64,000 bases of DNA from positions 1-64,000 of IMG/VR virus record IMGVR_UViG_3300032093_000021; one strand, given 5' to 3'. Each line of letters begins with the position of its first letter. Position 1 is the stretch's first letter. The notes below the pieces were generated by a model. It was given only the letters and a program-made list of their open reading frames with translations, was not told where the DNA came from and searched no databases. The position numbers and the translations under genes were made by a program. This DNA comes from a virus. Shown here piece after piece: positions 1 to 64,000 of this stretch.

Positions 1-357
1 AAACGCCGTGACGTAGTAATCATGAAGACCACTTATAGAAACTGATGACCCATCCGAATTATTCAAGGTCAAAGTATTCGCACTATAATTTAATGTCCCT
101 CCTGTCACAGTTGTCCCACCTGTTCCACCTGAAATAGGTTGCCAACTAGCATTTCCACTGGCGTCAGATGTTAAAACATACCCGTTACTCTCTGATCCAT
201 CTTGGTATCTGAATGAATTGAGAATCGTCAATCCCGAAGAAAAAATTGGATTAATCGGAATCGCACCACCAATCCTATAAACAACACCGGTTGTTAGATC
301 CGATTGTAAAACGTAATTAAACGAATCCTTAATTAATTGACCTGAAATATTAGACAT
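1..357 (-). CDS. Tail fibre-like structural protein, N-terminal part (runs off left edge)
   Basis: The frame opens at an ATG at 357 and stays open for 119 codons to the window edge, so only the N-terminus is present. The start reads MSNISGQLIKDSFNYVLQSD, then a Gly/Ser/Thr/Asn-rich stretch with the phrase SDASGNASWQPISGG, followed by short alternating beta-type segments (GGTLNYSANTLTLNNSDG). This composition is common in shaft regions of phage fibres and in Bacteroidota phage tail proteins. A TATTTATC element lies 10 nt upstream. The specific family is not certain. Confidence 0.7.
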   Translation of the reverse strand, partial: MSNISGQLIKDSFNYVLQSDLTTGVVYRIGGAIPINPIFSSGLTILNSFRYQDGSESNGYVLTSDASGNASWQPISGGTGGTTVTGGTLNYSANTLTLNNSDGSSVSISGLHDYYVTAF

Positions 358-367
358 ACGTAATAAA

Positions 368-375
368 GATAAATA
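368..375 (-). promoter_or_regulatory. TATTTAT element upstream of the left-edge fibre gene
   Basis: On the minus strand the sequence is TATTTATC, 10 nt before the ATG at 357. It belongs to the recurrent set of TATTTAT elements found upstream of tagged and structural genes here. The promoter role is inferred. Confidence 0.4.
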
Positions 376-424
376 CTTTAGATTCTAAATAAATAAAAGG
401 GGTTGATAAACGTAATTTGAATCA

Positions 425-432
425 TATTTATA
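425..432 (+). promoter_or_regulatory. TATTTATA element, 4 nt before ATG
   Basis: TATTTATA ends exactly 4 nt before the start codon at 437, the same spacing seen before 13501, 15065, 19846, 53024 and 62133. If it is a -10-like box, the mRNA would start at or next to the ATG. Confidence 0.5.
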
Positions 433-436
433 TGGT

Positions 437-1636
437 ATGAGAAATATTATAATTACAGAATCAAAGTTTAACGAATTAGTTGAATTACTTATGAATGAAG
501 CGGTTGGTGTTCCTGAGAATATTCTTGAAGTATCTGAAGAAATATATAAAAGTTTGTTAGATGAAATTGATAATTTAACATCAGTTGAGGAACAATATGT
601 TTTTAATCTTTCATCCGATTACAGAGTCTCCGATGAAAGTTTTTCAGATTTGAATGTAACACTTATGATTAATTCAGATCCATCGGTTGTGGAACCTTCA
701 ATAGTATCAATGGGACTTGCTTTAAAATCTGCAACCAGAAAAAGTGATTTCAGATTGCAACACGTATTTAACAATTTGGAGGAAATGAGTATCATTCTTT
801 CATTTCCTGAAAATTGGAATTTGGATGATTTAAAAACTTTTTTTATTGAGAACGAATCTGAATTCTTGTCTTCCTTTGCTCACGAGGTTAAACATACTTT
901 TGATTTCAGAAAGAAAAAAGTTGAGAAGTCTGAACCCCACGCTGATTATAAATCCTACGCCGAATTAAGTATCGGAATACCTCCTATAGATAAATTTCTT
1001 TTTTCTTTATATTTCATACATTCTATTGAAAATTTAGTTAGACCTGTAGAGCTTGCATCTTTATTGAAAAGTCATAATGTAACTAGAAAGGAGTTTTATG
1101 ATTATTTTATTGAAACAAAACTTTTTACCACACTAAAAAGAATACAAACTGACACTTACGAAAATTTCAGAGAGGAAATAGGCCAATATTTACCTGACTT
1201 AAGAGATTACCTTAGTACAACCAAAGGACTCAATGATTTAGATCAAATGACAGATGATGAAGTAATTGATATTGTTTTGAATTTAACCTACGAAGCGATT
1301 GCAAACGCAAAATTCAATATAATGATGCAAATGTTACTTGATTCTCCCTTAGAACTAGTAATGGGATTTGCAGGGTCCAAAGATCAATTTTTCAAAAAGT
1401 TTATGAGAAATGTTATTAAATATAAAAACAATCCGAATGAATTTTTTATTTCAGAATTTAATAATTTCAAGATTGTTTCAACAAAAATGATAAAGAAATT
1501 ATCAAAGTTATTTTCAATAGTACCGGTTAAAAAAACTGAGACCACCGAATCAAAGTCAATCAAAAATTGGGACTTACATCATAAGTACAAAGGGACAAAA
1601 AAATTATTCCCTATAAAACGAAAAACCACAACTTAA
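437..1636 (+). CDS. Tagged putative zinc metallopeptidase (HExxH)
   Basis: A 399-residue protein that starts MRNIIITESKF, matching the IxE-S N-terminal tag shared by several proteins in this window. Residues 149-153 read HEVKH, an HExxH zinc-metallopeptidase signature, inside the helix-like stretch FLSSFAHEVKHTFDF. A downstream SYAELS segment could carry a further ligand. I do not recognise the rest of the chain. It is transcribed alone on the plus strand between a TATTTATA element and a strong terminator, so it is an independent unit. By analogy with T4 internal head proteins, the tag suggests packaging in the capsid and delivery into the host; this is inference. The metallopeptidase call rests on the motif only. 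Confidence 0.6.
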   Translation: MRNIIITESKFNELVELLMNEAVGVPENILEVSEEIYKSLLDEIDNLTSVEEQYVFNLSSDYRVSDESFSDLNVTLMINSDPSVVEPSIVSMGLALKSATRKSDFRLQHVFNNLEEMSIILSFPENWNLDDLKTFFIENESEFLSSFAHEVKHTFDFRKKKVEKSEPHADYKSYAELSIGIPPIDKFLFSLYFIHSIENLVRPVELASLLKSHNVTRKEFYDYFIETKLFTTLKRIQTDTYENFREEIGQYLPDLRDYLSTTKGLNDLDQMTDDEVIDIVLNLTYEAIANAKFNIMMQMLLDSPLELVMGFAGSKDQFFKKFMRNVIKYKNNPNEFFISEFNNFKIVSTKMIKKLSKLFSIVPVKKTETTESKSIKNWDLHHKYKGTKKLFPIKRKTTT

Positions 1637-1655
1637 TGTTGTGGTTCTTTTTTTA
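1624..1655 (+). terminator. Rho-independent terminator after the metallopeptidase gene
   Basis: AACCACAAC (1624-1632) pairs perfectly with GTTGTGGTT (1638-1646), followed by a T-run. The gene's TAA stop lies in the loop. The shorter A-run on the left side could give weak termination in the other direction for the Dps-like gene. Confidence 0.85.
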
Positions 1656-2108
1656 CTTGAGAAATCTCAATTTATATAGTGTGGATTGGATTAACTGAAT
1701 AACGTTATCAATTTGATTATCAAGATAAGAATCTTTAACATCTTTTCTCAATTTTTCTACGAGAGATGCCAGATCTTGGAAATATGTAATTGTCTTTTCA
1801 ACACTTTCAAATTGTTTTACGCCATCGCAAGTGTAGTTTTCTATGATTCCGTATTTGCCTTGGTATGATTCAACAAGATCATCCATAATACCTACAATCC
1901 CGGAATAATAATCTTCATAAGCTTTGTGAGCCGCAAAACTACCGGTCTTAATAACTTGCCAGTGAAATATCTGAACCTGATTTCTTGAAGTTAAAAGTTT
2001 GGATATCATCTTTTCGAATCCTTTAGAACCTTTTTCTGATTGTTCAGAAATCATATCACTTCTCAATTTGAGAGTTAAAATATCTTTTTTTGTCATTTCT
2101 TTTTCCAT
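1653..2108 (-). CDS. Dps/ferritin-like phage protein (DUF5856-like)
   Basis: A 151-residue, mostly helical protein. Its central part reads SRNQVQIFHWQ, then FAAHKAYEDYY, then DDLVESYQGKYG. This is the pattern of the DUF5856 family, described as starvation-inducible Dps-like proteins of T4-like phages. The conserved H-W, H-K and E-x-Y positions resemble those of Dps/ferritin four-helix proteins. Role in DNA protection or iron handling is not established for the phage family. A TATTTATA element lies 12 nt upstream of the start, suggesting late expression. The family call is from memory of the motif. Confidence 0.65.
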   Translation of the reverse strand: MEKEMTKKDILTLKLRSDMISEQSEKGSKGFEKMISKLLTSRNQVQIFHWQVIKTGSFAAHKAYEDYYSGIVGIMDDLVESYQGKYGIIENYTCDGVKQFESVEKTITYFQDLASLVEKLRKDVKDSYLDNQIDNVIQLIQSTLYKLRFLK

Positions 2109-2120
2109 TTTGTATTTTAC

Positions 2121-2128
2121 TATAAATA
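2121..2128 (-). promoter_or_regulatory. TATTTATA element upstream of the Dps-like gene
   Basis: TATTTATA on the minus strand with a 12-nt gap to the ATG at 2108. The same 12-nt gap occurs at 11103 and 34564. Confidence 0.45.
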
Positions 2129-2129
2129 T

Positions 2130-2330
2130 CTATTTTATATCTAAAATAAATTTCTCAGTGTCCTTTATTTTTTTCATCACTTCTTCAACAGTATCGTCTG
2201 TGTAAACACCATTACCATCCATAGTGTAAACAACTGTCTGAACTCCCACTTTTCTAATTCTTATGATGAATGTAGGATTAACTAATTCAAAATCATCATT
2301 TCTCTTTAATTTGATAAATTTAGTAGTCAT
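2130..2330 (-). CDS. Hypothetical 66-aa protein
   Basis: A small protein with a predicted beta-rich N-terminal part (FELVNPTFIIRIRKVGVQTV) and a helical C-terminus ending ILDIK. The start overlaps the stop of the upstream membrane-protein gene by 4 nt (ATGA), indicating coupled translation. No family recognised. Confidence 0.7.
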   Translation of the reverse strand: MTTKFIKLKRNDDFELVNPTFIIRIRKVGVQTVVYTMDGNGVYTDDTVEEVMKKIKDTEKFILDIK

Positions 2331-2563
2331 CTTTTTTCAATTATATATTTTCCATTAATATAAACATTTTTTCCTTCTGAGTCAATAAACCTAATACCAT
2401 CAGGAGTTGTCTCAACCTTATCTGTTCTATATCTATGTCTATCCTGATAGATAAAAATATTGTAAGGTTCCATTTTCTTTTCATTCTTTATACCAGCATA
2501 AAGTAAAAATGTAAAAAAACATGTTACAAGGAAAGAAAGAAGTAATTTTTGAATTGTTGTCAT
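2327..2563 (-). CDS. Small single-span membrane protein
   Basis: A 78-residue protein whose N-terminus has one hydrophobic segment (residues about 6-23, LLLSFLVTCFFTFLLYAG), followed by a charged, beta-prone tail ending YINGKYIIEKR. It is probably anchored in the inner membrane or exported. It sits in a tight operon between a secreted protein and a small cytosolic protein, with 1- and 4-nt junctions. Function unknown. Confidence 0.7.
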   Translation of the reverse strand: MTTIQKLLLSFLVTCFFTFLLYAGIKNEKKMEPYNIFIYQDRHRYRTDKVETTPDGIRFIDSEGKNVYINGKYIIEKR

Positions 2564-2564
2564 A

Positions 2565-2960
2565 TTATTTTAATTTTTTGACGTAATATCTAATGTTTAT
2601 CTTATCATTGAACCAAGTGACCGACAACATACTTTCACCATTTTTGAAGTCAACTACATGGATGGTGCATTTAGTTTCTGTGACAAACTCGTAACCGTCA
2701 TATGAGTTTCCCTTGAAAGTGTTCCCGGATATATCCACAGATTCATCATCAACTAGAAAGTAAGCATTTTCCTTTGCTTGAACATGTATAAATCTTTTAT
2801 AGATGTGAATAGGTATATCAACATCTTCGTTGGTTGAACTCAATTTCCAAGTGTTATTTTGCAAGCCATATATCTCTGTTCTATAAGCGCTGTATTTTGA
2901 TTGAGAGAATGTTGCAATTGTAATGAACAACGCGAAAATTAGTGTTGTGATTTTTTTCAT
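2565..2960 (-). CDS. Secreted hypothetical protein with signal peptide
   Basis: A 131-residue protein with a typical Bacteroidota signal peptide (MKKITTLIFALFITIATFSQ, cleavage likely near SQS), then a beta-rich mature part of about 110 residues with no recognised domain. Part of the operon that starts with thyA just upstream (5-nt gap). It probably acts in the periplasm or at the surface of the infected cell; the function is unknown. Confidence 0.7.
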   Translation of the reverse strand: MKKITTLIFALFITIATFSQSKYSAYRTEIYGLQNNTWKLSSTNEDVDIPIHIYKRFIHVQAKENAYFLVDDESVDISGNTFKGNSYDGYEFVTETKCTIHVVDFKNGESMLSVTWFNDKINIRYYVKKLK

Positions 2961-2965
2961 TTTTT

Positions 2966-4090
2966 TTAATTTGAGAGTGGTATTTTAATTGTTGGATGAC
3001 TTTGATAATTTTCAATTACAAAATCAGTATTATCTAAATGAGTTATAAGTGATAGATCTTCAGATAAGGTTCTATAGAACTCATCTGTCTTCATATGTTT
3101 AAGAGTTGGTAGTTTATATGGTTTTCTTGTTATCTGTTCTTTAACACCATCAATTTGATTATTATAGATATGACAATCACCCATATTTGTAATCAATTCA
3201 TCAGGAACCATATTAACCATTTTCGCAATAATCTCTAACAATAAAGCGTAAGATGCAATGTTAAACGGTGTTCCTAATGGGACATCTTGACTTCTGGCAT
3301 TATACATTAGAGAAATTGCTCGCTGTGGCCCATTTTTGAGTTTTTCTTCTAATGTTAATGTGTCAAAATCATTCAAATCCTTTTTAGTGGGAATCAAGTT
3401 AATTTTCTCATCCATACTCAACTCTCTTGTATAAACTTGGAATCCATAATGACAAGGTGGTAAAACCATTTGATCCAACTCACCTACATTCCAAGCATTA
3501 ACCATCAACCTACGACTATCAGGATTTGTTTTGAGTTCGGAGATTAGGTTTGCGATTTGGTCAATACCCGTTCTATATAAATTTTGATTCCATTTCTCAA
3601 AATTATCTGCATCTTCTTTTGTTAATTTCCATTTACCGTTCCAGTCTCTCCACTGCCTACCATATATCGGTCCTAGTTCACCCCACTTATTTGCAAACTC
3701 ATTATCGGTTTTGATTTTGTTGATGAATTCTTCTTTTGATTCTTTACTATTTAATAACTGTGTAACAGCCCGTTCCTTTGCTTCTGCAGGTTCAATTTTA
3801 ATGGTTTCGTTTAAGTATCTCTTATATGCATCACCATCCCAAATATGACAATCATTGTCTACAAGATATTTGATATTTGTATCACCACGTAGAAACCAAA
3901 GCAACTCAGTTATGATACCTTTGGTATACATTTTCTTTGTAGTTAATAATGGGAATCCTTCTTCCATTCGGTGAACTATTTTCCAACCGAATACAGATCT
4001 AGTACCTGTTTCAGTTCTATCACTCTTATTATTACCAAACACTAATATGTGTTCAAGTAGTTCTTTGTATTGTCTGTCTATATTATTCAT
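2966..4090 (-). CDS. thyA: Thymidylate synthase with two insertions
   Basis: Converts dUMP to dTMP using methylene-tetrahydrofolate, supplying thymidine nucleotides for phage DNA. Hallmarks in order: DRTETGTRSVFG near residues 24-35 (phosphate-binding Arg), LTTKKMYTKGIITELLWFLRG (49-69), GPIYGRQWRDW (140-150), SRRLMVNAWNV (192-202), catalytic Cys213 in LPPCHYGFQVY, and late motifs SQDVPLGTPFNIASYALL and DCHIYNNQIDGV. At 374 residues it is about 110 longer than the usual 264-residue enzyme. The extra length lies in a block at about 93-135 and another after the catalytic Cys (about 222-258). Both are in frame and leave the core intact, so activity is expected. Its start overlaps the stop of the next upstream gene by 4 nt. 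Confidence 0.97.
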   Translation of the reverse strand: MNNIDRQYKELLEHILVFGNNKSDRTETGTRSVFGWKIVHRMEEGFPLLTTKKMYTKGIITELLWFLRGDTNIKYLVDNDCHIWDGDAYKRYLNETIKIEPAEAKERAVTQLLNSKESKEEFINKIKTDNEFANKWGELGPIYGRQWRDWNGKWKLTKEDADNFEKWNQNLYRTGIDQIANLISELKTNPDSRRLMVNAWNVGELDQMVLPPCHYGFQVYTRELSMDEKINLIPTKKDLNDFDTLTLEEKLKNGPQRAISLMYNARSQDVPLGTPFNIASYALLLEIIAKMVNMVPDELITNMGDCHIYNNQIDGVKEQITRKPYKLPTLKHMKTDEFYRTLSEDLSLITHLDNTDFVIENYQSHPTIKIPLSN

Positions 4091-4281
4091 AAATTTTTCA
4101 AATTTTCAATTATATTTTTATTCATCTCTGTGCAGAAATCTCGTTCAAGTATATTCTTTAGTGCTTCTTCCGCATCAACACCTGTTTCGCTTGTTGCCAT
4201 TTCAATACACTCATCATCTGTTTTGTTATGCCAAAAGGATAAATGTTTTAATAACTGATTACCATCTATTTTAAGATTCAT
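4087..4281 (-). CDS. Hypothetical 64-aa protein
   Basis: A small acidic, helical protein (MNLKIDGNQLLKHLSFWHNK...). It overlaps thyA by 4 nt and the upstream gene by 11 nt, so it is part of the same translated series. No family recognised. Confidence 0.65.
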   Translation of the reverse strand: MNLKIDGNQLLKHLSFWHNKTDDECIEMATSETGVDAEEALKNILERDFCTEMNKNIIENLKNL

Positions 4282-4510
4282 TTTCTACCGGATTGTTTTT
4301 ATATACCCACAAGTGATTATAACAATTTAATATGGTTAATTCAAGTTGAAATGCCGGACTATGATCATCTTCGTATCTGTCCCAATTAATATTGAACTTG
4401 AAGATGTTTATACCATCAGAGAATGGTCTGATTACTGCAAATAGTTGTATTTCCCAAAATAGATTCCTTTTCTTTGATAGTGTTCCGAATTTTACGATAC
4501 CTAAATTCAT
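4271..4510 (-). CDS. Hypothetical 79-aa protein
   Basis: A small protein with aromatic-rich, beta-prone segments (LFWEIQLFAVIRPFSDG, FKFNINWDRYEDD). The start codon overlaps the stop of a 31-aa membrane protein gene (ATGA). No family recognised. Confidence 0.65.
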   Translation of the reverse strand: MNLGIVKFGTLSKKRNLFWEIQLFAVIRPFSDGINIFKFNINWDRYEDDHSPAFQLELTILNCYNHLWVYKNNPVENES

Positions 4511-4602
4511 TTTTTTGTTTTAATATCTTTGATAGAAAGAATTAAACCCACAATAATCACTATTGAGAATAAAGTAAAATAAATTATCGTAGGTATGTTC
4601 AT
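4507..4602 (-). CDS. 31-aa single-span membrane microprotein
   Basis: ATG at 4602 gives MNIPTIIYFTLFSIVIIVGL and then ILSIKDIKTKK before a TGA. That TGA overlaps the next gene's ATG (4508-4510), which supports real, coupled translation. One transmembrane helix with a positively charged C-terminal tail. Function unknown. Confidence 0.6.
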   Translation of the reverse strand: MNIPTIIYFTLFSIVIIVGLILSIKDIKTKK

Positions 4603-4616
4603 TTAATTGGTTTTTT

Positions 4617-4778
4617 CTAATTATAGTAAGATCTAAACATAATAACCGCAAAAATTACCAATGAAATTAAAGCCAAGAAAAAAGATACGGTAGACCCTTT
4701 ATCTTTATCCTTGATGAATTTAGGTAATATTTCCGCTAACGCAAGTAGTATATACCCGATCGCTAAAGTTATTATCAT
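4617..4778 (-). CDS. 53-aa two-span membrane microprotein
   Basis: Starts MIITLAIGYILLALAEILP, continues with a charged loop KFIKDKDKGS, then a second hydrophobic span VSFFLALISLVIFAVIMF, and ends at TAG. It lies between two other membrane microproteins on the same strand with gaps of 1 and 14 nt. Possible roles include membrane perturbation or superinfection exclusion, but nothing specific can be shown. Confidence 0.6.
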   Translation of the reverse strand: MIITLAIGYILLALAEILPKFIKDKDKGSTVSFFLALISLVIFAVIMFRSYYN

Positions 4779-4779
4779 A

Positions 4780-4878
4780 TTATTTTATTTTACGAATTTG
4801 TTTTTCAACATCAATTATACCAAAAATACAAATACCAATCAACAGTCCAAATACGGCACCAACAATTATTTCTCCCAT
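4780..4878 (-). CDS. 32-aa single-span membrane microprotein
   Basis: ATG at 4878 gives MGEIIVGAVFGLLIGICIFG followed by IIDVEKQIRKIK and TAA. One glycine-rich transmembrane segment. It starts 2 nt after the stop of the upstream gene and ends 1 nt before the next, so the packing supports it. Function unknown. Confidence 0.55.
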   Translation of the reverse strand: MGEIIVGAVFGLLIGICIFGIIDVEKQIRKIK

Positions 4879-4880
4879 AG

Positions 4881-5126
4881 TTATACAATTAAATCATCTA
4901 AATTAATTCCGTGATCATTCATTTCTTGCCACAGTTTTTCAAATACTTTATCAACAGCATCATAGGCATCCAGCTTGTCAAACTCAATTTGGTTGTGAAT
5001 ACTTTTTTTAGTATTGTGAGCCATTTCCCATAACACAAGAGCCATATCCAAGGATTTTACCGCTCTCATGTGAGCTCTTGAGTCGTCCTGATCGTTGAGA
5101 TCAAATTTGAGAATTGCCTTCGCCAT
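4881..5126 (-). CDS. Conserved small phage protein
   Basis: An 81-residue protein beginning MAKAILKFDLNDQDDSRAHM. It resembles a small-protein family common in tailed phages (pattern AILeFdL...d...h..A..s.dm...LwE, ending in an acidic ILxxLI tail). The function of that family is unknown. It leads the microprotein series downstream. Confidence 0.65.
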   Translation of the reverse strand: MAKAILKFDLNDQDDSRAHMRAVKSLDMALVLWEMAHNTKKSIHNQIEFDKLDAYDAVDKVFEKLWQEMNDHGINLDDLIV

Positions 5127-5130
5127 ATAT

Positions 5131-5313
5131 TTATTTTTTCTTTATTCTTATAATTTGAATTTCTTTTACATTTGAACCAATATTACCAGTGGCTCTAATT
5201 TGTCTTTCAGCTTCTGAACTTGAATCAGATTCCATAATGAGAGTGGTTCCTTGTGATAATTTACTATTATTTGCATAAACCAAATAATAACTTACTTCAT
5301 AATGATTTGCCAT
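5131..5313 (-). CDS. Hypothetical 60-aa protein
   Basis: A longer frame opens at 5367, but the start at 5313 (MANHYEVSYYLVYANNSKLS) is preferred, because the extra N-terminal residues would lie inside the lysine-rich tail of the upstream gene. The short protein is beta-alpha in character and ends EIQIIRIKKK. It overlaps the upstream gene by 17 nt. No family recognised. Confidence 0.6.
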   Translation of the reverse strand: MANHYEVSYYLVYANNSKLSQGTTLIMESDSSSEAERQIRATGNIGSNVKEIQIIRIKKK

Positions 5314-5551
5314 TTTTTTTCTTTTTTTGTTTTTTATTTTTCTTTTCTGCCAATACCGCAACATCAAAACCCGTTTCTATCCCAGTCTCCCAAAATCTTT
5401 CAATGTTGAACTCCACTGTTGATCCCACTTCTAATCCTTCTACAGATTGATATGGTTGTATCGGTAAGGTGAGGCTCATATATATCTCCGAAGTAATCAA
5501 TGTAAATCTAACCCCCAAACCTGTTCCGTGTTTTTGTATTATTCCTTTCAT
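5297..5551 (-). CDS. Small beta-barrel-like hypothetical protein
   Basis: An 84-residue protein, MKGIIQKHGTGLGVRFTLIT..., with a central GLEVGSTVEFNIERFW motif and a Lys-rich tail. The next upstream gene (5567-5959) starts MKGILRKIDESWVVEY and contains KDGKEVEFELMKVF, so the two look like diverged copies of an OB/cold-shock-sized domain. It has its own TATCTTTG box 4 nt before the ATG. Confidence 0.6.
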   Translation of the reverse strand: MKGIIQKHGTGLGVRFTLITSEIYMSLTLPIQPYQSVEGLEVGSTVEFNIERFWETGIETGFDVAVLAEKKNKKQKKKKNGKSL

Positions 5552-5555
5552 ATCA

Positions 5556-5563
5556 CAAAGATA
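5556..5563 (-). promoter_or_regulatory. Bacteroidota -7 box (TATCTTTG), 4 nt before ATG
   Basis: The minus strand reads TTATCTTTGTGATATGAAAG, in which the -7 consensus TAnnTTTG is exact and the ATG at 5551 follows after 4 nt. The same 20-nt string recurs before the gene starting at 45650. In Bacteroidota, transcription starts a few nt after this box, so the mRNA would have essentially no leader. Confidence 0.65.
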
Positions 5564-5566
5564 AGA

Positions 5567-5959
5567 TTATTTTTTGATATATTGATCTCTCATCCATTTC
5601 GCACCGAGTTTGAACGCATTGATCTTACTTGAAGATTCTATTTTGGTTGACAACTCAACCATCGCCGTTTCTATTTTCCTGTCAGAAATTTCTTCACAAA
5701 GAGTCATGGTCCCTTCCAACTCCGGATAATCAGATTTGATTAATTTAGCGTAGATTTTAGTTTCATCCGCCAAAAATACTTTCATTAATTCAAATTCAAC
5801 TTCCTTCCCATCTTTTAATACTATGATAGGTTGATTCGCGTTCATATCAAAAGTTTCCCTGAAAATCGGTATCTGACCACCTTCACTAGAAAATAGATCT
5901 TTTTCAAATTTATATTCAACAACCCAAGATTCGTCTATTTTGCGTAAAATACCTTTCAT
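5567..5959 (-). CDS. Hypothetical 130-aa protein
   Basis: The first 60 residues (MKGILRKIDESWVVEYKFEK and VLKDGKEVEFELMKV) resemble the neighbouring 84-aa protein. The C-terminal half is helical (KIETAMVELSTKIESSSKIN). Probably a nucleic-acid- or protein-binding small domain with an added helical arm. No firm family. Confidence 0.6.
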   Translation of the reverse strand: MKGILRKIDESWVVEYKFEKDLFSSEGGQIPIFRETFDMNANQPIIVLKDGKEVEFELMKVFLADETKIYAKLIKSDYPELEGTMTLCEEISDRKIETAMVELSTKIESSSKINAFKLGAKWMRDQYIKK

Positions 5960-5961
5960 AT

Positions 5962-6234
5962 TTACTTTTTTATTGATATTGCCGTTCCATCATACCATCC
6001 AAAAATTTCATGTTGAAACTCATTCGATACTTCAAATTTTTCAAGATCAATTGATACTTCCTCAAAAAAACTTTCGTTCGGAAATCTTACCGAAATTTTT
6101 GAACCGGTATTCTCTATCAGGTTCTTATATTCTTTAATGTCCAAAAATTTAGTTTCTCCATCAGGACTCATAACTGTAGCCCCAGTGATTTTTCGGTTCT
6201 CGATCAAATAACTTAATAAAGATATATTATTCAT
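5962..6234 (-). CDS. Hypothetical 90-aa protein
   Basis: A small acidic protein (MNNISLLSYLIENRKITGAT...), alternating alpha and beta, ending GWYDGTAISIKK. The start overlaps the preceding gene by 8 nt and a 2-nt gap separates it from the next. No family recognised. Confidence 0.6.
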   Translation of the reverse strand: MNNISLLSYLIENRKITGATVMSPDGETKFLDIKEYKNLIENTGSKISVRFPNESFFEEVSIDLEKFEVSNEFQHEIFGWYDGTAISIKK

Positions 6235-6601
6235 TACCTTTTAATTTTTCAGCTTCCATTTTTCCATCATCAGTCAAACTGTAAAGAATATCACCATCTT
6301 CACCCACACCAAGTTGAACCAAATTCTTTTCAACCAAACCGCTTAATGTTTCAGATACAAGTTCTTCGGTCGCTCTTTTGAAAGTTTCTTCAAACTCAAC
6401 TTCATCAAAAACGTAACTTTCGCTTTTACCTGTAATGTATTCAGACCACTTCCTGTTCGCCTCTTTTCTGACAATTTTACACCAAATTTTAGTGAAGTCA
6501 GGATCCATTTGTTGATCCTCCGGAAGTTCTAAATCTGTTTCTAATACTGATTCAATGATCGCGTTTGCGTAGTCGTCTCCGGACATAATGTTTTCTAACA
6601 T
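6227..6601 (-). CDS. Hypothetical protein with winged-helix-like C-terminus
   Basis: 124 residues, acidic and helical. The C-terminal part, LSGLVEKNLVQLGVGEDGDI followed by LYSLTDDGKMEAEKL, fits the recognition helix and wing pattern of MarR/PadR-type winged-helix domains. It might be a small transcriptional regulator or an adaptor; there is no independent evidence. Located upstream of the other small early genes. Confidence 0.55.
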   Translation of the reverse strand: MLENIMSGDDYANAIIESVLETDLELPEDQQMDPDFTKIWCKIVRKEANRKWSEYITGKSESYVFDEVEFEETFKRATEELVSETLSGLVEKNLVQLGVGEDGDILYSLTDDGKMEAEKLKGNE

Positions 6602-6604
6602 AAT

Positions 6605-8470
6605 TTATTTTTTTATAAGTTTGAATGTAAAATTAGTCATTAAATCGTTATAAACCAAAACTTTTATGAAAAAAAATCCTGAACTTACTAAATTATTGAT
6701 ATTGAGTGTATTTTGACCATTAATAAATTTCCTTTGATCAAATACTAATTTACCGGATGCGTCGTAAATGAATACCTCTTGATCATATTTATATTTTCCG
6801 AAATCTGATATAAGATTTGAACCCTGAAGATAAACGTTTACTTTATTAGTTGAATTTATATTTGGATAGATTGTTCTGGTCTCATTTAGTTCCAAAACAC
6901 CATTAAAACTAAAACCCCATATCCAAAATTTTGAATTCGCCCCTCCATCTCCATCAACAACCAAATAATATGTTTTACCAATTTCAGAAGTAAAACAATG
7001 TTGTTGATTATATTGTGTTCCGGCGGTAGTTCCATATATTGAAGGTCTTGGACAAGAAACAACCTGCCAGTTTGGGTCATTAGTTGGAGTTTTTGATACT
7101 TGAGTGCATGGATCGTTATCATTATCTAAATTCACATCTGTAACAACTATACTTTGTAATGCCACACTAGTTCCACTAATACCACTAATGGATAAACACG
7201 TATTAGATGCTGTCGCAGTATATTTGATCCAAACATCATTATTATTTGCAAAGTTCCAACCACAGGTAGCACCTCCAATGGTTCCAAAACTATTGGTGTT
7301 AGGTCCTCCTAAAGAACCTGGCATCTGTGTGCTACCGGACATTCCCGTTGTGTTGGCACATATCGGAGAAGAACCATCCCATACTATAGGATTGGAGCAA
7401 TTATCTCCGGTTGTTCCTTGTGAAATAATATTAGGATCCCCAAAGAAAAGACGAATATCATCAATACAAGGTGGGAAAGCAGTCGTTTCACTAAATATAA
7501 TTTTCCAAGTTCCATCAGCGTTTCCTGTGAAATTAGAATAATAAGTAGGAGTTCCTTGATATTGAGCATTGAAATATCCATTTTTACCTATCGCAGTTAA
7601 TGGCGCTCCTCCATTAAAATCATTCAAAACATTTGGATTATTCAAACAAGTCGTAAAACTAACAAGATTAAGATAATGGGTTCCTGTTGCAGAGGTTGAT
7701 AATCCTCCACTGTATATACCATAACATGTTCCGTTAGGGGACATTATTCTGATCTGTAAAGCGTCAAAATTTTTAGTCCCGGTCCCACAATCATTAAGTC
7801 CTAAAGAAACTAGTAATAGCTGATTGACAGAAGTCATATTTCCAACACCACTAACAGGAATATTAAATACACTCGGAGATGAAGATCCGGGATTTGCACA
7901 AGAACCTGTAGCGTTATCAAGATTTATTATGGGATTATTATCAAGCGTAAATATTTTTCTCGGGGTAGTTGAAACAGTATATGAGAATATCGTAGCATTT
8001 GAAGCTGGTCTATTTTCAACGGAGCAAAAAGTTCTTGGGGCGTTTCCACAACCATTTCCAAATATTTCATCTCCTCCACCACTATGCCAAGCACTAACGA
8101 TATACTTTACTACAGTTCCCGCAGGTTGAGCCGGTATTGTCCCAAAAACAGCATCAACAACAGGAGAACCAAAGTTATGATCAAATGTTACATTTACAAC
8201 TTGTGTGGTTCCATTTCCAACACCAAAAGCCCCGGATGGATTACTTCCATCAGTTGTATAATAAATTCTTGCTTGATTCCAATAGAACTGAAATTCAATT
8301 TTGAATCCAATCTTTACTGATTGAGTTCTATTTGGTGTCATTACATCTCTGAATTGTAAGGATGTAAGTCCTATGGTATTTGTCGTTGCTTCATGATATA
8401 CATAATCCGCCTCAGCGAAACAAAATAAATGGATAAGAAGTCCTAATAGAAATATGAAAATTTTTTTCAT
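6605..8470 (-). CDS. Large secreted protein with P-domain-like region and T9SS-type C-terminal domain
   Basis: 621 residues. An N-terminal signal peptide (MKKIFIFLLGLLIHLFCFA) is followed by beta-sandwich regions. Residues about 200-345 resemble a proprotein-convertase P-domain (NFDALQIRIMSPNGTCYGIY, then GNADGTWKIIFSE). Several Cys residues suggest disulphides. The last 90 residues match the type A sorting domain of the type IX secretion system: TRTIYPNINS, FIYDASGKLVFDQ, then SSGFFFIKVLVYN and a basic FKLIKK end. It is therefore probably exported by the host's T9SS and attached to or released from the cell surface. The start overlaps the upstream secreted gene by 4 nt. Confidence 0.7.
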   Translation of the reverse strand: MKKIFIFLLGLLIHLFCFAEADYVYHEATTNTIGLTSLQFRDVMTPNRTQSVKIGFKIEFQFYWNQARIYYTTDGSNPSGAFGVGNGTTQVVNVTFDHNFGSPVVDAVFGTIPAQPAGTVVKYIVSAWHSGGGDEIFGNGCGNAPRTFCSVENRPASNATIFSYTVSTTPRKIFTLDNNPIINLDNATGSCANPGSSSPSVFNIPVSGVGNMTSVNQLLLVSLGLNDCGTGTKNFDALQIRIMSPNGTCYGIYSGGLSTSATGTHYLNLVSFTTCLNNPNVLNDFNGGAPLTAIGKNGYFNAQYQGTPTYYSNFTGNADGTWKIIFSETTAFPPCIDDIRLFFGDPNIISQGTTGDNCSNPIVWDGSSPICANTTGMSGSTQMPGSLGGPNTNSFGTIGGATCGWNFANNNDVWIKYTATASNTCLSISGISGTSVALQSIVVTDVNLDNDNDPCTQVSKTPTNDPNWQVVSCPRPSIYGTTAGTQYNQQHCFTSEIGKTYYLVVDGDGGANSKFWIWGFSFNGVLELNETRTIYPNINSTNKVNVYLQGSNLISDFGKYKYDQEVFIYDASGKLVFDQRKFINGQNTLNINNLVSSGFFFIKVLVYNDLMTNFTFKLIKK

Positions 8471-9582
8471 AAATTAACTATTTTTAAGGTTTTGGTGTAA
8501 AATGTATATCTGTAGTAAATTGTTATATTCAAATAATAAAACCCTTTTGGAAGTTGGTAAACCTTATTTCCCCTAAAAATCATTCTTTCAATACCTATCG
8601 ATCTTCCGTCAGAAAGATAAGAAGAAATGTTCACTTGTGTTTCTAAATCGGTATTGAATACTATTGTATTTCCAAAAATTTTATATTGAAACCCGGATGG
8701 TAAACCTGGTCTGATGGTTGTATTATTTTGCAGATCTAAAGTCACATCACATATACAACCTTTTCTAATTGTATCTTGAATCCATATTTGGTTATTAGGG
8801 TTATTGAAAGCCCCGGGTGTTGCTGAAGCCGCAGAACCTGTAATCCAATTAGTAGAGGTATAATACCCACTTAAATCAAGTCCATTGTATGCATAGAATG
8901 TGTTAGCACCATTAGTTGTTGCAACTAAAGGAGCCAAAGAGTTTCCAACCATATTAGCCGCAGCTCCACAAGATGATAAAGTGGTCCTACCGTAAACTAC
9001 CGCATGGACTAAATTGAATGAAGGATCTCTTAATTGTAAACCATCACCGGCATTAGCAGCATTTATTGTATTCCAATTACCAACACCATATGTCAAACAA
9101 TCTGAATATGATAACTTTGTGCTACAACTCAAAGCGGCAGGTGCCGTAGTGCATGATTCCAAAGAAACATGATTTGCAGGTAAAACATAAACACAATCAT
9201 TATTAAAATCGTATGGATCATCAGGAGGAATTGATAAATCACGATCCAAATCATTATAGATTATAATAATAGCACCCACAGGTAATCTTGTCCAAGGCGC
9301 AACATTTTTGAATCTTAAATGACCATTTGCAAACCCACTCCCGAAATTGTTACTCGAAGGTGAAAAGGTTCCATCATTATCATCAATTACCCAACCCGCA
9401 CAATTTAATGAATTGGTAAAACAACCACGAAGGCTTGCCGCAGTTGGTGTAGTTGGAGCTACAAGTAATTCAATCCACTCTTTAGATCCTGATGGACCAT
9501 TTGAAAACTCATTAATTCTTAGCGTCTGTCCAAATATTGTTAAACACAGTATTTGAAATAATATTATTAATTTTAACTTCAT
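8467..9582 (-). CDS. Secreted lamin-tail-domain-like protein
   Basis: 371 residues. A signal peptide (MKLKLIILFQILCLTIFGQ) precedes TLRINEFSNGPSGSKEWIEL, the opening pattern of lamin-tail domains found in Bacteroidota secreted proteins. The mature part is Cys-rich (for example SLESCTTAPAALSCSTKLSY). The last 80 residues have the beta-rich character of a T9SS sorting domain (VNISSYLSDGR, KGFYYLNITIYY, TKTLKIVNL), although less canonical than in the neighbour. Co-transcribed with two other secreted proteins; probably displayed on the infected cell or carried with the virion. Confidence 0.65.
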   Translation of the reverse strand: MKLKLIILFQILCLTIFGQTLRINEFSNGPSGSKEWIELLVAPTTPTAASLRGCFTNSLNCAGWVIDDNDGTFSPSSNNFGSGFANGHLRFKNVAPWTRLPVGAIIIIYNDLDRDLSIPPDDPYDFNNDCVYVLPANHVSLESCTTAPAALSCSTKLSYSDCLTYGVGNWNTINAANAGDGLQLRDPSFNLVHAVVYGRTTLSSCGAAANMVGNSLAPLVATTNGANTFYAYNGLDLSGYYTSTNWITGSAASATPGAFNNPNNQIWIQDTIRKGCICDVTLDLQNNTTIRPGLPSGFQYKIFGNTIVFNTDLETQVNISSYLSDGRSIGIERMIFRGNKVYQLPKGFYYLNITIYYRYTFYTKTLKIVNL

Positions 9583-9585
9583 ACA

Positions 9586-9729
9586 TCATTGGTCATAAGG
9601 ATCCGGACTACAAATATGTTTTCTCCACCATCTACCAAAAACTGTATTCTCATTTTTAGAAACAATTTTCTCCCCTATGATTAAACCAAAAAGATAAATA
9701 AAAATAATAGAAATAATAAACAAAATCAT
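9586..9729 (-). CDS. 47-aa membrane microprotein with Arg/Trp tail
   Basis: ATG at 9729 gives MILFIISIIFIYLFGLIIGE, then KIVSKNENTVFGRWWRKHIC and SPDPYDQ before TGA. One transmembrane helix with a cytoplasmic tail rich in Trp, Arg and His; I have seen similar tails (RWWRKH...DPYD) in phage proteins. Tightly packed between two secreted-protein genes (3-nt gaps). Function unknown. Confidence 0.6.
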   Translation of the reverse strand: MILFIISIIFIYLFGLIIGEKIVSKNENTVFGRWWRKHICSPDPYDQ

Positions 9730-9732
9730 AAA

Positions 9733-10368
9733 TTAATTTTTGAAAATTTTGAAAGTATAATAATCATAAAACTTATTTTGAACATAAACCCTAACATAGT
9801 TCAACCCTTTTGACAAAAAAAGATTTGTATTCAAGGAAAGATTTTTTTTAACTTGACTGAATTGTGAATATGTTAATCTTCCATTATTATCAAAAACGGA
9901 TATATTTACATTTTCCGTCAAAGATCCAAAATCAAAATTCAAAAAACCTTTATCAAAAAAAACTTTATATTGTTGATTTTCTCTTATAAAAACTATTCCC
10001 GGTCTATTTTCCAACGATAGAACACCCAATGTTATAACAACCTCCAAAAACCCCATATCAGGATTAGAAACACAAGATGTCTCAGCTTTCGCCCTGAACT
10101 TAATTTCAGTAAGTGGTAATCTTGGAACCAAAACCCAAATAGAGTCATTAGGTCCAATATTGTGATCAATAGCGGGATCGGTGTCCGCTTTGGTCCTTAT
10201 CACAACCGGACAAGATTGTTTATTTTTAACTGTGAAAATGTAATTCCCATTGTCATACCCGACAACACGAATAAGAACAACATTGTTTTCAAAGAATTGA
10301 CCCCCATTTTGAGAAAATCCAAAAGATGAAAGTAAAGATAAGATGACGGATAAAAATACCTTTTTCAT
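9733..10368 (-). CDS. Secreted protein with T9SS-like C-terminal domain
   Basis: 211 residues. Signal peptide MKKVFLSVILSLLSSFGFSQ, a beta-sandwich-like domain with two Cys residues (QSCPVVI, TSCVSNP), then a C-terminal domain of about 70 residues with the sorting-domain pattern (VNISVFDNNGRLTYSQF, LSKGLNYVRVYVQ, YTFKIFKN). First gene of the secreted cassette in transcription order. The molecular role is unknown; export through the host type IX system is inferred from the domain. Confidence 0.65.
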   Translation of the reverse strand: MKKVFLSVILSLLSSFGFSQNGGQFFENNVVLIRVVGYDNGNYIFTVKNKQSCPVVIRTKADTDPAIDHNIGPNDSIWVLVPRLPLTEIKFRAKAETSCVSNPDMGFLEVVITLGVLSLENRPGIVFIRENQQYKVFFDKGFLNFDFGSLTENVNISVFDNNGRLTYSQFSQVKKNLSLNTNLFLSKGLNYVRVYVQNKFYDYYTFKIFKN

Positions 10369-10374
10369 AAATTA

Positions 10375-10743
10375 TTATATTACATAATCAATAGAAAAAA
10401 GATCTAAATCTGATTCTGAACCCTCGTTATCAGTATATGTAATACAAGATTTAATATCCTTATCCAAGGATACCAAAAATGATTTGTAATACATTGGGGC
10501 TCTAACCACAATAAGAAGATCTTTATTCTCGTTTATTTGATAATTAACCAATACAGAATTAGGCATATTCTGAAAATACTGGTTATCAATAAACAATTTA
10601 ATAAACCATAATTTTGTTAAGTCTTCTAATGAAGGATGATTAGGATTTTTGGAAAAAAGAGAGTGATATTGATAAACAAATCTCTGAAGTAGATGATATA
10701 ATATTAAATCGTTTGTGTTGATTGATAATGTAATTTTTTTCAT
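10375..10743 (-). CDS. Hypothetical 122-aa protein
   Basis: A mixed alpha/beta protein starting MKKITLSINTNDLILYHLLQ, ending in a beta/acidic tail (SDLDLFSIDYVI). No signal peptide and no family recognised. It lies directly upstream of the secreted cassette (6-nt gap), so it is probably co-transcribed. Confidence 0.6.
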   Translation of the reverse strand: MKKITLSINTNDLILYHLLQRFVYQYHSLFSKNPNHPSLEDLTKLWFIKLFIDNQYFQNMPNSVLVNYQINENKDLLIVVRAPMYYKSFLVSLDKDIKSCITYTDNEGSESDLDLFSIDYVI

Positions 10744-10784
10744 AATAGGGAAATATAAACATTATTTCCATATAAGTCAAAATA

Positions 10785-11090
10785 TCAATTACCAATAATT
10801 AAATCATCATAATTCAAAGTATCCATCCCTTTTTGTTTGTCCTTAACGTCCTCGTACATATAAGATTTAACGACAGATAATATACTTGATTCTGATTGTG
10901 CAATTTTTGACTCCATCCAATCATCTAATTGTTCTCCTTCCTCCATCATTTCCCACATTTTGTATGCTAAAGTTGCAATGGTAAACAATTGTTGTTTCGC
11001 CATATAACTTCCTTCCTCGTTGGATTCATTAACCATTTGTTGGTCAACGATTCTCTTCAATTGATCCGGACTAATTAAATAATTTTTCAT
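10785..11090 (-). CDS. Small helical phage protein (DWMESKIAQ motif)
   Basis: 101 residues. After MKNYLISPDQLKRIVDQQMV comes a helical segment with KMWEMMEEGEQLDDWMESKI and then SSILSVVKSYMYEDV. The pattern W-x2-K-I-x2-(A/S)-x6-SV-x2-YM-x-YE occurs in many myovirus proteins, several linked to virion structure, but its function is not known to me. It has a terminator and a TATTTATT element directly upstream, so it starts a new transcription unit, probably late. Confidence 0.6.
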   Translation of the reverse strand: MKNYLISPDQLKRIVDQQMVNESNEEGSYMAKQQLFTIATLAYKMWEMMEEGEQLDDWMESKIAQSESSILSVVKSYMYEDVKDKQKGMDTLNYDDLIIGN

Positions 11091-11102
11091 TTCTACTTTT
11101 TT

Positions 11103-11110
11103 AATAAATA
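11103..11110 (-). promoter_or_regulatory. TATTTATT element upstream of 11090
   Basis: The minus strand carries TATTTATT 12 nt before the ATG at 11090, directly downstream of a terminator. Confidence 0.45.
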
Positions 11111-11117
11111 TTTATAA

Positions 11118-11147
11118 AACAAAAAAAGTGAGGAAAATCCTCACTTT
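11118..11147 (-). terminator. Rho-independent terminator
   Basis: On the minus strand AAAGTGAGGA and TCCTCACTTT form a 10-bp stem with a 3-nt loop, followed by a T-run. It ends the unit that includes 11189-11763. Confidence 0.9.
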
Positions 11148-11188
11148 AGGGCTGAACCTGGTTTGGGTTCGTTCCACCACCAACTTTA

Positions 11189-11491
11189 TTAAAAGCTGGA
11201 AACTTTTTTTGTTCTCGGTATATTGAAATACAAATCATTAATTTCATCAATTGTAGCAAATGGTAGCACATCATCCCCTCTTCTCGCGAAAAATGATGTT
11301 ACGAATTTATTGGAATCCTTATCAATAACCGCAACTTCAAAGGAAGTTTCGAAGTCACCATAAAGACCTATTCCACCACCAACAATAGAAAGAAGATAAT
11401 TACCAATCTCCATGGTGAACATTCTACCTTCTCTACCTACAGGATGTAAACGGGATTTCCTTTTTATGAAATCAATTGTCAAAGGTTTCAT
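11189..11491 (-). CDS. Conserved hypothetical phage protein (IVGGG..YG motif)
   Basis: 100 residues. The centre reads NYLLSIVGGGIGLYGDFETS followed by FEVAVID, a motif (lSIVgG..g.YG....FEvAv) that recurs in small proteins of myoviruses. Function unknown. The start overlaps the upstream gene by 4 nt. Confidence 0.65.
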   Translation of the reverse strand: MKPLTIDFIKRKSRLHPVGREGRMFTMEIGNYLLSIVGGGIGLYGDFETSFEVAVIDKDSNKFVTSFFARRGDDVLPFATIDEINDLYFNIPRTKKVSSF

Positions 11492-11763
11492 GAAGGTTGC
11501 TCAATTTTAGATTTGGTAATTATTTGTTCTGTAAGAGAACTAGAATCAAAAGAAGTTGATATAATAGACTCTTTTAATACTGAATGGGGTATGTTAATCA
11601 AAAAATCCTCCCCATTGAAATATGTCAGATCTTCCTTCAACATCAAACAACCATTGACCATCTTCAAAAACAATTTGAACTGAACCGGATTAACAAAAGT
11701 TTCCTGTAGTAATACACCTAAGGTTAAGTGTTGAATCTTGATTGTTTTTGTTAATAAAGTCAT
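11488..11763 (-). CDS. Hypothetical 91-aa protein
   Basis: A small mixed protein (MTLLTKTIKIQHLTLGVLLQ...). Coupled to the following gene by a 4-nt overlap. A TATCTTTG box lies 17 nt upstream of its start, so this pair forms a short early-type operon. Confidence 0.6.
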   Translation of the reverse strand: MTLLTKTIKIQHLTLGVLLQETFVNPVQFKLFLKMVNGCLMLKEDLTYFNGEDFLINIPHSVLKESIISTSFDSSSLTEQIITKSKIEQPS

Positions 11764-11780
11764 ACATTTGATTTAGAAAT

Positions 11781-11788
11781 CAAAGATA
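11781..11788 (-). promoter_or_regulatory. Bacteroidota -7 box (TATCTTTG)
   Basis: TATCTTTG on the minus strand, 17 nt before the ATG at 11763; an exact match to TAnnTTTG. Confidence 0.5.
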
Positions 11789-11812
11789 TGCTTTTTTTTA
11801 GAAATTGAAAAA

Positions 11813-12502
11813 TTAAAACAAAGATTTTTTTCCTCGTTGTTGTATATTTTGTCTATTTTTCATGAAAATATCAAAATCACTTGATCCTTGGCCTCCGTCG
11901 GTTTTAACACCTTGATTTCCATCGGTTTTAACACCTTGATTTCCATCGGTTTTAACACCTTGATTTCCATCGGTTTTAACACCTTGATCTCCATCGGTTT
12001 TATCTCCTTGGTTTTGATCAATTTTTACCTCATTTCCTTTATCGGTTTTATCTCCTGAATTTCCACAGAATGTCAAAGGTGTTTGAGGTGGGTATATGGA
12101 TTGTATAATACAAACCTGAGCCATTACTTGTTCTTTATTTGTACTCAATTGTTTTAATAATTCACTTCTCATGAAATTTTTTACGCATTGGCAGGGATCT
12201 TCTTTTTCACCACAAGGAACCGGATTAGGATTCAAAATTGGTACTTTTGTGGTTGCCATAGTTGGGTTTTTTAAACCGGTTATTGCTTTTTCAATCATAT
12301 CTTTTTCTTCCTTACTCAACTTCTTGTAATCTTCTGTTTTTTGATAACTTTCAAAATCTCCAGCAATTTGGTCACATGTTCTATTGGCCAAATAATAATC
12401 CAAATATGCTTTGATTTCATCTTCTGGAGATTCTCTCAACAATCCGTACATTTTACGAATTTCATTTTTTTCTGACTCTGTAATTATAAATCTTTTTTTC
12501 AT
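11813..12502 (-). CDS. Tagged protein with GVKTDGNQ tandem repeats
   Basis: 229 residues starting MKKRFIITESEKNEIRKMYG then LLRES, the fullest form of the shared N-terminal tag, nearly identical to that of the next gene upstream. The middle contains a Cys cluster (PCGEKEDPCQCVKNF). The C-terminal third holds four to five 8-residue repeats (GVKTDGNQ), encoded by a 24-bp DNA repeat, and ends in a basic tail (RQNIQQRGKKSLF). Possible cleavage sites after IITE and LLRE fit a prohead-protease consensus. A packaged internal or ejected protein is my inference; the mature part has no recognised domain. Confidence 0.7.
   Translation of the reverse strand: MKKRFIITESEKNEIRKMYGLLRESPEDEIKAYLDYYLANRTCDQIAGDFESYQKTEDYKKLSKEEKDMIEKAITGLKNPTMATTKVPILNPNPVPCGEKEDPCQCVKNFMRSELLKQLSTNKEQVMAQVCIIQSIYPPQTPLTFCGNSGDKTDKGNEVKIDQNQGDKTDGDQGVKTDGNQGVKTDGNQGVKTDGNQGVKTDGGQGSSDFDIFMKNRQNIQQRGKKSLF
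11899..11994 (+). repeat. 24-bp tandem repeat, four copies
   Basis: The unit CGGTTTTAACACCTTGATTT + CCAT occurs four times head to tail, the last copy with one change, followed by a partial fifth. It is in frame with the tagged protein and encodes GVKTDGNQ. The near identity suggests recent slippage, so copy number probably varies among relatives. Confidence 0.9.
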
Positions 12503-12505
12503 ATA

Positions 12506-13501
12506 TTATTGTTTTTTTGGATATAATACTATTAATGAGTAAATTCTCGTGTTATTTTCAAATTTACCACCTTTCAACTCTACTGCACCATATTCAGTAT
12601 TTTTACTTATCGTATTTTGACAAGATTGACATGATGACTCTCCAGGTAAATTAAATCTTAGGAAAAGACCATAAACCGGAGTATTTCCTAAATTGACTGA
12701 AAAAGTTTTCTTTTCCATGTCCAACTTGATTGAGGTTAAATCCAAACTTTTTCCTCTAGTTTGGTCTTTAATTTTTGTTTCAAGTTCATCAACAGTTTGT
12801 GCTTGAATATTAATGGTTCCAGATCCACTTTGATTATTTGTATTTTTGTTTGTACTAGATCCCGCTTGAATTGGATAACCTTTAGTTGTTCCTATTTGTA
12901 CACCATTTTTATCTAAAATTGGAGTATCCACGATTTGTCTGTAGTAAAAATAGGTTTCATAAATTGGTGATGATTTACCTCCTTGGGCTACAATAGGGTT
13001 TTGATTTTTTTTGAAAAATGCATATTTTGAAGGATCACTTTGAAATGCAGATGGAATTGCCACCCCTCTATGTCCCCAACCACCTCTACCATCAAAGCTA
13101 GTTATTGCTTTATCCTCAGTCGTTGCACTTAACGGAATTTTTATTTCCAAGAAATTATCATCTTTTGTCATGGTTATACCATCTAAATCAGGAATTACGT
13201 AAGTTCCTGAGTTGTACAATTCCTTGAGGTAATCACCAGTCACTTTTTTAGCAACCGCAGTTGCTTGATGTATTGAATCACCTTTACTACCATCTTTATG
13301 TTGAATACAAAACCCAGTCTCAGGACCATTATATGTTACTTTTACCTCTGAAGCAGTTTTAGAAACATCAACTTTTGGTTTAGTAACTCCATCACCATTC
13401 TGATAATTTTCAAAATCGCACCTTATCTGTTCTGTGATCAGTCCATACATCTTACGAATTTCGTATTTTTCTGACTCAGTAATTATAAATCTTCCTCCCA
13501 T
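12506..13501 (-). CDS. Tagged protein of unknown function
   Basis: 331 residues. The N-terminus MGGRFIITESEKYEIRKMYG + LITEQ is nearly the same as in the adjacent gene although the rest is unrelated. The mature region is beta-rich, with a glycine/aromatic patch (FDGRGGWGHRGVAIPS) and a C-terminal CQSC motif (SSCQSCQNTISK) that could bind metal or form a disulphide. The TATTTATG element stands exactly 4 nt before the ATG, and the giant RNA's terminator lies just beyond. Capsid targeting is inferred from the tag; no enzymatic fold recognised. Confidence 0.7.
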   Translation of the reverse strand: MGGRFIITESEKYEIRKMYGLITEQIRCDFENYQNGDGVTKPKVDVSKTASEVKVTYNGPETGFCIQHKDGSKGDSIHQATAVAKKVTGDYLKELYNSGTYVIPDLDGITMTKDDNFLEIKIPLSATTEDKAITSFDGRGGWGHRGVAIPSAFQSDPSKYAFFKKNQNPIVAQGGKSSPIYETYFYYRQIVDTPILDKNGVQIGTTKGYPIQAGSSTNKNTNNQSGSGTINIQAQTVDELETKIKDQTRGKSLDLTSIKLDMEKKTFSVNLGNTPVYGLFLRFNLPGESSCQSCQNTISKNTEYGAVELKGGKFENNTRIYSLIVLYPKKQ

Positions 13502-13505
13502 AATT

Positions 13506-13513
13506 CATAAATA
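13506..13513 (-). promoter_or_regulatory. TATTTATG element, 4 nt before ATG
   Basis: On the minus strand TATTTATG is followed by AATT and the ATG at 13501, the same geometry as at 425 and 15053. Confidence 0.5.
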
Positions 13514-13524
13514 TCTATGGGCAC

Positions 13525-13565
13525 AAAAAAACCTCCAACTTTTTTCTACAAAAATCAGAGGTTTT
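13525..13565 (-). terminator. Terminator of the giant RNA transcript
   Basis: On the minus strand AAAACCTC (13558-13565) pairs with GAGGTTTT (13528-13535) across a 22-nt loop, then continues as a T-run. It marks the 3' end of the transcript that crosses the gene-free region. Confidence 0.8.
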
Positions 13566-14590
13566 ACTATATAGCAATAGGGGTATTGAAAAAAACGCTG
13601 AGATTACACGTTAGTTCAGAGAATCTTTCGAAGGATTATTTGGTTCCCTTCTTATCCACTTCCTTTTGAGAAGTAATCCTCAATGACGATTGATTGGGTC
13701 AATCACACCTAAAGGTTTCAATTACTCTCTCATTACTCAACTCTCTTCGAAGATGCCTCCCCGACGCGTCCTTGCGGGACTAGAGGTTTTTGGTAAGAAT
13801 ACACTCAGACTTGCGATCCTTGTGTGCAATGAACGGCTCATTACTATGTAGTCACCTTTCATTGAAACCTGACGAACACTTTTGCTTAATTGATTTAATG
13901 GACTTAAATGCATTAAGTTTTGTGTTGCGAATGTGTCGAAGTAGTGGTTCGTCTTAGGCTTCGTTATCTTTTGAACAACGAAATACCAAACTACTCCGTG
14001 AGATGTCCCCACCTCCTTGCTTCAAGTAAACTTCATAACTCATACCCTTGGTAGGGTTAAGGTTAAGGACTCCAACAGCACCACCTGTACGGGATCATAC
14101 CTTTCGGTTTTAAGCTTACTTTAGTAATGGAGACCGCAATCGTGTTGTCGGATAACAACATATCTTACAGGAATCCTATGGGTTATTCTTATTGATCTTC
14201 CGACCTCAATCCGAGAATTCGCGTCCCCGGATCATCTAACCACTCCCCCTACAGTGTTACCCTCGGTACTAGAGGTTAGATGATATCCCACTTGTATACT
14301 CGAGTTCCATTTCTGAAACCGCAAAGTCATTAACACAGATGACTTCACTTTATCTCACTTTCGTGGTTTATTTAAGGACCATATACGGCCCATTACCTTT
14401 ATCAAATGACCGAAGTCAGATGAACGGATAATTATTTTAATTCAAAGAACTGTTAAGTTAGACAAGAAGAGGAATCTTTACGACCACTCACTAACCTCCA
14501 CTTATAATCACCGGTTTTTGTCTGATTTTAGAGACTCATTCCGGTAGGACTGAGAGTAGTGGAACCTTTACAACCCCTTCTCGTCTTTTG
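13526..14590 (-). ncRNA. Giant structured RNA candidate (GOLLD/ROOL-like), about 1.06 kb
   Basis: Gene-free, clearly richer in G+C than the flanks, and full of complementary segments. Its own promoter box lies at 14596-14603 and its terminator at 13525-13565. Main helices (plus coordinates): 14535-14538/14551-14554 with 14540-14542/14547-14549; 14376-14380/14387-14391; 14324-14330/14339-14345 inside 14316-14320/14365-14369; 14229-14241/14274-14288 (longest, about 13 bp with a 2-nt bulge); 14143-14148/14155-14160; 14044-14048/14053-14057; 13960-13965/13977-13982; 13868-13876/13948-13958 enclosing a long stacked hairpin at 13875-13926; 13688-13693/13699-13704; 13632-13638/13674-13680; 13575-13579/13584-13588. 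The helix at 14376-14391 needs a G-U pair that exists only in the minus-strand RNA, which fixes the strand. Phage location, size and position directly after a tRNA match the GOLLD and ROOL classes. Membership is inferred, not aligned. Confidence 0.75.
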
Positions 14591-14595
14591 TTTCA

Positions 14596-14627
14596 CAAAG
14601 GTAAGAAAGGTTTTTCAAACTTCCAAA
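14596..14627 (-). promoter_or_regulatory. Bacteroidota promoter for the giant RNA
   Basis: The minus strand has TTTG (14624-14627), a 20-nt spacer, then TACCTTTG (14596-14603), an exact match to the TTTG-N17-23-TAnnTTTG consensus of the Bacteroidota primary sigma factor. It lies in an imperfect copy (14587-14650) of the repeat that carries the tRNA promoter. Start of transcription is expected near 14590. Confidence 0.75.
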
Positions 14628-14650
14628 TCTTTTTTTGAAACTTTTTTTTG

Positions 14651-14722
14651 TTGCGGCGATTGGATTCGAACCAATGATCCCTAGGTTATGAGCCTAGTGA
14701 GATACCACTTCTCCACGCCACG
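14651..14722 (-). tRNA. tRNA-Met (CAU anticodon), initiator-like
   Basis: A complete cloverleaf on the minus strand: acceptor CGTGGCG/CGCCGCA with discriminator A; D-arm GAGA-AGTGGTA-TCTC; anticodon arm CTAGG-CTCATAA-CCTAG with anticodon CAU; variable loop GGATC; T-arm ATTGG-TTCGAAT-CCAAT. The CCA end is not encoded. Two features typical of bacterial initiator tRNA are present: a C1 x A72 mismatch at the end of the acceptor, and A11-U24 in the D-stem. Of the three G-C pairs below the anticodon (29-31/39-41), two are G-C and one is A-U, so it is not fully canonical. An elongator Met or a lysidine-modified Ile tRNA cannot be excluded. Confidence 0.93.
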
Positions 14723-14793
14723 ATATAATATTTTAAAGATCTTTCAAATTAAGGATGAGTTGAGTATTTCGTCCCTCATCCCCATTTGTTTCA

Positions 14794-14824
14794 CAAAGAT
14801 AAGAAGTCATTTCCAAACTTCAAA
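14794..14824 (-). promoter_or_regulatory. Bacteroidota promoter for the tRNA, with leader hairpin
   Basis: TTTG (14821-14824), 19-nt spacer, TATCTTTG (14794-14801) on the minus strand. The transcript would begin near 14790 and carry a leader of about 65 nt before the tRNA. The leader contains a perfect 7-bp hairpin, GGATGAG/CTCATCC (14753-14759/14775-14781), which may guide tRNA processing. Confidence 0.7.
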
Positions 14825-14865
14825 ATCTTTTTGAAAAATTTTTTTGGTCATCAAATACAACAGAC

Positions 14866-14920
14866 AATTTATGGACCTCCACTCTTGGGTCAGGTTTGCC
14901 CGGTTATCAGAACCAAAATT
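14866..14920 (-). ncRNA. Possible small three-way-junction RNA
   Basis: On the minus strand an outer stem (14916-14920/14866-14870) encloses two hairpins, GGTT-CTGAT-AACC (14902-14914) and GACC-N10-GGTC (14874-14891). A TATCTTTG box at 14945-14952 lies about 25 nt upstream. The stems are short (4-5 bp), so this could be chance or leader sequence of the tRNA transcript. No known class recognised. Confidence 0.3.
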
Positions 14921-14944
14921 TCTCAATTCTTACCGATGAGATTA

Positions 14945-14952
14945 CAAAGATA
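14945..14952 (-). promoter_or_regulatory. Bacteroidota -7 box (TATCTTTG) at the head of the RNA locus
   Basis: Exact TAnnTTTG on the minus strand. The -33 TTTG is not clear (only TTGG at a short spacing), so strength is uncertain. The stretch 14953-15052 beyond it is AT-rich, and I see nothing else in it. Confidence 0.4.
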
Positions 14953-15052
14953 ATGAATTAAGAGATACCAATCTATATATAAGGAAAATTGTGTTATATA
15001 AATATATTCAACTTACTGAAAAATCAATCTTTTTTTTTAATTTTTTTTTACA

Positions 15053-15060
15053 TATTTATA
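15053..15060 (+). promoter_or_regulatory. TATTTATA element, 4 nt before ATG
   Basis: TATTTATA, then TGTA, then the ATG at 15065. It is preceded by long T-runs and forms the divergent promoter opposite the RNA locus. Confidence 0.5.
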
Positions 15061-15064
15061 TGTA

Positions 15065-15412
15065 ATGAAAATCAGAATTGGAAATAATACATTCAAAGTA
15101 AAAACCTTAATTGATAAGAAATCCCAATCTATCGGAATGATGGGTAAAAGATTTGATGATACCTTTAACGGATTACTTTTTATAATGGGTGGTGATAAAC
15201 AATGTTTTTGGATGAAAAACTGCGTAATTCCTTTAGATATTATTATTATTAAAAATAATGTAATTGTTAATATACATCACGATTGTCCTCCTTGTCATAA
15301 TGATCCCTGCGCGTCTTACTGCGGAAATGGAAACATTGTTTTAGAACTTGAGGGTGGTACTTGTGAAGAGTTGGGTATAGAACCCGGAGATGTGATTAAA
15401 TATTTATTTTAA
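15065..15412 (+). CDS. DUF192 family protein
   Basis: 115 residues covering one DUF192 domain: the N-terminal MKIRIGNNTFKVKTL, then QSIGMMGKRF, the core KQCFWMKNCVIPLDIIII, and a C-terminal ELEGGTCEELGIEPGDVIK. The FWMKN-x3-PLD motif is the hallmark of this family, which is small, usually secreted in bacteria and of unknown function; here there is no signal peptide. A Cys-rich insertion (DCPPCHNDPCASYCGNG) replaces the usual short loop and may bind metal. It converges with a tagged gene (1-nt separation) and has a TATTTATA element 4 nt upstream. Confidence 0.85.
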   Translation: MKIRIGNNTFKVKTLIDKKSQSIGMMGKRFDDTFNGLLFIMGGDKQCFWMKNCVIPLDIIIIKNNVIVNIHHDCPPCHNDPCASYCGNGNIVLELEGGTCEELGIEPGDVIKYLF

Positions 15413-15814
15413 TTATTCCCAATAAACCCAATATTCCAAACCATTATTATCACATTCTATATGTGATCCACCCCATCCATCTATATGTTCAAAATAAACT
15501 TTTGAACCATTTGTAAGTGTTACCAGATCTTCCTTTTTTAGTGACATATTAGTTGTCAACTTGATTTTTTTTCCGTTTTTATCTACTGTCGCTAAACCAT
15601 CAATTTTATAAATTTTGAAAGAATTTTGTTTTGGTACTCCGGTATATTCTTTTGCCTTTTTTTGCATAACATTGATAAGTTTATCTGTACATCCGGCAAC
15701 ATCTGAAGATAAAACTTCTTCATCTTCATTCAATAACCCTCCTCTCTTAAATGATTCATGCATATTCAAGATTCTCTCTCTTTCTGTTTCTGATATAATT
15801 GTCCTACGATTCAT
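15413..15814 (-). CDS. Tagged small protein of unknown function
   Basis: 133 residues. It begins MNRRTIISETERERILNMHE and continues FKRGGLLNEDEE, a divergent version of the shared tag (ISE-T, ILxMH, LLNE). The mature part has a single small beta-rich domain ending in GGSHIECDNNGLEYWVYWE. Possible proteolytic sites follow IISE and LLNE. A TATTTATA element lies 13 nt upstream. Function unknown; capsid targeting is an inference. Confidence 0.65.
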   Translation of the reverse strand: MNRRTIISETERERILNMHESFKRGGLLNEDEEVLSSDVAGCTDKLINVMQKKAKEYTGVPKQNSFKIYKIDGLATVDKNGKKIKLTTNMSLKKEDLVTLTNGSKVYFEHIDGWGGSHIECDNNGLEYWVYWE

Positions 15815-15827
15815 AAAATATTTTTTA

Positions 15828-15835
15828 TATAAATA
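15828..15835 (-). promoter_or_regulatory. TATTTATA element upstream of 15814
   Basis: TATTTATA on the minus strand with a 13-nt gap to the ATG. Confidence 0.4.
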
Positions 15836-15844
15836 TCATATAAA

Positions 15845-15867
15845 TAAAAAAAGAGGTAAAAACCTCT
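15845..15867 (-). terminator. Rho-independent terminator of the methyltransferase operon
   Basis: On the minus strand AGAGGT-TTTT-ACCTCT followed by a T-run. The stem overlaps the TGA stop of the methyltransferase gene. Confidence 0.8.
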
Positions 15868-16718
15868 CATTTTAATTCTAATTCAATTTGTTTTTTCTTA
15901 TCAACAAACGCCTGAACTCGTTGTCTTGCTATGTCAGTATAGTTTCGAGATAGTTCAATACCGATCCACCTTCTCCCCAATATCTCAGCCGCCACCAAAC
16001 TAGTTCCACTACCGGCAAAAGGATCCAAAACTATTTCATTCTTATATGTTAGGATCTTAATTGCCTTATCCGGGATATCCATTGAGAATGTTGCCTTGGT
16101 TAATGATTTGGTGTCGGCAAAGTATTCCCACCTCCCAAATACCAAATCCATAAACTCTTTCTTATCCTCCGGAGAATAAACCATTTTAGTTTTGATTGTT
16201 CCATCTTCACCTTCCACTTCTGTTGGAATACCGACCCACTGGGGTTCTCCTTTTTCTTTCTTAATTTTAACTTTCTTATATCCGAGTATCACACATTCTT
16301 TCGGGTTATAGATATAAGGTGAAGACGGACTCATCCAAGATCCCCAAGCTGTTTGTCTAACCCGGTGTGGTGAGTTTTCGGTAAGGTCTACTGTTCCAAA
16401 GTAGTTGAATCCTATCTCTTTCATAACTGCGTAGAACTCAGCATTAAATAAGATTCTTCCTCCCCGGTCCTGAACATTCATTTCAATGGGAACATTAACC
16501 GCAATTCTTCCATCATCTTTTAATACCCTCAACGATTCCTTCAACCACTTCCTAGTAAAATCCCAATACTCATCCATTGTTTTGGTATCATCATAGGTAT
16601 CGTAAGCAATTCCCGCGTTATAGGGTGGTGATGTTACAATAAGATCAATACTACCTTCAGGGAATGTTTTCATTACCTCAATACAATCTCCATTTATAAT
16701 TCTATTAGTTTGCAACAT
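15867..16718 (-). CDS. DNA methyltransferase, beta class (N4-cytosine/N6-adenine)
   Basis: 283 residues. Catalytic motif IV TSPPYNAG lies at 29-36 and the AdoMet-binding motif I DPFAGSGTS at 232-240, the order of beta-class methyltransferases. The SPPY form is more usual for N4-cytosine enzymes. The variable recognition region lies between. It probably modifies phage DNA against host restriction. No nuclease partner is adjacent: neighbours are small phage proteins in the same operon, so it looks like an orphan enzyme. The start overlaps the upstream gene by 14 nt. Confidence 0.9.
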   Translation of the reverse strand: MLQTNRIINGDCIEVMKTFPEGSIDLIVTSPPYNAGIAYDTYDDTKTMDEYWDFTRKWLKESLRVLKDDGRIAVNVPIEMNVQDRGGRILFNAEFYAVMKEIGFNYFGTVDLTENSPHRVRQTAWGSWMSPSSPYIYNPKECVILGYKKVKIKKEKGEPQWVGIPTEVEGEDGTIKTKMVYSPEDKKEFMDLVFGRWEYFADTKSLTKATFSMDIPDKAIKILTYKNEIVLDPFAGSGTSLVAAEILGRRWIGIELSRNYTDIARQRVQAFVDKKKQIELELK

Positions 16719-16995
16719 ATTCCCAAGTGTTTTCTTTTTTTATTGGTGTTACTTCTATATCCAAGAACACCGCGTTTTGATCGCCAGCATGAAGACCTAA
16801 TATATTAAAATCATAAAACTCCTCCGCTTCACCCATAGTCATTAAATCTCTTTTTTGAAGTATATCCAATATTTTAGGTTTTGAATAAAGTATTCTCCTT
16901 CCATTACCGAACTCCTCAACAATACCGATGATCGCCTCTTCAAACCCGGTAAGCATTATTGCGCCTTCCGCATACTGATGAATATCAACTAACAT
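16705..16995 (-). CDS. Hypothetical 96-aa protein
   Basis: A small alpha/beta protein containing FEEAIIGIVEEFGNGRRILY, SKPKILDILQKRDLMTMGEA and a C-terminal VFLDIEV strand. I recognise this style from other phages as an uncharacterised protein family but cannot name it. Sits between the methyltransferase and the DUF3310 gene with overlaps of 14 and 11 nt. Confidence 0.65.
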   Translation of the reverse strand: MLVDIHQYAEGAIMLTGFEEAIIGIVEEFGNGRRILYSKPKILDILQKRDLMTMGEAEEFYDFNILGLHAGDQNAVFLDIEVTPIKKENTWEYVAN

Positions 16996-17215
16996 TTTCT
17001 AATAATTTAATTTTTCTTTCCAGATACCATAAAGCCTTTTTAAGATCCTGAAGTTCTTTGTCGGTTTCTTTTTTACCCGCTCTCGCAACATACTTAACTA
17101 CATTGAAGATGTATGCGTCTTTGTGTAGATCCCAAGCTTCACATACCTTAATAACCTCATAAGGATTATTTTCACCACCATAATGATCCGGGTGATTGAT
17201 CATTTCTTTACTCAT
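16985..17215 (-). CDS. DUF3310 family protein (nucleotide kinase-like annotation)
   Basis: 76 residues with the complete DUF3310 pattern: MINHPDHYGG, YEVIKVCEAW, FNVVKYVARAGKK, LQDLKKALWYLERKI. The family is widespread in phages; it is sometimes labelled a nucleotide kinase but its activity has not been shown to my knowledge. The start overlaps the preceding gene's stop by 4 nt. Confidence 0.85.
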   Translation of the reverse strand: MSKEMINHPDHYGGENNPYEVIKVCEAWDLHKDAYIFNVVKYVARAGKKETDKELQDLKKALWYLERKIKLLENVS

Positions 17216-17439
17216 AAAGATCTTTGCTTTTCTTTAAGTTTTTCGCGAGATTGTTGTTTCTTTGATTTAGTTATTTCCTTTTTGGAAACATCTGACATTT
17301 GCTTCTCTGTTGGAGCTGGTCTACCTTTCTTCCATTCGGATTTAGGGATAAATTCCCAACTGATACCTACCATGTTGTCAGCCATCTTGTTATCTACTCT
17401 TTGAATCTCTCCGGTTTTTTTGTTTCTAATTGTTTTCAT
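17212..17439 (-). CDS. Small basic phage protein
   Basis: 75 residues, strongly basic, starting MKTIRNKKTGEIQRVDNKMA and ending in a Lys/Arg/Gln helix. The N-terminal pattern (K-x-GE-x-x-RV-x-D-x-x-A) is common in small phage proteins. It may bind nucleic acid. Function unknown. Confidence 0.6.
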   Translation of the reverse strand: MKTIRNKKTGEIQRVDNKMADNMVGISWEFIPKSEWKKGRPAPTEKQMSDVSKKEITKSKKQQSREKLKEKQRSL

Positions 17440-17629
17440 TTTTATATTGTTTTAATTTTTCTTGAATTTCTTTTTCAGAAACACCTTCTAACAACCAATC
17501 TAAAACTTTTGCTGATATTTGGTCTTTGAATATTAAAGCATCTGAGTTAAATAATGGTTTTAAAGATTGTTCAGAGTTCAATCTTTTCTCTATTATTTCA
17601 TAACTAATAAATCGTTTGTTGAAACCCAT
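17426..17629 (-). CDS. Hypothetical 67-aa protein
   Basis: An in-frame TTG exists at 17635, but the ATG at 17629 (MGFNKRFISYEIIEKRLN) is preferred. The helical protein contains LDWLLEGVSEKEIQEKLKQY. A TATATTTG box lies 3 nt upstream of the ATG, so the transcript should be nearly leaderless. It is the first gene of the operon running to 15867. Confidence 0.6.
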   Translation of the reverse strand: MGFNKRFISYEIIEKRLNSEQSLKPLFNSDALIFKDQISAKVLDWLLEGVSEKEIQEKLKQYKNENN

Positions 17630-17632
17630 TAG

Positions 17633-17640
17633 CAAATATA
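17633..17640 (-). promoter_or_regulatory. Bacteroidota -7 box (TATATTTG), 3 nt before ATG
   Basis: Exact TAnnTTTG on the minus strand immediately before the ATG at 17629; heads the operon of small genes, DUF3310 and methyltransferase. Confidence 0.55.
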
Positions 17641-17663
17641 AAAAAATAATTTGATAAAAGAAA

Positions 17664-18428
17664 TTATGCTTCTATTGTTGGAATATTTTTGAATTTTTTG
17701 GATTGATAAATATGACCAACCAACTTTCTTTTGAATAAAGGTAATAATGTTTCATTAATTGGATATTCTTTATCCGTTTTGAATTCATAAACCGGGGCTT
17801 TTTTTCTATGTGAATCAGATATGGTTGAAAAATTTTCTATTATTTGATTAAGTGTTAGATCTTTTTTATTTCCATTGTAGATTAGATCTACTTTGATATT
17901 TTGTTCATCTCCAATTGGTTCAATATCACTCAATGTATATTCCCAAACGTGAATCTGATTTTCGGTTTTTTCACCATAAATGACAAATCCACACTTATTA
18001 TCAAATAATTTTTTATTTCTTTTTATAGAGAAAGAAATTGATTCATAAACCATTTGCCAATAAGCTTTAAATAAACTGAAGTATTCATAAAATTTTTTCG
18101 CGGAAAATTTTATTATCTTATCAACCTCATCTTTATCTTGTTCGTTTAATTTCGGTGCCGGTTGAGCTATCAATTCTTTTAATAATACTTCATCATCAAA
18201 TGAAATAAATTTCTTGTTCGTGGATAAAATTATATTTTCTTTGATTAATGTTTGTAGGCTAGCCAATTGAAGGGACACCTCAATAAATGCTGGGTAAATT
18301 TTGTTTTGACTCAAAAAGTCATCCATTTTCTTTAAATAAGCTAATAGAATATATTTTTTGTGTTCAAAATCAATTGGTTCTTGGAAAATCCAATCGTGAT
18401 CTAAATTTAATTTAACTATGTCTTCCAT
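17664..18428 (-). CDS. Hypothetical 254-aa protein
   Basis: The frame opens at 18473, but the ATG at 18428 (MEDIVKLNLDHDWIFQEPID) looks more likely, since the preceding residues overlap the upstream gene and are hydrophobic leader-like. The sequence is helical in its first half (YILLAYLKKMDDFLSQNKIY, LQLASLQTLIKE), then alpha/beta with KTENQIHVWEYTL. I have seen similar proteins in Bacteroidota phages without a known function. It is unlikely to be an enzyme with a standard motif. Confidence 0.6.
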   Translation of the reverse strand: MEDIVKLNLDHDWIFQEPIDFEHKKYILLAYLKKMDDFLSQNKIYPAFIEVSLQLASLQTLIKENIILSTNKKFISFDDEVLLKELIAQPAPKLNEQDKDEVDKIIKFSAKKFYEYFSLFKAYWQMVYESISFSIKRNKKLFDNKCGFVIYGEKTENQIHVWEYTLSDIEPIGDEQNIKVDLIYNGNKKDLTLNQIIENFSTISDSHRKKAPVYEFKTDKEYPINETLLPLFKRKLVGHIYQSKKFKNIPTIEA

Positions 18429-18472
18429 TTTTTTATAAACAAAAGATAAATCAAATAATATAAATTTGAACA

Positions 18473-19846
18473 CTATTCTAATCTGAAAACGTAATAATCT
18501 CTTCCATTAATATTTTCAATATCGTAATCACCATCGTAAGATGACATGGAAGAGTATCCGTCAGAATCAAATATATAATCAACCATTGAGTCTTCATCAA
18601 TGAAGTCTTTGATCTCATAACCCCAATCTTTTAACCAACTTACAGGATCATTTAATGCCCGATCAACAAGTTCTTGGACTTTGTTATCAATCATTTCCTC
18701 AGTAGGTTCTTTATCAGGTTCTATTTCATCAAGTATTTCCTGAAGGTTATCAATTTCTTCTTGAACCTCATCATAAGCATCAGAATAATCACTTGGTTCT
18801 TCTATTTCATGTTCCAAGTTATTTTGTTTTTCCTCAAGTTCGGCAATTTTAGCTTCTATTCTTTCTTTTTCCGCTTCCTGTTCATCCGATAATTCATAAT
18901 CATCATCATCAAAATGACTTTCCGGACTTTCTCTTACATCATTATCGTAAAAATCTCTTGCATAATCTTCCACTCTATCTTTATCAATATTATCCTCTAA
19001 AACCCAATCACTATAACCATCATAACCAACATCATCTATCAGTGATCTAATACTATCTTTAGCACTATCCTCAGCCTCGTCTTCAGTTCCAGCCGCGTAA
19101 CGTTGCCCTTCTAAATCATCATAACCAACAATATCAAAGGCATCCAACTCGTAATGACTTCCATCCGGTATTAAATGATAAACACTGAATTTACCTTCCA
19201 TTTCCTCAATTTGTTGCTCAGTGAGTTCAATTTGACCCTCAATATCTTCAGTATCAATTCCTTGTGACTCTAATTCTTGTTGTCTATCTTCTAAATCCGC
19301 AAGTCCAACATAAAGTTCCAAAAGTCTTTGTTCGCCAGTATTATCTAAATAATCATCTTCACTTAATCCTTCATCTCTTATTATATGTTCAAAAATGGCA
19401 CGAGCCCGGTTTGATTCTGATGTATTAGCTTCAAGGGCATAATCCATTTGTTCTCTTCTATATTTCGCCTCAGCCAATTTTCCATCTTTTATCTTCTTTT
19501 GTTTGATTTTCCATACACCACTATACCAATCGCTGATTCTTCCTTGAACTTGAACTTTGCTTACATCTGCAATATCGGTGTAACTTATATCAAGATCACC
19601 TTCAATATAATCTATCCCTTCCAAAGAATTTATTGGTTTATGTCTAAGATCAAGATTTCCAACTATCCATATTTTTTTATTCTTGAATTTAGGTAATTTA
19701 GAAACCGCCTTAATGTTGTTAGATGTGAATTTGAGTAACTCAAGATATTCTTTACTAGGAATTTTAACCCATTCTTCAGATTGCTCCACAATTGTTCTGA
19801 TTAAATTTTTGAGTTCAGATTCATTGATTCTGTAAACTTTTCTCAT
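18473..19846 (-). CDS. Tagged acidic coiled-coil protein
   Basis: 457 residues, very acidic. It begins MRKVYRINESELKNLIRTIV + EQ, a tag version with INE-S. Residues about 50-100 contain a short leucine-repeat-like ladder (GNLDLRHKPINSLEGIDYIE, GDLDISYTDI). The centre and C-terminus hold long Glu/Asp-rich coiled coils (ELEEKQNNLEHEIEE, EEIDNLQEILDEIE) and many DGYxD motifs. Such acidic helical proteins are typical of prohead cores or internal proteins. A TATTTATA element lies exactly 4 nt upstream. The role is inferred. Confidence 0.65.
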   Translation of the reverse strand: MRKVYRINESELKNLIRTIVEQSEEWVKIPSKEYLELLKFTSNNIKAVSKLPKFKNKKIWIVGNLDLRHKPINSLEGIDYIEGDLDISYTDIADVSKVQVQGRISDWYSGVWKIKQKKIKDGKLAEAKYRREQMDYALEANTSESNRARAIFEHIIRDEGLSEDDYLDNTGEQRLLELYVGLADLEDRQQELESQGIDTEDIEGQIELTEQQIEEMEGKFSVYHLIPDGSHYELDAFDIVGYDDLEGQRYAAGTEDEAEDSAKDSIRSLIDDVGYDGYSDWVLEDNIDKDRVEDYARDFYDNDVRESPESHFDDDDYELSDEQEAEKERIEAKIAELEEKQNNLEHEIEEPSDYSDAYDEVQEEIDNLQEILDEIEPDKEPTEEMIDNKVQELVDRALNDPVSWLKDWGYEIKDFIDEDSMVDYIFDSDGYSSMSSYDGDYDIENINGRDYYVFRLE

Positions 19847-19850
19847 AAAT

Positions 19851-19858
19851 TATAAATA
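19851..19858 (-). promoter_or_regulatory. TATTTATA element, 4 nt before ATG
   Basis: Minus strand TATTTATA-ATTT-ATG (19846). Same geometry as in other tagged genes. Confidence 0.5.
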
Positions 19859-19914
19859 TTCAGAATTAAATAAAATTTTTTAAAATTCCTTTACATCAAA
19901 AGGCAAATATAAGA

Positions 19915-19922
19915 TATTTATA
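19915..19922 (+). promoter_or_regulatory. TATTTATA element upstream of the MGCGC gene
   Basis: TATTTATA on the plus strand, 28 nt before the ATG at 19951. A longer leader than in the other cases. Confidence 0.35.
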
Positions 19923-19950
19923 TGTAAATAAACTAATCAAATAATTAATT

Positions 19951-20106
19951 ATGGGATGCGGTTGTAAAAACAAATCTAACGAAAGTCAAAATTCTCAATC
20001 ACAGGTTAAAACACAAACTCAAACTCAACCAACTCAACAATCTGTTCAAGAAGCAATTAAAAAAACGATTGAGAAATATTACATAAATAAGAAACCTTCC
20101 AATTAA
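19951..20106 (+). CDS. 51-aa MGCGC-type small protein
   Basis: Reads MGCGCKNKSNESQNSQSQVK, then a Gln/Thr-rich linker (TQTQTQPTQQ) and a helix SVQEAIKKTIEKYYINKKPS. The MGCGC start is a recurrent N-terminus of very small Bacteroidota phage proteins; the Cys pair may bind metal or be lipid-modified. It has its own TATTTATA element and a strong terminator, forming a one-gene unit. Confidence 0.7.
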   Translation: MGCGCKNKSNESQNSQSQVKTQTQTQPTQQSVQEAIKKTIEKYYINKKPSN

Positions 20107-20132
20107 TCAAATTGGAAATCTAATTTATATTC

Positions 20133-20160
20133 AAAGGGAAAGTGTTGCTTTCCCTTTTTT
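20133..20160 (+). terminator. Rho-independent terminator
   Basis: AAAGGGAAAG (20133-20142) pairs with CTTTCCCTTT (20148-20157) around TGTTG, followed by a T-run. Ends the MGCGC gene unit. Confidence 0.9.
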
Positions 20161-20163
20161 TTA

Positions 20164-20171
20164 TATTTATA
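20164..20171 (+). promoter_or_regulatory. TATTTATA element, 5 nt before ATG
   Basis: TATTTATA immediately follows the terminator T-run and precedes the ATG at 20177 by 5 nt. Confidence 0.5.
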
Positions 20172-20176
20172 ATTGT

Positions 20177-21010
20177 ATGTTCAAACTATTCGGCACATTG
20201 AAGACCATAATCTTGGAATCAAGAAAATATGAAATGGATCCCGCAACTTATACAACACTTGCGGTTATGGCAAATGATATATACGAAAAAAGAAAACAAA
20301 AATGGGTCAAACAAACATTTTTTGATTCATTGTTGTTCAAAACAGCCGATGGTACCCAAGGGATGGTTAAAATTTATGTCTCCCCCAATCTATCTGAAAT
20401 AGCCGAGATGTCCACAAGACCTTTTGAATCCAGAGACCCAATGGATTTTGTTATGAAATTAAACCCAAAAAAGATAGGATCAAGAAAAAGTTTATTTCTA
20501 ACAATGTACCATGAAATGATGCACGCCATAGATCCATCACAATCCACAAGAATTAAAGTCAAAAATTCACTCACTTATGATCCATCAAAAGATGAATCAT
20601 ATTGGGGTCATCCGGTAGAATTTTTCGCAATAACCAATGAATTTTTGGAGGCTTTGCAATTGGAAATTGAATTCAGATTAAAAAGAGTTAAAAAAGAAGA
20701 AAGTAAACTTTTGATTATAAATGCTTTAGATAATATTTTGAATTATTTTTCTAAAGGGGAGAAACTTTCAAATTTATCATTAGACATAATTGAAAAAATG
20801 GGAGATGAAAATTCACAAAACAAATTATCAAAAGTACTTGATAGAATATCTTTTGATTTTCCGGAAACATCTGAGTTATTACCAAGAAAAGATGAACCTT
20901 ATTTCTTATATTATATTGAACTTATAAAAAAATATAATCCCGATATATGGAATGAATTTCTAACCATGTTGGTTAAGCACGTAAGAAACTTGAAAAAAAT
21001 TTCTATTTAA
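20177..21010 (+). CDS. Tagged putative zinc metallopeptidase (HEMMH)
   Basis: 277 residues. The N-terminus MFKLFGTLKTIILESRKYEM fits the tag (IILE-S), closest to that of the LRR protein at 26778. Residues 112-116 are HEMMH in SLFLTMYHEMMHAIDPS, an HExxH motif followed by a D, as in many gluzincin/anthrax-toxin-like or M-type peptidases. A later WGHPVEFFA (about 143-151) supplies a candidate third ligand (Glu148). The C-terminal part is helical and unrecognised. Two tagged HExxH proteins in one phage window suggest delivered proteases; that role is an inference. Confidence 0.65.
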   Translation: MFKLFGTLKTIILESRKYEMDPATYTTLAVMANDIYEKRKQKWVKQTFFDSLLFKTADGTQGMVKIYVSPNLSEIAEMSTRPFESRDPMDFVMKLNPKKIGSRKSLFLTMYHEMMHAIDPSQSTRIKVKNSLTYDPSKDESYWGHPVEFFAITNEFLEALQLEIEFRLKRVKKEESKLLIINALDNILNYFSKGEKLSNLSLDIIEKMGDENSQNKLSKVLDRISFDFPETSELLPRKDEPYFLYYIELIKKYNPDIWNEFLTMLVKHVRNLKKISI

Positions 21011-21040
21011 TATTTCAGACTTTTTAATTAGAATTTAATT

Positions 21041-21853
21041 ATGAAACTGATAAATCCTATTTCAAAAAGAGCTTTTGTAAACCTATTCTCCGATTTTATC
21101 TTACAAAAATTAGGTAAAACAACAAAAACAATAATTCAAACCACTCTTTACGACAACTTCATAGTAATTTATGGAAGAACGAATTCAGATGTGAACTTAA
21201 ACATGGATGAAATCAAATCAGAATTTTTTCTTGAAAATCAAGAACTTTTCAACAAAGTATCAATAAATGAAAATTTGGGCACGTTAAATTTAATTCAATA
21301 TAATCCTGAGTATTTCAAAAATAATTGTTACAGGTACTATCTAAATTTATACAACACAGAAAGACCTTTATACCACAAAAATGTTTTATACTTCCATTTT
21401 AAAGACTTTACTGATTCAGTAAAATGGAAAGAGGGATTATTTTTAGAGGTTCCACACAATTCACTATTACCATCAGAAAAATTTAGATTTTCACCTCTCC
21501 AAATCACATCTGAGTTTCCATATGGGTATAGTTTGAGTATCGGTAGATCATTGATTTATTATGCGGAATATATTTCTCACAACATTTTTAATACAATTTC
21601 AGTGGAAAATATGAAGATGTTGATTACAAATCAGAAAAATGTGAATGATGATCAAATAATTGAGGTTCAAAGTAAATCACCTTTACCCTCCGAAAAAATC
21701 ACTTCACTAATTTTAGATAATTTTGATTTTGATTTAGATAAATTTAATAATTTTTTCAGTGACTATGATCTTTGTGATGAAATAAAAAATGTGACATCAC
21801 CTAAACCTTGGATAATGAAAAATATAATACCTCAAGATTTGTTTGTTTTTTAA
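21041..21853 (+). CDS. Hypothetical 270-aa protein
   Basis: It follows the metallopeptidase by 30 nt on the same strand. N-terminal MKLINPISKRAFVNLFSDFI, then TIIQTTLYDNFIVIYGRT and a conserved-looking SEFPYGYSLSIGRSLIYYAE. The N-terminal strand pattern loosely recalls S-adenosylmethionine synthetase, but the catalytic motifs are absent, so I do not assign it. It converges with the Pyr_excise-like gene, overlapping by 4 nt. Confidence 0.55.
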   Translation: MKLINPISKRAFVNLFSDFILQKLGKTTKTIIQTTLYDNFIVIYGRTNSDVNLNMDEIKSEFFLENQELFNKVSINENLGTLNLIQYNPEYFKNNCYRYYLNLYNTERPLYHKNVLYFHFKDFTDSVKWKEGLFLEVPHNSLLPSEKFRFSPLQITSEFPYGYSLSIGRSLIYYAEYISHNIFNTISVENMKMLITNQKNVNDDQIIEVQSKSPLPSEKITSLILDNFDFDLDKFNNFFSDYDLCDEIKNVTSPKPWIMKNIIPQDLFVF

Positions 21854-22326
21854 ATAAAAATTCTCTCTTTCTCACTTACCTTTTGCTCATACCATTTACC
21901 ACATTTATCCATCCATACGTAAGGATCTTCAGGATTTTCTATCCACCCATGATCTGAATAATAATTGAAATCTTTACGTAGTAAGTTTGCCCGGTGAGAG
22001 GAATGAAACCTTTCAAACCCTAACCAATGTGGATACTGCACAATATCTGAACTTACTACCTCGGGTTCCATAGTATTTGTAAATCCCCTATCAACCCAAA
22101 CAATTAAAGAAGTGTTAAAATAAACTTTTAAGGCTTCTGTATAGTCTTTCCACATTATAGAACAAGGGTGATTTAACCACCCTTTATATGGTGTTCCATC
22201 TTTTTTGGGTCTTCCTAAAATAGCATTTAAGATCTGAAATGTTTCAACACGTTGTTTCCCTAATCTTTTATTATCTAATGATTCCAAGGACTTTTTGAAG
22301 TCTGGATATGGTAAAAATGTTTGCAT
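21850..22326 (-). CDS. Pyrimidine-dimer DNA glycosylase-like protein (MSMEG_6728/Pyr_excise family)
   Basis: 158 residues from the ATG at 22326, MQTFLPYPDFKKSLESLDNK then RLGKQRVETFQIL. Further hallmarks are GWLNHPCSIMW and a helix with LIVWVDRGF. This is the MSMEG_6728/T4 endonuclease V-related family, predicted to act on UV-damaged DNA. The longer frame to 22431 would add a Lys-rich stretch overlapping the methyltransferase gene and is rejected. A TATTTTTG box stands 4 nt upstream. Confidence 0.8.
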   Translation of the reverse strand: MQTFLPYPDFKKSLESLDNKRLGKQRVETFQILNAILGRPKKDGTPYKGWLNHPCSIMWKDYTEALKVYFNTSLIVWVDRGFTNTMEPEVVSSDIVQYPHWLGFERFHSSHRANLLRKDFNYYSDHGWIENPEDPYVWMDKCGKWYEQKVSEKERIFI

Positions 22327-22330
22327 GAAG

Positions 22331-22338
22331 CAAAAATA
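22331..22338 (-). promoter_or_regulatory. Bacteroidota -7 box (TATTTTTG), 4 nt before ATG
   Basis: TAnnTTTG on the minus strand with exactly 4 nt to the ATG at 22326, inside the 3' end of the upstream methyltransferase gene. Confidence 0.5.
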
Positions 22339-22339
22339 C

Positions 22340-23179
22340 CTAAAAAAGTTTACTTTGCCCCATTTCTTTGTTTTTTTTCTTTTCTTTTTTTTCTTTATAA
22401 GTTTCTCTAACAATGTGTAAAGACATCTCATTTTTCATATCTGAAATTTCATCATCACTTAAGTTATCAATTCTATTTAAAGCGAAATCAATATATGACT
22501 TAGAAATATCAATACCGAAGAAATTGTGTCCTAAAAATTTACACGCAACTGCCGAAGTCCCACTACCCATATAAGGATCTATGATAAACTTATCCTTTTC
22601 ATCATCAAAAATTGAATATATACATCTTAATGGTAAATCCAAAGGAAATGGTGCCGGATGATTACCAACTCGTAGTTTACTCATTTCAGGTCTAAAATAC
22701 CAAACAGATGTTAAAAGCGCATGTTTTGACATTAATTCTTTACCATAATCTTTTTTATCTCTAGGTTTGTAAAGCCAATAAATTCTTTCGTCAACTTGCC
22801 AAAACCTCCACCCACGAATATTTGCTGCTAGTTTTCTATCCCAAATTATTTCTTGTTTTGTAGTCCAGTTAGTTTTTGAAATCCACTCCATGGGATGGAT
22901 CATTACTCCTTTTTCCCACCTAATTTTATGGTTATAAAAAAAAGATCCTCCCGGTTTTATAGTTCTATATAATTGATTAAGTATTTCAATTTGTTGGTTT
23001 TGATACACATCTTCATCTAATGAATCATCAATGTCTGAATAATCAATATCTTTAACCAAAATACCACTTTTATTTTTTTTCTTGTTGTAAGGGGGAGATG
23101 TGACTCCCATATCAAAAGTATCATCTGATATTTTTGAGAGCACTTCCAAAACATCGCCATTCCATATTTCATTAATCAT
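22340..23179 (-). CDS. DNA methyltransferase of a restriction-modification pair
   Basis: 279 residues. Motif IV TSPPYNKKK lies at 27-35 and motif I DPYMGSGTS at 201-209, giving the beta-class order. A HPMEWISKTNW segment and a long recognition region separate them. Its ATG overlaps the TGA of the upstream endonuclease-like gene (ATGA, 23176-23179), so the two are translated together. It should modify the same site that the partner cuts. The C-terminus is Lys/Glu rich. Confidence 0.88.
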   Translation of the reverse strand: MINEIWNGDVLEVLSKISDDTFDMGVTSPPYNKKKNKSGILVKDIDYSDIDDSLDEDVYQNQQIEILNQLYRTIKPGGSFFYNHKIRWEKGVMIHPMEWISKTNWTTKQEIIWDRKLAANIRGWRFWQVDERIYWLYKPRDKKDYGKELMSKHALLTSVWYFRPEMSKLRVGNHPAPFPLDLPLRCIYSIFDDEKDKFIIDPYMGSGTSAVACKFLGHNFFGIDISKSYIDFALNRIDNLSDDEISDMKNEMSLHIVRETYKEKKEKKKNKEMGQSKLF

Positions 23180-23778
23180 ATTGAATTATTTTTTAAATAA
23201 TTAAACAAATCTTTTTGAAAGAATTTAGTATAATTATCTAAATCATTTCTCACAAATTCAATTGTTAACTCAGGACATAACTTTAAGTTATTGAAATTAA
23301 ATGTCGCACTTCTCAAATAAGACCCTGTTACATCTCCATTAGGGAATTTTTTAACTAATTTACTATAAAAATGATTTTGTAAATTATTATATGGGATTTT
23401 CAATACATACATTAACAAACCGTCAATAAAACCTGAAACATGTATATTAGGATTATCTTCAATGTATTTGTTGTGTCGTTTAAAAGTTAAATCAGTATAG
23501 TTACCTCCTGCATCTAACTTTTTTTTGGAGTCCGATCCAATATTTTTTGGTTTGATCTCATCTTTGGATTCATATCCATCATAACCTAATTTATTTGGAT
23601 TGGATTTAATACCAATTACTTCACATGTGATAATTTGCCTAAGTGTTGAGGAGTTTTTATCATTTAAATATAATTCCATTAAATCCATCATAATAGAGTT
23701 ATATTTATGATTAATAAAATTTTTGGTTATAGAACCTTTAGAATATTCTGTTACCAACTTAATAAGATTTTCACTCAT
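23176..23778 (-). CDS. Putative type II restriction endonuclease (PD-(D/E)xK)
   Basis: 200 residues. The segment KLGYDGYESKDEIKPKN contains Asp67 and Glu74-x-Lys76, the arrangement of a PD-(D/E)xK active site. It is followed by GGNYTDLTFKRHNKY and VSGFIDGLLMYVLKIP, typical of small type II enzymes. Coupled to a methyltransferase gene by a 4-nt overlap, with the nuclease gene first. The start codon lies inside a perfect 14-bp inverted repeat, suggesting control of its expression. Specificity cannot be read from the sequence. A homing-like or other nuclease is possible but less likely given the partner. Confidence 0.75.
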   Translation of the reverse strand: MSENLIKLVTEYSKGSITKNFINHKYNSIMMDLMELYLNDKNSSTLRQIITCEVIGIKSNPNKLGYDGYESKDEIKPKNIGSDSKKKLDAGGNYTDLTFKRHNKYIEDNPNIHVSGFIDGLLMYVLKIPYNNLQNHFYSKLVKKFPNGDVTGSYLRSATFNFNNLKLCPELTIEFVRNDLDNYTKFFQKDLFNYLKNNSI

Positions 23779-23810
23779 AATAATAAAAACTAATCAATTA
23801 TGAGTGAAAA
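23768..23810. promoter_or_regulatory. Perfect 14-bp inverted repeat over the endonuclease start codon
   Basis: TTTTCACTCATAAT (23768-23781) and ATTATGAGTGAAAA (23797-23810) are exact complements around 15 nt. On the mRNA strand the second arm includes the ATG and first codons of the endonuclease gene. It is not followed by a T-run, so it is not a normal terminator. It can act as a dimeric-repressor operator or as an RNA hairpin hiding the start codon. Confidence 0.7.
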
Positions 23811-23818
23811 AACAAATG

Positions 23819-24115
23819 TTATTGAATATTTTTTTTGTACTGTTCTTTAATTATTTGGAGACCCTCTTCAATTTTATTGAAATCTCTTTCCGGAGCATAA
23901 AGACCTGAAATTGTTTTTTTACCATCTGTTTCAATTATCATAAACGCAGGGACAAATTCATTACCTCCAACTGATTTGACAAACATATCGTACTCATCCT
24001 CATGTTCCACTATGTCTCTATCTATAAATTCTATTTTTTGTTCATTCAATGAATTTTTTAACATATCACAAAAAGGACACCCTTTCATTGAAAAAACGAC
24101 AATATATTGTTCCAT
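23819..24115 (-). CDS. grx: Glutaredoxin
   Basis: 98 residues with the active site CPFC at 13-16 (VVFSMKGCPFCDMLKNSL), the EFIDRDI strand, a cis-Pro FVPAF motif and a GLYAP region. It probably reduces the phage or host ribonucleotide reductase and other disulphides. It follows thioredoxin with a 4-nt gap; the two form a redox pair. Confidence 0.9.
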   Translation of the reverse strand: MEQYIVVFSMKGCPFCDMLKNSLNEQKIEFIDRDIVEHEDEYDMFVKSVGGNEFVPAFMIIETDGKKTISGLYAPERDFNKIEEGLQIIKEQYKKNIQ

Positions 24116-24119
24116 ATCG

Positions 24120-24434
24120 CTAAACTTTTTCAGCCATTTCCATTATCAATTGGGTATTTTTCAATCCAATCTCTGTGAATATTTCCTTACCGTTAGAAAA
24201 CGCCTTAATTGTTGGGACACTTCTAAGTCCAAGTTCTGATACGTATTCTTTATCATTTTCAATGTTAAATGTGTAAAGCTTAACATCGGAATTAGATTGG
24301 ACTAATTTTTCAGACGCTTGTTCAAACATAGGTTTCATCATTCTACATGGACCACACCACGGGGCCCAAAAATCAACAATTAATTTTTCGCCACTTGCAA
24401 TTTTATCTTTAAGTTCTTGCGTTGTTATTTCCAT
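24120..24434 (-). CDS. trx: Thioredoxin
   Basis: 104 residues, a full thioredoxin domain: strand KLIVDFWAPWCGPCRMMKPM with WCGPC at 26-30, then VKLYTFNIEND, and SVPTIKAFSNGKE with the cis-Pro. Cytosolic disulphide reductase, possibly electron donor for ribonucleotide reductase. Adjacent to glutaredoxin. The start overlaps the preceding gene by 26 nt. Confidence 0.95.
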   Translation of the reverse strand: MEITTQELKDKIASGEKLIVDFWAPWCGPCRMMKPMFEQASEKLVQSNSDVKLYTFNIENDKEYVSELGLRSVPTIKAFSNGKEIFTEIGLKNTQLIMEMAEKV

Positions 24435-24747
24435 TTTTTAGTTTTTTTAAACTGTTTATAAAAAATTTTACCTCCTCTAATTGATCGGGTTTGTATATAA
24501 TTTTAAATACTTTTAGATCTTCTTTTTTATTGATATATAAAAAAATACCAGAAGTATGTCTTAGAATTATTTCGGTATGTTCAACTTTGTTATTCTCATA
24601 ATCAGAGTTAAAAAACACCGGAACAAATACATTCTTTTTAAAAAAGTAATCTAAATGTAGATCGTTTTCAAGTCTTACATCCATAATAGAATGGATCTTT
24701 TCCAAAGAATTATAAAATTTAGTAAATATATCTATTTGTTGTGTCAT
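24409..24747 (-). CDS. Hypothetical 112-aa protein
   Basis: The ATG at 24747 (MTQQIDIFTKFYNSLEKIHS) is favoured over the longer frame, which overlaps the upstream gene. Alpha/beta, ends in a Lys-rich helix. No family recognised. It sits 2 nt after the PcfJ-like gene. Confidence 0.6.
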   Translation of the reverse strand: MTQQIDIFTKFYNSLEKIHSIMDVRLENDLHLDYFFKKNVFVPVFFNSDYENNKVEHTEIILRHTSGIFLYINKKEDLKVFKIIYKPDQLEEVKFFINSLKKLKNGNNNART

Positions 24748-24749
24748 AA

Positions 24750-26432
24750 TTAAAACCCAAATTCCATTGAATTTTCTCTTCCCTCCCAAATATATTGTCC
24801 GCTTTTTTCATCAACCTTAGCATCTTCAACTTTTCTGACCTGATTAGCAATCATAGTTTTCAAACTAAAACTTAAAGATTTTGTTGACCTAAAATAATCA
24901 TTAATTCTCATATCTAAAATTGAAATGGTATCGTCCCAATCTTTATTGAGTTGTTGATTAAATCTTCCAAGTGTTTGAACTCTTTGGAAAACCGGACTTT
25001 TATTTTCCAACTTTGACATTCTATATTCTATTGTCGCCCTGTTTTTACCATCATCATTTCTCAATGATATGATAAATGAACTGGCTCTTTGTATGTAAGA
25101 TCTTACACAATTCTGTTGATGTGCGGATTCTCCATTATAATCAGATGTTGTTGTCAATACAACCGGGTTAAATACTTTACCATAAAAATCAACTATCGGC
25201 ATCTGAATACAATCAATTAAACTTTGATCATATTCTCTTTCATATATACCATCAGTATAATAAGAATATTTGTTTGACCAAGCCATATGTTCATCGTGAA
25301 ATTCTTCCATGTTTGTTGACTTCCACTTTATAGGTTCAAACCCTTTTATCTTATTATAAAATCTTGTGTGGTCATAGAAACTATTGAGTAACCTTTGTCC
25401 TTCACCCTCCTTGAGACTTGACACCAATACTTTATAAATGTTCTTTTTTTCTTTAGGTGAAAAATTACAAAAATTAAGATTTGGAACTGAATGATGATCA
25501 TATAAATTAAAATCATAAAGTAATACACAATCTTCAACAGATTGTTGTCTCATAAAATCCTTTCCAAAAAAATTATCATAATAAGTTATCACCTTCGGAT
25601 TATAATTAGTTATTTTATGGAGAATATTTCTCATTTTATCTCCATTCAATTTATTAATATCCATAATGGTATCTACAAGCTTAAACCCGTTGCGTTTCCA
25701 TATGTGTTGTCTTGGCATGGGAACAACGTTCTTAAATGCAAACCAGTTGTTTGGGTACTTGATGCCTTTATTTATCAAATAAAGTTTGTATAAATCGTGA
25801 TCCATACTATGTAGATGACTAAAGGTAAACCCGGGTATAAGTTTAAGAAAAGTCTGAATGAAAAAATCCTTGACAAATAATCCTCCGGTTGAAACAGAAT
25901 GTTTAACTACGTAAGAATCTTTAGATAATAAAATCTCAAAATCCGGAATTGCGCTTAAAAATAACCTAATCGGACTTTCCAAGAAAAAATTCTTCTTGAC
26001 TGTTGATGCCACTCTTTTTGATCCTTCAAATCCTGTTGATTGTCCTCTAAAAAAACATTTTGTTTCTGTATTGTAGGTTAAATATTTCATATATTTTTTT
26101 CTCTTGAAAAACTTGAATCCAGCCCTTCTATACTTCATATAAGAATAAAACTTAACGGAAATTTTTGGTCCGGTTCTTTCTATAACCATTGTGCTTCTAT
26201 ACACCTCAACAGTCGCTAAAGGATTGCCATAATGTTTAATAAACGCATCCTCTGTCTCTGCTTTACTTTCAGGAGTAAATTGGGATCTCAATAACTCATC
26301 CACAGAATCCTCATAAACCTTAAACATAGAATGATAGTTATTTTTTTCGGACTGTGAGATTTCATTATAAGGTTGATTTACAACGACGTGATACCTCTCA
26401 ATAGAAAATTTATACAATGTTTCAACTGACAT
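24750..26432 (-). CDS. PcfJ-domain protein
   Basis: 560 residues. The C-terminal third contains the PcfJ signature: ESAHQQNCVRSYIQRASSFI, SLRNDDGKNRATIEY, and VQTLGRFNQQLNKDWDD (the H..C, R.T.E and Q..G..N positions). PcfJ was named on conjugative plasmids and is found in many phages and mobile elements; its biochemical role is unknown. The N-terminal 380 residues are aromatic and basic, with no recognised domain. It has an AT-rich 30-nt leader and precedes the redox genes. Confidence 0.75.
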   Translation of the reverse strand: MSVETLYKFSIERYHVVVNQPYNEISQSEKNNYHSMFKVYEDSVDELLRSQFTPESKAETEDAFIKHYGNPLATVEVYRSTMVIERTGPKISVKFYSYMKYRRAGFKFFKRKKYMKYLTYNTETKCFFRGQSTGFEGSKRVASTVKKNFFLESPIRLFLSAIPDFEILLSKDSYVVKHSVSTGGLFVKDFFIQTFLKLIPGFTFSHLHSMDHDLYKLYLINKGIKYPNNWFAFKNVVPMPRQHIWKRNGFKLVDTIMDINKLNGDKMRNILHKITNYNPKVITYYDNFFGKDFMRQQSVEDCVLLYDFNLYDHHSVPNLNFCNFSPKEKKNIYKVLVSSLKEGEGQRLLNSFYDHTRFYNKIKGFEPIKWKSTNMEEFHDEHMAWSNKYSYYTDGIYEREYDQSLIDCIQMPIVDFYGKVFNPVVLTTTSDYNGESAHQQNCVRSYIQRASSFIISLRNDDGKNRATIEYRMSKLENKSPVFQRVQTLGRFNQQLNKDWDDTISILDMRINDYFRSTKSLSFSLKTMIANQVRKVEDAKVDEKSGQYIWEGRENSMEFGF

Positions 26433-26466
26433 AAGAAAAATTAAAGGTTAAAGATAAGAAAAAAAA

Positions 26467-26748
26467 TCAATTCAAACAAATAGGACCATAAATTGTTTCA
26501 TAATATATGGTATCAATTTTATTCTTTCGCTTGAATTCATTATTCATTTCAACCACTAACTCCAATAACTGCTTCCGGGTGAGTTGAGCATCATCCCCTT
26601 TCTTGTGGTTCTTCAAAGATATCTCTTTGATTTTTGTGAAGAAGTCGTCTTTGCTTAAATCCCCAATTAAATTTCTAAGTTCATCGGGGTGTGTTTCAAA
26701 AAATCTTATTACCTGACTAATATAAATGTCAACATCTACACTACTCAT
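26467..26748 (-). CDS. Hypothetical 93-aa phage protein
   Basis: Starts MSSVDVDIYISQVIRFFETH, then LRNLIGDLSKDDFFTKI and LTRKQLLELV, ending GPICLN. This layout (acidic helix, Lig-D-x-F-x-x-I, N-x6-LT-x2-Q/L) occurs in a small uncharacterised phage family. Function unknown. Confidence 0.6.
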   Translation of the reverse strand: MSSVDVDIYISQVIRFFETHPDELRNLIGDLSKDDFFTKIKEISLKNHKKGDDAQLTRKQLLELVVEMNNEFKRKNKIDTIYYETIYGPICLN

Positions 26749-26777
26749 AAAAATTTAATTTTTTTTTGTTATTACTA

Positions 26778-28166
26778 TCACTCTTTTCGTTCGTAAAACC
26801 CTGTACCGTTTTCGTCAATAAATATTTCTGTTATTTCCGGACTTAATTTCACATTGGGTGAACCCATAAGATTGATTATGTGTAAATTTGGGATTCCCAA
26901 AACGGAATTAGGTACTATTTTTAAACTTGAGTTCTGAGGTAAAGATAAAAATTCCAAGCTTTTTAGATCTCCCAATGAATCTGGAACAGACTTAACACAA
27001 TTTTGTAATAAAATTGCTTCCAAGTTTTTAAATCTAGAGATAGTACTTGGTATGTCCAAATTCAACGAGGAACTTGATTTATTATTGAAAATAAGACTAA
27101 CTATGTCTTCAGGTAAACTATTAAACAACTCTTCAAAACCATATAAAGCCACATACTTTGATGCTGAACTATTTGGATATTCTATCTCTACCCTTTTTCC
27201 ATTACCGGAAGTTAAACCTTTAGCAAATTCAGGTTTAAAATAATCTTTAAGTTCCGCCATTGGACCATTCAAATATTCAACCAGTTCAATTCTTTGGTCT
27301 AAACGATCCATGAATTGATTAGATGGAAAATGAAATTGAAATCTTTCTTGAGGTAAACCGGTCCTTTTGCCGACAGATCCCTTATCATCATTAGCCATGA
27401 CAACGTAAAGTGGACCATCCTTCAAATATCCCATAGTATAACTTGCGTCCGGAGGAGAAGTACACCATCTACTCTCACCATTCTTATAATCATAGTAACC
27501 TCCAAACCAACTAGCAGCTTCTTGCGCTAATTTACCTGCTGACTTATCAATTTTTATGACAGTCCAAGTAGGTCCTTGGAATTCTATAGTTGATCCAGGA
27601 TGATTGAACCCTTCTCTACTTTTTCTGACTTCTTTCTTTAATTCTGTCTTTTCTAATTTCTTTTTTATATTTTCAGGTAATTCAAAACTTTGTAAGAACA
27701 AGAATAAACTATTAGGAGTAAACTTATTGATGTCTCTTTTATCTTCTGGTAGATATTGCTTGTATTTTGTAAAGAATTTAAGATCATCAGTGGTTTTGAA
27801 AAGATCCTCTAAAAACAAAGATCTAGCATCTTTAATCGCCCTTTCATAAGAAGGCGTTCCGAATTGAGCATTTGCTGCTGTTTCAGCATCCAAAGCCGGT
27901 TTCTCATAACTTTTCAAAAGCCAGTTACGATACATACCGGGTTTGATATTTTTTAAATTCTCATCACTCAAATCGGTTTGATCAAAACCTTCGGGAACTT
28001 TAGTTGTAGGATCAGCCATCAATATCTGAACAAAGATACCTTTATCCATTATTGGTTTGATCTTCTTACCTTCTTTATCTTTTTTTGGTTCTACATATTT
28101 TTTATATAATTCCTCAAAACTTGTAGACTCTACAATGATCGTTCTAAGTGTACTGAATATCTTCAT
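26778..28166 (-). CDS. Tagged leucine-rich-repeat protein
   Basis: 462 residues. The N-terminus MKIFSTLRTIIVESTSFEEL carries the tag (IIVE-S) and parallels the HEMMH peptidase start. A middle domain includes GYYDYKNGESRWCTSPPDAS and DGPLYVVMAND, a motif (R-W-C-T/S ... G-P-L-Y-V) I have seen in large phage proteins of unknown role. The last 110 residues are leucine-rich repeats (FKNLEAILLQNC, LGDLKSLEFLSLPQ, GIPNLHIINLMG). LRRs suggest protein binding; if packaged, it could be an injected effector. This last point is inference. Confidence 0.65.
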   Translation of the reverse strand: MKIFSTLRTIIVESTSFEELYKKYVEPKKDKEGKKIKPIMDKGIFVQILMADPTTKVPEGFDQTDLSDENLKNIKPGMYRNWLLKSYEKPALDAETAANAQFGTPSYERAIKDARSLFLEDLFKTTDDLKFFTKYKQYLPEDKRDINKFTPNSLFLFLQSFELPENIKKKLEKTELKKEVRKSREGFNHPGSTIEFQGPTWTVIKIDKSAGKLAQEAASWFGGYYDYKNGESRWCTSPPDASYTMGYLKDGPLYVVMANDDKGSVGKRTGLPQERFQFHFPSNQFMDRLDQRIELVEYLNGPMAELKDYFKPEFAKGLTSGNGKRVEIEYPNSSASKYVALYGFEELFNSLPEDIVSLIFNNKSSSSLNLDIPSTISRFKNLEAILLQNCVKSVPDSLGDLKSLEFLSLPQNSSLKIVPNSVLGIPNLHIINLMGSPNVKLSPEITEIFIDENGTGFYERKE

Positions 28167-28180
28167 CTCAATTATTTTAC

Positions 28181-28188
28181 AATAAATA
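28181..28188 (-). promoter_or_regulatory. TATTTATT element upstream of the LRR gene
   Basis: TATTTATT on the minus strand with a 14-nt gap to the ATG at 28166. Confidence 0.4.
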
Positions 28189-28209
28189 TATTGATAATTG
28201 CAAATATAA

Positions 28210-29049
28210 CTAATAATTCAATATCAATAATTCTTCACCCATATTTTGTTTTGTACCTTTTTTAGCCGCAGCGGCTTTTGCAAATGATTTTTTCTCCCAT
28301 CTATATTGATTTTCAGGAAACCAAGTGTGTAATAAATCAAAATCATAATAAGACAATGAAAACTTACCTTTAACATTTTGTAACGTATTTGCAAGTCTTT
28401 CGTGGTCCTGTCTGTCAAAATCGTGGTTTGAGTAGTAGTTTTCAGTTTTCCAATATGGAGGATCTAAGTAAATATATGTATTTTCTGAGTCATATTTTTC
28501 TATTACATCCTGAAAATCCATATTTTCTACGTCAGTTATCTTTAGGAAATGTTCCACCCAATCCGGTTTACTTAACTTGTCTCTAAATGCTAGATATTTT
28601 GACCTATACTTACCCTTCAAATCGATAAAAGAAGACGTTTCAGGTTTACTACCGCTGAAGACCTGAGTGACCACATACACATATTTAGCGGCAGTCATAT
28701 AATCAGGTGTATTAGTTGTAAATCCTGAATTAAATATCTCTCTTTGGAAGTCCTCAAATCTAGTTCTAAATATGGGATCTGTATTATCAACCCCCAATTG
28801 CTGAACCGGGATAATATCTAAATGTCTCTGTAGTTCAGACGGATTCTGAACACACTTAAATAAATTGTAATTAAGGGGATTAAAGTCGTTATAAACGACC
28901 TTCTTTAGATTTGGATACTTAGATAGGTCCATATTAAAAAAACACCAGAACATACCTCCAAAGGTCTCTACATACGTTTCCATATCTTTGAGGTAATATG
29001 GGACTATCCACTTACCAATTTTACTTTTACCACCAATATAACTCAACAT
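28210..29049 (-). CDS. dam: Dam-like DNA adenine methyltransferase (D12 class)
   Basis: 279 residues. MLSYIGGKSKIGKWIVPYYL is the classic D12-class start, followed by TYVETFGGMFW (AdoMet binding) and YIYLDPPYWKT with DPPY at 196-199. Methylates N6 of adenine in a short target such as GATC in many relatives, though the target here is unknown. No nuclease partner adjacent. It would protect phage DNA or affect packaging and replication timing. Confidence 0.9.
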   Translation of the reverse strand: MLSYIGGKSKIGKWIVPYYLKDMETYVETFGGMFWCFFNMDLSKYPNLKKVVYNDFNPLNYNLFKCVQNPSELQRHLDIIPVQQLGVDNTDPIFRTRFEDFQREIFNSGFTTNTPDYMTAAKYVYVVTQVFSGSKPETSSFIDLKGKYRSKYLAFRDKLSKPDWVEHFLKITDVENMDFQDVIEKYDSENTYIYLDPPYWKTENYYSNHDFDRQDHERLANTLQNVKGKFSLSYYDFDLLHTWFPENQYRWEKKSFAKAAAAKKGTKQNMGEELLILNY

Positions 29050-29116
29050 TTAAATTTAATTTTGTATGTAAATGATAATACTTTTTTTCTATATTTAAAA
29101 GTATAAATTTTATTTT

Positions 29117-29347
29117 ATGGAATATAATTACGAAAACAAAATTATGAAATCAAACGCAGTTGATGTTGACCACATTGAAAAACAAGTATCCGGATGTAAA
29201 ACTTGTAAACAAAAAAAGAAAAAATGTAGAACTTGTAAATCTTCAAAAATTAAAATTAATTGGATGTTGTTTTTATCGTTTTACTTTTTAATATTCATAA
29301 TTTGGGGTCATATAGAATTTATAAAATTCTTAAGAAGTTTATTCTAA
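29117..29347 (+). CDS. Small CxxC membrane protein
   Basis: 76 residues. The N-terminal half holds two CxxC pairs in a basic context ([20 protein letters not shown]), which may bind zinc. The C-terminal half is a single transmembrane helix ([15 protein letters not shown]). Similar short CxxC-plus-helix proteins occur in Bacteroidota phages. It converges with dnaJ, overlapping by 4 nt. Confidence 0.65.
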
Positions 29348-30300
29348 CTTCTATCAAACTTAACTTCCATTTTAACGTATAAATCACCTACCTCATTTCC
29401 TCTGAAACCTTTACCTCTTAATCTTAATGGTATTTCTGTATTGAATTGATTGGGTATTTTGACAGAAAGTTTACCATCAGGGTGTGGTATTTCAAACGAG
29501 TCATTATTTAGTTCTTGAAGATTGAAATGTTTATGATATACTAAATTAATTCCGTCTTTAGAGAAACCATTTGAATTTTTTATATTGAATCTGACTATCA
29601 AATCACCAACAACCCCTTCATAAAAATCTCCCATTGCCGGTAATTTTATCATTTGACCACTTTCAATTCCGTGAGGTATTCTAATTCTTAATCTTTCCAT
29701 GATTGACTTAGTAGACTCACCATTACAGGAATGACATTTATTTATAATTCTGTGTCCCTTACCATTACAATCTGGACATACTACTTGATGTATCTGTGTG
29801 AAGAATCCTGTCCCAATACTCTGTGTTATGAATCCTTGAGTTCCACAAGTTATACATCCGGTTCTTTCTCCCCCTTTACCAGCACAAACATCACAAGCAA
29901 CTTTTTTTGTAAAATGGATGTCTTTCTCAACACTCATGAATGTATCAACAACATTCACATCAACATCAATTAATTTTTCAGGTGCTCTTCTCCTTTGTTG
30001 TCCAAAATTTGAATTGAACTTACCACCAAACATTTGACTCAAGATGTCATTTATATCCGCACCAAAAGGATTTCCACCGGGATTACCCCTCATGTGTGGA
30101 TTTTCTAATCTGTAATTATATTCATTTCTCTTATTGGGATCTGATAATACATCATAAGCCTCCGCAATATCCTTGAACTTTTCAGCGCCATCAGGATTTT
30201 TATCAGGATGGTATTGGAGCGCCAGCTTTCTATAAACTTTTTTTATTTCCTCAGCGGATGCGTCTTTACTTACACCCAAAATTTCATAATAATTTTTCAT
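29344..30300 (-). CDS. dnaJ: DnaJ-type cochaperone
   Basis: 318 residues. J-domain at 1-66 with HPD at 31-33 ([13 protein letters not shown]), a Gly/Phe-rich linker (about 70-105), a zinc-binding region with four CxxC pairs at 136-139, 149-152, 175-178 and 189-192, and a C-terminal substrate-binding domain ending [10 protein letters not shown]. It is shorter than E. coli DnaJ (376 aa) and lacks the dimerisation tail. It probably recruits host DnaK to fold phage proteins. The start codon is back to back with the ATG of the plus-strand gene at 30301. Confidence 0.95.
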
Positions 30301-30948
30301 ATGAACAATAATTATACTATTATTTTATTTAAGAATAAAGTAAGATATAAAATATTAAAAAAATATAAAACATTCAAAAAAGCTGAAAATTTTTTTAAAA
30401 ATAAAATGGATGAAAGCAACAACGTAAAATTTAATATTGAGTATGAGGGAGGAAAAAAAGTAGATTACGAACTTGCACTAATAGAAAAAAACTCAAATAA
30501 ATTGATACCTTTATTTAAAACAGATGAATTAGGTAGAAATATAAAAATAAAATCAGACAATGATATTATGACCATCATTAAGTTAGAAAAATATAACTTA
30601 ACAGAAAAAATTCAGGACCTGAATAAAAAAAAGAAGATTGATTTCAATAATTTCTTATCTGAATATTTGAACACCGATAATTTGAAAATGGTTTCAAAAA
30701 TAAATAATAAGATATTTTTACAAGATGAAGATGAAATAAATTTGTTTTCACTAAAAAATGAAGAAGACGCCGAAAGATTTTTAATTTGTTTAGAAGAAAA
30801 AATATTCCAATCTAATAAAATAAATTGCATACTAATCAGAGATACTGACAAAGCTCAAAAGAAATACATATATAAGTTGCTTGAAGAAAAGGGATTTAAT
30901 AAAGATTTTTTATATAGAAAAAGTACTACTCACTCAAAAGATAAATAA
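30301..30948 (+). CDS. Hypothetical 215-aa protein
   Basis: The ATG at 30301 ([20 protein letters not shown]) is chosen over an upstream frame because it lies back to back with the dnaJ start and the upstream part is antisense to dnaJ. Lysine-rich, with repeated short strands and helices, ending [10 protein letters not shown]. No family recognised. The promoter must lie inside the dnaJ coding region. Confidence 0.6.
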
Positions 30949-31147
30949 ATTCAATTCCTGAAATGTCTATTTTGAATTTGTCCTTATCCTCTGATATATT
31001 TTTGATTAAATCACGAGTTTTAATAAATTCGTCTTTCGGTAAATCAAAAATTACCGCCTTTGTTCCGGGATGTAATAAATCAATCCCTTCCGAAATCAAT
31101 GCCAATTTTTCTAGATACCCATCAACACTTTCTTGATTCTCTGCCAT
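30926..31147 (-). CDS. Hypothetical 73-aa protein
   Basis: Acidic alpha/beta protein (LALISEGIDLLHPGTKAVIF, ending [10 protein letters not shown]). It converges with the preceding plus-strand gene with a 23-nt overlap. No family recognised. Confidence 0.55.
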   Translation of the reverse strand: MAENQESVDGYLEKLALISEGIDLLHPGTKAVIFDLPKDEFIKTRDLIKNISEDKDKFKIDISGIEFIYLLSE

Positions 31148-31317
31148 AATGTATATTTTTTGGGTTTTAATGTTTCAATTATATTTTCTCTATTAGTATT
31201 TTTAATTTTATTTAAAAATTTTTTTTTCTCAACTTCCAATTCTATATTATCTCTTTGGATTTCATTCTGATACCAACTTAATATTTTCTCTGTCCTCTGA
31301 TTGTTCATCTTCGTCAA
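31111..31317 (-). CDS. Small coiled-coil protein
   Basis: 68 residues (or 65 from the second Met), mostly a basic helix with heptad character (RTEKILSWYQNEIQRDNIEL), ending QRIKKVLMGI. Overlaps its neighbours by 37 and 56 nt. Function unknown. Confidence 0.5.
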   Translation of the reverse strand: MTKMNNQRTEKILSWYQNEIQRDNIELEVEKKKFLNKIKNTNRENIIETLKPKKYTLWQRIKKVLMGI

Positions 31318-31699
31318 AATTTACATTATAAATATTTTTAATATTAAATTCCAAATTTTTGAGATCATTTAGTTTACTATGATCAAAAAGTTCTTTTAAT
31401 TCCTTTATTTTTACTTCAAATAAACTTTCTTTTTCTTCTCTTTCTCTATTATATTTAACAATACCAATTATATTATTAAATAACTTTTCCATCAATTCTT
31501 CGTTGAACTCTACTGCGAATGAAAAACATCTGAAGTTATCTTTTGAACTGGGTTGTTCTAAAATCGTTTTTTCATCTACATATTTTTTTGGTATTTTCCA
31601 TGTTTTAGGAAACTCAATATCAATAGACAAATAGTTTTGAAGTTTTCTTATTGATATGAGATAAGGAAAGAAATCTAAGAGTAATTTGTATAAGTTCAT
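31262..31699 (-). CDS. Hypothetical 145-aa protein
   Basis: Starts MNLYKLLLDFFPYLISIRKL. N-terminal alpha/beta part with KTWKIPKKYVDEKT, then a charged coiled-coil half (KYNREREEKESLFEVKIKEL). No family recognised. Abuts the upstream membrane protein gene with no gap. Confidence 0.55.
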   Translation of the reverse strand: MNLYKLLLDFFPYLISIRKLQNYLSIDIEFPKTWKIPKKYVDEKTILEQPSSKDNFRCFSFAVEFNEELMEKLFNNIIGIVKYNREREEKESLFEVKIKELKELFDHSKLNDLKNLEFNIKNIYNVNFDEDEQSEDRENIKLVSE

Positions 31700-31885
31700 T
31701 TATATGTTTTTAATTATATAAGTTATAAAATACGATAAAAAAATACCATGTATTATAAGTTCCCTACCCCTTAATATTTTTTCTTCCGGATGGAGTAGGG
31801 CACTTATAAATTTTGTTAACAATCTCAAAGTCACTAAGATTGAAAATACAAAAACGTACAAAAAAATAGTTTCAACATTAAGCAT
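31700..31885 (-). CDS. Small two-span membrane protein
   Basis: 61 residues with a first hydrophobic span (TIFLYVFVFSILVTLRLLT) and a second near the C-terminus (IIHGIFLSYFITYIIKNI-like). The start overlaps the H1-like gene by 8 nt. Function unknown. Confidence 0.6.
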   Translation of the reverse strand: MLNVETIFLYVFVFSILVTLRLLTKFISALLHPEEKILRGRELIIHGIFLSYFITYIIKNI

Positions 31886-32069
31886 TTTTTTCTGACTTTC
31901 TGTCTTCCAATATCTCTTGTCTAAGAGTTTGTAATAAACTTTTGAGTTCTTGTGCTAATTTTCTAGCTCTAGTACCTGCGCTTTTGTTTCCCTTTTGGAA
32001 TTTAAGTGTATCTACAGATAACTCTTCAGTTTTAACTTTGATTTGTTCAATAGTTGATAATTCTGACAT
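31878..32069 (-). CDS. Histone H1-like (Hc1-type) protein
   Basis: 63 residues. The core TLKFQKGNKSAGTRARKLAQ then ELKSLLQTLRQEI matches the Hc1-type histone H1-like proteins of Bacteroidota (pattern F-x2-GNK-x-AGTRARK-x2-QE-x-K). In hosts these small proteins bind DNA and help organise the nucleoid. A phage copy may compact phage DNA or alter host chromatin. Basic but with acidic ends. Confidence is high for the motif, moderate for the role. Confidence 0.75.
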   Translation of the reverse strand: MSELSTIEQIKVKTEELSVDTLKFQKGNKSAGTRARKLAQELKSLLQTLRQEILEDRKSEKNA

Positions 32070-32132
32070 TTTTTTAAATTTTATCGTTTATTGTATATAA
32101 CAATAGGGTTTTTTTGATTTCAAGTAAATACA

Positions 32133-32606
32133 TTATGAATAATCACTCATGTTTTTATCTAATAATTTATAAACCTCAGTAAAAAGATCTAGGTCAGGTT
32201 TAGTAAATGGAAAATCTCTATCAAATAACTCTTCAAAAAACTTTCCCAAAGAGTTTCTTATTGACATATTTTTTTGATTATAAAACACTTCAGTCAAAAA
32301 AACTAAAAAATAATCATAATGATCTCCTCTATCATTGAATTCAATATTTTCTTTTTTAAATGAATTTATTGTTGTTTCCCAACACCAATCAAAATGTTTT
32401 TTTTTATCTTCATCAGACAAAATTATCTTGGTTTCATTTGGTAAACTCTCGTCACCCAAATAAGTTTCGCTAATCAACATTATCAATGATGTACAAAAAT
32501 CGTAAAAAAGTTCACATTTTTCAGTAATAATGTTGTTAACATTCATCCAAACTTGCACTTCATCTTCCGGTATAGGTTTCATCACCCAAGAAAAAAAATT
32601 CTCCAT
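32133..32606 (-). CDS. Hypothetical 157-aa protein
   Basis: Starts MENFFSWVMKPIPEDEVQVW. Mostly helical, rich in aromatic and acidic residues. Its first codons form one arm of a terminator hairpin (32599-32626), an unusual arrangement. No family recognised. Confidence 0.6.
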   Translation of the reverse strand: MENFFSWVMKPIPEDEVQVWMNVNNIITEKCELFYDFCTSLIMLISETYLGDESLPNETKIILSDEDKKKHFDWCWETTINSFKKENIEFNDRGDHYDYFLVFLTEVFYNQKNMSIRNSLGKFFEELFDRDFPFTKPDLDLFTEVYKLLDKNMSDYS

Positions 32607-32626
32607 AGAAATTTATCTATGGAGAA
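32590..32626 (-). terminator. Terminator hairpin overlapping the next gene's start codon
   Basis: On the minus strand TTCTCCATAGA (32616-32626) pairs with TCTATGGAGAA (32599-32609) around a 6-nt loop, an 11-bp stem followed by eight T residues. The second arm contains the ATG at 32606 and the T-run encodes Phe-Phe. It would end the transcript of 32656-34551 and can only be read through for expression of the next gene. Confidence 0.75.
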
Positions 32627-32655
32627 TATAATCAATTAATTACTTTTTTTGTAGG

Positions 32656-34551
32656 TTATTGTGTTCTTTTATCGTAATTCATTAAATTCTTGATCTTGTT
32701 AAATTCTTCTGATAGTAAAATATCATTTTTTTCCTCAGTTGACTCAAGTTGATTCAGAATTTTTGTCGCCTTTGATGCGGCATCCTTACCATAATTTTGT
32801 TTGAATTTTGCCGCACGACCTGAATTTCCTTTAACAATTTCAGCAGGTTGTGGAGCTTTGTTGTAAGCTATGTCCTTAACCGCCCCCAACAAATTATCCT
32901 TTCTAATCTGATTTCTTTTTTTATTTACACCTGTTTCAACCGCATTTGCCCATTTTGGATTGTTACCTGTTTTAGAGGATCCTTCTATGTTAGAAGTTAT
33001 TCTATCCTCATCCGGGTGAATTTCATCATAGACGAGATTTTCTTGACCCGCAGCCGTAAAATTATCAATATATTCAGAAGTCGCATTGTCAGGTTGGTAT
33101 GCCATTTTTTCCATTTTAGCTAATTCACCATTACCTTTAGGAAAATGTTTGGGACTTGTTTCGTATCCCCCTTTAGATCCGTCTTTCAGATAATCTTTTA
33201 ACTTTTGCGTTACACTTTTGATATAATCATCATTTTCTTTTTTAGAACCTTTCAGGGCTTTTTCAGTTTCAGCCCATCCTTTAGGTTTTTTACCTCCGAA
33301 ATACTTATCACTTTTTTGCTCCAAAACAATCTGTTCAATTAAATTGATCATTTCTGACTCAGTTAATTCAATTGATTCTTTAACACTTTTCTTTTTATGT
33401 TCCACCCCTTTATAAGCTTTTATATTTTTTGCGAAATTAGCTTTTTTAACTAATTTAGGATCTCCACTTTTCATCGCTTTATCTATACAAGATTTAGTAA
33501 CTTCACCACCACAATATTCTTTGAATGAACCTTCAGTTCCTTTTTTCTCCATTTTTTTCACTGCTTTTTGGATGAATTTTTCGGCTTCATCCAAGTTTGA
33601 TCTATCTGTATAAGTTTTTCCACCTAACTTAAATTTTCCACCTTTTTTTGTTTTTCTTAAAGCATTTGTAAAAGCGTTTCCCTCTTCCATCTCATCAGTT
33701 TCACCTAAACCTAATTTACCTTTTATTTTGTTTAAAAAAGAACTTTTTTTAGGTTCTTCAAATTCAATATCTTCAACACCATTATATCTTCTTTTACCTA
33801 ATGGAACGTCTTCAGATTCAATATCCTGAAAATCATAATCAGTTTTTTTACCTCTGTCGTACATACCACCTGTTTTCTCATGAAAATGATCAGAATCAAT
33901 ATTATCGTAATATCCAATTCCTTCTTCTAATTCATCATCAAAATCAGACACAAAACGTTCAACATCTTTATCACCCATTAAATGACTTCCAGCTTTTTTA
34001 CCTCTGAAAGAGTGCATTGGTTCTCCTTCTCCCGGATATTCGTCTGTATATTCCAAGTCATCTTCAAATGAAGGTGACTTGAATTTGTATTTTCCACCTT
34101 TTTTCAATTTAGAAAGTTCAATTTCACCAACCTCTTTTTTCTTTTTTGATCCACGAAGAAGTTTGAAATCTTCTTTATCTAATCTACCATTTTTATTTCT
34201 ATCTAATCTTTTCTGACCACCATGTAATCTTTCAGTAATGCTTCCTTTACAAAACATTTGTGTTCTTTCATCGTCAGGTCCAAAGTTAGCCATATGATAT
34301 TTACAAGTTTCATCATTGTCACCTGTAGATTTATCAGTTATGTCCGTTTCCCCACCATCCATTTCAGATTCATCTTCCTCAGATATATCTGTCCCTGAAA
34401 TAGTCACAGGACCTTGTGGATTCCAATCTTCTGATGTTGCCGCTTGAGGTCCAGTCCAACCGGCAGCATCAATTTTATTACTCAATTCTTCTGTTTTTTC
34501 CTCTAAAGATTCTTTCATAGCAACTTTTATTAATTTATCAATATGATTCAT
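32656..34551 (-). CDS. Large Lys/Glu-rich protein with tag, EF-hand-like motif and internal tag copy
   Basis: The ATG at 34551 (MNHIDKLIKVAMKESLEEKT) is favoured; the longer frame overlaps the upstream gene and ignores the TATTTATT element 12 nt upstream. 631 residues, rich in Lys, Glu, Gly and Asp. DRNKNGRLDKED at about 117-128 fits an EF-hand calcium loop. Residues about 320-370 include GTEGSFKEYCGG...KSGDPKLVKKANFAKN, a widespread unnamed phage domain. A second tag copy, IELTESEMINLIEQIVLEQ, occurs near the middle, so the protein may be cut into at least two parts. The composition resembles a prohead core or scaffold. This role is inferred. Confidence 0.65.
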   Translation of the reverse strand: MNHIDKLIKVAMKESLEEKTEELSNKIDAAGWTGPQAATSEDWNPQGPVTISGTDISEEDESEMDGGETDITDKSTGDNDETCKYHMANFGPDDERTQMFCKGSITERLHGGQKRLDRNKNGRLDKEDFKLLRGSKKKKEVGEIELSKLKKGGKYKFKSPSFEDDLEYTDEYPGEGEPMHSFRGKKAGSHLMGDKDVERFVSDFDDELEEGIGYYDNIDSDHFHEKTGGMYDRGKKTDYDFQDIESEDVPLGKRRYNGVEDIEFEEPKKSSFLNKIKGKLGLGETDEMEEGNAFTNALRKTKKGGKFKLGGKTYTDRSNLDEAEKFIQKAVKKMEKKGTEGSFKEYCGGEVTKSCIDKAMKSGDPKLVKKANFAKNIKAYKGVEHKKKSVKESIELTESEMINLIEQIVLEQKSDKYFGGKKPKGWAETEKALKGSKKENDDYIKSVTQKLKDYLKDGSKGGYETSPKHFPKGNGELAKMEKMAYQPDNATSEYIDNFTAAGQENLVYDEIHPDEDRITSNIEGSSKTGNNPKWANAVETGVNKKRNQIRKDNLLGAVKDIAYNKAPQPAEIVKGNSGRAAKFKQNYGKDAASKATKILNQLESTEEKNDILLSEEFNKIKNLMNYDKRTQ

Positions 34552-34563
34552 AGTTTTTTTTTT

Positions 34564-34571
34564 AATAAATA
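34564..34571 (-). promoter_or_regulatory. TATTTATT element upstream of 34551
   Basis: Minus strand TATTTATT with a 12-nt gap to the ATG. It overlaps the end of the upstream gene's intergenic space. Confidence 0.4.
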
Positions 34572-34573
34572 TT

Positions 34574-35506
34574 TCAATAGTTTGGTTTATTTCTCTTAGT
34601 TTCCAATTCATTTTGGATAATTGATTTAATCACATCAGGAGAAACATTATATTTTAAACTTACGTCTTCAATTACTTTTTTTACTTTTTCATTTTCATAT
34701 ATTTTTAAAGCTTTAATATCTCCCTGATTACAATAAGGGAAAGTTTTACATTTTTTCTTTATTGTTACAAAATTTCCACCCGGTATTTGGGTTTTTGACC
34801 TCCCTCTCCAATCTTTTTTTGAGGTTGATTTTGCCCAAGCTGCGGTTGTTACGTAAGATCCTGATGAACCAGACCCAGTGGCTTCCTTGGTTTCAGTTTT
34901 TTTCCCTTTTTTTTTCTTCTTTGATTGTTCTTCTTTTTCTTTAAATTCGTCTAACATGTTTTTTACTTTTGATAAAGTCTCATCAGAAACTTTATCACTC
35001 CTTTTGATATACCCATATAAATCTTCAAAACTGAAAGCATACGCATCCATTATCAAAAATAAAAGTTGTCTATATAAATCTCTATCTTCATTTTTTAAGA
35101 TTTTTAAAACTTCATCTGCCTTCTCATATTCATCAACTTTCATAACCTCTTCTAAATTAGTTTTTTCTGTTGATATTGGAGGTGCGAATGATCCTGCCGC
35201 GGAAGCTGAAGTTGCTTCTTTATTCTCAATTTTTTTTAACTTGTTATAATATTCTAAATCTTCATACAAATGATCCATGGCTATTTTTTTAGCCACTTGT
35301 TTGTTATCAGTATGTTCCATTTCAATTTTAGTCCCTTGAATAATTGCGTCCTTAACTTTTTTTTCAACCAAAGAAATGTCTTTCCCTTTTTTATGATTTT
35401 TCTTAACAATCTCATCAAAGGTTTTGTTTTTGATTGAAGATTTCTTCAATGCTTTTTCTATTAAATAATTTAAAACTTTACTCATTTTTTTAATTTGATT
35501 TTCCAA
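34574..35506 (-). CDS. DUF5661-containing core-like protein
   Basis: 310 residues. IIQGTKIEMEHTDNKQVAKK then MDHLYEDLEYYNKL is the DUF5661 pattern found in virus and phage proteins. It is followed by EATSASAAGSFAPPIS and later EATGSGSSGSYVTTAAWAKS, with GGNFVTIKKKCKTFPYCNQG. Low-complexity Ala/Ser/Gly patches right after Glu resemble linker and cleavage regions of prohead core proteins. Charged helices and Lys/Glu repeats in between. Probably a structural or packaged protein next to the large core-like gene; not proven. Confidence 0.65.
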   Translation of the reverse strand: MENQIKKMSKVLNYLIEKALKKSSIKNKTFDEIVKKNHKKGKDISLVEKKVKDAIIQGTKIEMEHTDNKQVAKKIAMDHLYEDLEYYNKLKKIENKEATSASAAGSFAPPISTEKTNLEEVMKVDEYEKADEVLKILKNEDRDLYRQLLFLIMDAYAFSFEDLYGYIKRSDKVSDETLSKVKNMLDEFKEKEEQSKKKKKGKKTETKEATGSGSSGSYVTTAAWAKSTSKKDWRGRSKTQIPGGNFVTIKKKCKTFPYCNQGDIKALKIYENEKVKKVIEDVSLKYNVSPDVIKSIIQNELETKRNKPNY

Positions 35507-36129
35507 TATATTCCTCCCTGTATTGAAGGCACCAAAGCGTTTGTAATCCCAATTCCTAAACTATACATGTTATCAGATTTTGTTTTCAAAACAAAATTAG
35601 GTCCGAAAAAGTTGAACCCTTGTCTAGTAACCCCAACTAATCCTCCTACATAAACCTGATTAACAGGTAGCTTAACAACAATAATACTATCTTTTATTAC
35701 AATTTGATTGATGTCAGATTTTAAAGTCCTACCTTTTATCTTGTTCTCTTGAACTGTATCAACCAATGTTATGGTACCCAAACTATCCTCCAATTTTATC
35801 GTATCTTTATAAACTCTTTTAGAATAGTAATCTTTCAATATAGCGGCAGTATCTACATCGGCGGGGACATCAATATAAACAGGAGTTTCAACGTAAATAG
35901 TTTGACCTGGTTTATACACTGTTTGAGTTTTTGGAATATACTGTGTATCTATAACTCTTTGGATTACAGTATATTTTTTTCCTCCAACCTTTATTGTATC
36001 TCCCGGTTTTACAGGTGGTTTAGGCGTACAAAGTTTCAATAAAAGAATGACAATAATTAAACAAATTATCATCAAGGTTTTCAAATCCAAGTATTCATAA
36101 AATTTTTTAGAGTTCTTCTTCATCTTCAC
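35482..36129 (-). CDS. Membrane-anchored periplasmic protein (possible lysis accessory)
   Basis: 215 residues with an N-terminal transmembrane helix (LMIICLIIVILLLKLCTP) and a long periplasmic part with VDTQYIPKTQTVYKPGQTIY-like strand repeats, DTAAILKDYYSKRVYKDTIK and a C-terminal beta region. Proteins of this layout (ILKDY-x-K-x-VY-x-DT) are frequent in Bacteroidota phages. Position near an amidase and other membrane proteins suggests a lysis or envelope role. Start may be the third residue (MKKNS). Confidence 0.6.
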   Translation of the reverse strand: MKMKKNSKKFYEYLDLKTLMIICLIIVILLLKLCTPKPPVKPGDTIKVGGKKYTVIQRVIDTQYIPKTQTVYKPGQTIYVETPVYIDVPADVDTAAILKDYYSKRVYKDTIKLEDSLGTITLVDTVQENKIKGRTLKSDINQIVIKDSIIVVKLPVNQVYVGGLVGVTRQGFNFFGPNFVLKTKSDNMYSLGIGITNALVPSIQGGIYWKIKLKK

Positions 36130-36736
36130 CTCCTTTTTGCATAGTTTTTTTCCTTGATGCCAATACCTTAGCCCATTTAGATTTGAACTTTTCGTAATAA
36201 GCCTGTAACTTTCTCATTGTTTCCAAAAAGTTTTCATCAACTTTCATCATCGTCCCGTTTATATAAATTCCATTGTTTTCACCAATTGTGAAATAAAATT
36301 CCATGTCAAAATCTATAATCTTTCCACCCCATTCTACATCCTTTGTATATACATTCAAGTTTTCAAAATCTACGAGATCAGATACTTCATTGATAAATTC
36401 ATCCATAGTTTCCTGAAACGCCACTTTTTCATCTGTCGTTAGTTCCAAATCACTTTGGTCTCTACCATGTAAAGTTATCATTCCACCTGAAATTCTATAA
36501 GCTTGTTGCTTATCGTCTTTCATTTTTTCTTTTTCCGAATCAATTTTTTCTTCAGTACTTTTAATTGGATTAATTTTTTGGAATACATCGGATCCTGATT
36601 TTTCATCATCTTGTTCCATTAAAATACCATACTTTTTTTTAATTGAGTAATTTTCCTCATTTAAATTAGATTTAAGCATCTTGTTAGATGCCTTCAATAA
36701 CTTTTTTATTTCATCATACGAATTGCTCATTCTCAA
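36107..36736 (-). CDS. Tagged acidic protein, core-like
   Basis: 209 residues. MRMSNSYDEIKKLLKASNKM leads into LNEENYSIKKKYGILMEQDD, the second half of the shared tag (E-E-x4-I-x2-K-Y-G-I-L-x-E). The rest is acidic and alpha/beta with GGKIIDFDMEFYFTIGENNG. Potential cleavage sites follow LNE and LME. Located in the cluster of core-like and lysis genes. Function unknown. Confidence 0.6.
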   Translation of the reverse strand: MRMSNSYDEIKKLLKASNKMLKSNLNEENYSIKKKYGILMEQDDEKSGSDVFQKINPIKSTEEKIDSEKEKMKDDKQQAYRISGGMITLHGRDQSDLELTTDEKVAFQETMDEFINEVSDLVDFENLNVYTKDVEWGGKIIDFDMEFYFTIGENNGIYINGTMMKVDENFLETMRKLQAYYEKFKSKWAKVLASRKKTMQKGGEDEEEL

Positions 36737-37319
36737 AATATTTTATAAATAAATCAAAATCAAATGCCGGACTTAAATCTGTAGATTTGGAGTTGAAATT
36801 ACTTTTTGATATTATACCATTATATCTTTCAACACCTTCCACTTTTGTATTATGACCGACACATTTTTTATCAATAGAGAAATCATCCGTTAACTTATTA
36901 CACAATTCAGCACAACTTTTAAGTTGTTCTTCAGTATAAGGTTGCCAAAAGAAATAATCTCTCCATTTTCTTTCAAAAATTTCTCCTTTATAAATATCAC
37001 CAATCCAGTTAACGTAATAATCTGTTAGTGGTCTTTTTTCTAACCAACCCAAATTTTCAAGAACCACTATAATTGAGTTCTTATTTATAGATTCTTTTTT
37101 GAAAAATGAAGAATAAGTGTCGTCCGGAATCAAGTTATATATAATTCCCTCTCTACTTATTACATAATTAGGAATTTTATTGTATTTTTTGTTGTGTCTT
37201 TCTTTTAATGAGGTAATATAATATCTAATATCACGTGAAGTGTTAGCCAAAATAATTTGTTTTTTTTTCTTATTTTGACTGATATAACTTAAATTTTCAA
37301 TTTTTTCAATATTAAACAT
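36714..37319 (-). CDS. N-acetylmuramoyl-L-alanine amidase-like endolysin
   Basis: 201 residues matching the amidase_2/PGRP fold as seen in Bacteroidota phages: TSRDIRYYITSLKERHNKKY, NYVISREGIIYNLIPDD, NKNSIIVVLENLGWL, FFWQPYTEEQLKSCAELCN, CVGHNTKVEGV and a C-terminal SPAFDFDLFIKY. It should cut the amide bond between muramic acid and the stem peptide for host lysis. The late His (VGHN) is present; the usual early zinc His of the RxxxxIxxH motif is not obvious, so metal binding may differ. Next to three membrane-protein genes. Confidence 0.75.
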   Translation of the reverse strand: MFNIEKIENLSYISQNKKKKQIILANTSRDIRYYITSLKERHNKKYNKIPNYVISREGIIYNLIPDDTYSSFFKKESINKNSIIVVLENLGWLEKRPLTDYYVNWIGDIYKGEIFERKWRDYFFWQPYTEEQLKSCAELCNKLTDDFSIDKKCVGHNTKVEGVERYNGIISKSNFNSKSTDLSPAFDFDLFIKYFENEQFV

Positions 37320-37320
37320 T

Positions 37321-38010
37321 CTATTTTGTGTAAACTAATCTTTTTACTTTTTCATCTTCAATATTTTCCTGTTCTTTTGTTTCTTGATCCGATTCTTTTT
37401 TACCTAGTAAAATTTCTTCAGCTTTATCTATCTCCTCTTTACTTGGCATATTAACAATTAAATCTTTATCATAGTTCTCCTTTTCTATTTTTCCGGCGAT
37501 TTTACTCAACTCTTCAATATCAACATCAGTTGTTTTTTTCTTATTTTTTTCCTCTTCTTCAAACTTAACTAACATGTGTAAAAACGATAAAGATATTAGC
37601 GGCAACATTCCCCCCGAGAAGAAAGCCAAGAATCTTTTATGACCTATTAAATCTCCGGATTCAACCCCCATCAAACTAACCAACGGATCTACAAGATCAA
37701 CCCAGTCCCTAAAAATAGGATTGTTTATATCAATAAACTGATATGCAAAAAATATGTTTCCTATGAACTGAATGAGTGTTACAATACCGAATGGGAAGTA
37801 AACCTTTCTACCCATATTTGCGGATATAGCCGCTAATGCAGATAAGGCGGCAATCTCAATACCTACTGAAAGATATATAGCCCAACTAAACGGATTAGAT
37901 ATTCCATACCATTTTGTTACGTGAGATATTGACACCAACGCAACCAAAATTATCGGAACTAAAAATGAAACATATATAATGTTTTTAATATTTCTTTGAA
38001 ACCAATTCAT
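37321..38010 (-). CDS. Polytopic membrane protein (holin-like candidate)
   Basis: 229 residues with about four transmembrane helices in the first 155 residues (IIYVSFLVPIILVALVSI, WAIYLSVGIEIAALSALAAI, FGIVTLIQFIGNIFFAY, FLAFFSGGMLPLISLSFL) and a long charged cytoplasmic tail. It lies 1 nt from the amidase gene and overlaps the next membrane protein gene by 1 nt, as expected for a lysis cassette. Holin function is a guess based on position. Confidence 0.6.
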   Translation of the reverse strand: MNWFQRNIKNIIYVSFLVPIILVALVSISHVTKWYGISNPFSWAIYLSVGIEIAALSALAAISANMGRKVYFPFGIVTLIQFIGNIFFAYQFIDINNPIFRDWVDLVDPLVSLMGVESGDLIGHKRFLAFFSGGMLPLISLSFLHMLVKFEEEEKNKKKTTDVDIEELSKIAGKIEKENYDKDLIVNMPSKEEIDKAEEILLGKKESDQETKEQENIEDEKVKRLVYTK

Positions 38011-38291
38011 TATTTACTTCTTAATCTTTTTATCTCCTCATCTATTTGAGTTTGTCTTTGAACGTCGAGGATCTTTCTGTCAGTAGCTTGGATCATTCTT
38101 TTTTCCGCTTCCAATCCACTAATTCTTAATTCAACTTCCAACTCCTTTTTTGTATAAGTAGAATCTTTAATCAGTTGAATCTCTTTTCTGATTTTAGTTA
38201 ACTCTCTTGAGTCTCCACATGTCTTAACTAATGTTAATAATGAAATAGCTAAGATTATGTTTGCAAAATTTTCAGTTATAAATTTTTTCAT
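38010..38291 (-). CDS. Membrane-anchored coiled-coil protein (spanin-like candidate)
   Basis: 93 residues: an N-terminal membrane helix (FANIILAISLLTLVKTCG) and a long charged coiled coil (SRELTKIRKEIQLIKDSTYT, VQRQTQIDEEIKRLRSK). This is the architecture of inner-membrane spanins. It begins the lysis cluster right after the sigma gene terminator. Confidence 0.55.
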   Translation of the reverse strand: MKKFITENFANIILAISLLTLVKTCGDSRELTKIRKEIQLIKDSTYTKKELEVELRISGLEAEKRMIQATDRKILDVQRQTQIDEEIKRLRSK

Positions 38292-38316
38292 ATTTAAAAG
38301 TTTTATTATAATAAAA

Positions 38317-38349
38317 TAAAAAAAAATGGACTATTATAAATAGTCCATT
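38317..38349 (-). terminator. Rho-independent terminator after the sigma factor gene
   Basis: Minus strand AATGGACTATT (38339-38349) pairs with AATAGTCCATT (38325-38335), an 11-bp stem with a 3-nt loop, then a T-run. The upper stem and loop also contain TATTTATA, so the element may double as a start signal for the lysis genes. Confidence 0.85.
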
Positions 38350-38355
38350 CTCATA

Positions 38356-39156
38356 TTAAAGGTAATCAAAGAGTACCGAACTCTCATTCCTGAGCTTCCT
38401 TAGTGCTTTTTCTTTAATTTGTCTAACTCTTTCTTTGGTTAAATCAAAATCAGTTCCAATATCTTCTAAAGTTCTATTGTTTCCGGTAAGTCCGAAGTAA
38501 TCCTCAATAATAATTCTTTCTCTATCATCTAAAACATTGAGGATATCAATCAGTTTTTGTTTTAGAATATCTTGGTTATTAAAAGATTCATCAGGTGAAA
38601 CCGCATTTGGGTTTGTAACAATATCCATTAATGTGTCTCCCTCCTCATTTATAGAATTATCAATTTGGAGAATTGATGGGAGATTTGCGAACTTGTCAGA
38701 CAATTCAGTAATACCTTGTTCTACCGCCTTCTTTTCCTTATGAAGTTCTTGAACAATATTCACCGGGAGACGGATTGTTCTTGCGTTTTCATTCAGAGAT
38801 TGAAGAATTGATTGTCTAACCCACCAAACAGCGTAAGATATAAATCTGAGGTTTTTGGTCCAATCAAAGTTCTTGATTGCTTTGATGAGTCCAAGATTAC
38901 CTTCGGCGATAAGATCATTCAGATCTAACCCTTGGTTTTGGTATTGCTTTGCCACGGTAATAACGAATCGGAGATTACCCTCAACTATTTCCTTTTCAAT
39001 TTCTTCCTTAACTTGTTTGGACACTCTACCTGAAGACATAATAGAGGATAACTCTCTTTCTCTTTCAGGTGTCATAACCTTAATCTTGCGAAGGTCTTTC
39101 AAATAGGAATAGATTTCTTCCTGATTAATCGGTGCACTTTCTGTTTTTTCTTTCAT
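38356..39156 (-). CDS. RNA polymerase sigma factor (sigma-70 family)
   Basis: 266 residues. Region 1.2: EEIYSYLKDLRKIKVMTPER (13-32). Region 2: NLRFVITVAKQYQNQGLDLN, DLIAEGNLGLIKAIKNFDW and LRFISYAVWWVRQSI (61-117), with the core-binding and -10-melting residues intact. A short region 3 (about 130-165). Region 4: LDDRERIIIEDYFGLTGN, then TLEDIGTDFDLTKERVRQIK (helix-turn-helix). It looks like a group 2 relative of the host primary sigma and should direct host RNA polymerase to phage promoters, possibly the TATTTAT set. It ends at a strong terminator. Confidence 0.95.
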   Translation of the reverse strand: MKEKTESAPINQEEIYSYLKDLRKIKVMTPERERELSSIMSSGRVSKQVKEEIEKEIVEGNLRFVITVAKQYQNQGLDLNDLIAEGNLGLIKAIKNFDWTKNLRFISYAVWWVRQSILQSLNENARTIRLPVNIVQELHKEKKAVEQGITELSDKFANLPSILQIDNSINEEGDTLMDIVTNPNAVSPDESFNNQDILKQKLIDILNVLDDRERIIIEDYFGLTGNNRTLEDIGTDFDLTKERVRQIKEKALRKLRNESSVLFDYL

Positions 39157-39158
39157 TC

Positions 39159-39695
39159 TTATTTTATTTTATGTAAAAAGTTTTTCTCATCTTCAGTTAA
39201 CGAATCCAACCCGGAATCGTTTATCTTATCCAAAATATCATTTAAATTATATTCCTCAACGAATTTTGGTTTTAAGTAATCATAATAATCATCATCTTCA
39301 TCTTCTTCACTTTCAATTATATCTAATAATTCCTCAAGTAATGGATCATATTGATCGTTACTAGTTTGAAAAACCAAATTTGCAGTTTCTAAACACAAAA
39401 AATCTTCCATAATTAATTTTTCATCCTCTTTGTTGTTGGATAGAAAATTTAATGTGATTTTGTCGTCATTTTGACATAGAATATAATTATACTGACATTT
39501 TGTCATTATACTATCTATGGACTCTTTCGCAAAACTCTGATTGAAAGTAGTTGCAAAATGTAGAACAAAAGATGCATTAACAATTCTATACTTGATTAGT
39601 GGTGCGGAATTTAGTTCCACGATTTCATTTGCCACATTTTGGATCTGTTCAAGTGTAAGATCCGGTTCTAATACGATTAGAAAATACTTTGTCAT
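39159..39695 (-). CDS. Hypothetical protein with DUF6576-like C-terminus
   Basis: 178 residues. The C-terminal end LNDILDKINDSGLDSLTEDE + KNFLHKIK fits the small DUF6576 motif (ILDKI-x2-x-G-x-x-SLT-x-x-EK-x-FL), found at the end of rhomboid-like proteins in Bacteroidota. The N-terminal 100 residues form an unrecognised alpha/beta domain, then an Asp/Glu run. Its start overlaps the SbcC-like gene by 4 nt. Confidence 0.65.
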   Translation of the reverse strand: MTKYFLIVLEPDLTLEQIQNVANEIVELNSAPLIKYRIVNASFVLHFATTFNQSFAKESIDSIMTKCQYNYILCQNDDKITLNFLSNNKEDEKLIMEDFLCLETANLVFQTSNDQYDPLLEELLDIIESEEDEDDDYYDYLKPKFVEEYNLNDILDKINDSGLDSLTEDEKNFLHKIK

Positions 39696-42067
39696 TGAAT
39701 TACTTTACTGATGTTATCAATTTTTGTTATCTTGACCACACTGTTCGCCCAGTTGGATATTAGTGGGTTATGCGAAATTACGAATATTTTCTCAAAGTAT
39801 TCTTTTATTTTCACAAAAAATTCTCCAACTAAATCCAAATTTTCATTAGAAATTTTCCCGAATACCTCATCCATCACAATTATGTTTGGTTTAGGTAATG
39901 AACAAACCTTACTCAATACTGATCTTAAAGCCAGTGACGCTATCGTTCTTTCATAACCGGATCCGGAGGACATGAGTTTCTCAACACCGGTCGAGTTATC
40001 AATCATCCAAAACTCAACCTCATTTTTATCTGAGATCTTAATTTCCATTCTGAAGTAACAACTATCCTGAAGAAGTCGTTGTAGTTCTGAATTTATAAAT
40101 GGCATCATCGTTTTAAGGATTGTTTTGGTGATACCATTCTTTCCAAATATCTCAAGATAAATTTTGTAGATCTTTTCCTTCTCCGACTCTTCTTTTATCT
40201 TCTCAATAAAATCTTTGTTTTGTTGTATTTTGCGTTCGTCATTTTTAATGAAGTTGTTATTGGTTATGATACCTGCCTCATACTTTCTTCTTTCTTGTTC
40301 CAACTCATCCAATCTAACATTTGATTTAACGATCTTACTATCAATTTCATTGTTCTTCTTGATCTTTTCTTGAGCGTCGTTATATCTTTTTACTTTATCA
40401 TTTGACCTCTCCAACTTCAACTCATATGATTCTATCTCAAGGTCCAACTTACCTTTAACCAATTTGTTTCTTTCGTAGTTATCAAATTGTGTTTTAAGAA
40501 CCGCTAGATCACTTTCTTTAGCGTTCAGATCTGATAGTTTGGACTCAAGAGTTTCCTTTTCGTCCTTGATATCTTTTAACTGGTCTATCTTTTTCTTGGT
40601 CAATTCCGCATCTATCAACTTGATACCACAATGATCACACTTGAGTCCATCCTTAAACTTGTTAATGAGCTCTTCTATTTCAGATATCTTATTCTCTAAA
40701 CCACCGATCTTCAATCTCAAATCAAGAATTTCTTCTTTTATCTTATCGTGAACTGTTTCTTCATAAAAACTTGATGGTTCAACCAGTTCAACCTCATTTG
40801 ATTGTTTGGTCAGTTGTTGAATTTTACCTTCAAAGTTTCTAATGTCTGACTGAACAGATTCCAAGTTCATAATAATCAAGTCCGGATCAATATCGGTATG
40901 TTTTGAACCCTGAAGATTCTCCTTATACTCCTTACCCTTACTAATCCTGTCATTAACATCCTCAACACTATTTTGTAAAGATGTAATCTCTTGTCTCAAT
41001 TCACCAATCTTGGTTTCACACTCCTCTATTTCCTGTTTTAATTTCTCAGAATTATAGATGTTAGAAATCATTGTCTTGGAGAAGTCAGAATAAAGTTCTT
41101 TACAGGTCTCTTCTTTTCTTTTGAGATACTCCAACCCTAAAAACTTAGTAAGGATCTGTCCTCTTGCAGTTGGTTTAGAATCAATCAGGTCCTCCAAGTT
41201 TGTAGCCGTGGTAAGAATGGTTGATAAGAAATCCTCTTGTTCTCCGATTGAAGATTTGATAAACTTCTCGGTTTCTTTTCTCTGTTCCCCGGTGAAATTA
41301 AGTAATTGTCCATCGGGTAATTTCTTAAAGAAATCAAGATCTGTTTTAACATTCCATTCACCGGACTTAGCCTTCTTTCTTTCAATAGTCCGGGCGATGA
41401 TATAGTCCTCACCATCAATGGTAATCTCACCTCTTACGGATACCTTGTTCTTGTCAGTAAATCTATTAAAGATCTCCTCAGCTTTCTGTGTTTTAGTCGT
41501 AGTGTTGAAAAATAAGAACATCAACAGATCAACAGATAAAACAGTCTTACCACCGAAGTTTGGTGGGTCAGATTCAACTACTGTAATACCATTACACTTT
41601 TCAAAGTCAATAACCTGATTCTCACCATAAGATAAGAAGTTAGAAAACTCAATCCTCCGGATATACCACCTCTTAAATGCCGTTGATTCATCTGATTCGG
41701 CAATAAGTTTGTTCTCCACCGCAACATCCAAGTTAAGAATATTATCAAGGTGTTTGTCCTGACCCTTTGACTTCAAGTGTGACTTAACAAGTTCTATCTG
41801 ATAGTTCTTATCCATCACATTGAATGTTACATCAACGGTCTGAACTCCTTCTTCAGCGGCGGTCTTAACCTTTGTAATTACATTTACATTGGTTGTCGCA
41901 TACTTCTTTTGAAAGTATTGTTTAACACTTCTGATCTTCTCTTGAGAAAAGTTTTCTACATAATCCTCCCAAATAATTTGGATATAAGGATTATCTAATG
42001 TATCTACTTTTAAGTTGTGTGCCATTTTTTTATATTCAAAAACTGGTGGTGGATTGAATAAATCCAT
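39692..42067 (-). CDS. SbcC/T4 gp46-like recombination ATPase
   Basis: 791 residues. Homologue of the large subunit of the SbcCD/gp46-47 nuclease used in recombination and end processing. ATPase N-lobe: FSNFLSYGENQVIDFEKCNG, then a degenerate Walker A (ESDPPNFGGKTVLSVD, about 165-180). Long coiled coils with a zinc hook C478-x-x-C481 (GLKCDHCGIKL). C-lobe: signature SSGSGYERTIASLALR, Walker B NIIVMDEVFG. About 135 residues precede the ATPase, an N-terminal extension absent from T4 gp46. The gp47-like partner lies about 1.4 kb upstream in the same direction. Confidence 0.92.
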   Translation of the reverse strand: MDLFNPPPVFEYKKMAHNLKVDTLDNPYIQIIWEDYVENFSQEKIRSVKQYFQKKYATTNVNVITKVKTAAEEGVQTVDVTFNVMDKNYQIELVKSHLKSKGQDKHLDNILNLDVAVENKLIAESDESTAFKRWYIRRIEFSNFLSYGENQVIDFEKCNGITVVESDPPNFGGKTVLSVDLLMFLFFNTTTKTQKAEEIFNRFTDKNKVSVRGEITIDGEDYIIARTIERKKAKSGEWNVKTDLDFFKKLPDGQLLNFTGEQRKETEKFIKSSIGEQEDFLSTILTTATNLEDLIDSKPTARGQILTKFLGLEYLKRKEETCKELYSDFSKTMISNIYNSEKLKQEIEECETKIGELRQEITSLQNSVEDVNDRISKGKEYKENLQGSKHTDIDPDLIIMNLESVQSDIRNFEGKIQQLTKQSNEVELVEPSSFYEETVHDKIKEEILDLRLKIGGLENKISEIEELINKFKDGLKCDHCGIKLIDAELTKKKIDQLKDIKDEKETLESKLSDLNAKESDLAVLKTQFDNYERNKLVKGKLDLEIESYELKLERSNDKVKRYNDAQEKIKKNNEIDSKIVKSNVRLDELEQERRKYEAGIITNNNFIKNDERKIQQNKDFIEKIKEESEKEKIYKIYLEIFGKNGITKTILKTMMPFINSELQRLLQDSCYFRMEIKISDKNEVEFWMIDNSTGVEKLMSSGSGYERTIASLALRSVLSKVCSLPKPNIIVMDEVFGKISNENLDLVGEFFVKIKEYFEKIFVISHNPLISNWANSVVKITKIDNISKVIQ

Positions 42068-42076
42068 TGTGAAAAA

Positions 42077-42322
42077 TTAAAGGTGTGGATCTACACTTGG
42101 TGCCGCTAAATTAAGTTGCACTGATTCTGATGTTTCTACCGGTTCTTGTTCTTGATCTTCGGTCATACCTGAGAAACTTTCTCTCATTTTTTCAAGTTGT
42201 TCCATCATAGCATCGTTGAACATCTTTTCTGTCTTTTTTCTCAAACCTGCAATTTTGTTATTGCGATTTTTTACTCTTCTTCTGTGGGCCTTTGCTCCAC
42301 CTCTTTTAGCTGATTTCGCCAT
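42077..42322 (-). CDS. Small basic protein with acidic tail
   Basis: 81 residues: MAKSAKRGGAKAHRRRVKNR is strongly basic, then a helix, then an acidic Gln/Glu-rich tail. Possibly nucleic-acid binding. Overlaps the upstream gene by 52 nt. No family recognised. Confidence 0.6.
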   Translation of the reverse strand: MAKSAKRGGAKAHRRRVKNRNNKIAGLRKKTEKMFNDAMMEQLEKMRESFSGMTEDQEQEPVETSESVQLNLAAPSVDPHL

Positions 42323-42627
42323 TTTGTTGTATCTTTTGTTTTGTTTATAAGTTCTTTTATATGTTCACTTTTTCCGAATATTAAATCGTGAATTCTCAAA
42401 CTACCTTCCAATCGTTTATATCTCTGGTAAAGATCTTCGTGTATGTTCTTAAAAAATATGTCAATTTTTTTTTCTTGAAAACCTTTTAAGATTACACACT
42501 CTTTATTAAAATCATTCTCACCCACCAAAGATAAGACAAAAAAGAATTCATCGGCATTTATTTGGTTTTTTTCGTTAATTTTTTTCTTTGCTAATTTGTA
42601 AGCAATTTCTGACCAATCAACCGCCAT
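42271..42627 (-). CDS. Hypothetical 118-aa protein
   Basis: Starts MAVDWSEIAYKLAKKKINEK, helical with KEWILKGFQ-like amphipathic segments and QRYKRLEGSLRIHDLIFGKS. Unknown function. Two-nt gap to the upstream membrane gene. Confidence 0.6.
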   Translation of the reverse strand: MAVDWSEIAYKLAKKKINEKNQINADEFFFVLSLVGENDFNKECVILKGFQEKKIDIFFKNIHEDLYQRYKRLEGSLRIHDLIFGKSEHIKELINKTKDTTKWRNQLKEVEQRPTEEE

Positions 42628-42629
42628 GA

Positions 42630-42989
42630 TTAAATAATGTTGTTCTGATTTGGTCTGTTTTCTTCAAACCATTCAACCACCGCATTTATCGCCCAAACGG
42701 CTCCGGATGATAATATACCATCAAAAAACCAAGAAACTAACGGTGATACACCCAATAATTCTTGTACTGGTGAGTAAACAAACCAACCCAAGAAAAATCC
42801 ACCCCACGTAGAAAAACACATAGGACAGGATAAGATCCCGGAAATGAACTCTCCAACACTTTGTAAAGGAGCATTCTCATTTTCACCCCATTTTCTAATT
42901 CCATCTCTGAGTCCCTGAAAGATTGATCCATAAACCATAATGTTCATAAGACCATAACTCATAATAAACCATAATAATAATTGTGTCAT
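42630..42989 (-). CDS. Membrane protein with CPMC motif (DUF1360-like)
   Basis: 119 residues with three hydrophobic segments. FISGILSCPMCFSTWGGFFL places a CPxC motif just before a glycine-rich transmembrane helix, the feature of DUF1360-type and related phage membrane proteins. C-terminal SSGAVWAINAVVEWFEE. Function unknown. Confidence 0.65.
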   Translation of the reverse strand: MTQLLLWFIMSYGLMNIMVYGSIFQGLRDGIRKWGENENAPLQSVGEFISGILSCPMCFSTWGGFFLGWFVYSPVQELLGVSPLVSWFFDGILSSGAVWAINAVVEWFEENRPNQNNII

Positions 42990-43001
42990 AATTTGTATAT
43001 T

Positions 43002-43544
43002 TTAGAAAGTTTGTGATAAATTTGAACCGACCATATATCTTGATTTAAGGAACTCCGGACTTGGAGCCATAACCACAGATTCAAGATCGGATATTTTTTT
43101 GTCTTTGTCAACTAACTGTCCCCTCAAACTCTGAAGAGTTTCTGATAACATTGAGTTCTTTTTTTGGAGATCTTGGAAATTTTTTTCCAATTCTTGTATT
43201 TTAGTGGAAAATTTTTGTCTTTCTTCCTCCAATTGTTGATTTTCTTGGAAAATTTTCGCTTGTTCCTCTATTTTTAATAGATATTGTTTTCTTTCTTCCT
43301 GCCAAAAAGAGTCGTCAACAACCACTTTTTCCACAATTTTCTCTACCGGAACTTCTACGATCTTGTCAATGAAAACCGGTTCACTATTTCCATAAAGCCC
43401 ATACTTCTCAATATACAGACCTTTTTTGAAACAAGAAAAAAGAAAATTATCAATGTTTTCTATTTCATTTAATTTACAAAAAGCAATTACATCATCCCCA
43501 TCTATCTTGGGTATATTAAGCGTTAACAAGTCGTTCTGTTCCAT
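43002..43544 (-). CDS. Coiled-coil protein
   Basis: 180 residues. The first 60 residues are alpha/beta (MEQNDLLTLNIPKIDGDDVI, FCKLNEIENIDNFLFSCFKK), then EVPVEKIVEKVVVDDSFWQE and a coiled coil of about 90 residues. It overlaps the SbcD-like gene by 29 nt, so it is co-translated with the recombination proteins. The EVPVEKIVEK linker is common in phage coiled-coil proteins. Confidence 0.6.
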   Translation of the reverse strand: MEQNDLLTLNIPKIDGDDVIAFCKLNEIENIDNFLFSCFKKGLYIEKYGLYGNSEPVFIDKIVEVPVEKIVEKVVVDDSFWQEERKQYLLKIEEQAKIFQENQQLEEERQKFSTKIQELEKNFQDLQKKNSMLSETLQSLRGQLVDKDKKISDLESVVMAPSPEFLKSRYMVGSNLSQTF

Positions 43545-44295
43545 TTTCTAAATTATCAAAAGAGTTTATATAAAAAGATAAGAAAGGTTTTGGATTTTCC
43601 AAATCTGTGAAAGTATATTTATCTTTTTCCACATCGTAAAGACCAAATCCGTGTTTGGAGATTGTCTCACCGAAATTCTGTTGAATGGTTGACCCGATCA
43701 TATATGCCTTCTTTCCTCCCGGAATATCAAACACCTGTCTTTTGTGGATATCGCCACACAGTACTAGATCACATCCTTTGAACTTGTCAGAATCAAATCC
43801 CTCGTCAAACTTATATCCGATGTCTGTTGATAACCCTCTAACAGGTCCGTGAAATAAACCGATCTTTCTTTTGTCAGATGGTTCAATAACTGGTGGGAGG
43901 TTGTGTTCTGTTAAGGAATATACAACCCATTCAATATTGTCGTCTACATACACACCTCTGTCCTTGTAATAAACTATATTCTCGTTATCAAGAGAGTCAA
44001 TGATCGGTGTAAGAGCATCAAGTCGGGACATATTATTCTCCAAGAAGTCGTGGTTCCCTATGATGAGGACTGTCTTTGCAATTTTGGAACATTCTGTTAG
44101 GACCCAAGATACCATCTCAATAAGTTCAGGTGTCATTTGGTTTTTGGAATGAACAAGGTCTCCGGTGAATACGATTCTATCCGGGGCAATTTCTCCAAAC
44201 TGTTTTAACATCTTACCTATAATGCCCCGGTATAGATCGTGATCTTTGAATAATCTGATATGAAGATCAGAGAAGTGAACTATTTTGTTAATCAT
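43516..44295 (-). CDS. SbcD/T4 gp47-like nuclease (metallophosphoesterase)
   Basis: 259 residues. Calcineurin-type motifs: VHFSDLHIRL (Asp10, His12), VFTGDLVHSKNQ (Asp46), LIIGNHDFLENN (Asn81-His82), IGLFHGPV and LCGDIHKRQVFD. Catalytic subunit of the Mre11-Rad50-type complex with the gp46-like ATPase encoded downstream. Shorter than E. coli SbcD (400 aa) but like T4 gp47 in core. A TAAATTTG box lies about 40 nt upstream of the start. Confidence 0.93.
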   Translation of the reverse strand: MINKIVHFSDLHIRLFKDHDLYRGIIGKMLKQFGEIAPDRIVFTGDLVHSKNQMTPELIEMVSWVLTECSKIAKTVLIIGNHDFLENNMSRLDALTPIIDSLDNENIVYYKDRGVYVDDNIEWVVYSLTEHNLPPVIEPSDKRKIGLFHGPVRGLSTDIGYKFDEGFDSDKFKGCDLVLCGDIHKRQVFDIPGGKKAYMIGSTIQQNFGETISKHGFGLYDVEKDKYTFTDLENPKPFLSFYINSFDNLENGTERLVNA

Positions 44296-44478
44296 TTTAA
44301 TTTTTTTATAGTTTCTTAAAATAAGTTTGTGGCAAATTTACATCATTTTTTTTAATATAAAATGAGTTCATATTCATCCACCTTTGTTGTTTATTGTTTT
44401 CACAAATGAAATATAACTTTGAAAGTGTATGAAATACAATATCTCCGACTATGATCATTTATTAATAATTTTAATTGG
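44296..44478. other. Intergenic stretch upstream of the gp47-like gene
   Basis: A 183-nt AT-rich gap. It holds a minus-strand TAAATTTG box (near 44334-44341) suited to transcribe the recombination genes. I see no other feature. Confidence 0.5.
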
Positions 44479-45138
44479 TTATTCAAATATCCATTCTCCT
44501 TTCATCACTCCGTTGATGATTTTTGTTTTAACACAACCGCAATTATGTCCTGGTGCGTCCATAAAACAACCATTATTGTCATTACCAGTACATTCAACTT
44601 CTATTTCACAATTAAATCCAACAGGTAGTTTTGATTGTGATATGGATTGTATTGTTTTTTCTACTAGATCTTTTATTAAAGATTCTTCTACTAGATCTTT
44701 TATTAAAGATTCTGTTACTGTTTTTCCAATCATATTCCAACAAGCTATTTCAACAGCATCTCTCATATCCTCCTCTGTGAATTTATATTTCTCTTTGGCT
44801 TTGTTGTAACCTATTCCAAATCCAAAAGACCAATCACCTCTGTTTACAGAAACCTCTTGACCACCCGTAAGTTCTTCCCATAAATTATCTCCTATACACT
44901 CAATAGTAGGGAATGTCATCGGTAATGGTGGTAGTAAATCTACTCCATCTAAAATTGGTGAGTTGTTTAGCGATAGGTGGGCAATTATTTTTTTGCAGTC
45001 TCCGAATACTTTTTGACATGGATTATCGTTAGCGTATCTAAATACACCATAACTATCTGTCACCCAATCCCCTTCTTTAATCTCCTCATCAGAAGTGATT
45101 AGTATGTAGTTGTTTGTTTTGATAACTAAATGTGTCAT
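44479..45138 (-). CDS. Conserved hypothetical protein with internal SLIKDLVE duplication
   Basis: 219 residues. N-terminal MTHLVIKTNNYILITSDEEI and EGDWVTDSYGVFRYANDN, then DVDLLPPLPM-like linker, and ESLIKDLVEESLIKDLVEKT, an exact 9-residue tandem duplication. The C-terminus has a Cys cluster (CFMDAPGHNCGCVKTK), perhaps a zinc site. Similar proteins occur in other Bacteroidota phages, function unknown. Confidence 0.6.
   Translation of the reverse strand: MTHLVIKTNNYILITSDEEIKEGDWVTDSYGVFRYANDNPCQKVFGDCKKIIAHLSLNNSPILDGVDLLPPLPMTFPTIECIGDNLWEELTGGQEVSVNRGDWSFGFGIGYNKAKEKYKFTEEDMRDAVEIACWNMIGKTVTESLIKDLVEESLIKDLVEKTIQSISQSKLPVGFNCEIEVECTGNDNNGCFMDAPGHNCGCVKTKIINGVMKGEWIFE
44668..44722 (+). 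repeat. 27-bp tandem duplication inside the 44479 gene
   Basis: Two near-identical copies of about 27 bp (TTCTACTAGATCTTTTATTA + AAGATTC) encode the repeated ESLIKDLVE. In frame, so the gene stays intact. Confidence 0.75.
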
Positions 45139-45650
45139 TTATTAAGGATTTTGATAAGTTTTTCTTTTATTCCTGTCTGTTTGATTCCTTCATTCTCTTT
45201 GGGTGTTAATACAAAGTTATCACCCAAAAATAAACTCATATCCAAATCATCCACACTAACCCAACTTGTGACATTTTTATTATTATCTAACCATTGTTGG
45301 ATTTCCAATGACCTGAGAAGTTCTAATGTGCCGGACTGATCAACTATTGGAGTAAAATCCAAGGGTTTTTTGACAACACCCATAAGATCATAATATACAC
45401 CCATATCTTCCAATGATCCGTGAAGTTTCCAATCAGAACTAACAACGATTTCAGCCCCGGTTTCAGTTAAAACTTCGTTAAGAACTTTAACCGCCTTTTT
45501 ATCAAAATTATCAAATCTATGTTCTACGGGAACTTCTCTTAATGTCATAGACATTTTTCTCCCACCCCACTTCTTTTGTTTTTTGAGTCGGGAACCCCAA
45601 TTGTTTGACAAGCAAACAACACCATCGTGATCTAAAAATAGGACTTTCAT
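45135..45650 (-). CDS. HAD-like hydrolase (Swiss-army-knife RNA-repair type)
   Basis: 171 residues. The N-terminal motif MKVLFLDHDGVVCLSNNW (DxDGV, HAD motif I) and TGAEIVVSSDWKLHGS (motif II, SSDW) match the HAD_SAK family linked to RNA repair or nucleotide phosphatases. Later WVSVDDLDMSLFL supplies the acidic motif. Its start is preceded by a TATCTTTG box with a 4-nt gap. The stop overlaps the next gene by 4 nt. Confidence 0.8.
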   Translation of the reverse strand: MKVLFLDHDGVVCLSNNWGSRLKKQKKWGGRKMSMTLREVPVEHRFDNFDKKAVKVLNEVLTETGAEIVVSSDWKLHGSLEDMGVYYDLMGVVKKPLDFTPIVDQSGTLELLRSLEIQQWLDNNKNVTSWVSVDDLDMSLFLGDNFVLTPKENEGIKQTGIKEKLIKILNK

Positions 45651-45654
45651 ATCA

Positions 45655-45662
45655 CAAAGATA
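45655..45662 (-). promoter_or_regulatory. Bacteroidota -7 box (TATCTTTG), 4 nt before ATG
   Basis: Minus strand TTATCTTTGTGATATGAAAG, identical over 20 nt to the site before 5551. Indicates a nearly leaderless mRNA. Confidence 0.65.
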
Positions 45663-45670
45663 AGGATTTT

Positions 45671-45985
45671 TTATATTGAAAATATATTTTCTTTTGGATT
45701 ATAATCAAAAACACTTTTGGAACCACCATTTGTGGCTTTGACATTAATATAAGGATTGGTCCCGCTACTTTGTATACTGATACCAGTATGCGTTGTTAAT
45801 TTATTATTCAATATCTCGCCAATCGCATCATAAACTCCTTTAAGTTCATCCGGTGTCATGCGAACTGTCAATGTCTCATCTTGTTTTGTAAGATTTATAA
45901 ATCCAGTGTCTTCATTTACACCAACCACAACAACCGATTCGTCTATAATAATTCGTTTGTCAATTAGTTTTGATTCTTTTTTCAT
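45671..45985 (-). CDS. Hypothetical 104-aa protein
   Basis: Starts MKKESKLIDKRIIIDESVVV; alpha/beta with TVRMTPDELKGVYDAIGEIL in the middle. Overlaps the upstream gene by 4 nt (ATGA). No family recognised. Confidence 0.6.
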   Translation of the reverse strand: MKKESKLIDKRIIIDESVVVVGVNEDTGFINLTKQDETLTVRMTPDELKGVYDAIGEILNNKLTTHTGISIQSSGTNPYINVKATNGGSKSVFDYNPKENIFSI

Positions 45986-46152
45986 TGTTTTCTTTTTATA
46001 AATCTAAAATATATAGTAGCTATTCCTAATCCTATTGTTAATACTTTTTTATATTCATAATAATCTGTGGATTGATACCCAATACCTAAATCAAACCACC
46101 ATTCTTTATGATCTAAAGTATTCCAAGCAATTTCAATTTTCATCTCAGTCAT
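45982..46152 (-). CDS. 56-aa hypothetical protein
   Basis: ATG at 46152 gives MTEMKIEIAWNTLDHKEWWF, then DLGIGYQSTDYYEYKKVLTI and a hydrophobic GLGIATIYFRFIKRKQ end. Both ends overlap neighbours by 4 nt (ATGA), strong support for translation. Possibly membrane associated. Function unknown. Confidence 0.65.
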   Translation of the reverse strand: MTEMKIEIAWNTLDHKEWWFDLGIGYQSTDYYEYKKVLTIGLGIATIYFRFIKRKQ

Positions 46153-46322
46153 TGTTTTGAATTTGTAAAAGGTTTACCTTTTTTTTCTATCCATAAGTTT
46201 AACTCATTGTATAAAACAATATCATCATTAAATGTTGGCCCGAATCCTCTGAACATATACAATAATTGTTTCGCCCACCACAGTTTGAACTTGAATGGTA
46301 ATTTATAATAATATTTTTTCAT
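46149..46322 (-). CDS. 57-aa hypothetical protein
   Basis: ATG at 46322 gives MKKYYYKLPFKFKLWWAKQL, then LYMFRGFGPTFNDDIVLYNE and LNLWIEKKGKPFTNSKQ. Basic and aromatic. It overlaps both neighbours by 4 nt. Function unknown. Confidence 0.65.
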   Translation of the reverse strand: MKKYYYKLPFKFKLWWAKQLLYMFRGFGPTFNDDIVLYNELNLWIEKKGKPFTNSKQ

Positions 46323-46645
46323 TGTTTTTCTTTTAATTTATCAATATACCATTCAATACCTTCAATGAAACCATCTGCATATTGGACACTTTCAATCTGA
46401 GATCTAAACTTAGCTTCCTCTTCAATTTCTTCTAAATTTATTTTATTAGGTTTACCCATATTATATCCCCTCATAAATCCATTTATGAAAAAATGCTTAT
46501 CCTCTTCTGTGCAACCATCACATCCTTCCCAAGATTCCATGGCAAGGTCATATACTTCTTTCATATTACCAATCATTTTATCCACCTTCTCTGCTATGTG
46601 TGGCGGCATCCCATCTAATAATCTTTCATTCAATTTGTCATTCAT
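46319..46645 (-). CDS. Hypothetical 108-aa protein
   Basis: Acidic helical protein with MPPHIAEKVDKMIGNMKEVY, a WEGCDGCTEEDKHFFINGFM segment with a CDGC pair, and a C-terminal YADGFIEGIEWYIDKLKEKQ. Part of a translationally coupled series. No family recognised. Confidence 0.6.
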   Translation of the reverse strand: MNDKLNERLLDGMPPHIAEKVDKMIGNMKEVYDLAMESWEGCDGCTEEDKHFFINGFMRGYNMGKPNKINLEEIEEEAKFRSQIESVQYADGFIEGIEWYIDKLKEKQ

Positions 46646-46648
46646 AAT

Positions 46649-46855
46649 TTACCAATTTTCGTAATCTGTTAAATTAATGTCAAGTTCCGGAACATCTTCT
46701 CTGCCTGCCATTACGATAGTTCCAATACCGGTGGGGATGAACTTAAACCAATACCCACCGCCAGCAGCTCCAAAATGTCCTTCAGGAATAATCGGTAAAG
46801 AATTTTTCCAAACACGATATCTAGCTTCTTGATCTTCTGTTAATTCAAATTTCAT
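46649..46855 (-). CDS. Hypothetical 68-aa protein
   Basis: MKFELTEDQEARYRVWKNSL, then a glycine-rich middle (GHFGAAGGGYWFKFIPTGIG) and an acidic tail. Small phage protein of unknown role, 4-nt overlap with the upstream gene. Confidence 0.6.
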   Translation of the reverse strand: MKFELTEDQEARYRVWKNSLPIIPEGHFGAAGGGYWFKFIPTGIGTIVMAGREDVPELDINLTDYENW

Positions 46856-47115
46856 AACTTTTCAATTTCTTCTTTTACTAATCTCCAATAAGATTTATAA
46901 TTCCGGTGCGTCTCTGAAAATACTGTTGATTTCAAATGAACATCATCTTCAGCAATTTCAATTAACTTATCAACCGCAATTAAAGCACATTCTTTAGCAT
47001 ATTGATTTTTATACATTGGATAATCTTCTCCACCGGTATAATTGGTCGCCCACGATGTTGAGATTCCCATGCTACTTACTAAATAAATTGCTTGCGCTTT
47101 CGGTGTCATACTCAT
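46852..47115 (-). CDS. Conserved small phage protein
   Basis: 87 residues (MSMTPKAQAIYLVSSMGIST, then CALIAVDKLIEIAEDD and SYWRLVKEEIEKL). The pattern of a K-A-x-x-L-x-x-x-M helix followed by A-x-x-A-V-D-x-I and a C-terminal W-x-x-V-K-x-x-I-E is common in myovirus small proteins. Overlaps the upstream gene by 44 nt. Confidence 0.6.
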   Translation of the reverse strand: MSMTPKAQAIYLVSSMGISTSWATNYTGGEDYPMYKNQYAKECALIAVDKLIEIAEDDVHLKSTVFSETHRNYKSYWRLVKEEIEKL

Positions 47116-47365
47116 TTTTTTTGATTAATTCAAACAATTCTTCGGTTTCATCAGGTATCTCAAGAAACCTAATATGATGGTGTTTTCCTTCCACCTCCAA
47201 GAATTCATACCAAGGACCTGATGCAAAGTTGATACCTGTTTTCTCCCTCATTTCCTCACCACTGACCACATCTATAACGTGATAGATTGATCCTTTATGG
47301 GTACGGATACTACCATAACCTTCTTCATCAACACATAAGGAATTCTCAATACAGATTACTCTCAT
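47072..47365 (-). CDS. Conserved small phage protein
   Basis: 97 residues. MRVICIENSLCVDEEGYGSI, then HKGSIYHVIDVVSGEE, GPWYEFLEVEGKHHHIRFLE, a beta-barrel-like fold (SH3-like layout) seen in small phage proteins, and a helical tail. Function unknown. Confidence 0.6.
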   Translation of the reverse strand: MRVICIENSLCVDEEGYGSIRTHKGSIYHVIDVVSGEEMREKTGINFASGPWYEFLEVEGKHHHIRFLEIPDETEELFELIKKNEYDTESASNLFSK

Positions 47366-47367
47366 AG

Positions 47368-47580
47368 TTATAACTTTATTTTAATTTCAGTATTGATTTT
47401 TTCTCTCCATGATTCGTCTTCAGGTAGTTTTATATTTTCCAGATATTCTTGTAAATACAAATTTAACACTCTCAAATGATAGATATACTCTTCACTATTT
47501 GAAGAATTTAATTGTGTGGTTGAAATTGCCGTATCAAATATATGTCTAACAATTTGACTACTTAATTCTTTATCTTTCAT
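47368..47580 (-). CDS. Hypothetical 70-aa protein
   Basis: A helical protein (MKDKELSSQIVRHIFDTAIS, YHLRVLNLYLQEYLENIKLP). The start overlaps the upstream gene by 4 nt. No family recognised. Confidence 0.55.
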   Translation of the reverse strand: MKDKELSSQIVRHIFDTAISTTQLNSSNSEEYIYHLRVLNLYLQEYLENIKLPEDESWREKINTEIKIKL

Positions 47581-47903
47581 ATCTTTTCCAAATCTTCTTT
47601 TAATCTTTTAAGAAATGTTTCCTCCCCATCATCACCGGACAGAAGCCAGTCAATCCTATGAGCATAAACCTCAGCCTTACGAAGAATATCTACCGCTTCT
47701 TTGAACTTCTCAATTACCTCATCGGGATATTTGTAATGATACATATCCTCCGGATACTTCACATACCAGTCCGGATCTCTCCAACCTTCGTCTTTGAGTT
47801 CTCTTTCAGTTTTCTTTGCTCCGTTTTTTTCAATAACGGATTCAATAGAATCGGAAATATTCCTAATTCTGTATTGATCGTAGTCGAATCTTCCTCCTGA
47901 CAT
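47577..47903 (-). CDS. Hypothetical 108-aa phage protein
   Basis: Starts MSGGRFDYDQYRIRNISDSI, later EKFKEAVDILRKAEVYAHRI and DWLLSGDDGEETFLKRLKED. This SGGRF-x-Y-x-Q-x-x-I ... A-x-x-x-x-RIDWLLSGDD-x-E pattern is typical of a widespread phage protein family of unknown function. It has a TATATTTG box 18 nt upstream and starts the coupled series running to 45135. Confidence 0.7.
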   Translation of the reverse strand: MSGGRFDYDQYRIRNISDSIESVIEKNGAKKTERELKDEGWRDPDWYVKYPEDMYHYKYPDEVIEKFKEAVDILRKAEVYAHRIDWLLSGDDGEETFLKRLKEDLEKI

Positions 47904-47921
47904 AAAATTTGTTTTAGATTA

Positions 47922-47929
47922 CAAATATA
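47922..47929 (-). promoter_or_regulatory. Bacteroidota -7 box (TATATTTG)
   Basis: Exact TAnnTTTG on the minus strand, 18 nt before the ATG at 47903. Confidence 0.5.
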
Positions 47930-47932
47930 TGA

Positions 47933-48130
47933 CTATTTCTTTTCCTGAAAAAATATTTCTTCACAAATAATTCTTTTGTCCGGGTCCAATAATATACCCT
48001 CAAAGAACTTTTTGAGATTGTTTCTACCTAAAAGAGTGATTTTTTCTTGTAAATCCTGCTCAGTGGAGTCAGGTCTCATTGTAACGTCCTCTAACTTGAT
48101 CTTTACTGTATATTCTGCTTCATATTTCAT
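47933..48130 (-). CDS. Hypothetical 65-aa protein
   Basis: MKYEAEYTVKIKLEDVTMRP; strand-rich N-terminus and a helical middle (LQEKITLLGRNNLKKFFEGI). The start overlaps the upstream gene by 4 nt. No family recognised. Confidence 0.55.
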   Translation of the reverse strand: MKYEAEYTVKIKLEDVTMRPDSTEQDLQEKITLLGRNNLKKFFEGILLDPDKRIICEEIFFQEKK

Positions 48131-48375
48131 ACAGATTCAATTTTTGATTCTTCATCGTTGTTATCAAACAACTTGAAGTCATCGTTCACATATCCACAAG
48201 AATCACATTTGTAAGTTGGAAATGGAACAAGTGTATCTTCCGAAGAACCGGTTAGTAATTTTGATACTTTTTTTAGAATAACAACTTCTCTGAAGTAAGT
48301 GTGACCACAAGATTCACAAGCTACCGTAGGTTGTTGTCTTAAATCAATTTTGGGTTTTAATAAATCGTTGCTCAT
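48127..48375 (-). CDS. Small zinc-ribbon protein
   Basis: 82 residues with two CxxC pairs, ACESCGHTYFREV and YKCDSCGYVNDDF, spaced like a zinc ribbon. Similar small ribbons are found near replication genes of T4-like phages. It probably binds DNA or protein. Position next to the exonuclease and primase genes fits. Confidence 0.7.
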   Translation of the reverse strand: MSNDLLKPKIDLRQQPTVACESCGHTYFREVVILKKVSKLLTGSSEDTLVPFPTYKCDSCGYVNDDFKLFDNNDEESKIESV

Positions 48376-48412
48376 ATTTTTTATTTTAAAGATAATAAAT
48401 TTATTTGACTTT

Positions 48413-49300
48413 TCAAATTAAATATTTTTTCATATCCATTTCAAGGACTGTCCCCATAATTTGTTTGGGTATTCTATACTCCTTGAAATCAGAATCATCC
48501 TGTAGTAATACTATGATACCCCCAAACACCCTCATATTCTCATATTTGGTTCCTTTCATCATCTCAAGGAATAACTTCACATATAAAGGTAATTGAACGT
48601 AATAGTGACCAAGAGCCGTGTCATCAACATCAGTGAATGGATCTTTCATTTTCTTTGTAAATCTATTTGATTCAAAGTTCTTGGGTTTGTTTGTCTTCCA
48701 ATCAGTTATAAGAAGTCCATATTCGGTCTTATCTTTGCTTTCAACTAACCACAACTTATCAGGCTGTCCGGTATATCCCAAATCAGGATGTCCCAAGACA
48801 GTTTCTGTATCAAGTAATGCTACATTCCTCTCTTTCATTAGTTTCAAATACTTTGACCCAGCAGAAATCATACTATCACTTTTCATCATCTGAATTACAT
48901 CACACTCAAATATCGGTTCTCTCACATCTTTGTAGTTATCATACTGCTCAATAAGTTTCTTTTCCAAAACGTAGTGAACCCTTGATCCCATATTTGTTGC
49001 ATATCTTCCGGATGCCGCCCATTCAGCTATTAACTCCTCTTGTTTCTGTGGATCTCCCCCGGATTTATTATATGCCGCTTGTTCAGTTGGAAACTCAGTA
49101 TAAAACTTCTTTAATACCTTTGATACCGATGGATAGTCAGTCCTACCATTCATAGTATAGATATGATCTTCCTCCTTAAAGGTTAGCCCAAACTCCTTTT
49201 GCTTCATGGCAATTGTTTCCCTAATGTCTTTTGCAATTTCGTGTAAATCTCTCATCTCATTTTGTAATAATAATCGTTTATGTTTCCCCTCAGATCGCAT
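48413..49300 (-). CDS. PD-(D/E)xK exonuclease (RecB/Cas4-like)
   Basis: 295 residues. An N-terminal FKEEDHIYTMNGRTDYPSVS segment, the GSRVHYVLEK helix, the core LDTETVLGHPDLGYTGQPDK then LLITDWKTNKPKN (Glu, Asp and D-x-K active-site positions), and the late YYVQLPLYVKLF (Q-x3-Y motif). This order defines RecB-family nucleases used in phage DNA end processing. It overlaps the primase gene by 49 nt, so the two are coupled in a replication and recombination block. Confidence 0.85.
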   Translation of the reverse strand: MRSEGKHKRLLLQNEMRDLHEIAKDIRETIAMKQKEFGLTFKEEDHIYTMNGRTDYPSVSKVLKKFYTEFPTEQAAYNKSGGDPQKQEELIAEWAASGRYATNMGSRVHYVLEKKLIEQYDNYKDVREPIFECDVIQMMKSDSMISAGSKYLKLMKERNVALLDTETVLGHPDLGYTGQPDKLWLVESKDKTEYGLLITDWKTNKPKNFESNRFTKKMKDPFTDVDDTALGHYYVQLPLYVKLFLEMMKGTKYENMRVFGGIIVLLQDDSDFKEYRIPKQIMGTVLEMDMKKYLI

Positions 49301-50148
49301 ACATCCTTATCCTCGGGTAGTTTAACTATTTTGACTCTATCATATAACGCCCCGCCATTCAGTTCCCTATAAAGCTTAGTAGCGTTCGTCCAGGCGTCAC
49401 CATCAAGACAAATTATAACATTTTTTTTTGACTTCGTATATAAGGACTCAAAAAGATATTCTGATAAATGTTTTCCAAGCATTGGGATTGGATTAGGTAG
49501 GAAGAACGCATCAAACACACCCTCAACAATGTAAATGTCTTCATCCCAATTTATTAGATGTTCGTTGAATATGATCTTGTCTTTCTCAGCTTGAGGGTTC
49601 TTATATTTGAACTTTGTATTACCCCAACTTCTTGCAACATAATAGTTTAGAACATTATTCTGATCATAGGACGGCACAATAATCCTTCCGGAACATTCTC
49701 CTTTATCACAGAATCCGATCTGATACTTCTCAATAATTTCGTCTGTAATACCCCGACTTGATAAATAATTTTTGGCCTGCTTATACACAGGATAGATGGG
49801 GTTTGAATCTTTGAATTTGGTATATCCTTCCGGTAGTGTGAGTTTCTTTGCTTTCTTCTCCCTGACCTTAATCTCTTCAGGCCTTACAAGGAGATATAAC
49901 TTCTTTTGTTTCTTGGTCCCATAGGTGTCAAACAACTTACCCAAAGGTCCGTGAGTTCCTTCAGTATCACCACAACTCCAGCAGTGATAAACCGATTTAT
50001 CCAAGTTAACCTCAAAATTACCTTTACCCCTACCCGCATCACAAACCGGACAGTTATAGGAATACTGGTGAGTGGAGTTATTGGTCTTTTTAGGATCACC
50101 CAAGACCTCTTCCAATAAATTTAATATTACTTCAATTTCTTGTTCCAT
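49252..50148 (-). CDS. DnaG-type primase with zinc finger and TOPRIM domain
   Basis: 298 residues. N-terminal zinc finger CPVC (33-36) and CWSC (56-59) in SYNCPVCDAGRGKGNFEVNL and VYHCWSCGD; a central RNA-polymerase-like region (YQIGFCDKGECSGRIIVPSY); and TOPRIM motifs IYIVEGVFDAFFLPN (Glu) and IICLDGDAWTNATK (D-x-D). It should make primers for lagging-strand synthesis. The C-terminal helicase-binding domain seems short. A TATTTTTG box lies 16 nt upstream. Confidence 0.88.
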   Translation of the reverse strand: MEQEIEVILNLLEEVLGDPKKTNNSTHQYSYNCPVCDAGRGKGNFEVNLDKSVYHCWSCGDTEGTHGPLGKLFDTYGTKKQKKLYLLVRPEEIKVREKKAKKLTLPEGYTKFKDSNPIYPVYKQAKNYLSSRGITDEIIEKYQIGFCDKGECSGRIIVPSYDQNNVLNYYVARSWGNTKFKYKNPQAEKDKIIFNEHLINWDEDIYIVEGVFDAFFLPNPIPMLGKHLSEYLFESLYTKSKKNVIICLDGDAWTNATKLYRELNGGALYDRVKIVKLPEDKDVCDLRGNINDYYYKMR

Positions 50149-50164
50149 TTGTGGATATACACCA

Positions 50165-50172
50165 CAAAAATA
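50165..50172 (-). promoter_or_regulatory. Bacteroidota -7 box (TATTTTTG) upstream of primase
   Basis: Matches TAnnTTTG on the minus strand, 16 nt before the ATG at 50148. Confidence 0.45.
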
Positions 50173-50188
50173 AGTATTGTTTGGTAAA

Positions 50189-50782
50189 TTACCAAATCCC
50201 TTTTTCTTTCATATAACCCAAAGCACAAGTGTAAGCATCGCTTTGGTCAAAGTTCTCTTTCTTTAATGTATTATTTTTTGTATAGTGCCAAACGATCTGT
50301 GGTTCCCTTTTCGCCACAAGTTCCCAAATAATCATCTTCTTATCAATATCTTTTGGAAACCCTCCGAATAGAACAAACTTGTTTGCATCATTCTTCTTGA
50401 CAAGATGGGGAAATGCAAATTTTCTTGAATTGTATGTGGATATAAATTGGGGGATAATACCCAACACGTCATATATCTCTCTAAATATTAAAGTATTATA
50501 TCTAAGTAGTGTTCCTACTGTATAAACGTTGTTTGAGTTAAGTAACGGTTCCTCTATTACAACATCAGTAATTCCAAGTTCCTTATACCCGATCAATTTA
50601 CTTCTGAACATCTCGGCTTTTACCAAAAGTTCTTCCATTTTGTTTTCTCTTTTAGGTTTGGGAATTGGTGAAATGTGTGTAAGTTCCAATAGTTCTTTTG
50701 TCTCCATATCAAATAGAGCCCATCCAATAGTTTTGGTTGAAATGTCAAGACCCAATACCTTGGGGTTGTTTTTTATTTCCAT
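50189..50782 (-). CDS. RuvC-like Holliday junction resolvase
   Basis: 197 residues from the ATG at 50782 (MEIKNNPKVLGLDISTKTIG); a longer frame reaches 50830 but overlaps the fibre gene. The RNase H-like motifs are LGLDISTKTIGWALFD (Asp13), TDVVIEEPLLN (Glu) and NFDQSDAYTCALGYM (Asp). It is predicted to resolve recombination junctions or debranch DNA before packaging. It lies at the boundary between the replication block and the structural block. Confidence 0.82.
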   Translation of the reverse strand: MEIKNNPKVLGLDISTKTIGWALFDMETKELLELTHISPIPKPKRENKMEELLVKAEMFRSKLIGYKELGITDVVIEEPLLNSNNVYTVGTLLRYNTLIFREIYDVLGIIPQFISTYNSRKFAFPHLVKKNDANKFVLFGGFPKDIDKKMIIWELVAKREPQIVWHYTKNNTLKKENFDQSDAYTCALGYMKEKGIW

Positions 50783-50807
50783 ATTGTAAAATACTAAACT
50801 ATCAAGA

Positions 50808-53024
50808 TTAGAAGTCAAGTTTAACTGCAATTTGTTGAGTGCCTTGCCTTAACACCGGTGATTGAAGTTTTGTCACAACTACTAAGTCTTTATCAACATC
50901 ATATAATCCAACTTCTGAAATATAAGAAGGTGAACCAGATTTCCATGTAGGGTTACTTGTATTTGTGAATTGAGTTTGTGAAAGATTCACTAAGAACTTC
51001 ATCTCATAAATTGTAGCTTGAATATCGGTCTCTATATTTCCATAGAAAAAATATTCGTCACCAAATGTTAATTTGTCCTTTTCTAACGGGAAAGGATCTG
51101 GTAAATCAATAAAATTATCTAAATTATAAGTTGGTGCGTTTTGATAAGCATTGTGACTTATTGTAAAAGTCGTACCGGTCATCCCACTCACCGTGATATA
51201 ACCATTAATACTTGAACCTGAAAGTTGATTTGTGAAATCAAGTAATTTCCAAGATGAAGAATTTGGTCTTGTTTTTGTGTCACCTGTTTGAACTAATATT
51301 TGAAACTGTTGAGCATTGAATCCTTGCATACAACAATCAGTCAAAAATGGAAACTCATTTCCAAATTTAACCGTTACGTCTTGTCTTTGGTTGGTGTAAC
51401 ATGTCTGTGGACCGGTTATTTTACTATAATAATTACAATGTAGTGAATTAGTGAATGCGGAGGAACTGAATCTATAGGTAAGATACAAAACCTGATTTTC
51501 ATTACCAAGTAAGCCTATGTCGTCATTATTATCATCACATACATTAGGAACAACTAAAGACAATTTTGGAGCTGGTAAAGTCCAGTTTCTGTTTGATTTA
51601 TAACTCATCGCGGCAATTATTTCATCATCATCAAAAACAATTTGTTTCAAATCAGGAAATACTTTACCTACTCTACTTGGATTACCATCACCATTAAGAT
51701 GGGTATCCCAAAGATGGAAATATCTCAATCCGGGTTCGTTCATATCATTGTTTTTGGATGATTGAAGATATCTTACATCAAAATAATTTGCATTACCAAC
51801 ATTAGGATCAACATAAAAAGTTTCGCCTATCGTTTTAGTAGATGATTTATGCCACATCAACCATGGTATTGTTACCTTGAAGTTTCTCGCCATTCCCAAA
51901 GTATCCACTGCTAAAGGATCAAAAGGCTCCATTGCAAATTTCTCACCATAAAAACTATCAATCGCATTGTTTGTATAATGCACTATAGCAATTGATTTTT
52001 GTTCTTCAGGTTCCAAATAAATTTTTTCATCATATGAGTTATAAAAAAATGTATCCGTACTCTGAGCATTCAAGGTGTTGTTAATATAAAAAGTTTGTCC
52101 TGACTTATTTTGGTATCCGAAATATTCTTTACTCCCAATATACTCTCTTGACCCGAAATTTCTAAAATCTTCATTTAATGATGGGTTGATGCCAGCCGGG
52201 TTTTCCGACCAAACGATGTTCATATTCCAAATTTTAACGTCAGTGTTTCCCAAATCACATATTGACTCAAAATTAATAACATCAGGAGGCCAATAACCCA
52301 TTGGGGTGTTATAGTCATAAATTTCAGTAATTCCCGACGGATAAAATAATATTTTCGCATCTTTGCAACATGTTGCTGAGTTATAATATTTTGGTATTTC
52401 TCTATCAAATTTTACAATAGTTCCTCCTGTAGTTGCACTCACCTCTTGAACTTTATAAGTGAGTATTGGTATGTTCTTATTTATGTTACCACAATGTCCG
52501 GATGCATCAAAATATATGACCGCAAAATCTCCAACTTTTGGTGTTCCTGTTGTTGGACTACAAAATGAATTTTGAAGATAATATCCGTTAACATTACAAT
52601 TCAAACATGAATTTATTTTATAATTTGAATTAACAGTATACGCAGAGGTTGTTTTTGCACTCCAAGGTATTGTATTACCTGTTTCAAAAAAACCTCTGGG
52701 TGCCGCTGTATTGTAAACTGAATCAATCTGCGAATCCATGGTGGCAATTCCATAAGTAGAACCTGTTGCACCATTAACATAATAAGGATACTTGACATTC
52801 ATCTTATTGGCTTGTGGTTCTTGTGTAATGTTTTGAGCGTTGTAGGCCGCCTCCAAAATTACATTATTAGCCTGATCATAACCGGGTATTGAGTTATATG
52901 AAAGTTCACTATCTCCAACCTGAAAGTATCTTATATCTAATTTACCTTGTGAAAGTTTTTGTCTACCTACATCTGTAAATCTTGTATTTAATAATCCTGA
53001 TGTATTTTTAATGATGTACGCCAT
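50808..53024 (-). CDS. Large virion structural protein (tail or baseplate-like)
   Basis: 738 residues. The start MAYIIKNTSGLLNTRFTDVG then RQKLSQGKLDIRYFQVGDSE is characteristic of a large structural protein that I have seen in Bacteroidota myoviruses. The chain is beta-rich with many aromatic and Asn/Gly residues, a CNVNG Cys region and a C-terminal AIVKLDF-type end. The TATTTATC element stands 4 nt before its ATG. It starts the structural operon. The exact location in the virion is not known. Confidence 0.65.
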   Translation of the reverse strand: MAYIIKNTSGLLNTRFTDVGRQKLSQGKLDIRYFQVGDSELSYNSIPGYDQANNVILEAAYNAQNITQEPQANKMNVKYPYYVNGATGSTYGIATMDSQIDSVYNTAAPRGFFETGNTIPWSAKTTSAYTVNSNYKINSCLNCNVNGYYLQNSFCSPTTGTPKVGDFAVIYFDASGHCGNINKNIPILTYKVQEVSATTGGTIVKFDREIPKYYNSATCCKDAKILFYPSGITEIYDYNTPMGYWPPDVINFESICDLGNTDVKIWNMNIVWSENPAGINPSLNEDFRNFGSREYIGSKEYFGYQNKSGQTFYINNTLNAQSTDTFFYNSYDEKIYLEPEEQKSIAIVHYTNNAIDSFYGEKFAMEPFDPLAVDTLGMARNFKVTIPWLMWHKSSTKTIGETFYVDPNVGNANYFDVRYLQSSKNNDMNEPGLRYFHLWDTHLNGDGNPSRVGKVFPDLKQIVFDDDEIIAAMSYKSNRNWTLPAPKLSLVVPNVCDDNNDDIGLLGNENQVLYLTYRFSSSAFTNSLHCNYYSKITGPQTCYTNQRQDVTVKFGNEFPFLTDCCMQGFNAQQFQILVQTGDTKTRPNSSSWKLLDFTNQLSGSSINGYITVSGMTGTTFTISHNAYQNAPTYNLDNFIDLPDPFPLEKDKLTFGDEYFFYGNIETDIQATIYEMKFLVNLSQTQFTNTSNPTWKSGSPSYISEVGLYDVDKDLVVVTKLQSPVLRQGTQQIAVKLDF

Positions 53025-53028
53025 ATTG

Positions 53029-53036
53029 GATAAATA
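53029..53036 (-). promoter_or_regulatory. TATTTATC element, 4 nt before ATG
   Basis: Minus strand TATTTATC-CAAT-ATG (53024). Candidate late promoter of the structural gene. Confidence 0.5.
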
Positions 53037-53041
53037 TTATG

Positions 53042-54367
53042 TTATTGAAAAATTTGTGGACTCTGATTTATGATAACTTGATTTTCTTCCATCTCACAAC
53101 AATCACAACTATATTCAATTTCATCAAAATATGATAGAATTCCAAGTTGAGCCTTCGTAAAACATGGCCCAACTAAAGAACCACTTTGTTGTGTATCTAT
53201 TCCGTAAACAAATCTAACAAGAAAAGAGTCATTTTTTTCTAGTGTAATTTGCCCAGTACTATACTGTCGGACACCGGACAATACAGAATATGTTGGATTA
53301 CAATCGGAGGGGAATACAACGCTTAATGGTTGATTCAAAATTTCATTTACCGGTTGATTAATACTATTTTTTTGGACAGTGTTTCCTGTAGTGTCAAAAT
53401 AAGCAACACCAGGTTGAGAATATGATAAATCATATTGAATCACATAATTAAAAGTGATATTCTCACCTACCGGGATCAAAGATGTATCATAAACTACCTC
53501 CGCCTCATAGTATTGTATAAATCCTATTTTTGAAAGTTGTTTGAGGGTAGTTGATTGCGATTGAACAGAAAATTTATTTACCGGAGGTGAATCAACAACC
53601 ACAACCTCACTCAATAATGTATTATTTGAGCTTTTAGCATATACTGTGTATGTACCAGGTAATAAACTGTTAAAAACACCTAAATTTTGGAAATTACTAT
53701 TATCCAAGGAATATTGCCAGCTACCGGTACTCCCCAATGCTGTTGCAAAAATTGAACCATTTGCCGATTTACAATCAGCATCATAACTTATCGCATTAAG
53801 AAAACTGAATGTTGATACAAAAGAACTACAAGTCCCCGTTTGCGATACCACAACAAAATCGCCTGATGAAGAACCTACAGCATTCCAATTTGTTTGAGGT
53901 ATCTCATCAAAATCAGTGGATCTGAAAACACACCCTTTATTCGTATATCCAGAAAAATCCCAATAACCATTAGTATTCCATACCAAACTACCTGAGTTTC
54001 CGGAATACACAGGTTTTGTATTTATCGTAGTATTATTATAACAAAAATCAAAGTTAGATTGTGTTGAATTTTCCAAGTCAAATATCAATAAACAAATACA
54101 CGGATAAACGTTATCCTCGGGCTCTAGTTCAAAAACAACTTGATTTTTACATTTTTTACCATTGTTGTATAAAATTAAACTATTTACATTGCTTGGAGTT
54201 TTCACTAATACACCTGTTGTTGATAGTAAACTTAAGGACAATCCCGATAAGTTTGCATTAGTTGGGTACTCTTTCGCTATGAATGCCGGATTTACTATAT
54301 CATAATATATTGAGTATAATCCTGGCGACGTTCCTCCTGTAATTTTTATTTGATAAAATCTATCCAT
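53042..54367 (-). CDS. Tail protein with SprB-like repeat
   Basis: 441 residues. After an N-terminal beta domain (MDRFYQIKITGGTSPGLYSI) there is a SprB-type repeat near 195-265: ISYDADCKSANGSIFATALG, then GSWQYSLDNSNFQNLG, LLPGTYTVYAKSSNN. SprB repeats occur in gliding and surface adhesins of Flavobacteria. Ends with a Cys-rich CDCCEMEENQ tail. Probably part of the tail-tip or fibre complex. The repeat match is from pattern memory. Confidence 0.65.
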   Translation of the reverse strand: MDRFYQIKITGGTSPGLYSIYYDIVNPAFIAKEYPTNANLSGLSLSLLSTTGVLVKTPSNVNSLILYNNGKKCKNQVVFELEPEDNVYPCICLLIFDLENSTQSNFDFCYNNTTINTKPVYSGNSGSLVWNTNGYWDFSGYTNKGCVFRSTDFDEIPQTNWNAVGSSSGDFVVVSQTGTCSSFVSTFSFLNAISYDADCKSANGSIFATALGSTGSWQYSLDNSNFQNLGVFNSLLPGTYTVYAKSSNNTLLSEVVVVDSPPVNKFSVQSQSTTLKQLSKIGFIQYYEAEVVYDTSLIPVGENITFNYVIQYDLSYSQPGVAYFDTTGNTVQKNSINQPVNEILNQPLSVVFPSDCNPTYSVLSGVRQYSTGQITLEKNDSFLVRFVYGIDTQQSGSLVGPCFTKAQLGILSYFDEIEYSCDCCEMEENQVIINQSPQIFQ

Positions 54368-54371
54368 GTTA

Positions 54372-56153
54372 TTATATTAAACCATTATCTATTATTATCC
54401 AATTATTAGGTGCCGAAGTTAAAATACTTTTAGCAGAACTTGCGATGTTGTTGTAGTTCTGTGAAACATTCATCTGAACATTCGGTTTCAGAGTCAATAC
54501 TGACCAATCTATTAACAGATTATTGTAGTTTGTTATACTAAAACTACTTCCTGATAAAAATCCACTCAAGTTTGTAACATTTATTGGTTTCCATGTTTGT
54601 AAAGTTTGGTTAAAATTTGAAGAATTTCTAAACATATCCTCCATTGTAGTTACACCTGTGACATTCCAAGTTGATAGATCTTTGTTAAATTGTGAAGCTC
54701 CTTCAAACATACTTTCCATAGTCGTAACTTTAGATACATCCCACGATCCAATTGGTTGATTAAATGAAACAGCATTTGTAAATACCCCTTCCATCAAAGT
54801 GACAGCACTTGTAGTCCAACCACTTATATTGGGGGATCCTAAATTATTAAAGATTGATGCCCCATTAAACATATTTCTGAATGTTTTAACATTACTTACA
54901 TCCCAATTACTCAAATCCTGATTAAACATAACCGCACTTCCAAACATTGATCTCAAACCTTGACTGAAACCACAACAAGTATTCACTTTTTTTACATTCC
55001 AATTACCTAATGGTTGATTAAATTTGTCTGTTGAGAAAAACATATGTCCCATCTCTTCAGCCGATGAAGTATTCCAATTATTTATAGTTGGAGACGAATT
55101 ATTGTTGAATTTTTTTGCATCATGGAACATATAACCAAAGAATTTTACTTTTGAAACATTCCATTTTCCAATGTTCCTATTAAAGTTATATGCATTATAA
55201 AACATATAATTCATTTTAGTTACACTTGATGTGTCCCAATCATTTATTGTATCACTTCCGTTATTGTCAAAATTTGTTGCCCCTGCAAACATAAATTGCA
55301 TATCAGCACAAAATAATGTTTTCCAATTCCCTATATTTTTATTAAATTGAGTTGCACTTTCAAACATGCTTTGCATCGTGGTTACATTGTTTGTTGTCCA
55401 ACCACTTAAGTCTGAATTGAAAACAGTTGCATTTTTGAAGGTATAACTCATGTTATTTACCTTTGAAGTGTCCCATTGGCTTACCTTATTTATACTTGAT
55501 AGACTTGTACACGACTCAAATAAACTTGAAAACGATGTCATACCTGAAGTGTTTAGGGTATCAACAACATTCGGAATATTGAGATTGGTACAAGCCGAAA
55601 AATGCCCTGTTGAATTCCCGAGCTGTATGGGTCCCCACTTTAAAATTTCCAATAATTTTAATCTATCGGAAGGATCTATTTTATAGTTCCACCCTATAAA
55701 GTTACCCGGAAAACTATAAATTTTTATTTCATATACACCAGTTGATGCATAGGTATGTGTTTTTTTAACATCATTCCAATTTTTTATATTATCCCAAGGC
55801 CCCCCATCTCCCCAATCAACATATATGTCGTAAATACCTGAAGATATTAGTGGTAATTTCACTTGATTATTACTGGTTGTTCCGGGTTTGGTTGTATCTA
55901 TTTTGAAATGAAAATATTGCGGTTCTTCAATTTCTATTTCAGCGCATAGATTGTTATTGTCTACAATTTTGAGTTTTGTGGTGCCAATAGGTATATTATT
56001 TAAGATCAATGGACAATTTGGTAACGTCAATTGAGAAACAGTCGTTGAGGTTATTTCAGAGATATAATAATCCTGATTGCCATAAATGACTATAGGATCT
56101 ACCAAGTTATTGGCACCAATATCATCCAAACAAATTGCAACTTCAAATGTCAT
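54372..56153 (-). CDS. BspA-like (DUF285) repeat surface protein
   Basis: 593 residues. A short N-terminal PKD-like part (YDIYVDWGDGGPWDNIKNWN) is followed by about 14 BspA-type leucine-rich repeats of some 25 residues, with the phrases W-D-T-S-K-V-x-x-M, MFxxAxxFNxxL, and NxW. DUF285/BspA repeats mediate attachment in bacteria and are found in large-phage fibres. It is paralogous to the protein at 62307. It likely contributes to host-surface binding. Confidence 0.85.
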   Translation of the reverse strand: MTFEVAICLDDIGANNLVDPIVIYGNQDYYISEITSTTVSQLTLPNCPLILNNIPIGTTKLKIVDNNNLCAEIEIEEPQYFHFKIDTTKPGTTSNNQVKLPLISSGIYDIYVDWGDGGPWDNIKNWNDVKKTHTYASTGVYEIKIYSFPGNFIGWNYKIDPSDRLKLLEILKWGPIQLGNSTGHFSACTNLNIPNVVDTLNTSGMTSFSSLFESCTSLSSINKVSQWDTSKVNNMSYTFKNATVFNSDLSGWTTNNVTTMQSMFESATQFNKNIGNWKTLFCADMQFMFAGATNFDNNGSDTINDWDTSSVTKMNYMFYNAYNFNRNIGKWNVSKVKFFGYMFHDAKKFNNNSSPTINNWNTSSAEEMGHMFFSTDKFNQPLGNWNVKKVNTCCGFSQGLRSMFGSAVMFNQDLSNWDVSNVKTFRNMFNGASIFNNLGSPNISGWTTSAVTLMEGVFTNAVSFNQPIGSWDVSKVTTMESMFEGASQFNKDLSTWNVTGVTTMEDMFRNSSNFNQTLQTWKPINVTNLSGFLSGSSFSITNYNNLLIDWSVLTLKPNVQMNVSQNYNNIASSAKSILTSAPNNWIIIDNGLI

Positions 56154-56155
56154 AT

Positions 56156-57523
56156 TTATCCTATTTTGAAAACATATCCGTTTATTCCTGTTGAATTATT
56201 ACAACTCAAATGTTTCTTTTGGTTGATTGATGCTTTGAAGTCGCAATTCACAATTTCAATAATAGTACAAAATTCTTTCTTAATGAAATCTCCATACTTG
56301 TCAATTACTTCAATCAAATATGTCCCTTCAGGTTGTCCGACCAAGGTTTTTTGGTTTACTTTGTCTCCTGATGGTGTTGTCCAAGTGTAACTATAAGGCT
56401 GTGTCCCACCTGTGACATTTACTGATAATACACCTAAAGTTGTGCTTGTTTGGTTAATAACATTACAACTAATCCCCATTTCAAGAATTGTTATAATTTC
56501 ACACCCTGTTGCTGTAGATCCTGGTGGTATTGGAGATGGTGCTGATGAGCAATCTTGACACTCCAAATCATTACAATCTGATGTGATTATAACACCACCT
56601 ATGTCATTTAGGTTAATTACCTTTGTTTGTGGTGATGGTTCGGGTATAACAGTATAACAGAAATTAGATGGATTTATACTTAAAGTAAATCCAATATTAT
56701 ATTTGGTTCCTGATACTAATTTATATATTAAATTATCACAACAACCTGAAACATAATTACTTTTTGGAATAACAGGGATAACTGGATTACAGACTGAGTT
56801 ATTACATCCGTTCGCCAAAATACTGCCGGCGGTTGCAATGGATGGAGATGGTGAATCAGCCGCTATTAGAGAATAACATTGTCCACTCAATAAAACAGTG
56901 TCACCAATTTTATAAACATTAGATTCCGGTATACTAAGTATAACAATATCATTTGTCTTACAATTTTCAAATGGGTGATCTCCTTCCGCAACGTAACAAT
57001 TTGTATTATCTTGAAGACAAGAATCACAATCCTTAAATCCGTATTTACCTATTACATTATTTACCGATAAAGTCGGAACTGATACCACAACAGGTGTCAC
57101 AACTTCAAAGCATTGAGTAAATACATTAAAATTTTGATCGGTAACTTGTAAGTTCAATACCATTCCAACAGGTGCCGCAAAACCCAAAATTGTTGTTAAA
57201 TTATTAGCCTTAAAAATGGTTATTTCATCACCACAACATTTTTTCAAATATACACTCGTTGAACAAAAATCAACTTGATACAAAGCTGGATTTGGAGTAC
57301 TCAAAGAATATGGTCTGAATTTATTTTCAGAAGCAAGGTATCCTGATTCACCTAATGTTATTGTGCATGCCGAATTAGTAAAAGCTGTGCAGTTTACTAT
57401 CAAATTAGGATCGTCATCAAAATTACAACTCAAATAATAGTCATATGAATTAACCCAATAGTTAACGCACGCAACTTGTTGTGAATCTATGTCAAACCCT
57501 AACTTTGTTTTAATACACGACAT
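56156..57523 (-). CDS. Cys-rich tail-associated protein with SprB-like segment
   Basis: 455 residues with many Cys residues, often spaced for disulphide or metal sites (CDSCLQDNTNC, CNDLECQDCSS). Near 365-430 there is a SprB-like segment (VLSVNVTGGTQPYSYTWTTP, VGQPEGTYLIEVIDKYGD). Low-complexity linkers join modules. One-nt overlap with the next upstream gene. Probably a fibre or adhesin subunit. No enzyme motif. Confidence 0.6.
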   Translation of the reverse strand: MSCIKTKLGFDIDSQQVACVNYWVNSYDYYLSCNFDDDPNLIVNCTAFTNSACTITLGESGYLASENKFRPYSLSTPNPALYQVDFCSTSVYLKKCCGDEITIFKANNLTTILGFAAPVGMVLNLQVTDQNFNVFTQCFEVVTPVVVSVPTLSVNNVIGKYGFKDCDSCLQDNTNCYVAEGDHPFENCKTNDIVILSIPESNVYKIGDTVLLSGQCYSLIAADSPSPSIATAGSILANGCNNSVCNPVIPVIPKSNYVSGCCDNLIYKLVSGTKYNIGFTLSINPSNFCYTVIPEPSPQTKVINLNDIGGVIITSDCNDLECQDCSSAPSPIPPGSTATGCEIITILEMGISCNVINQTSTTLGVLSVNVTGGTQPYSYTWTTPSGDKVNQKTLVGQPEGTYLIEVIDKYGDFIKKEFCTIIEIVNCDFKASINQKKHLSCNNSTGINGYVFKIG

Positions 57524-57744
57524 TATATGTTAACTTTGTTTTTTATTTCACACTCGTTATTATCAATCACTTTTATACCGACCTCAGTTAATGATAAATA
57601 GGGTGCTGGTACTAAAAATTGATATGGAATATTCACATTGTTTATAGTTGAAATGAAAATACAATTACCATATGTATTATCGCACAAATAGACATCGTAA
57701 GGTGATGATCCGCTTAAAGATGTTATGGTTATTAATTTTGACAT
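57523..57744 (-). CDS. Small beta-domain protein of the fibre cluster
   Basis: 73 residues: MSKLITITSLSGSSPYDVYL, CDNTYGNCIFISTINNV, YLSLTEVGIKVIDNNEC. Looks like a single fibre module similar to parts of the neighbouring proteins. It probably assembles with them. Confidence 0.6.
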   Translation of the reverse strand: MSKLITITSLSGSSPYDVYLCDNTYGNCIFISTINNVNIPYQFLVPAPYLSLTEVGIKVIDNNECEIKNKVNI

Positions 57745-57757
57745 ATTTTATAATTTT

Positions 57758-60700
57758 TTATACACAAGGTATACATGTTCCTCCGTAAGAGAAGAATCCA
57801 ACCGCATCTATTGTTCCATAGTTACAACTTGTGTTTTCTCCTAAACTCAAATAAGAGGTTCCATCAAATAGAGTCCCATTACTATTGTAATATGTTTCGC
57901 CAGGTTGTAAACCAGCAATTGGGGTGTAAGTATAAAGTGTTACAGTACCTGATCCACTATTTCCACAACCCGCAGTTGGGTTAATATAAGCAATGAAAGA
58001 AAATGATGGTAGATTGTTTTGTGTTGGTGTTTGTGTGGGAGTTGGCGTCGGTACCGGTACTGAACAACAAGGACCATAGATTAAGGATGAAATTGGTCCT
58101 GATACCGATCCTTTCAAAATGCAACCTGCAATAACATCAGGTCCTATTGACACTGACTGATTTTGTGGTGTTCCATCACAATCTATCCAAGATACCGTAC
58201 CGGGTGTATCTACATCAAAACTAGCACCATTAGCACAAGAACATGTAGTTGGTGTCGGTGTTTGTGTTGGAGTTTTTGTTTGAGTTGGAGTATTAGTAGG
58301 AGTTTTAGTATTAGTTGGAGTATTTGTTGGCGTTTGAGTATTAGTAGCGGTATTGGTAGGCGTATTACTATTAGTTGGCGTATTTGTTGGCGTTTGAGTA
58401 TTAGTAGCGGTATTGGTAGGCGTTTGAGTATTAGTAGCGGTATTGGTAGGCGTATTACTATTAGTTGGCGTATTAGTAGGAGTTTGGGTGCTTGTAGGTG
58501 TTAAGCTTGGACAAGGTCCTGAAATTGAATTTAATATTCCAAATGATCCGCTTGGTATCAAAACTTGTACCCATGTGTAAACACCTGAAACTACAGGAGA
58601 TATTGGGTTTTCATTATATTGATATAAAATTCCGGAACCTAAACTTGATCTTAATTCCCATCTATTATTTGATATTGACCAAAACACATTGAATGTAAAT
58701 ACGGATGATTGGTCTGTAAAAGTAAATGATTGTTTTCCATTTACTACAGATCCCGGACTCACATTAATTGATTGTGATCCAACAAAAGTCTCTGATGCGA
58801 TTTGGAAACAGATTCCGCCTAAAGTATTTGATGGAGTATTCGTTTGTGTTGGTGTAGGAGTGCTTGTTGGTGTGTTTGATGGATCAGGAGGACAAGACGA
58901 ACAATCTGTTCCAAGTATAGATACGACGGAATTCAATACCGCATTAGTTGATATTGATTTTTTGCCCTCATAATACACACAATATGATTGATTATCAATA
59001 ATCGCATTCATCGTGTATCCCGAATCTATAGTAATTCCTGAAATTTGAACTTCTTCCGCCACGTAGAAATAAGCATTTGTTGCACAATTTCTCAAAGAGT
59101 TGACCTGACTACATTCAAGTTTTTCATCAAAAATCTCATAATTAACAGAACCTGTAAAACACAAACCTCTATAGATGTTTGTTGGTGTTACTGATGGGGT
59201 TGGTGTTGGTGAGGCGGTTGGTAGAGTAGTTGCACTCAGCGTCATACCTATACCAAAGCATTTTTGTGTTATTGTGGGTGTTTGCGTATTTGTTGGTGTT
59301 GGAGTTTGGGTGGTGGTAGGTGTAGGAGTGTTAGATGGACCCGGGATATTACAATCAAATATCGCATCAAAGTCAAAAACATCACATGGATTAACCGGCG
59401 GAATTGGTGGACAAACTCCTTGTGTAAGTTCGTCACATAAATCAGGACAAGAACTATTACATGGTGTTTTTCCGAATAGTATACAACTTCCACCTAATGA
59501 GCTTGATAGACACCATTTATTGATACTATAATATATGTATCCTACTGACGTAGTTCCTCCGGTATAAAAGTCATAAGTTAAATATGTTCCGGCTATTACG
59601 TATTCACCATCAAACGGAGTTACACCATTTGTGTTCAAACAATAAACATTTGGACACTGATCAGTCGGACTTGGTGTTGGAGTATTAGTAGGTGTTTCTG
59701 TAGGAGTTGAAGTATTAGTGGGAGTATTGGTTGGAGTTTCAGTATTAGTGGGAGTTGGGGTGTTAGTTGGTGTGTTTGTTGATGTTTCGGTGTTTGTTTG
59801 AGTTTGAGTATTGGTTGGAGTGTTAGTTGATGTTTCGGTGTTTGTTTGAGTTTGAGTATTTGTTGGAGTATTAGTTGGGGTTTCTGTCGGAGTTTCAGTA
59901 TTAGTGGGAGTATTGGTTGGAGTTTCAGTATTAGTGGGAGTATTGGTTGGAGTTTCAGTATTAGTGGGAGTATTGGTTGGAGTTTCAGTATTAGTGGGTG
60001 TATTGGTTGGAGTTTCATCCGGGGTAGGTGTATTAGTTGGAGTTTCAGTATTAGTGGGAGTATTGGTTGGAGTTTCAGTATTAGTAGGGGTATTGGTTGG
60101 AGTTTCAGTATTAGTAGGGGTATTGGTTGGAGTTTCAGTGGGTGTATTTGTGGGCGTTTCTGTTGCAGTTGGAGTATTAGTCGGAGTTTCGGTTGGAGTT
60201 TCAGTATTAGTAGGTGTGTTAGTAGGTGTTGGTGTAGGACAAGTTATAGATTCACTTGTTAAGCAGTTAACACAAGATGAATAAAAAGTTGATGATATTG
60301 AGGTGTATAACGGTAACCCTATTTCATTAGTTATAACCTCAGCACAACCTGAAAATGATGTGGTATCCAAATAATAAACTTCTCCGACTGAAAGTTCTCC
60401 GGGTATGTTTGATACATTAAATTTATTATTTTCATCACAACAATCCTTAAACGAATAAAAAAAAGGTAGTGGCGATTCTGTTGGGGTTGGTGTGTTAGTA
60501 GGTGTATTAGTTGGAGTTTCAGTATTAGTAGGTGTGTTAGTAGGTGTCGGTGTAGGACACGGACCAATTGCCGAAAATAAAATATCCCCCGTAAGAGTGC
60601 TCGGAGATCCAAAGTCGTCGCAGTTACAAAAATACTGAGTTTCAAGTGGTCCAATCGTTAATAAACCTATAACGCCAGGATCACAACCATAATATTGACC

Positions 60701-61069
60701 TGTAGAAGTACTTCCGAGTTGATTTTGGGCAGAATATTCAGTACATGTGTTACATACCGGAGTTACTGTGGGTGTCGGTGTCGGAGTAGATGACGGACAA
60801 GAACCACCATCAGAGTAAAAACTTGCAGATGCGGTTGTCTTGAAATCGGATGTATAGTAATATATATCAGGAATTCCAAAGTCCGAGTCGTAACATTGGG
60901 ACGCTTGGTACAAACCTGCAGAATCAAAGTATTCTGTCACTAAAACTCCCAAACAATTATAATAATCAATATAAACACGTCCGTTTATAAAAGGAGGAGT
61001 TCCACTATTCAAGACCGCAGCGGATATATCTGCAGAATCTATAGAAATATTCAATATATTACATGCCAT
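57758..61069 (-). CDS. Giant Pro/Thr-repeat (mucin-like) adhesin
   Basis: 1103 residues. Cys-containing beta modules (for example [34 protein letters not shown]-like) are joined by long stretches of [15 protein letters not shown] repeats: main array about 290-470, another about 860-945 and shorter ones. In many organisms Pro/Thr repeats are stiff, O-glycosylated stalks that separate binding domains. The glycosyltransferase gene next to it on the same strand supports modification of these Thr or Ser residues. It lies in the fibre cluster, so the stalk should present receptor-binding modules. Length probably varies by repeat slippage. Confidence 0.8.
58243..58496 (+). repeat. 30-bp tandem repeats of the Pro/Thr stalk (copy 1)
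   Basis: Imperfect 30-bp units of the form GTATTAGTAGCGGTATTGGT + AGGCGTTTGA, encoding [10 protein letters not shown]-type residues in the 57758 gene. Contiguous, with no spacers. Confidence 0.9.
59656..60237 (+). repeat. 30-bp tandem repeats of the Pro/Thr stalk (copy 2, main array)
   Basis: About 19 imperfect 30-bp units (core ATTAGTGGGAGTATTGGTTG + GAGTTTCAGT) encoding [10 protein letters not shown]. Neighbouring units are often identical, indicating expansion by recombination or slippage. A short further array lies at about 60480-60555. Confidence 0.9.
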
Positions 61070-61085
61070 AAATTAAACTTCAATA

Positions 61086-62066
61086 TTATAAATAATCCGA
61101 ATTTTGTTTTTGAAATAAAGATTTCAAAACTTCAGTATATTTTATTGTGGAACTTCTTTTATCAACGTATTCAAAAAAGTTTTCATTTTCCCTAAGTTTT
61201 TGAATAGGGTCACATTCAATAAATTCTCCTTTAAAAAATTTATTATTTTTTTCTATTTCAAGGACTCCAGCCATATGTAATATTGGTTTTTTATAGTAAA
61301 TATCAATATCATCTGTAGCCCACGAAAAATCCAAATCCTCAATTATTTTTGTTTCTTTTTTTAAACACCATAAATTCCAAATCAATGCCCACATTTCAGC
61401 AGTCCAAACTTGGATCCCTTTAGATACCGGATGAGTATTTGTAAACTCCACTAAATAGTTATACAGGCTATTTGAATCATTATATATTTTGAACCAATTT
61501 TTATAATTTGTTTTTTTTATTATATACTGACCACCTCCTGTATTATCATTATTTTTAATTACACAATCCAATCCGATACCAAAAATATCTATCATTCCAT
61601 TGATGAATTCATTACTTTTCAATCCATAATTTTTTGAATACAGGTCATCGCAATATTTAAGATAATCGTAAGATAAATAAGATTTTGTGTCGGCTAAATA
61701 ACATACATTGTCTTTCAGGTATTTTTCATAATTAGGTTTTTCCCGGAAAATAATGTCCGCATCATGTAAAAAAAAACACTCACCATATTTTGGAAAACTT
61801 TTTAACCATTGTGAAATCAAATATGGTTTTATACTTGGAATATAATTTTTAGTGTCTCGTTTATCTTCATAAAAATGAACATTGAACCCTTCTTTTCTTA
61901 ATTCCATAGCTCTTTTGGATGGTTTGTTTGTGTTTACCATACCAAAAATCATATGTATATCTGATGGGTTTACACCTTTTTCAACAAAATTATGACTATA
62001 AACTTCGCACTGCCAATGAAAATACTGAACATCAGGTTGTGCGGTTACATAAATTAATTTGGACAT
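61086..62066 (-). CDS. GT-A-fold glycosyltransferase (HPAT/SGT-like)
   Basis: 326 residues. N-terminal YVTAQPDVQYFHWQCEVYSH with the H-W-Q motif, then FFLHDADIIFREKP with a DAD metal-binding motif at 102-104, and GGGQYIIKK, QVWTAEMWALIWNLW, PILHMAG later. This resembles peptidyl hydroxyproline/serine glycosyltransferases of the HPAT/SGT type rather than a typical bacterial O-antigen enzyme. Its gene directly precedes that for the Pro/Thr-repeat protein, so the stalk is the obvious substrate. Donor sugar unknown. Family call is moderate. Confidence 0.7.
   Translation of the reverse strand: MSKLIYVTAQPDVQYFHWQCEVYSHNFVEKGVNPSDIHMIFGMVNTNKPSKRAMELRKEGFNVHFYEDKRDTKNYIPSIKPYLISQWLKSFPKYGECFFLHDADIIFREKPNYEKYLKDNVCYLADTKSYLSYDYLKYCDDLYSKNYGLKSNEFINGMIDIFGIGLDCVIKNNDNTGGGQYIIKKTNYKNWFKIYNDSNSLYNYLVEFTNTHPVSKGIQVWTAEMWALIWNLWCLKKETKIIEDLDFSWATDDIDIYYKKPILHMAGVLEIEKNNKFFKGEFIECDPIQKLRENENFFEYVDKRSSTIKYTEVLKSLFQKQNSDYL
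61087..61094 (-). promoter_or_regulatory. TATTTATA element upstream of the Pro/Thr-repeat gene
   Basis: Minus strand TATTTATA, 17 nt before the ATG at 61069, overlapping the end of the glycosyltransferase gene. Confidence 0.4.
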
Positions 62067-62120
62067 ATAAACTAAAAAATAATATTTTATGTTTCAATCT
62101 AAATAGAATATTCTATGATA

Positions 62121-62128
62121 TATTTATG
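62121..62128 (+). promoter_or_regulatory. TATTTATG element, 4 nt before ATG
   Basis: TATTTATG-ATAT-ATG (62133) on the plus strand, the same spacing as in other tagged genes. Confidence 0.5.
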
Positions 62129-62132
62129 ATAT

Positions 62133-62312
62133 ATGAAACTTTTGAAAACTATACAAAAATTAGTTGAAGACGCAGAAAGAGATTATTATATCGCTTGTGA
62201 TAGGTGTGCTGATGAAAAAACAATTAAGAGATTAGAAAAAAATTATTTAGATAGTCTAAAACTGATGGAAAAAATAAATAAAATAGATACACCAAAAAAA
62301 GAAAATCTATAA
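62133..62312 (+). CDS. 59-aa small helical protein with tag-like start
   Basis: MKLLKTIQKLVEDAERDYYI, then ACDRCADEKTIKRLEKNYLD and SLKLMEKINKIDTPKKENL. The first residues resemble the tags of the HEMMH and LRR proteins (T-x-x-x-L-V-E-D). One CDRC pair. It is convergent with the BspA-like gene, overlapping by 6 nt. The TATTTATG element 4 nt upstream supports it. Confidence 0.6.
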   Translation: MKLLKTIQKLVEDAERDYYIACDRCADEKTIKRLEKNYLDSLKLMEKINKIDTPKKENL

Positions 62313-64000
62313 TCCCCCATCTATTATAACCCAATTATAAGGACTTCCTGTAAGAGTGTTTCTACCTGATTGTCCTGCAACAGTATACTTTATAGTTCCA
62401 AAATTTATAGTCAATCCGGATTTTAATATCTTGCTTGACCAACTATTTAATAAACTATCATAATTTGCAGTTGAATAGTTTGAGAATGTTTTACCTGTCA
62501 TAAATCCTGTAAACGCAGTAACAGAAGATGCTGACCAACCACTTATAGGTTGGTTGAAAGCGATTGCATCATTGAACATATTAGTCATGTCCCTAACATT
62601 ACTAACATTCCAAGAATCTATTGGTTGATTGAATAATGAAGCACCCCTAAACATAGAAGTCATGTCTGTAACATTTGAGACGTTCCAACCGGATATTGAG
62701 GTAGATCCGGAATTGTTGAAAGATGAGTTTGATGCAAACATGGAATTCATGTTTGTTGCGGCAGATGTATTCCAACTACCGATATTTTGGTTAAACCCTG
62801 AACATGAAAGCATGGATGAAAAATTAGTCACCTTAGAAGTATTCCAGCTACCAATCGGTTGATTGAAACTTGTCCCTAAAAAAGTTGACCCAAAATCAAC
62901 AACGTTGCCCGTACTCCATCCACTTATTGAAGGGCTTCCTCCATTATTAAACGCAGATCCGAATGTTCTTCTAAAAAAAGTTGCCGCGGAAACATTCCAA
63001 GCTCCGATATCTTGATTGAATGGTGAACTGGCAAATGTGCTATGAAATCCATTACTGTTTGCAAACGAAGTTGTGACATTTCTTACATCCCAACTACCTA
63101 TGGGTTGATTAAAAGATGTTGCATAAAACATATGACCCATTTGAGTTGCCGCGGATGTTGTCCAACCACTAATAGAAGGGTTATTATTATTGTTAAATAA
63201 TGTTGCTTGTCCAAACATATAACCGAAAGCCTGAACTTTGGATACATTCCAAGAACCAACATTCCTATTGAATTTGACCGCATTGAAAAACATATAATTC
63301 ATGGCAGTGGCCGCAGAAGTAACCCAATTGTTAATTGAATTATTACCAGCATTATCAAAATTTGCAGCATTTTCAAACATCGTATTGAAGGTTGTGACTT
63401 TTGATGTATCCCAATTACCGATATTTTTATTAAACGTATTACAAGATGAAAACATTGATGCCATGGTTGTTACCGCGGATGTTGTCCATCCACTCAAATC
63501 GTCGTTAAAGAATGTACATCCTTGAAACATATTGCTCATGTTTGTAACATTTGAAGTGTTCCAAGAATTGACATTATTTATTGTAGTGAGACTTGTACAT
63601 GATCTAAACATTTGGGTCAGGTTTGTAGATCCACTTAAATTTATTACATCTGTTGTTCCTGTAAGTCTTAAATTGGAACAACCATAAAAGTAAGACCCCA
63701 AAAATGTCGCCCCTGTTGATTGAAGTTGTACAGGTCCCCACCTATTAACATGTAACATTTTTAACCTATCTCCCGAGTTATTAAATCTGAAACCTCTGAA
63801 ATTTCCCGGATAAGCGTATACCGTAACGTCATAAATTCCGGGAGTTGTATATGTATGTGCGGTTAATGGACTATTCCAAGTTGTTATATAATCTGTAGGG
63901 CCCGAATCTCCCCAATCAACTATCATATTATAAGTTCCCGCACTAACTAATGGAAGTGCAAACTGATTTGATGGCGAACTACCGACACTAGTTAATGTTG
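62307..64000 (-). CDS. BspA-like (DUF285) repeat surface protein, 5' end beyond the window
   Basis: The frame is open from the right edge to the stop at 62307; an internal Met at 63926 is not the real start, because the residues before it (SPSNQFALPLVSAGTYNM) align with the paralogue at 54372. At least 564 residues: a VDWGDSGPTDYITTWN PKD-like part, then about 15 BspA repeats (WNTSNVTNMSNMF, GCTFFNDDLSGWTTS...). Host-binding fibre protein is likely. Partial at the N-terminus. Confidence 0.85.
   Translation of the reverse strand, partial: TLTSVGSSPSNQFALPLVSAGTYNMIVDWGDSGPTDYITTWNSPLTAHTYTTPGIYDVTVYAYPGNFRGFRFNNSGDRLKMLHVNRWGPVQLQSTGATFLGSYFYGCSNLRLTGTTDVINLSGSTNLTQMFRSCTSLTTINNVNSWNTSNVTNMSNMFQGCTFFNDDLSGWTTSAVTTMASMFSSCNTFNKNIGNWDTSKVTTFNTMFENAANFDNAGNNSINNWVTSAATAMNYMFFNAVKFNRNVGSWNVSKVQAFGYMFGQATLFNNNNNPSISGWTTSAATQMGHMFYATSFNQPIGSWDVRNVTTSFANSNGFHSTFASSPFNQDIGAWNVSAATFFRRTFGSAFNNGGSPSISGWSTGNVVDFGSTFLGTSFNQPIGSWNTSKVTNFSSMLSCSGFNQNIGSWNTSAATNMNSMFASNSSFNNSGSTSISGWNVSNVTDMTSMFRGASLFNQPIDSWNVSNVRDMTNMFNDAIAFNQPISGWSASSVTAFTGFMTGKTFSNYSTANYDSLLNSWSSKILKSGLTINFGTIKYTVAGQSGRNTLTGSPYNWVIIDGGL

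Follow-up and report, generated by a model that had tools for sequence, protein, structure and literature searches.

GOLLD is among the largest known RNA-only assemblies, and ROOL, a second giant phage RNA, forms an RNA cage of eight copies. The GOLLD RNA env-38 assembles into a hollow 14-mer RNA cage, inside which its linker is disordered (PMC12286853). Ribosomes are stated to be pulled down with GOLLD (published work cited in PMC12286853), and a Lactobacillus GOLLD is described as dispensable for phage production (PMC7567579). The ~800-nt noncoding RNA of phage ICP1 is highly expressed and has been likened to GOLLD and ROOL in length only (PMC7567579). The element boxA is necessary and sufficient for the rrn antitermination complex of E. 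coli, which has been proposed to act as a chaperone of the nascent RNA (PMC10250234).

The window analysed here is the whole stretch of 64,000 nucleotides, taken from a virus record of 140,164 bp. Its phage-type genes include those for a sigma factor, a primase, an SbcC-like protein, an exonuclease, a thymidylate synthase and DNA methyltransferases, and its source is a tailed phage, the host of which is most likely one of the Bacteroidota. Two large tail-region proteins (54372-56153 and 62307-63926) are built from 'NTSNVTxMxxMF'-like repeats, the units of which resemble the BspA-like/DUF285 kind. The first-pass annotation had proposed a gene-free region of raised G+C encoding a giant structured RNA on the minus strand, and each of these points was borne out. 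The open reading frames found there were small and unconserved, the longest being of 91 aa from a GTG start, and none was convincing. The G+C content was 38-42% at 13500-14500 vs 28-35% in the neighbouring 500-bp bins, a value of 40% being also reached by a coding stretch at 16 kb. The fold of the minus-strand RNA was better than that of 20/20 dinucleotide shuffles (z = -2.5), and structure was further supported by covariation across relatives.

To identify the RNA, the region was compared with all Rfam families using cmscan. RF02032, the GOLLD model, was matched at 13998-13595 on the minus strand over its full length (model positions 1-416), with 324.1 bits and an E value of 4.7e-92, the gathering cut-off being 150 bits. 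The kinship with GOLLD suggested by the annotation was thereby confirmed. ROOL, named there as the other candidate class, gave no Rfam match over 13400-14900 even at E <= 1, and neither did OLE or HEARO, leaving GOLLD alone of the giant RNA families. A separate, less conserved domain of ~430 nt sits directly upstream of the 3' domain, such a 5' domain (~400 nt) being a feature of GOLLD membership. The RNA is nearly certainly GOLLD, and as such is a full-length, additional member of a class already known. The features of the locus, in the order of transcription, are as follows.

14794..14824, minus strand: separate Bacteroidota-type promoter of the tRNA (pattern match).
14650..14722, minus strand: tRNA-Met(CAU) with initiator hallmarks (C1xA72 mismatch, A11-U24, AGG/CCU anticodon stem); the only tRNA found.
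14596..14627, minus strand: GOLLD promoter TTTG-N20-TAccTTTG (Bacteroidota-type pattern), with the transcription start expected near 14589.
14460..14586, minus strand: leader stem with a 13-bp closing helix, 14586-14574/14472-14460 (fold).
14441..14450, minus strand: boxA-like element GUUCUUUGAA, the sole copy in the window, directly behind the leader stem.
13999..14431, minus strand: GOLLD 5' domain, outside the Rfam model, conserved in 36 non-redundant relatives.
14042..14087, minus strand: two hairpins with loops UGGU (14082-14079) and ACCA (14052-14049), complementary in 36/36 relatives and nearly invariant.
13595..13998, minus strand: GOLLD 3' domain (RF02032, Rfam search).
13871..13953, minus strand: pseudoknot 13953-13949/13875-13871, five pairs, 100% canonical in relatives and with compensatory changes.
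13880..13921, minus strand: variable linker separating the 5' part of the 3' domain from its remainder, a gapped stretch of low similarity.
13768..13780, minus strand: hairpin matching L21a, with loop GC (13775-13774) as the counterpart of bridge B8, swapped to CG in some relatives.
13525..13565, minus strand: intrinsic terminator, a 16-bp hairpin followed by a T run (sequence and fold).

Relatives were collected by a pattern scan of IMG/VR that gave 65 loci, from which a sequence profile was made. Comparison with the profile placed the conserved unit at ~14448 to 13578, hence including the 5' half. The covariation set comprised 36 non-redundant relatives, which in the first alignment had an average identity of 69% in pairwise comparison, and leaders and promoters were counted in 41 non-redundant loci. 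The relatives share descent and the search pattern favours close ones, and counts such as 40/41 are not independent events. The locus L021 is a near twin of the window locus. GOLLD was also seen in two uncultured huge phages, LR756502 (642 kb, locus L220) and LR745206 (635 kb, locus L221), the latter with a CAU tRNA and boxA and the former without a boxA-like motif. More distant GOLLDs are known from Acinetobacter, Mycobacterium and Streptococcus phages and from phage DSS3_MAL1; on visual inspection, the 5' domain in Acinetobacter has motifs in common with that of the window, e.g. GGTGGTGCTG followed by a hairpin with an ACCAAG loop. Profile search detected GOLLD in 0 of the contigs matching an 18-nt GOLLD pattern, and no host genome was found among them. 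RF02032 gave no match in 148 Bacteroidota genomes, where no control match was obtained either, and plasmids compared with the GOLLD consensus gave none.

Covariation was tested all against all on the 36 relatives with our own R-scape-like script, the null being a tree-based shuffle of substitutions; 19 pairs covaried significantly above it (E < 0.05). All 19 were canonical and spread over both halves, and 18 are included in the RNAalifold structure. In an independent MAFFT alignment of 29 sequences, 68 of the 102 consensus pairs of the 5' half showed compensatory double changes. With these 36 relatives, covariation data become available for the 5' domain as well, a part absent from the Rfam model.

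The individual helices read from the single sequence fared unevenly. The pseudoknot was strongly supported, and among contacts joining unpaired regions it alone covaries clearly; it is at most a tentative candidate for the L20-J13/15 kissing contact (B7). From the proposed 13-bp helix 14229-14241/14274-14288, the 9 pairs of 14282-14274/14241-14233 are conserved, 8 of them showing double changes, and the outer pairs are not. The nested hairpin at 13875-13926 retains its outer pairs (13925-13922/13879-13876), its inner part falling in the variable linker. No support was obtained for the local hairpin at 14376-14391, of which 2/5 pairs form in only ~60% of relatives; some of its sequence pairs over a long range (14386-14381/14299-14294, 100% canonical, one significantly covarying pair). 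A closure of the 5' and 3' ends by GGGGUUG and CAAUACCCC was likewise unsupported, lying outside the conserved core and competing with the 13-bp closing helix of the leader stem.

Several loops recall the published structure. The L21a-type loop of the window, CCGCAAG, is replaced by GUCGAA in some relatives, and a GC/CG swap in L21a was among the evidence of Kretsch et al. for the self-kissing intermolecular bridge B8 (PMC12286853). Near 14108-14099, a CC-GAAA-GG hairpin agrees with L11a, a conserved GAAA loop of the same work. A kissing contact is possible between the UGGU and ACCA loops of the 5' domain, either inside one chain or across two. By homology, the window RNA would be expected to form a cage.

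The promoter and terminator suggested for this RNA are both plausible and predict a transcript from ~14589 to 13528, of ~1.06 kb. The element at 14627-14596, which agrees with the Bacteroidota promoter consensus, recurs in the GOLLD loci of relatives, being found just upstream of GOLLD in 23/41 non-redundant loci vs 0.7% of shuffles. Genome-wide the pattern was not enriched (16 matches vs 11 for the reversed control). The leader is ~120 nt longer than usual in relatives, where the distance from promoter to core is often ~60 nt, and this distance is 180 nt in the window and in L021. At the position of the leader stem, relatives carry a small boxB-like hairpin, which in many cases reads UCGGAAACGUCCGA; compensatory variants, for instance UCAGAAACGUCUGA, also occur. 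The order of the unit is promoter, hairpin, GUUCUUUGAA, GOLLD and terminator.

The element behind the stem gives the leader an rRNA-like form. A boxA-like motif, GTTC[A/T]TT[G/A]A, was present in the leader of 40/41 non-redundant loci, which share descent, vs 1.4% of shuffles. In 368 kb of relatives, GTTCTTTGAA occurred 50 times vs 1.7 expected; GOLLD leaders account for 37 of the 50 copies, and of the remaining 13, 11 closely follow a TAnnTTTG promoter. As a family search for SSU rRNA in four genomes had given no match, the 16S leaders of possible hosts were located by primer pattern. Those of Flavobacteriaceae show a promoter and then GTTCATTGA/GTTCATTAA (8/12, by eye), and those of Sphingobacteriaceae GTTCTTTGA/GTTCTTTAA (6/12). 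Judged by sequence, GUUCUUUGAA is boxA, the host rRNA antitermination signal, and a candidate NusB/S10 site. With a simple pattern, boxA was not seen in the GOLLDs of Acinetobacter, Mycobacterium and Streptococcus phages or of DSS3_MAL1, and the boxA leader is therefore not general to GOLLD. In a literature search of partial coverage, no paper was found that names boxA together with GOLLD or ROOL, and within that search the rRNA-like leader and the initiator-tRNA link of GOLLD appear unreported.

Other elements were observed upstream of GOLLD in relatives. A conserved structured RNA of ~130-160 nt (CUAGGUCCGUAGGGCUACUGUUGU...GUGAGGAAAGUGACUACGGG...UCCUUCGCAUUUAAAGUG) lies ~60-400 nt upstream of the GOLLD core in L008, L037, L024, L020, L072 and L045, most copies having their own promoter, hairpin and boxA. 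It gave no Rfam match in the five loci scanned and is possibly an undescribed phage ncRNA. In L008, a conserved ORF of ~47 codons (MSNETQVIDEPLFYYYGNDGVKYYTCSAVLAMARAKFHGTDDVYVVS), itself preceded by a promoter and a boxA-like motif, is found shortly before the promoter of GOLLD or of the ncRNA, with similar DNA in L006, L041, L028 and L075.

The same-strand tRNA noted earlier at 14722-14650 proved to be of a recurrent kind. Within 700 nt of GOLLD, 43 tRNAs were CAU and 5 were others; farther away, 13 were CAU and 101 others (loci not dereplicated). A near CAU tRNA was present in 20/41 non-redundant loci, about half being without one within 700 nt. Under a strict rule for initiators, requiring A11-U24 together with a weak or mismatched 1-72 pair, 17/22 distinct near CAU tRNAs qualified vs 1/12 distant ones (Fisher p = 0.0002, a value that ignores shared descent); the other 5/22 had unclear D-arm or acceptor parses or were without A11-U24. 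The tRNA lies 0-12 nt behind GOLLD in many relatives, 6-8 nt before the core in huge-phage-like loci and 202 nt before it in the window, and since its position differs among loci, the association has survived rearrangement. In DSS3_MAL1, an initiator-type tRNA precedes GOLLD, a tmRNA follows within <100 nt, and a tRNA-Arg sits inside the GOLLD linker. The initiator-tRNA neighbour is not universal, because Acinetobacter phage Herod has a tRNA-Asp beside GOLLD and Weiss13 has no tRNA nearby. Phage tmRNA genes were seen within a few kb of GOLLD in L003, L008, L020, L022, L024, L029, L045, L050, L075, L087 and L100, and none was found in the window's own contig. In the GOLLD-bearing contig of L029, a group I intron (8352-8575) adjoins or overlaps the tmRNA gene.

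That this is a new giant RNA class, unrelated to GOLLD, ROOL and OLE, had been left open by the first-pass annotation and could draw on the fact that the Rfam model spans the 3' 404 nt only and that the transcript exceeds env-38 in length. The full-length match to RF02032 contradicts this reading and rules it out for practical purposes; the 5' half is moreover co-conserved with the 3' half in all relatives, including the 635- and 642-kb phages, and the extra length is that of the longer leader, upstream of the core. It is also very improbable that the locus is a GOLLD relic whose function has been lost, as the helices, pseudoknot, promoter and terminator are all intact and the nearest relative, L021, is 97% identical across the unit.

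The leader and the tRNA leave more room for doubt. Allowing for one bulge, the motif GUUCUUUGAA and a conserved hairpin loop of the 3' domain, UUCAAAAG (near 13974-13967), are complementary. The motif could simply be the conserved 5' tail of the GOLLDs in this subgroup, retained for a contact between RNA segments and unrelated to NusB. We find this unlikely: Acinetobacter GOLLD, which is without the motif, conserves the UUCAAAAG loop, the motif recurs behind non-GOLLD promoters of these phages and agrees with host rRNA leaders, and it lies at variable distances from the first core helix. The adjacent tRNA might serve RNA processing only, with RNase P cutting the GOLLD 3' end, any tRNA sufficing and the initiator type being inherited by chance. 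This is a real possibility, which we rate somewhat under even, as the tRNA begins 0-12 nt after the GOLLD end in many relatives and a tRNA-Asp holds that place in Herod. However, the tRNA is on the 5' side in the window and in huge-phage-like loci and is still of the CAU/initiator type, that of the window has a promoter of its own, DSS3_MAL1 also has an initiator-type tRNA beside GOLLD, and the distant CAU tRNAs on the same contigs are mostly of the elongator type.

By sequence, the locus is a full-length tailed-phage GOLLD with a host-type promoter, a stem-boxA leader, a terminator and an initiator-type tRNA, and we consider it likely that it combines boxA-aided synthesis, cage formation and a cargo or target linked to translation. 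The host RNA polymerase would initiate at the GOLLD promoter and boxA would recruit an rrn-type NusB/S10 complex, with which the long untranslated RNA could be made processively and fold while emerging. The pattern is a strong one and is best read as boxA driving processive synthesis and folding of GOLLD. The RNA would then assemble into a cage like the env-38 14-mer. The cargo or target of the cage would most likely be in translation, the weakest step of the model; translation is proposed because initiator-tRNA, and often tmRNA, neighbours recur. The recurrent initiator tRNA and the ribosome pull-down (cited in PMC12286853) narrow the search for the target to translation initiation, a role that we infer and offer as a lead. 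Tentatively, and as possible rather than probable, the Bacteroidota-phage GOLLD gene may have the form of a host rRNA operon, hijacking the host rRNA-making machinery for an RNA cage that acts on translation initiation with a co-inherited initiator tRNA. The conserved boxA leader suggests how phages produce a long untranslated RNA and makes this production testable with known host factors.

Among known systems, ROOL is likewise a giant phage RNA near tRNAs but is unrelated to the window RNA in sequence and fold. The ICP1 RNA is also a giant phage RNA in a gene-free gap, although ICP1 is without tRNAs. Bacterial rRNA operon leaders (boxB-boxA-boxC) share the arrangement of promoter, hairpin and boxA ahead of a long structured untranslated RNA, whereas the window unit drives GOLLD, and no boxC or conserved leader-trailer helix was identified there. 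The closest system is GOLLD env-38 (PMC12286853), which shares the complete 3' domain model, a two-domain layout, a variable linker, a pseudoknot, an L21a-type loop swapped between GC and CG among relatives, a 5'-domain hairpin with GAAA (the 5' domains being compared by published description), a phage location and a Met-tRNA neighbour. Unlike env-38, the window has a stem and boxA leader, a Bacteroidota promoter apart from that of the tRNA, and a transcript of ~1.06 kb.
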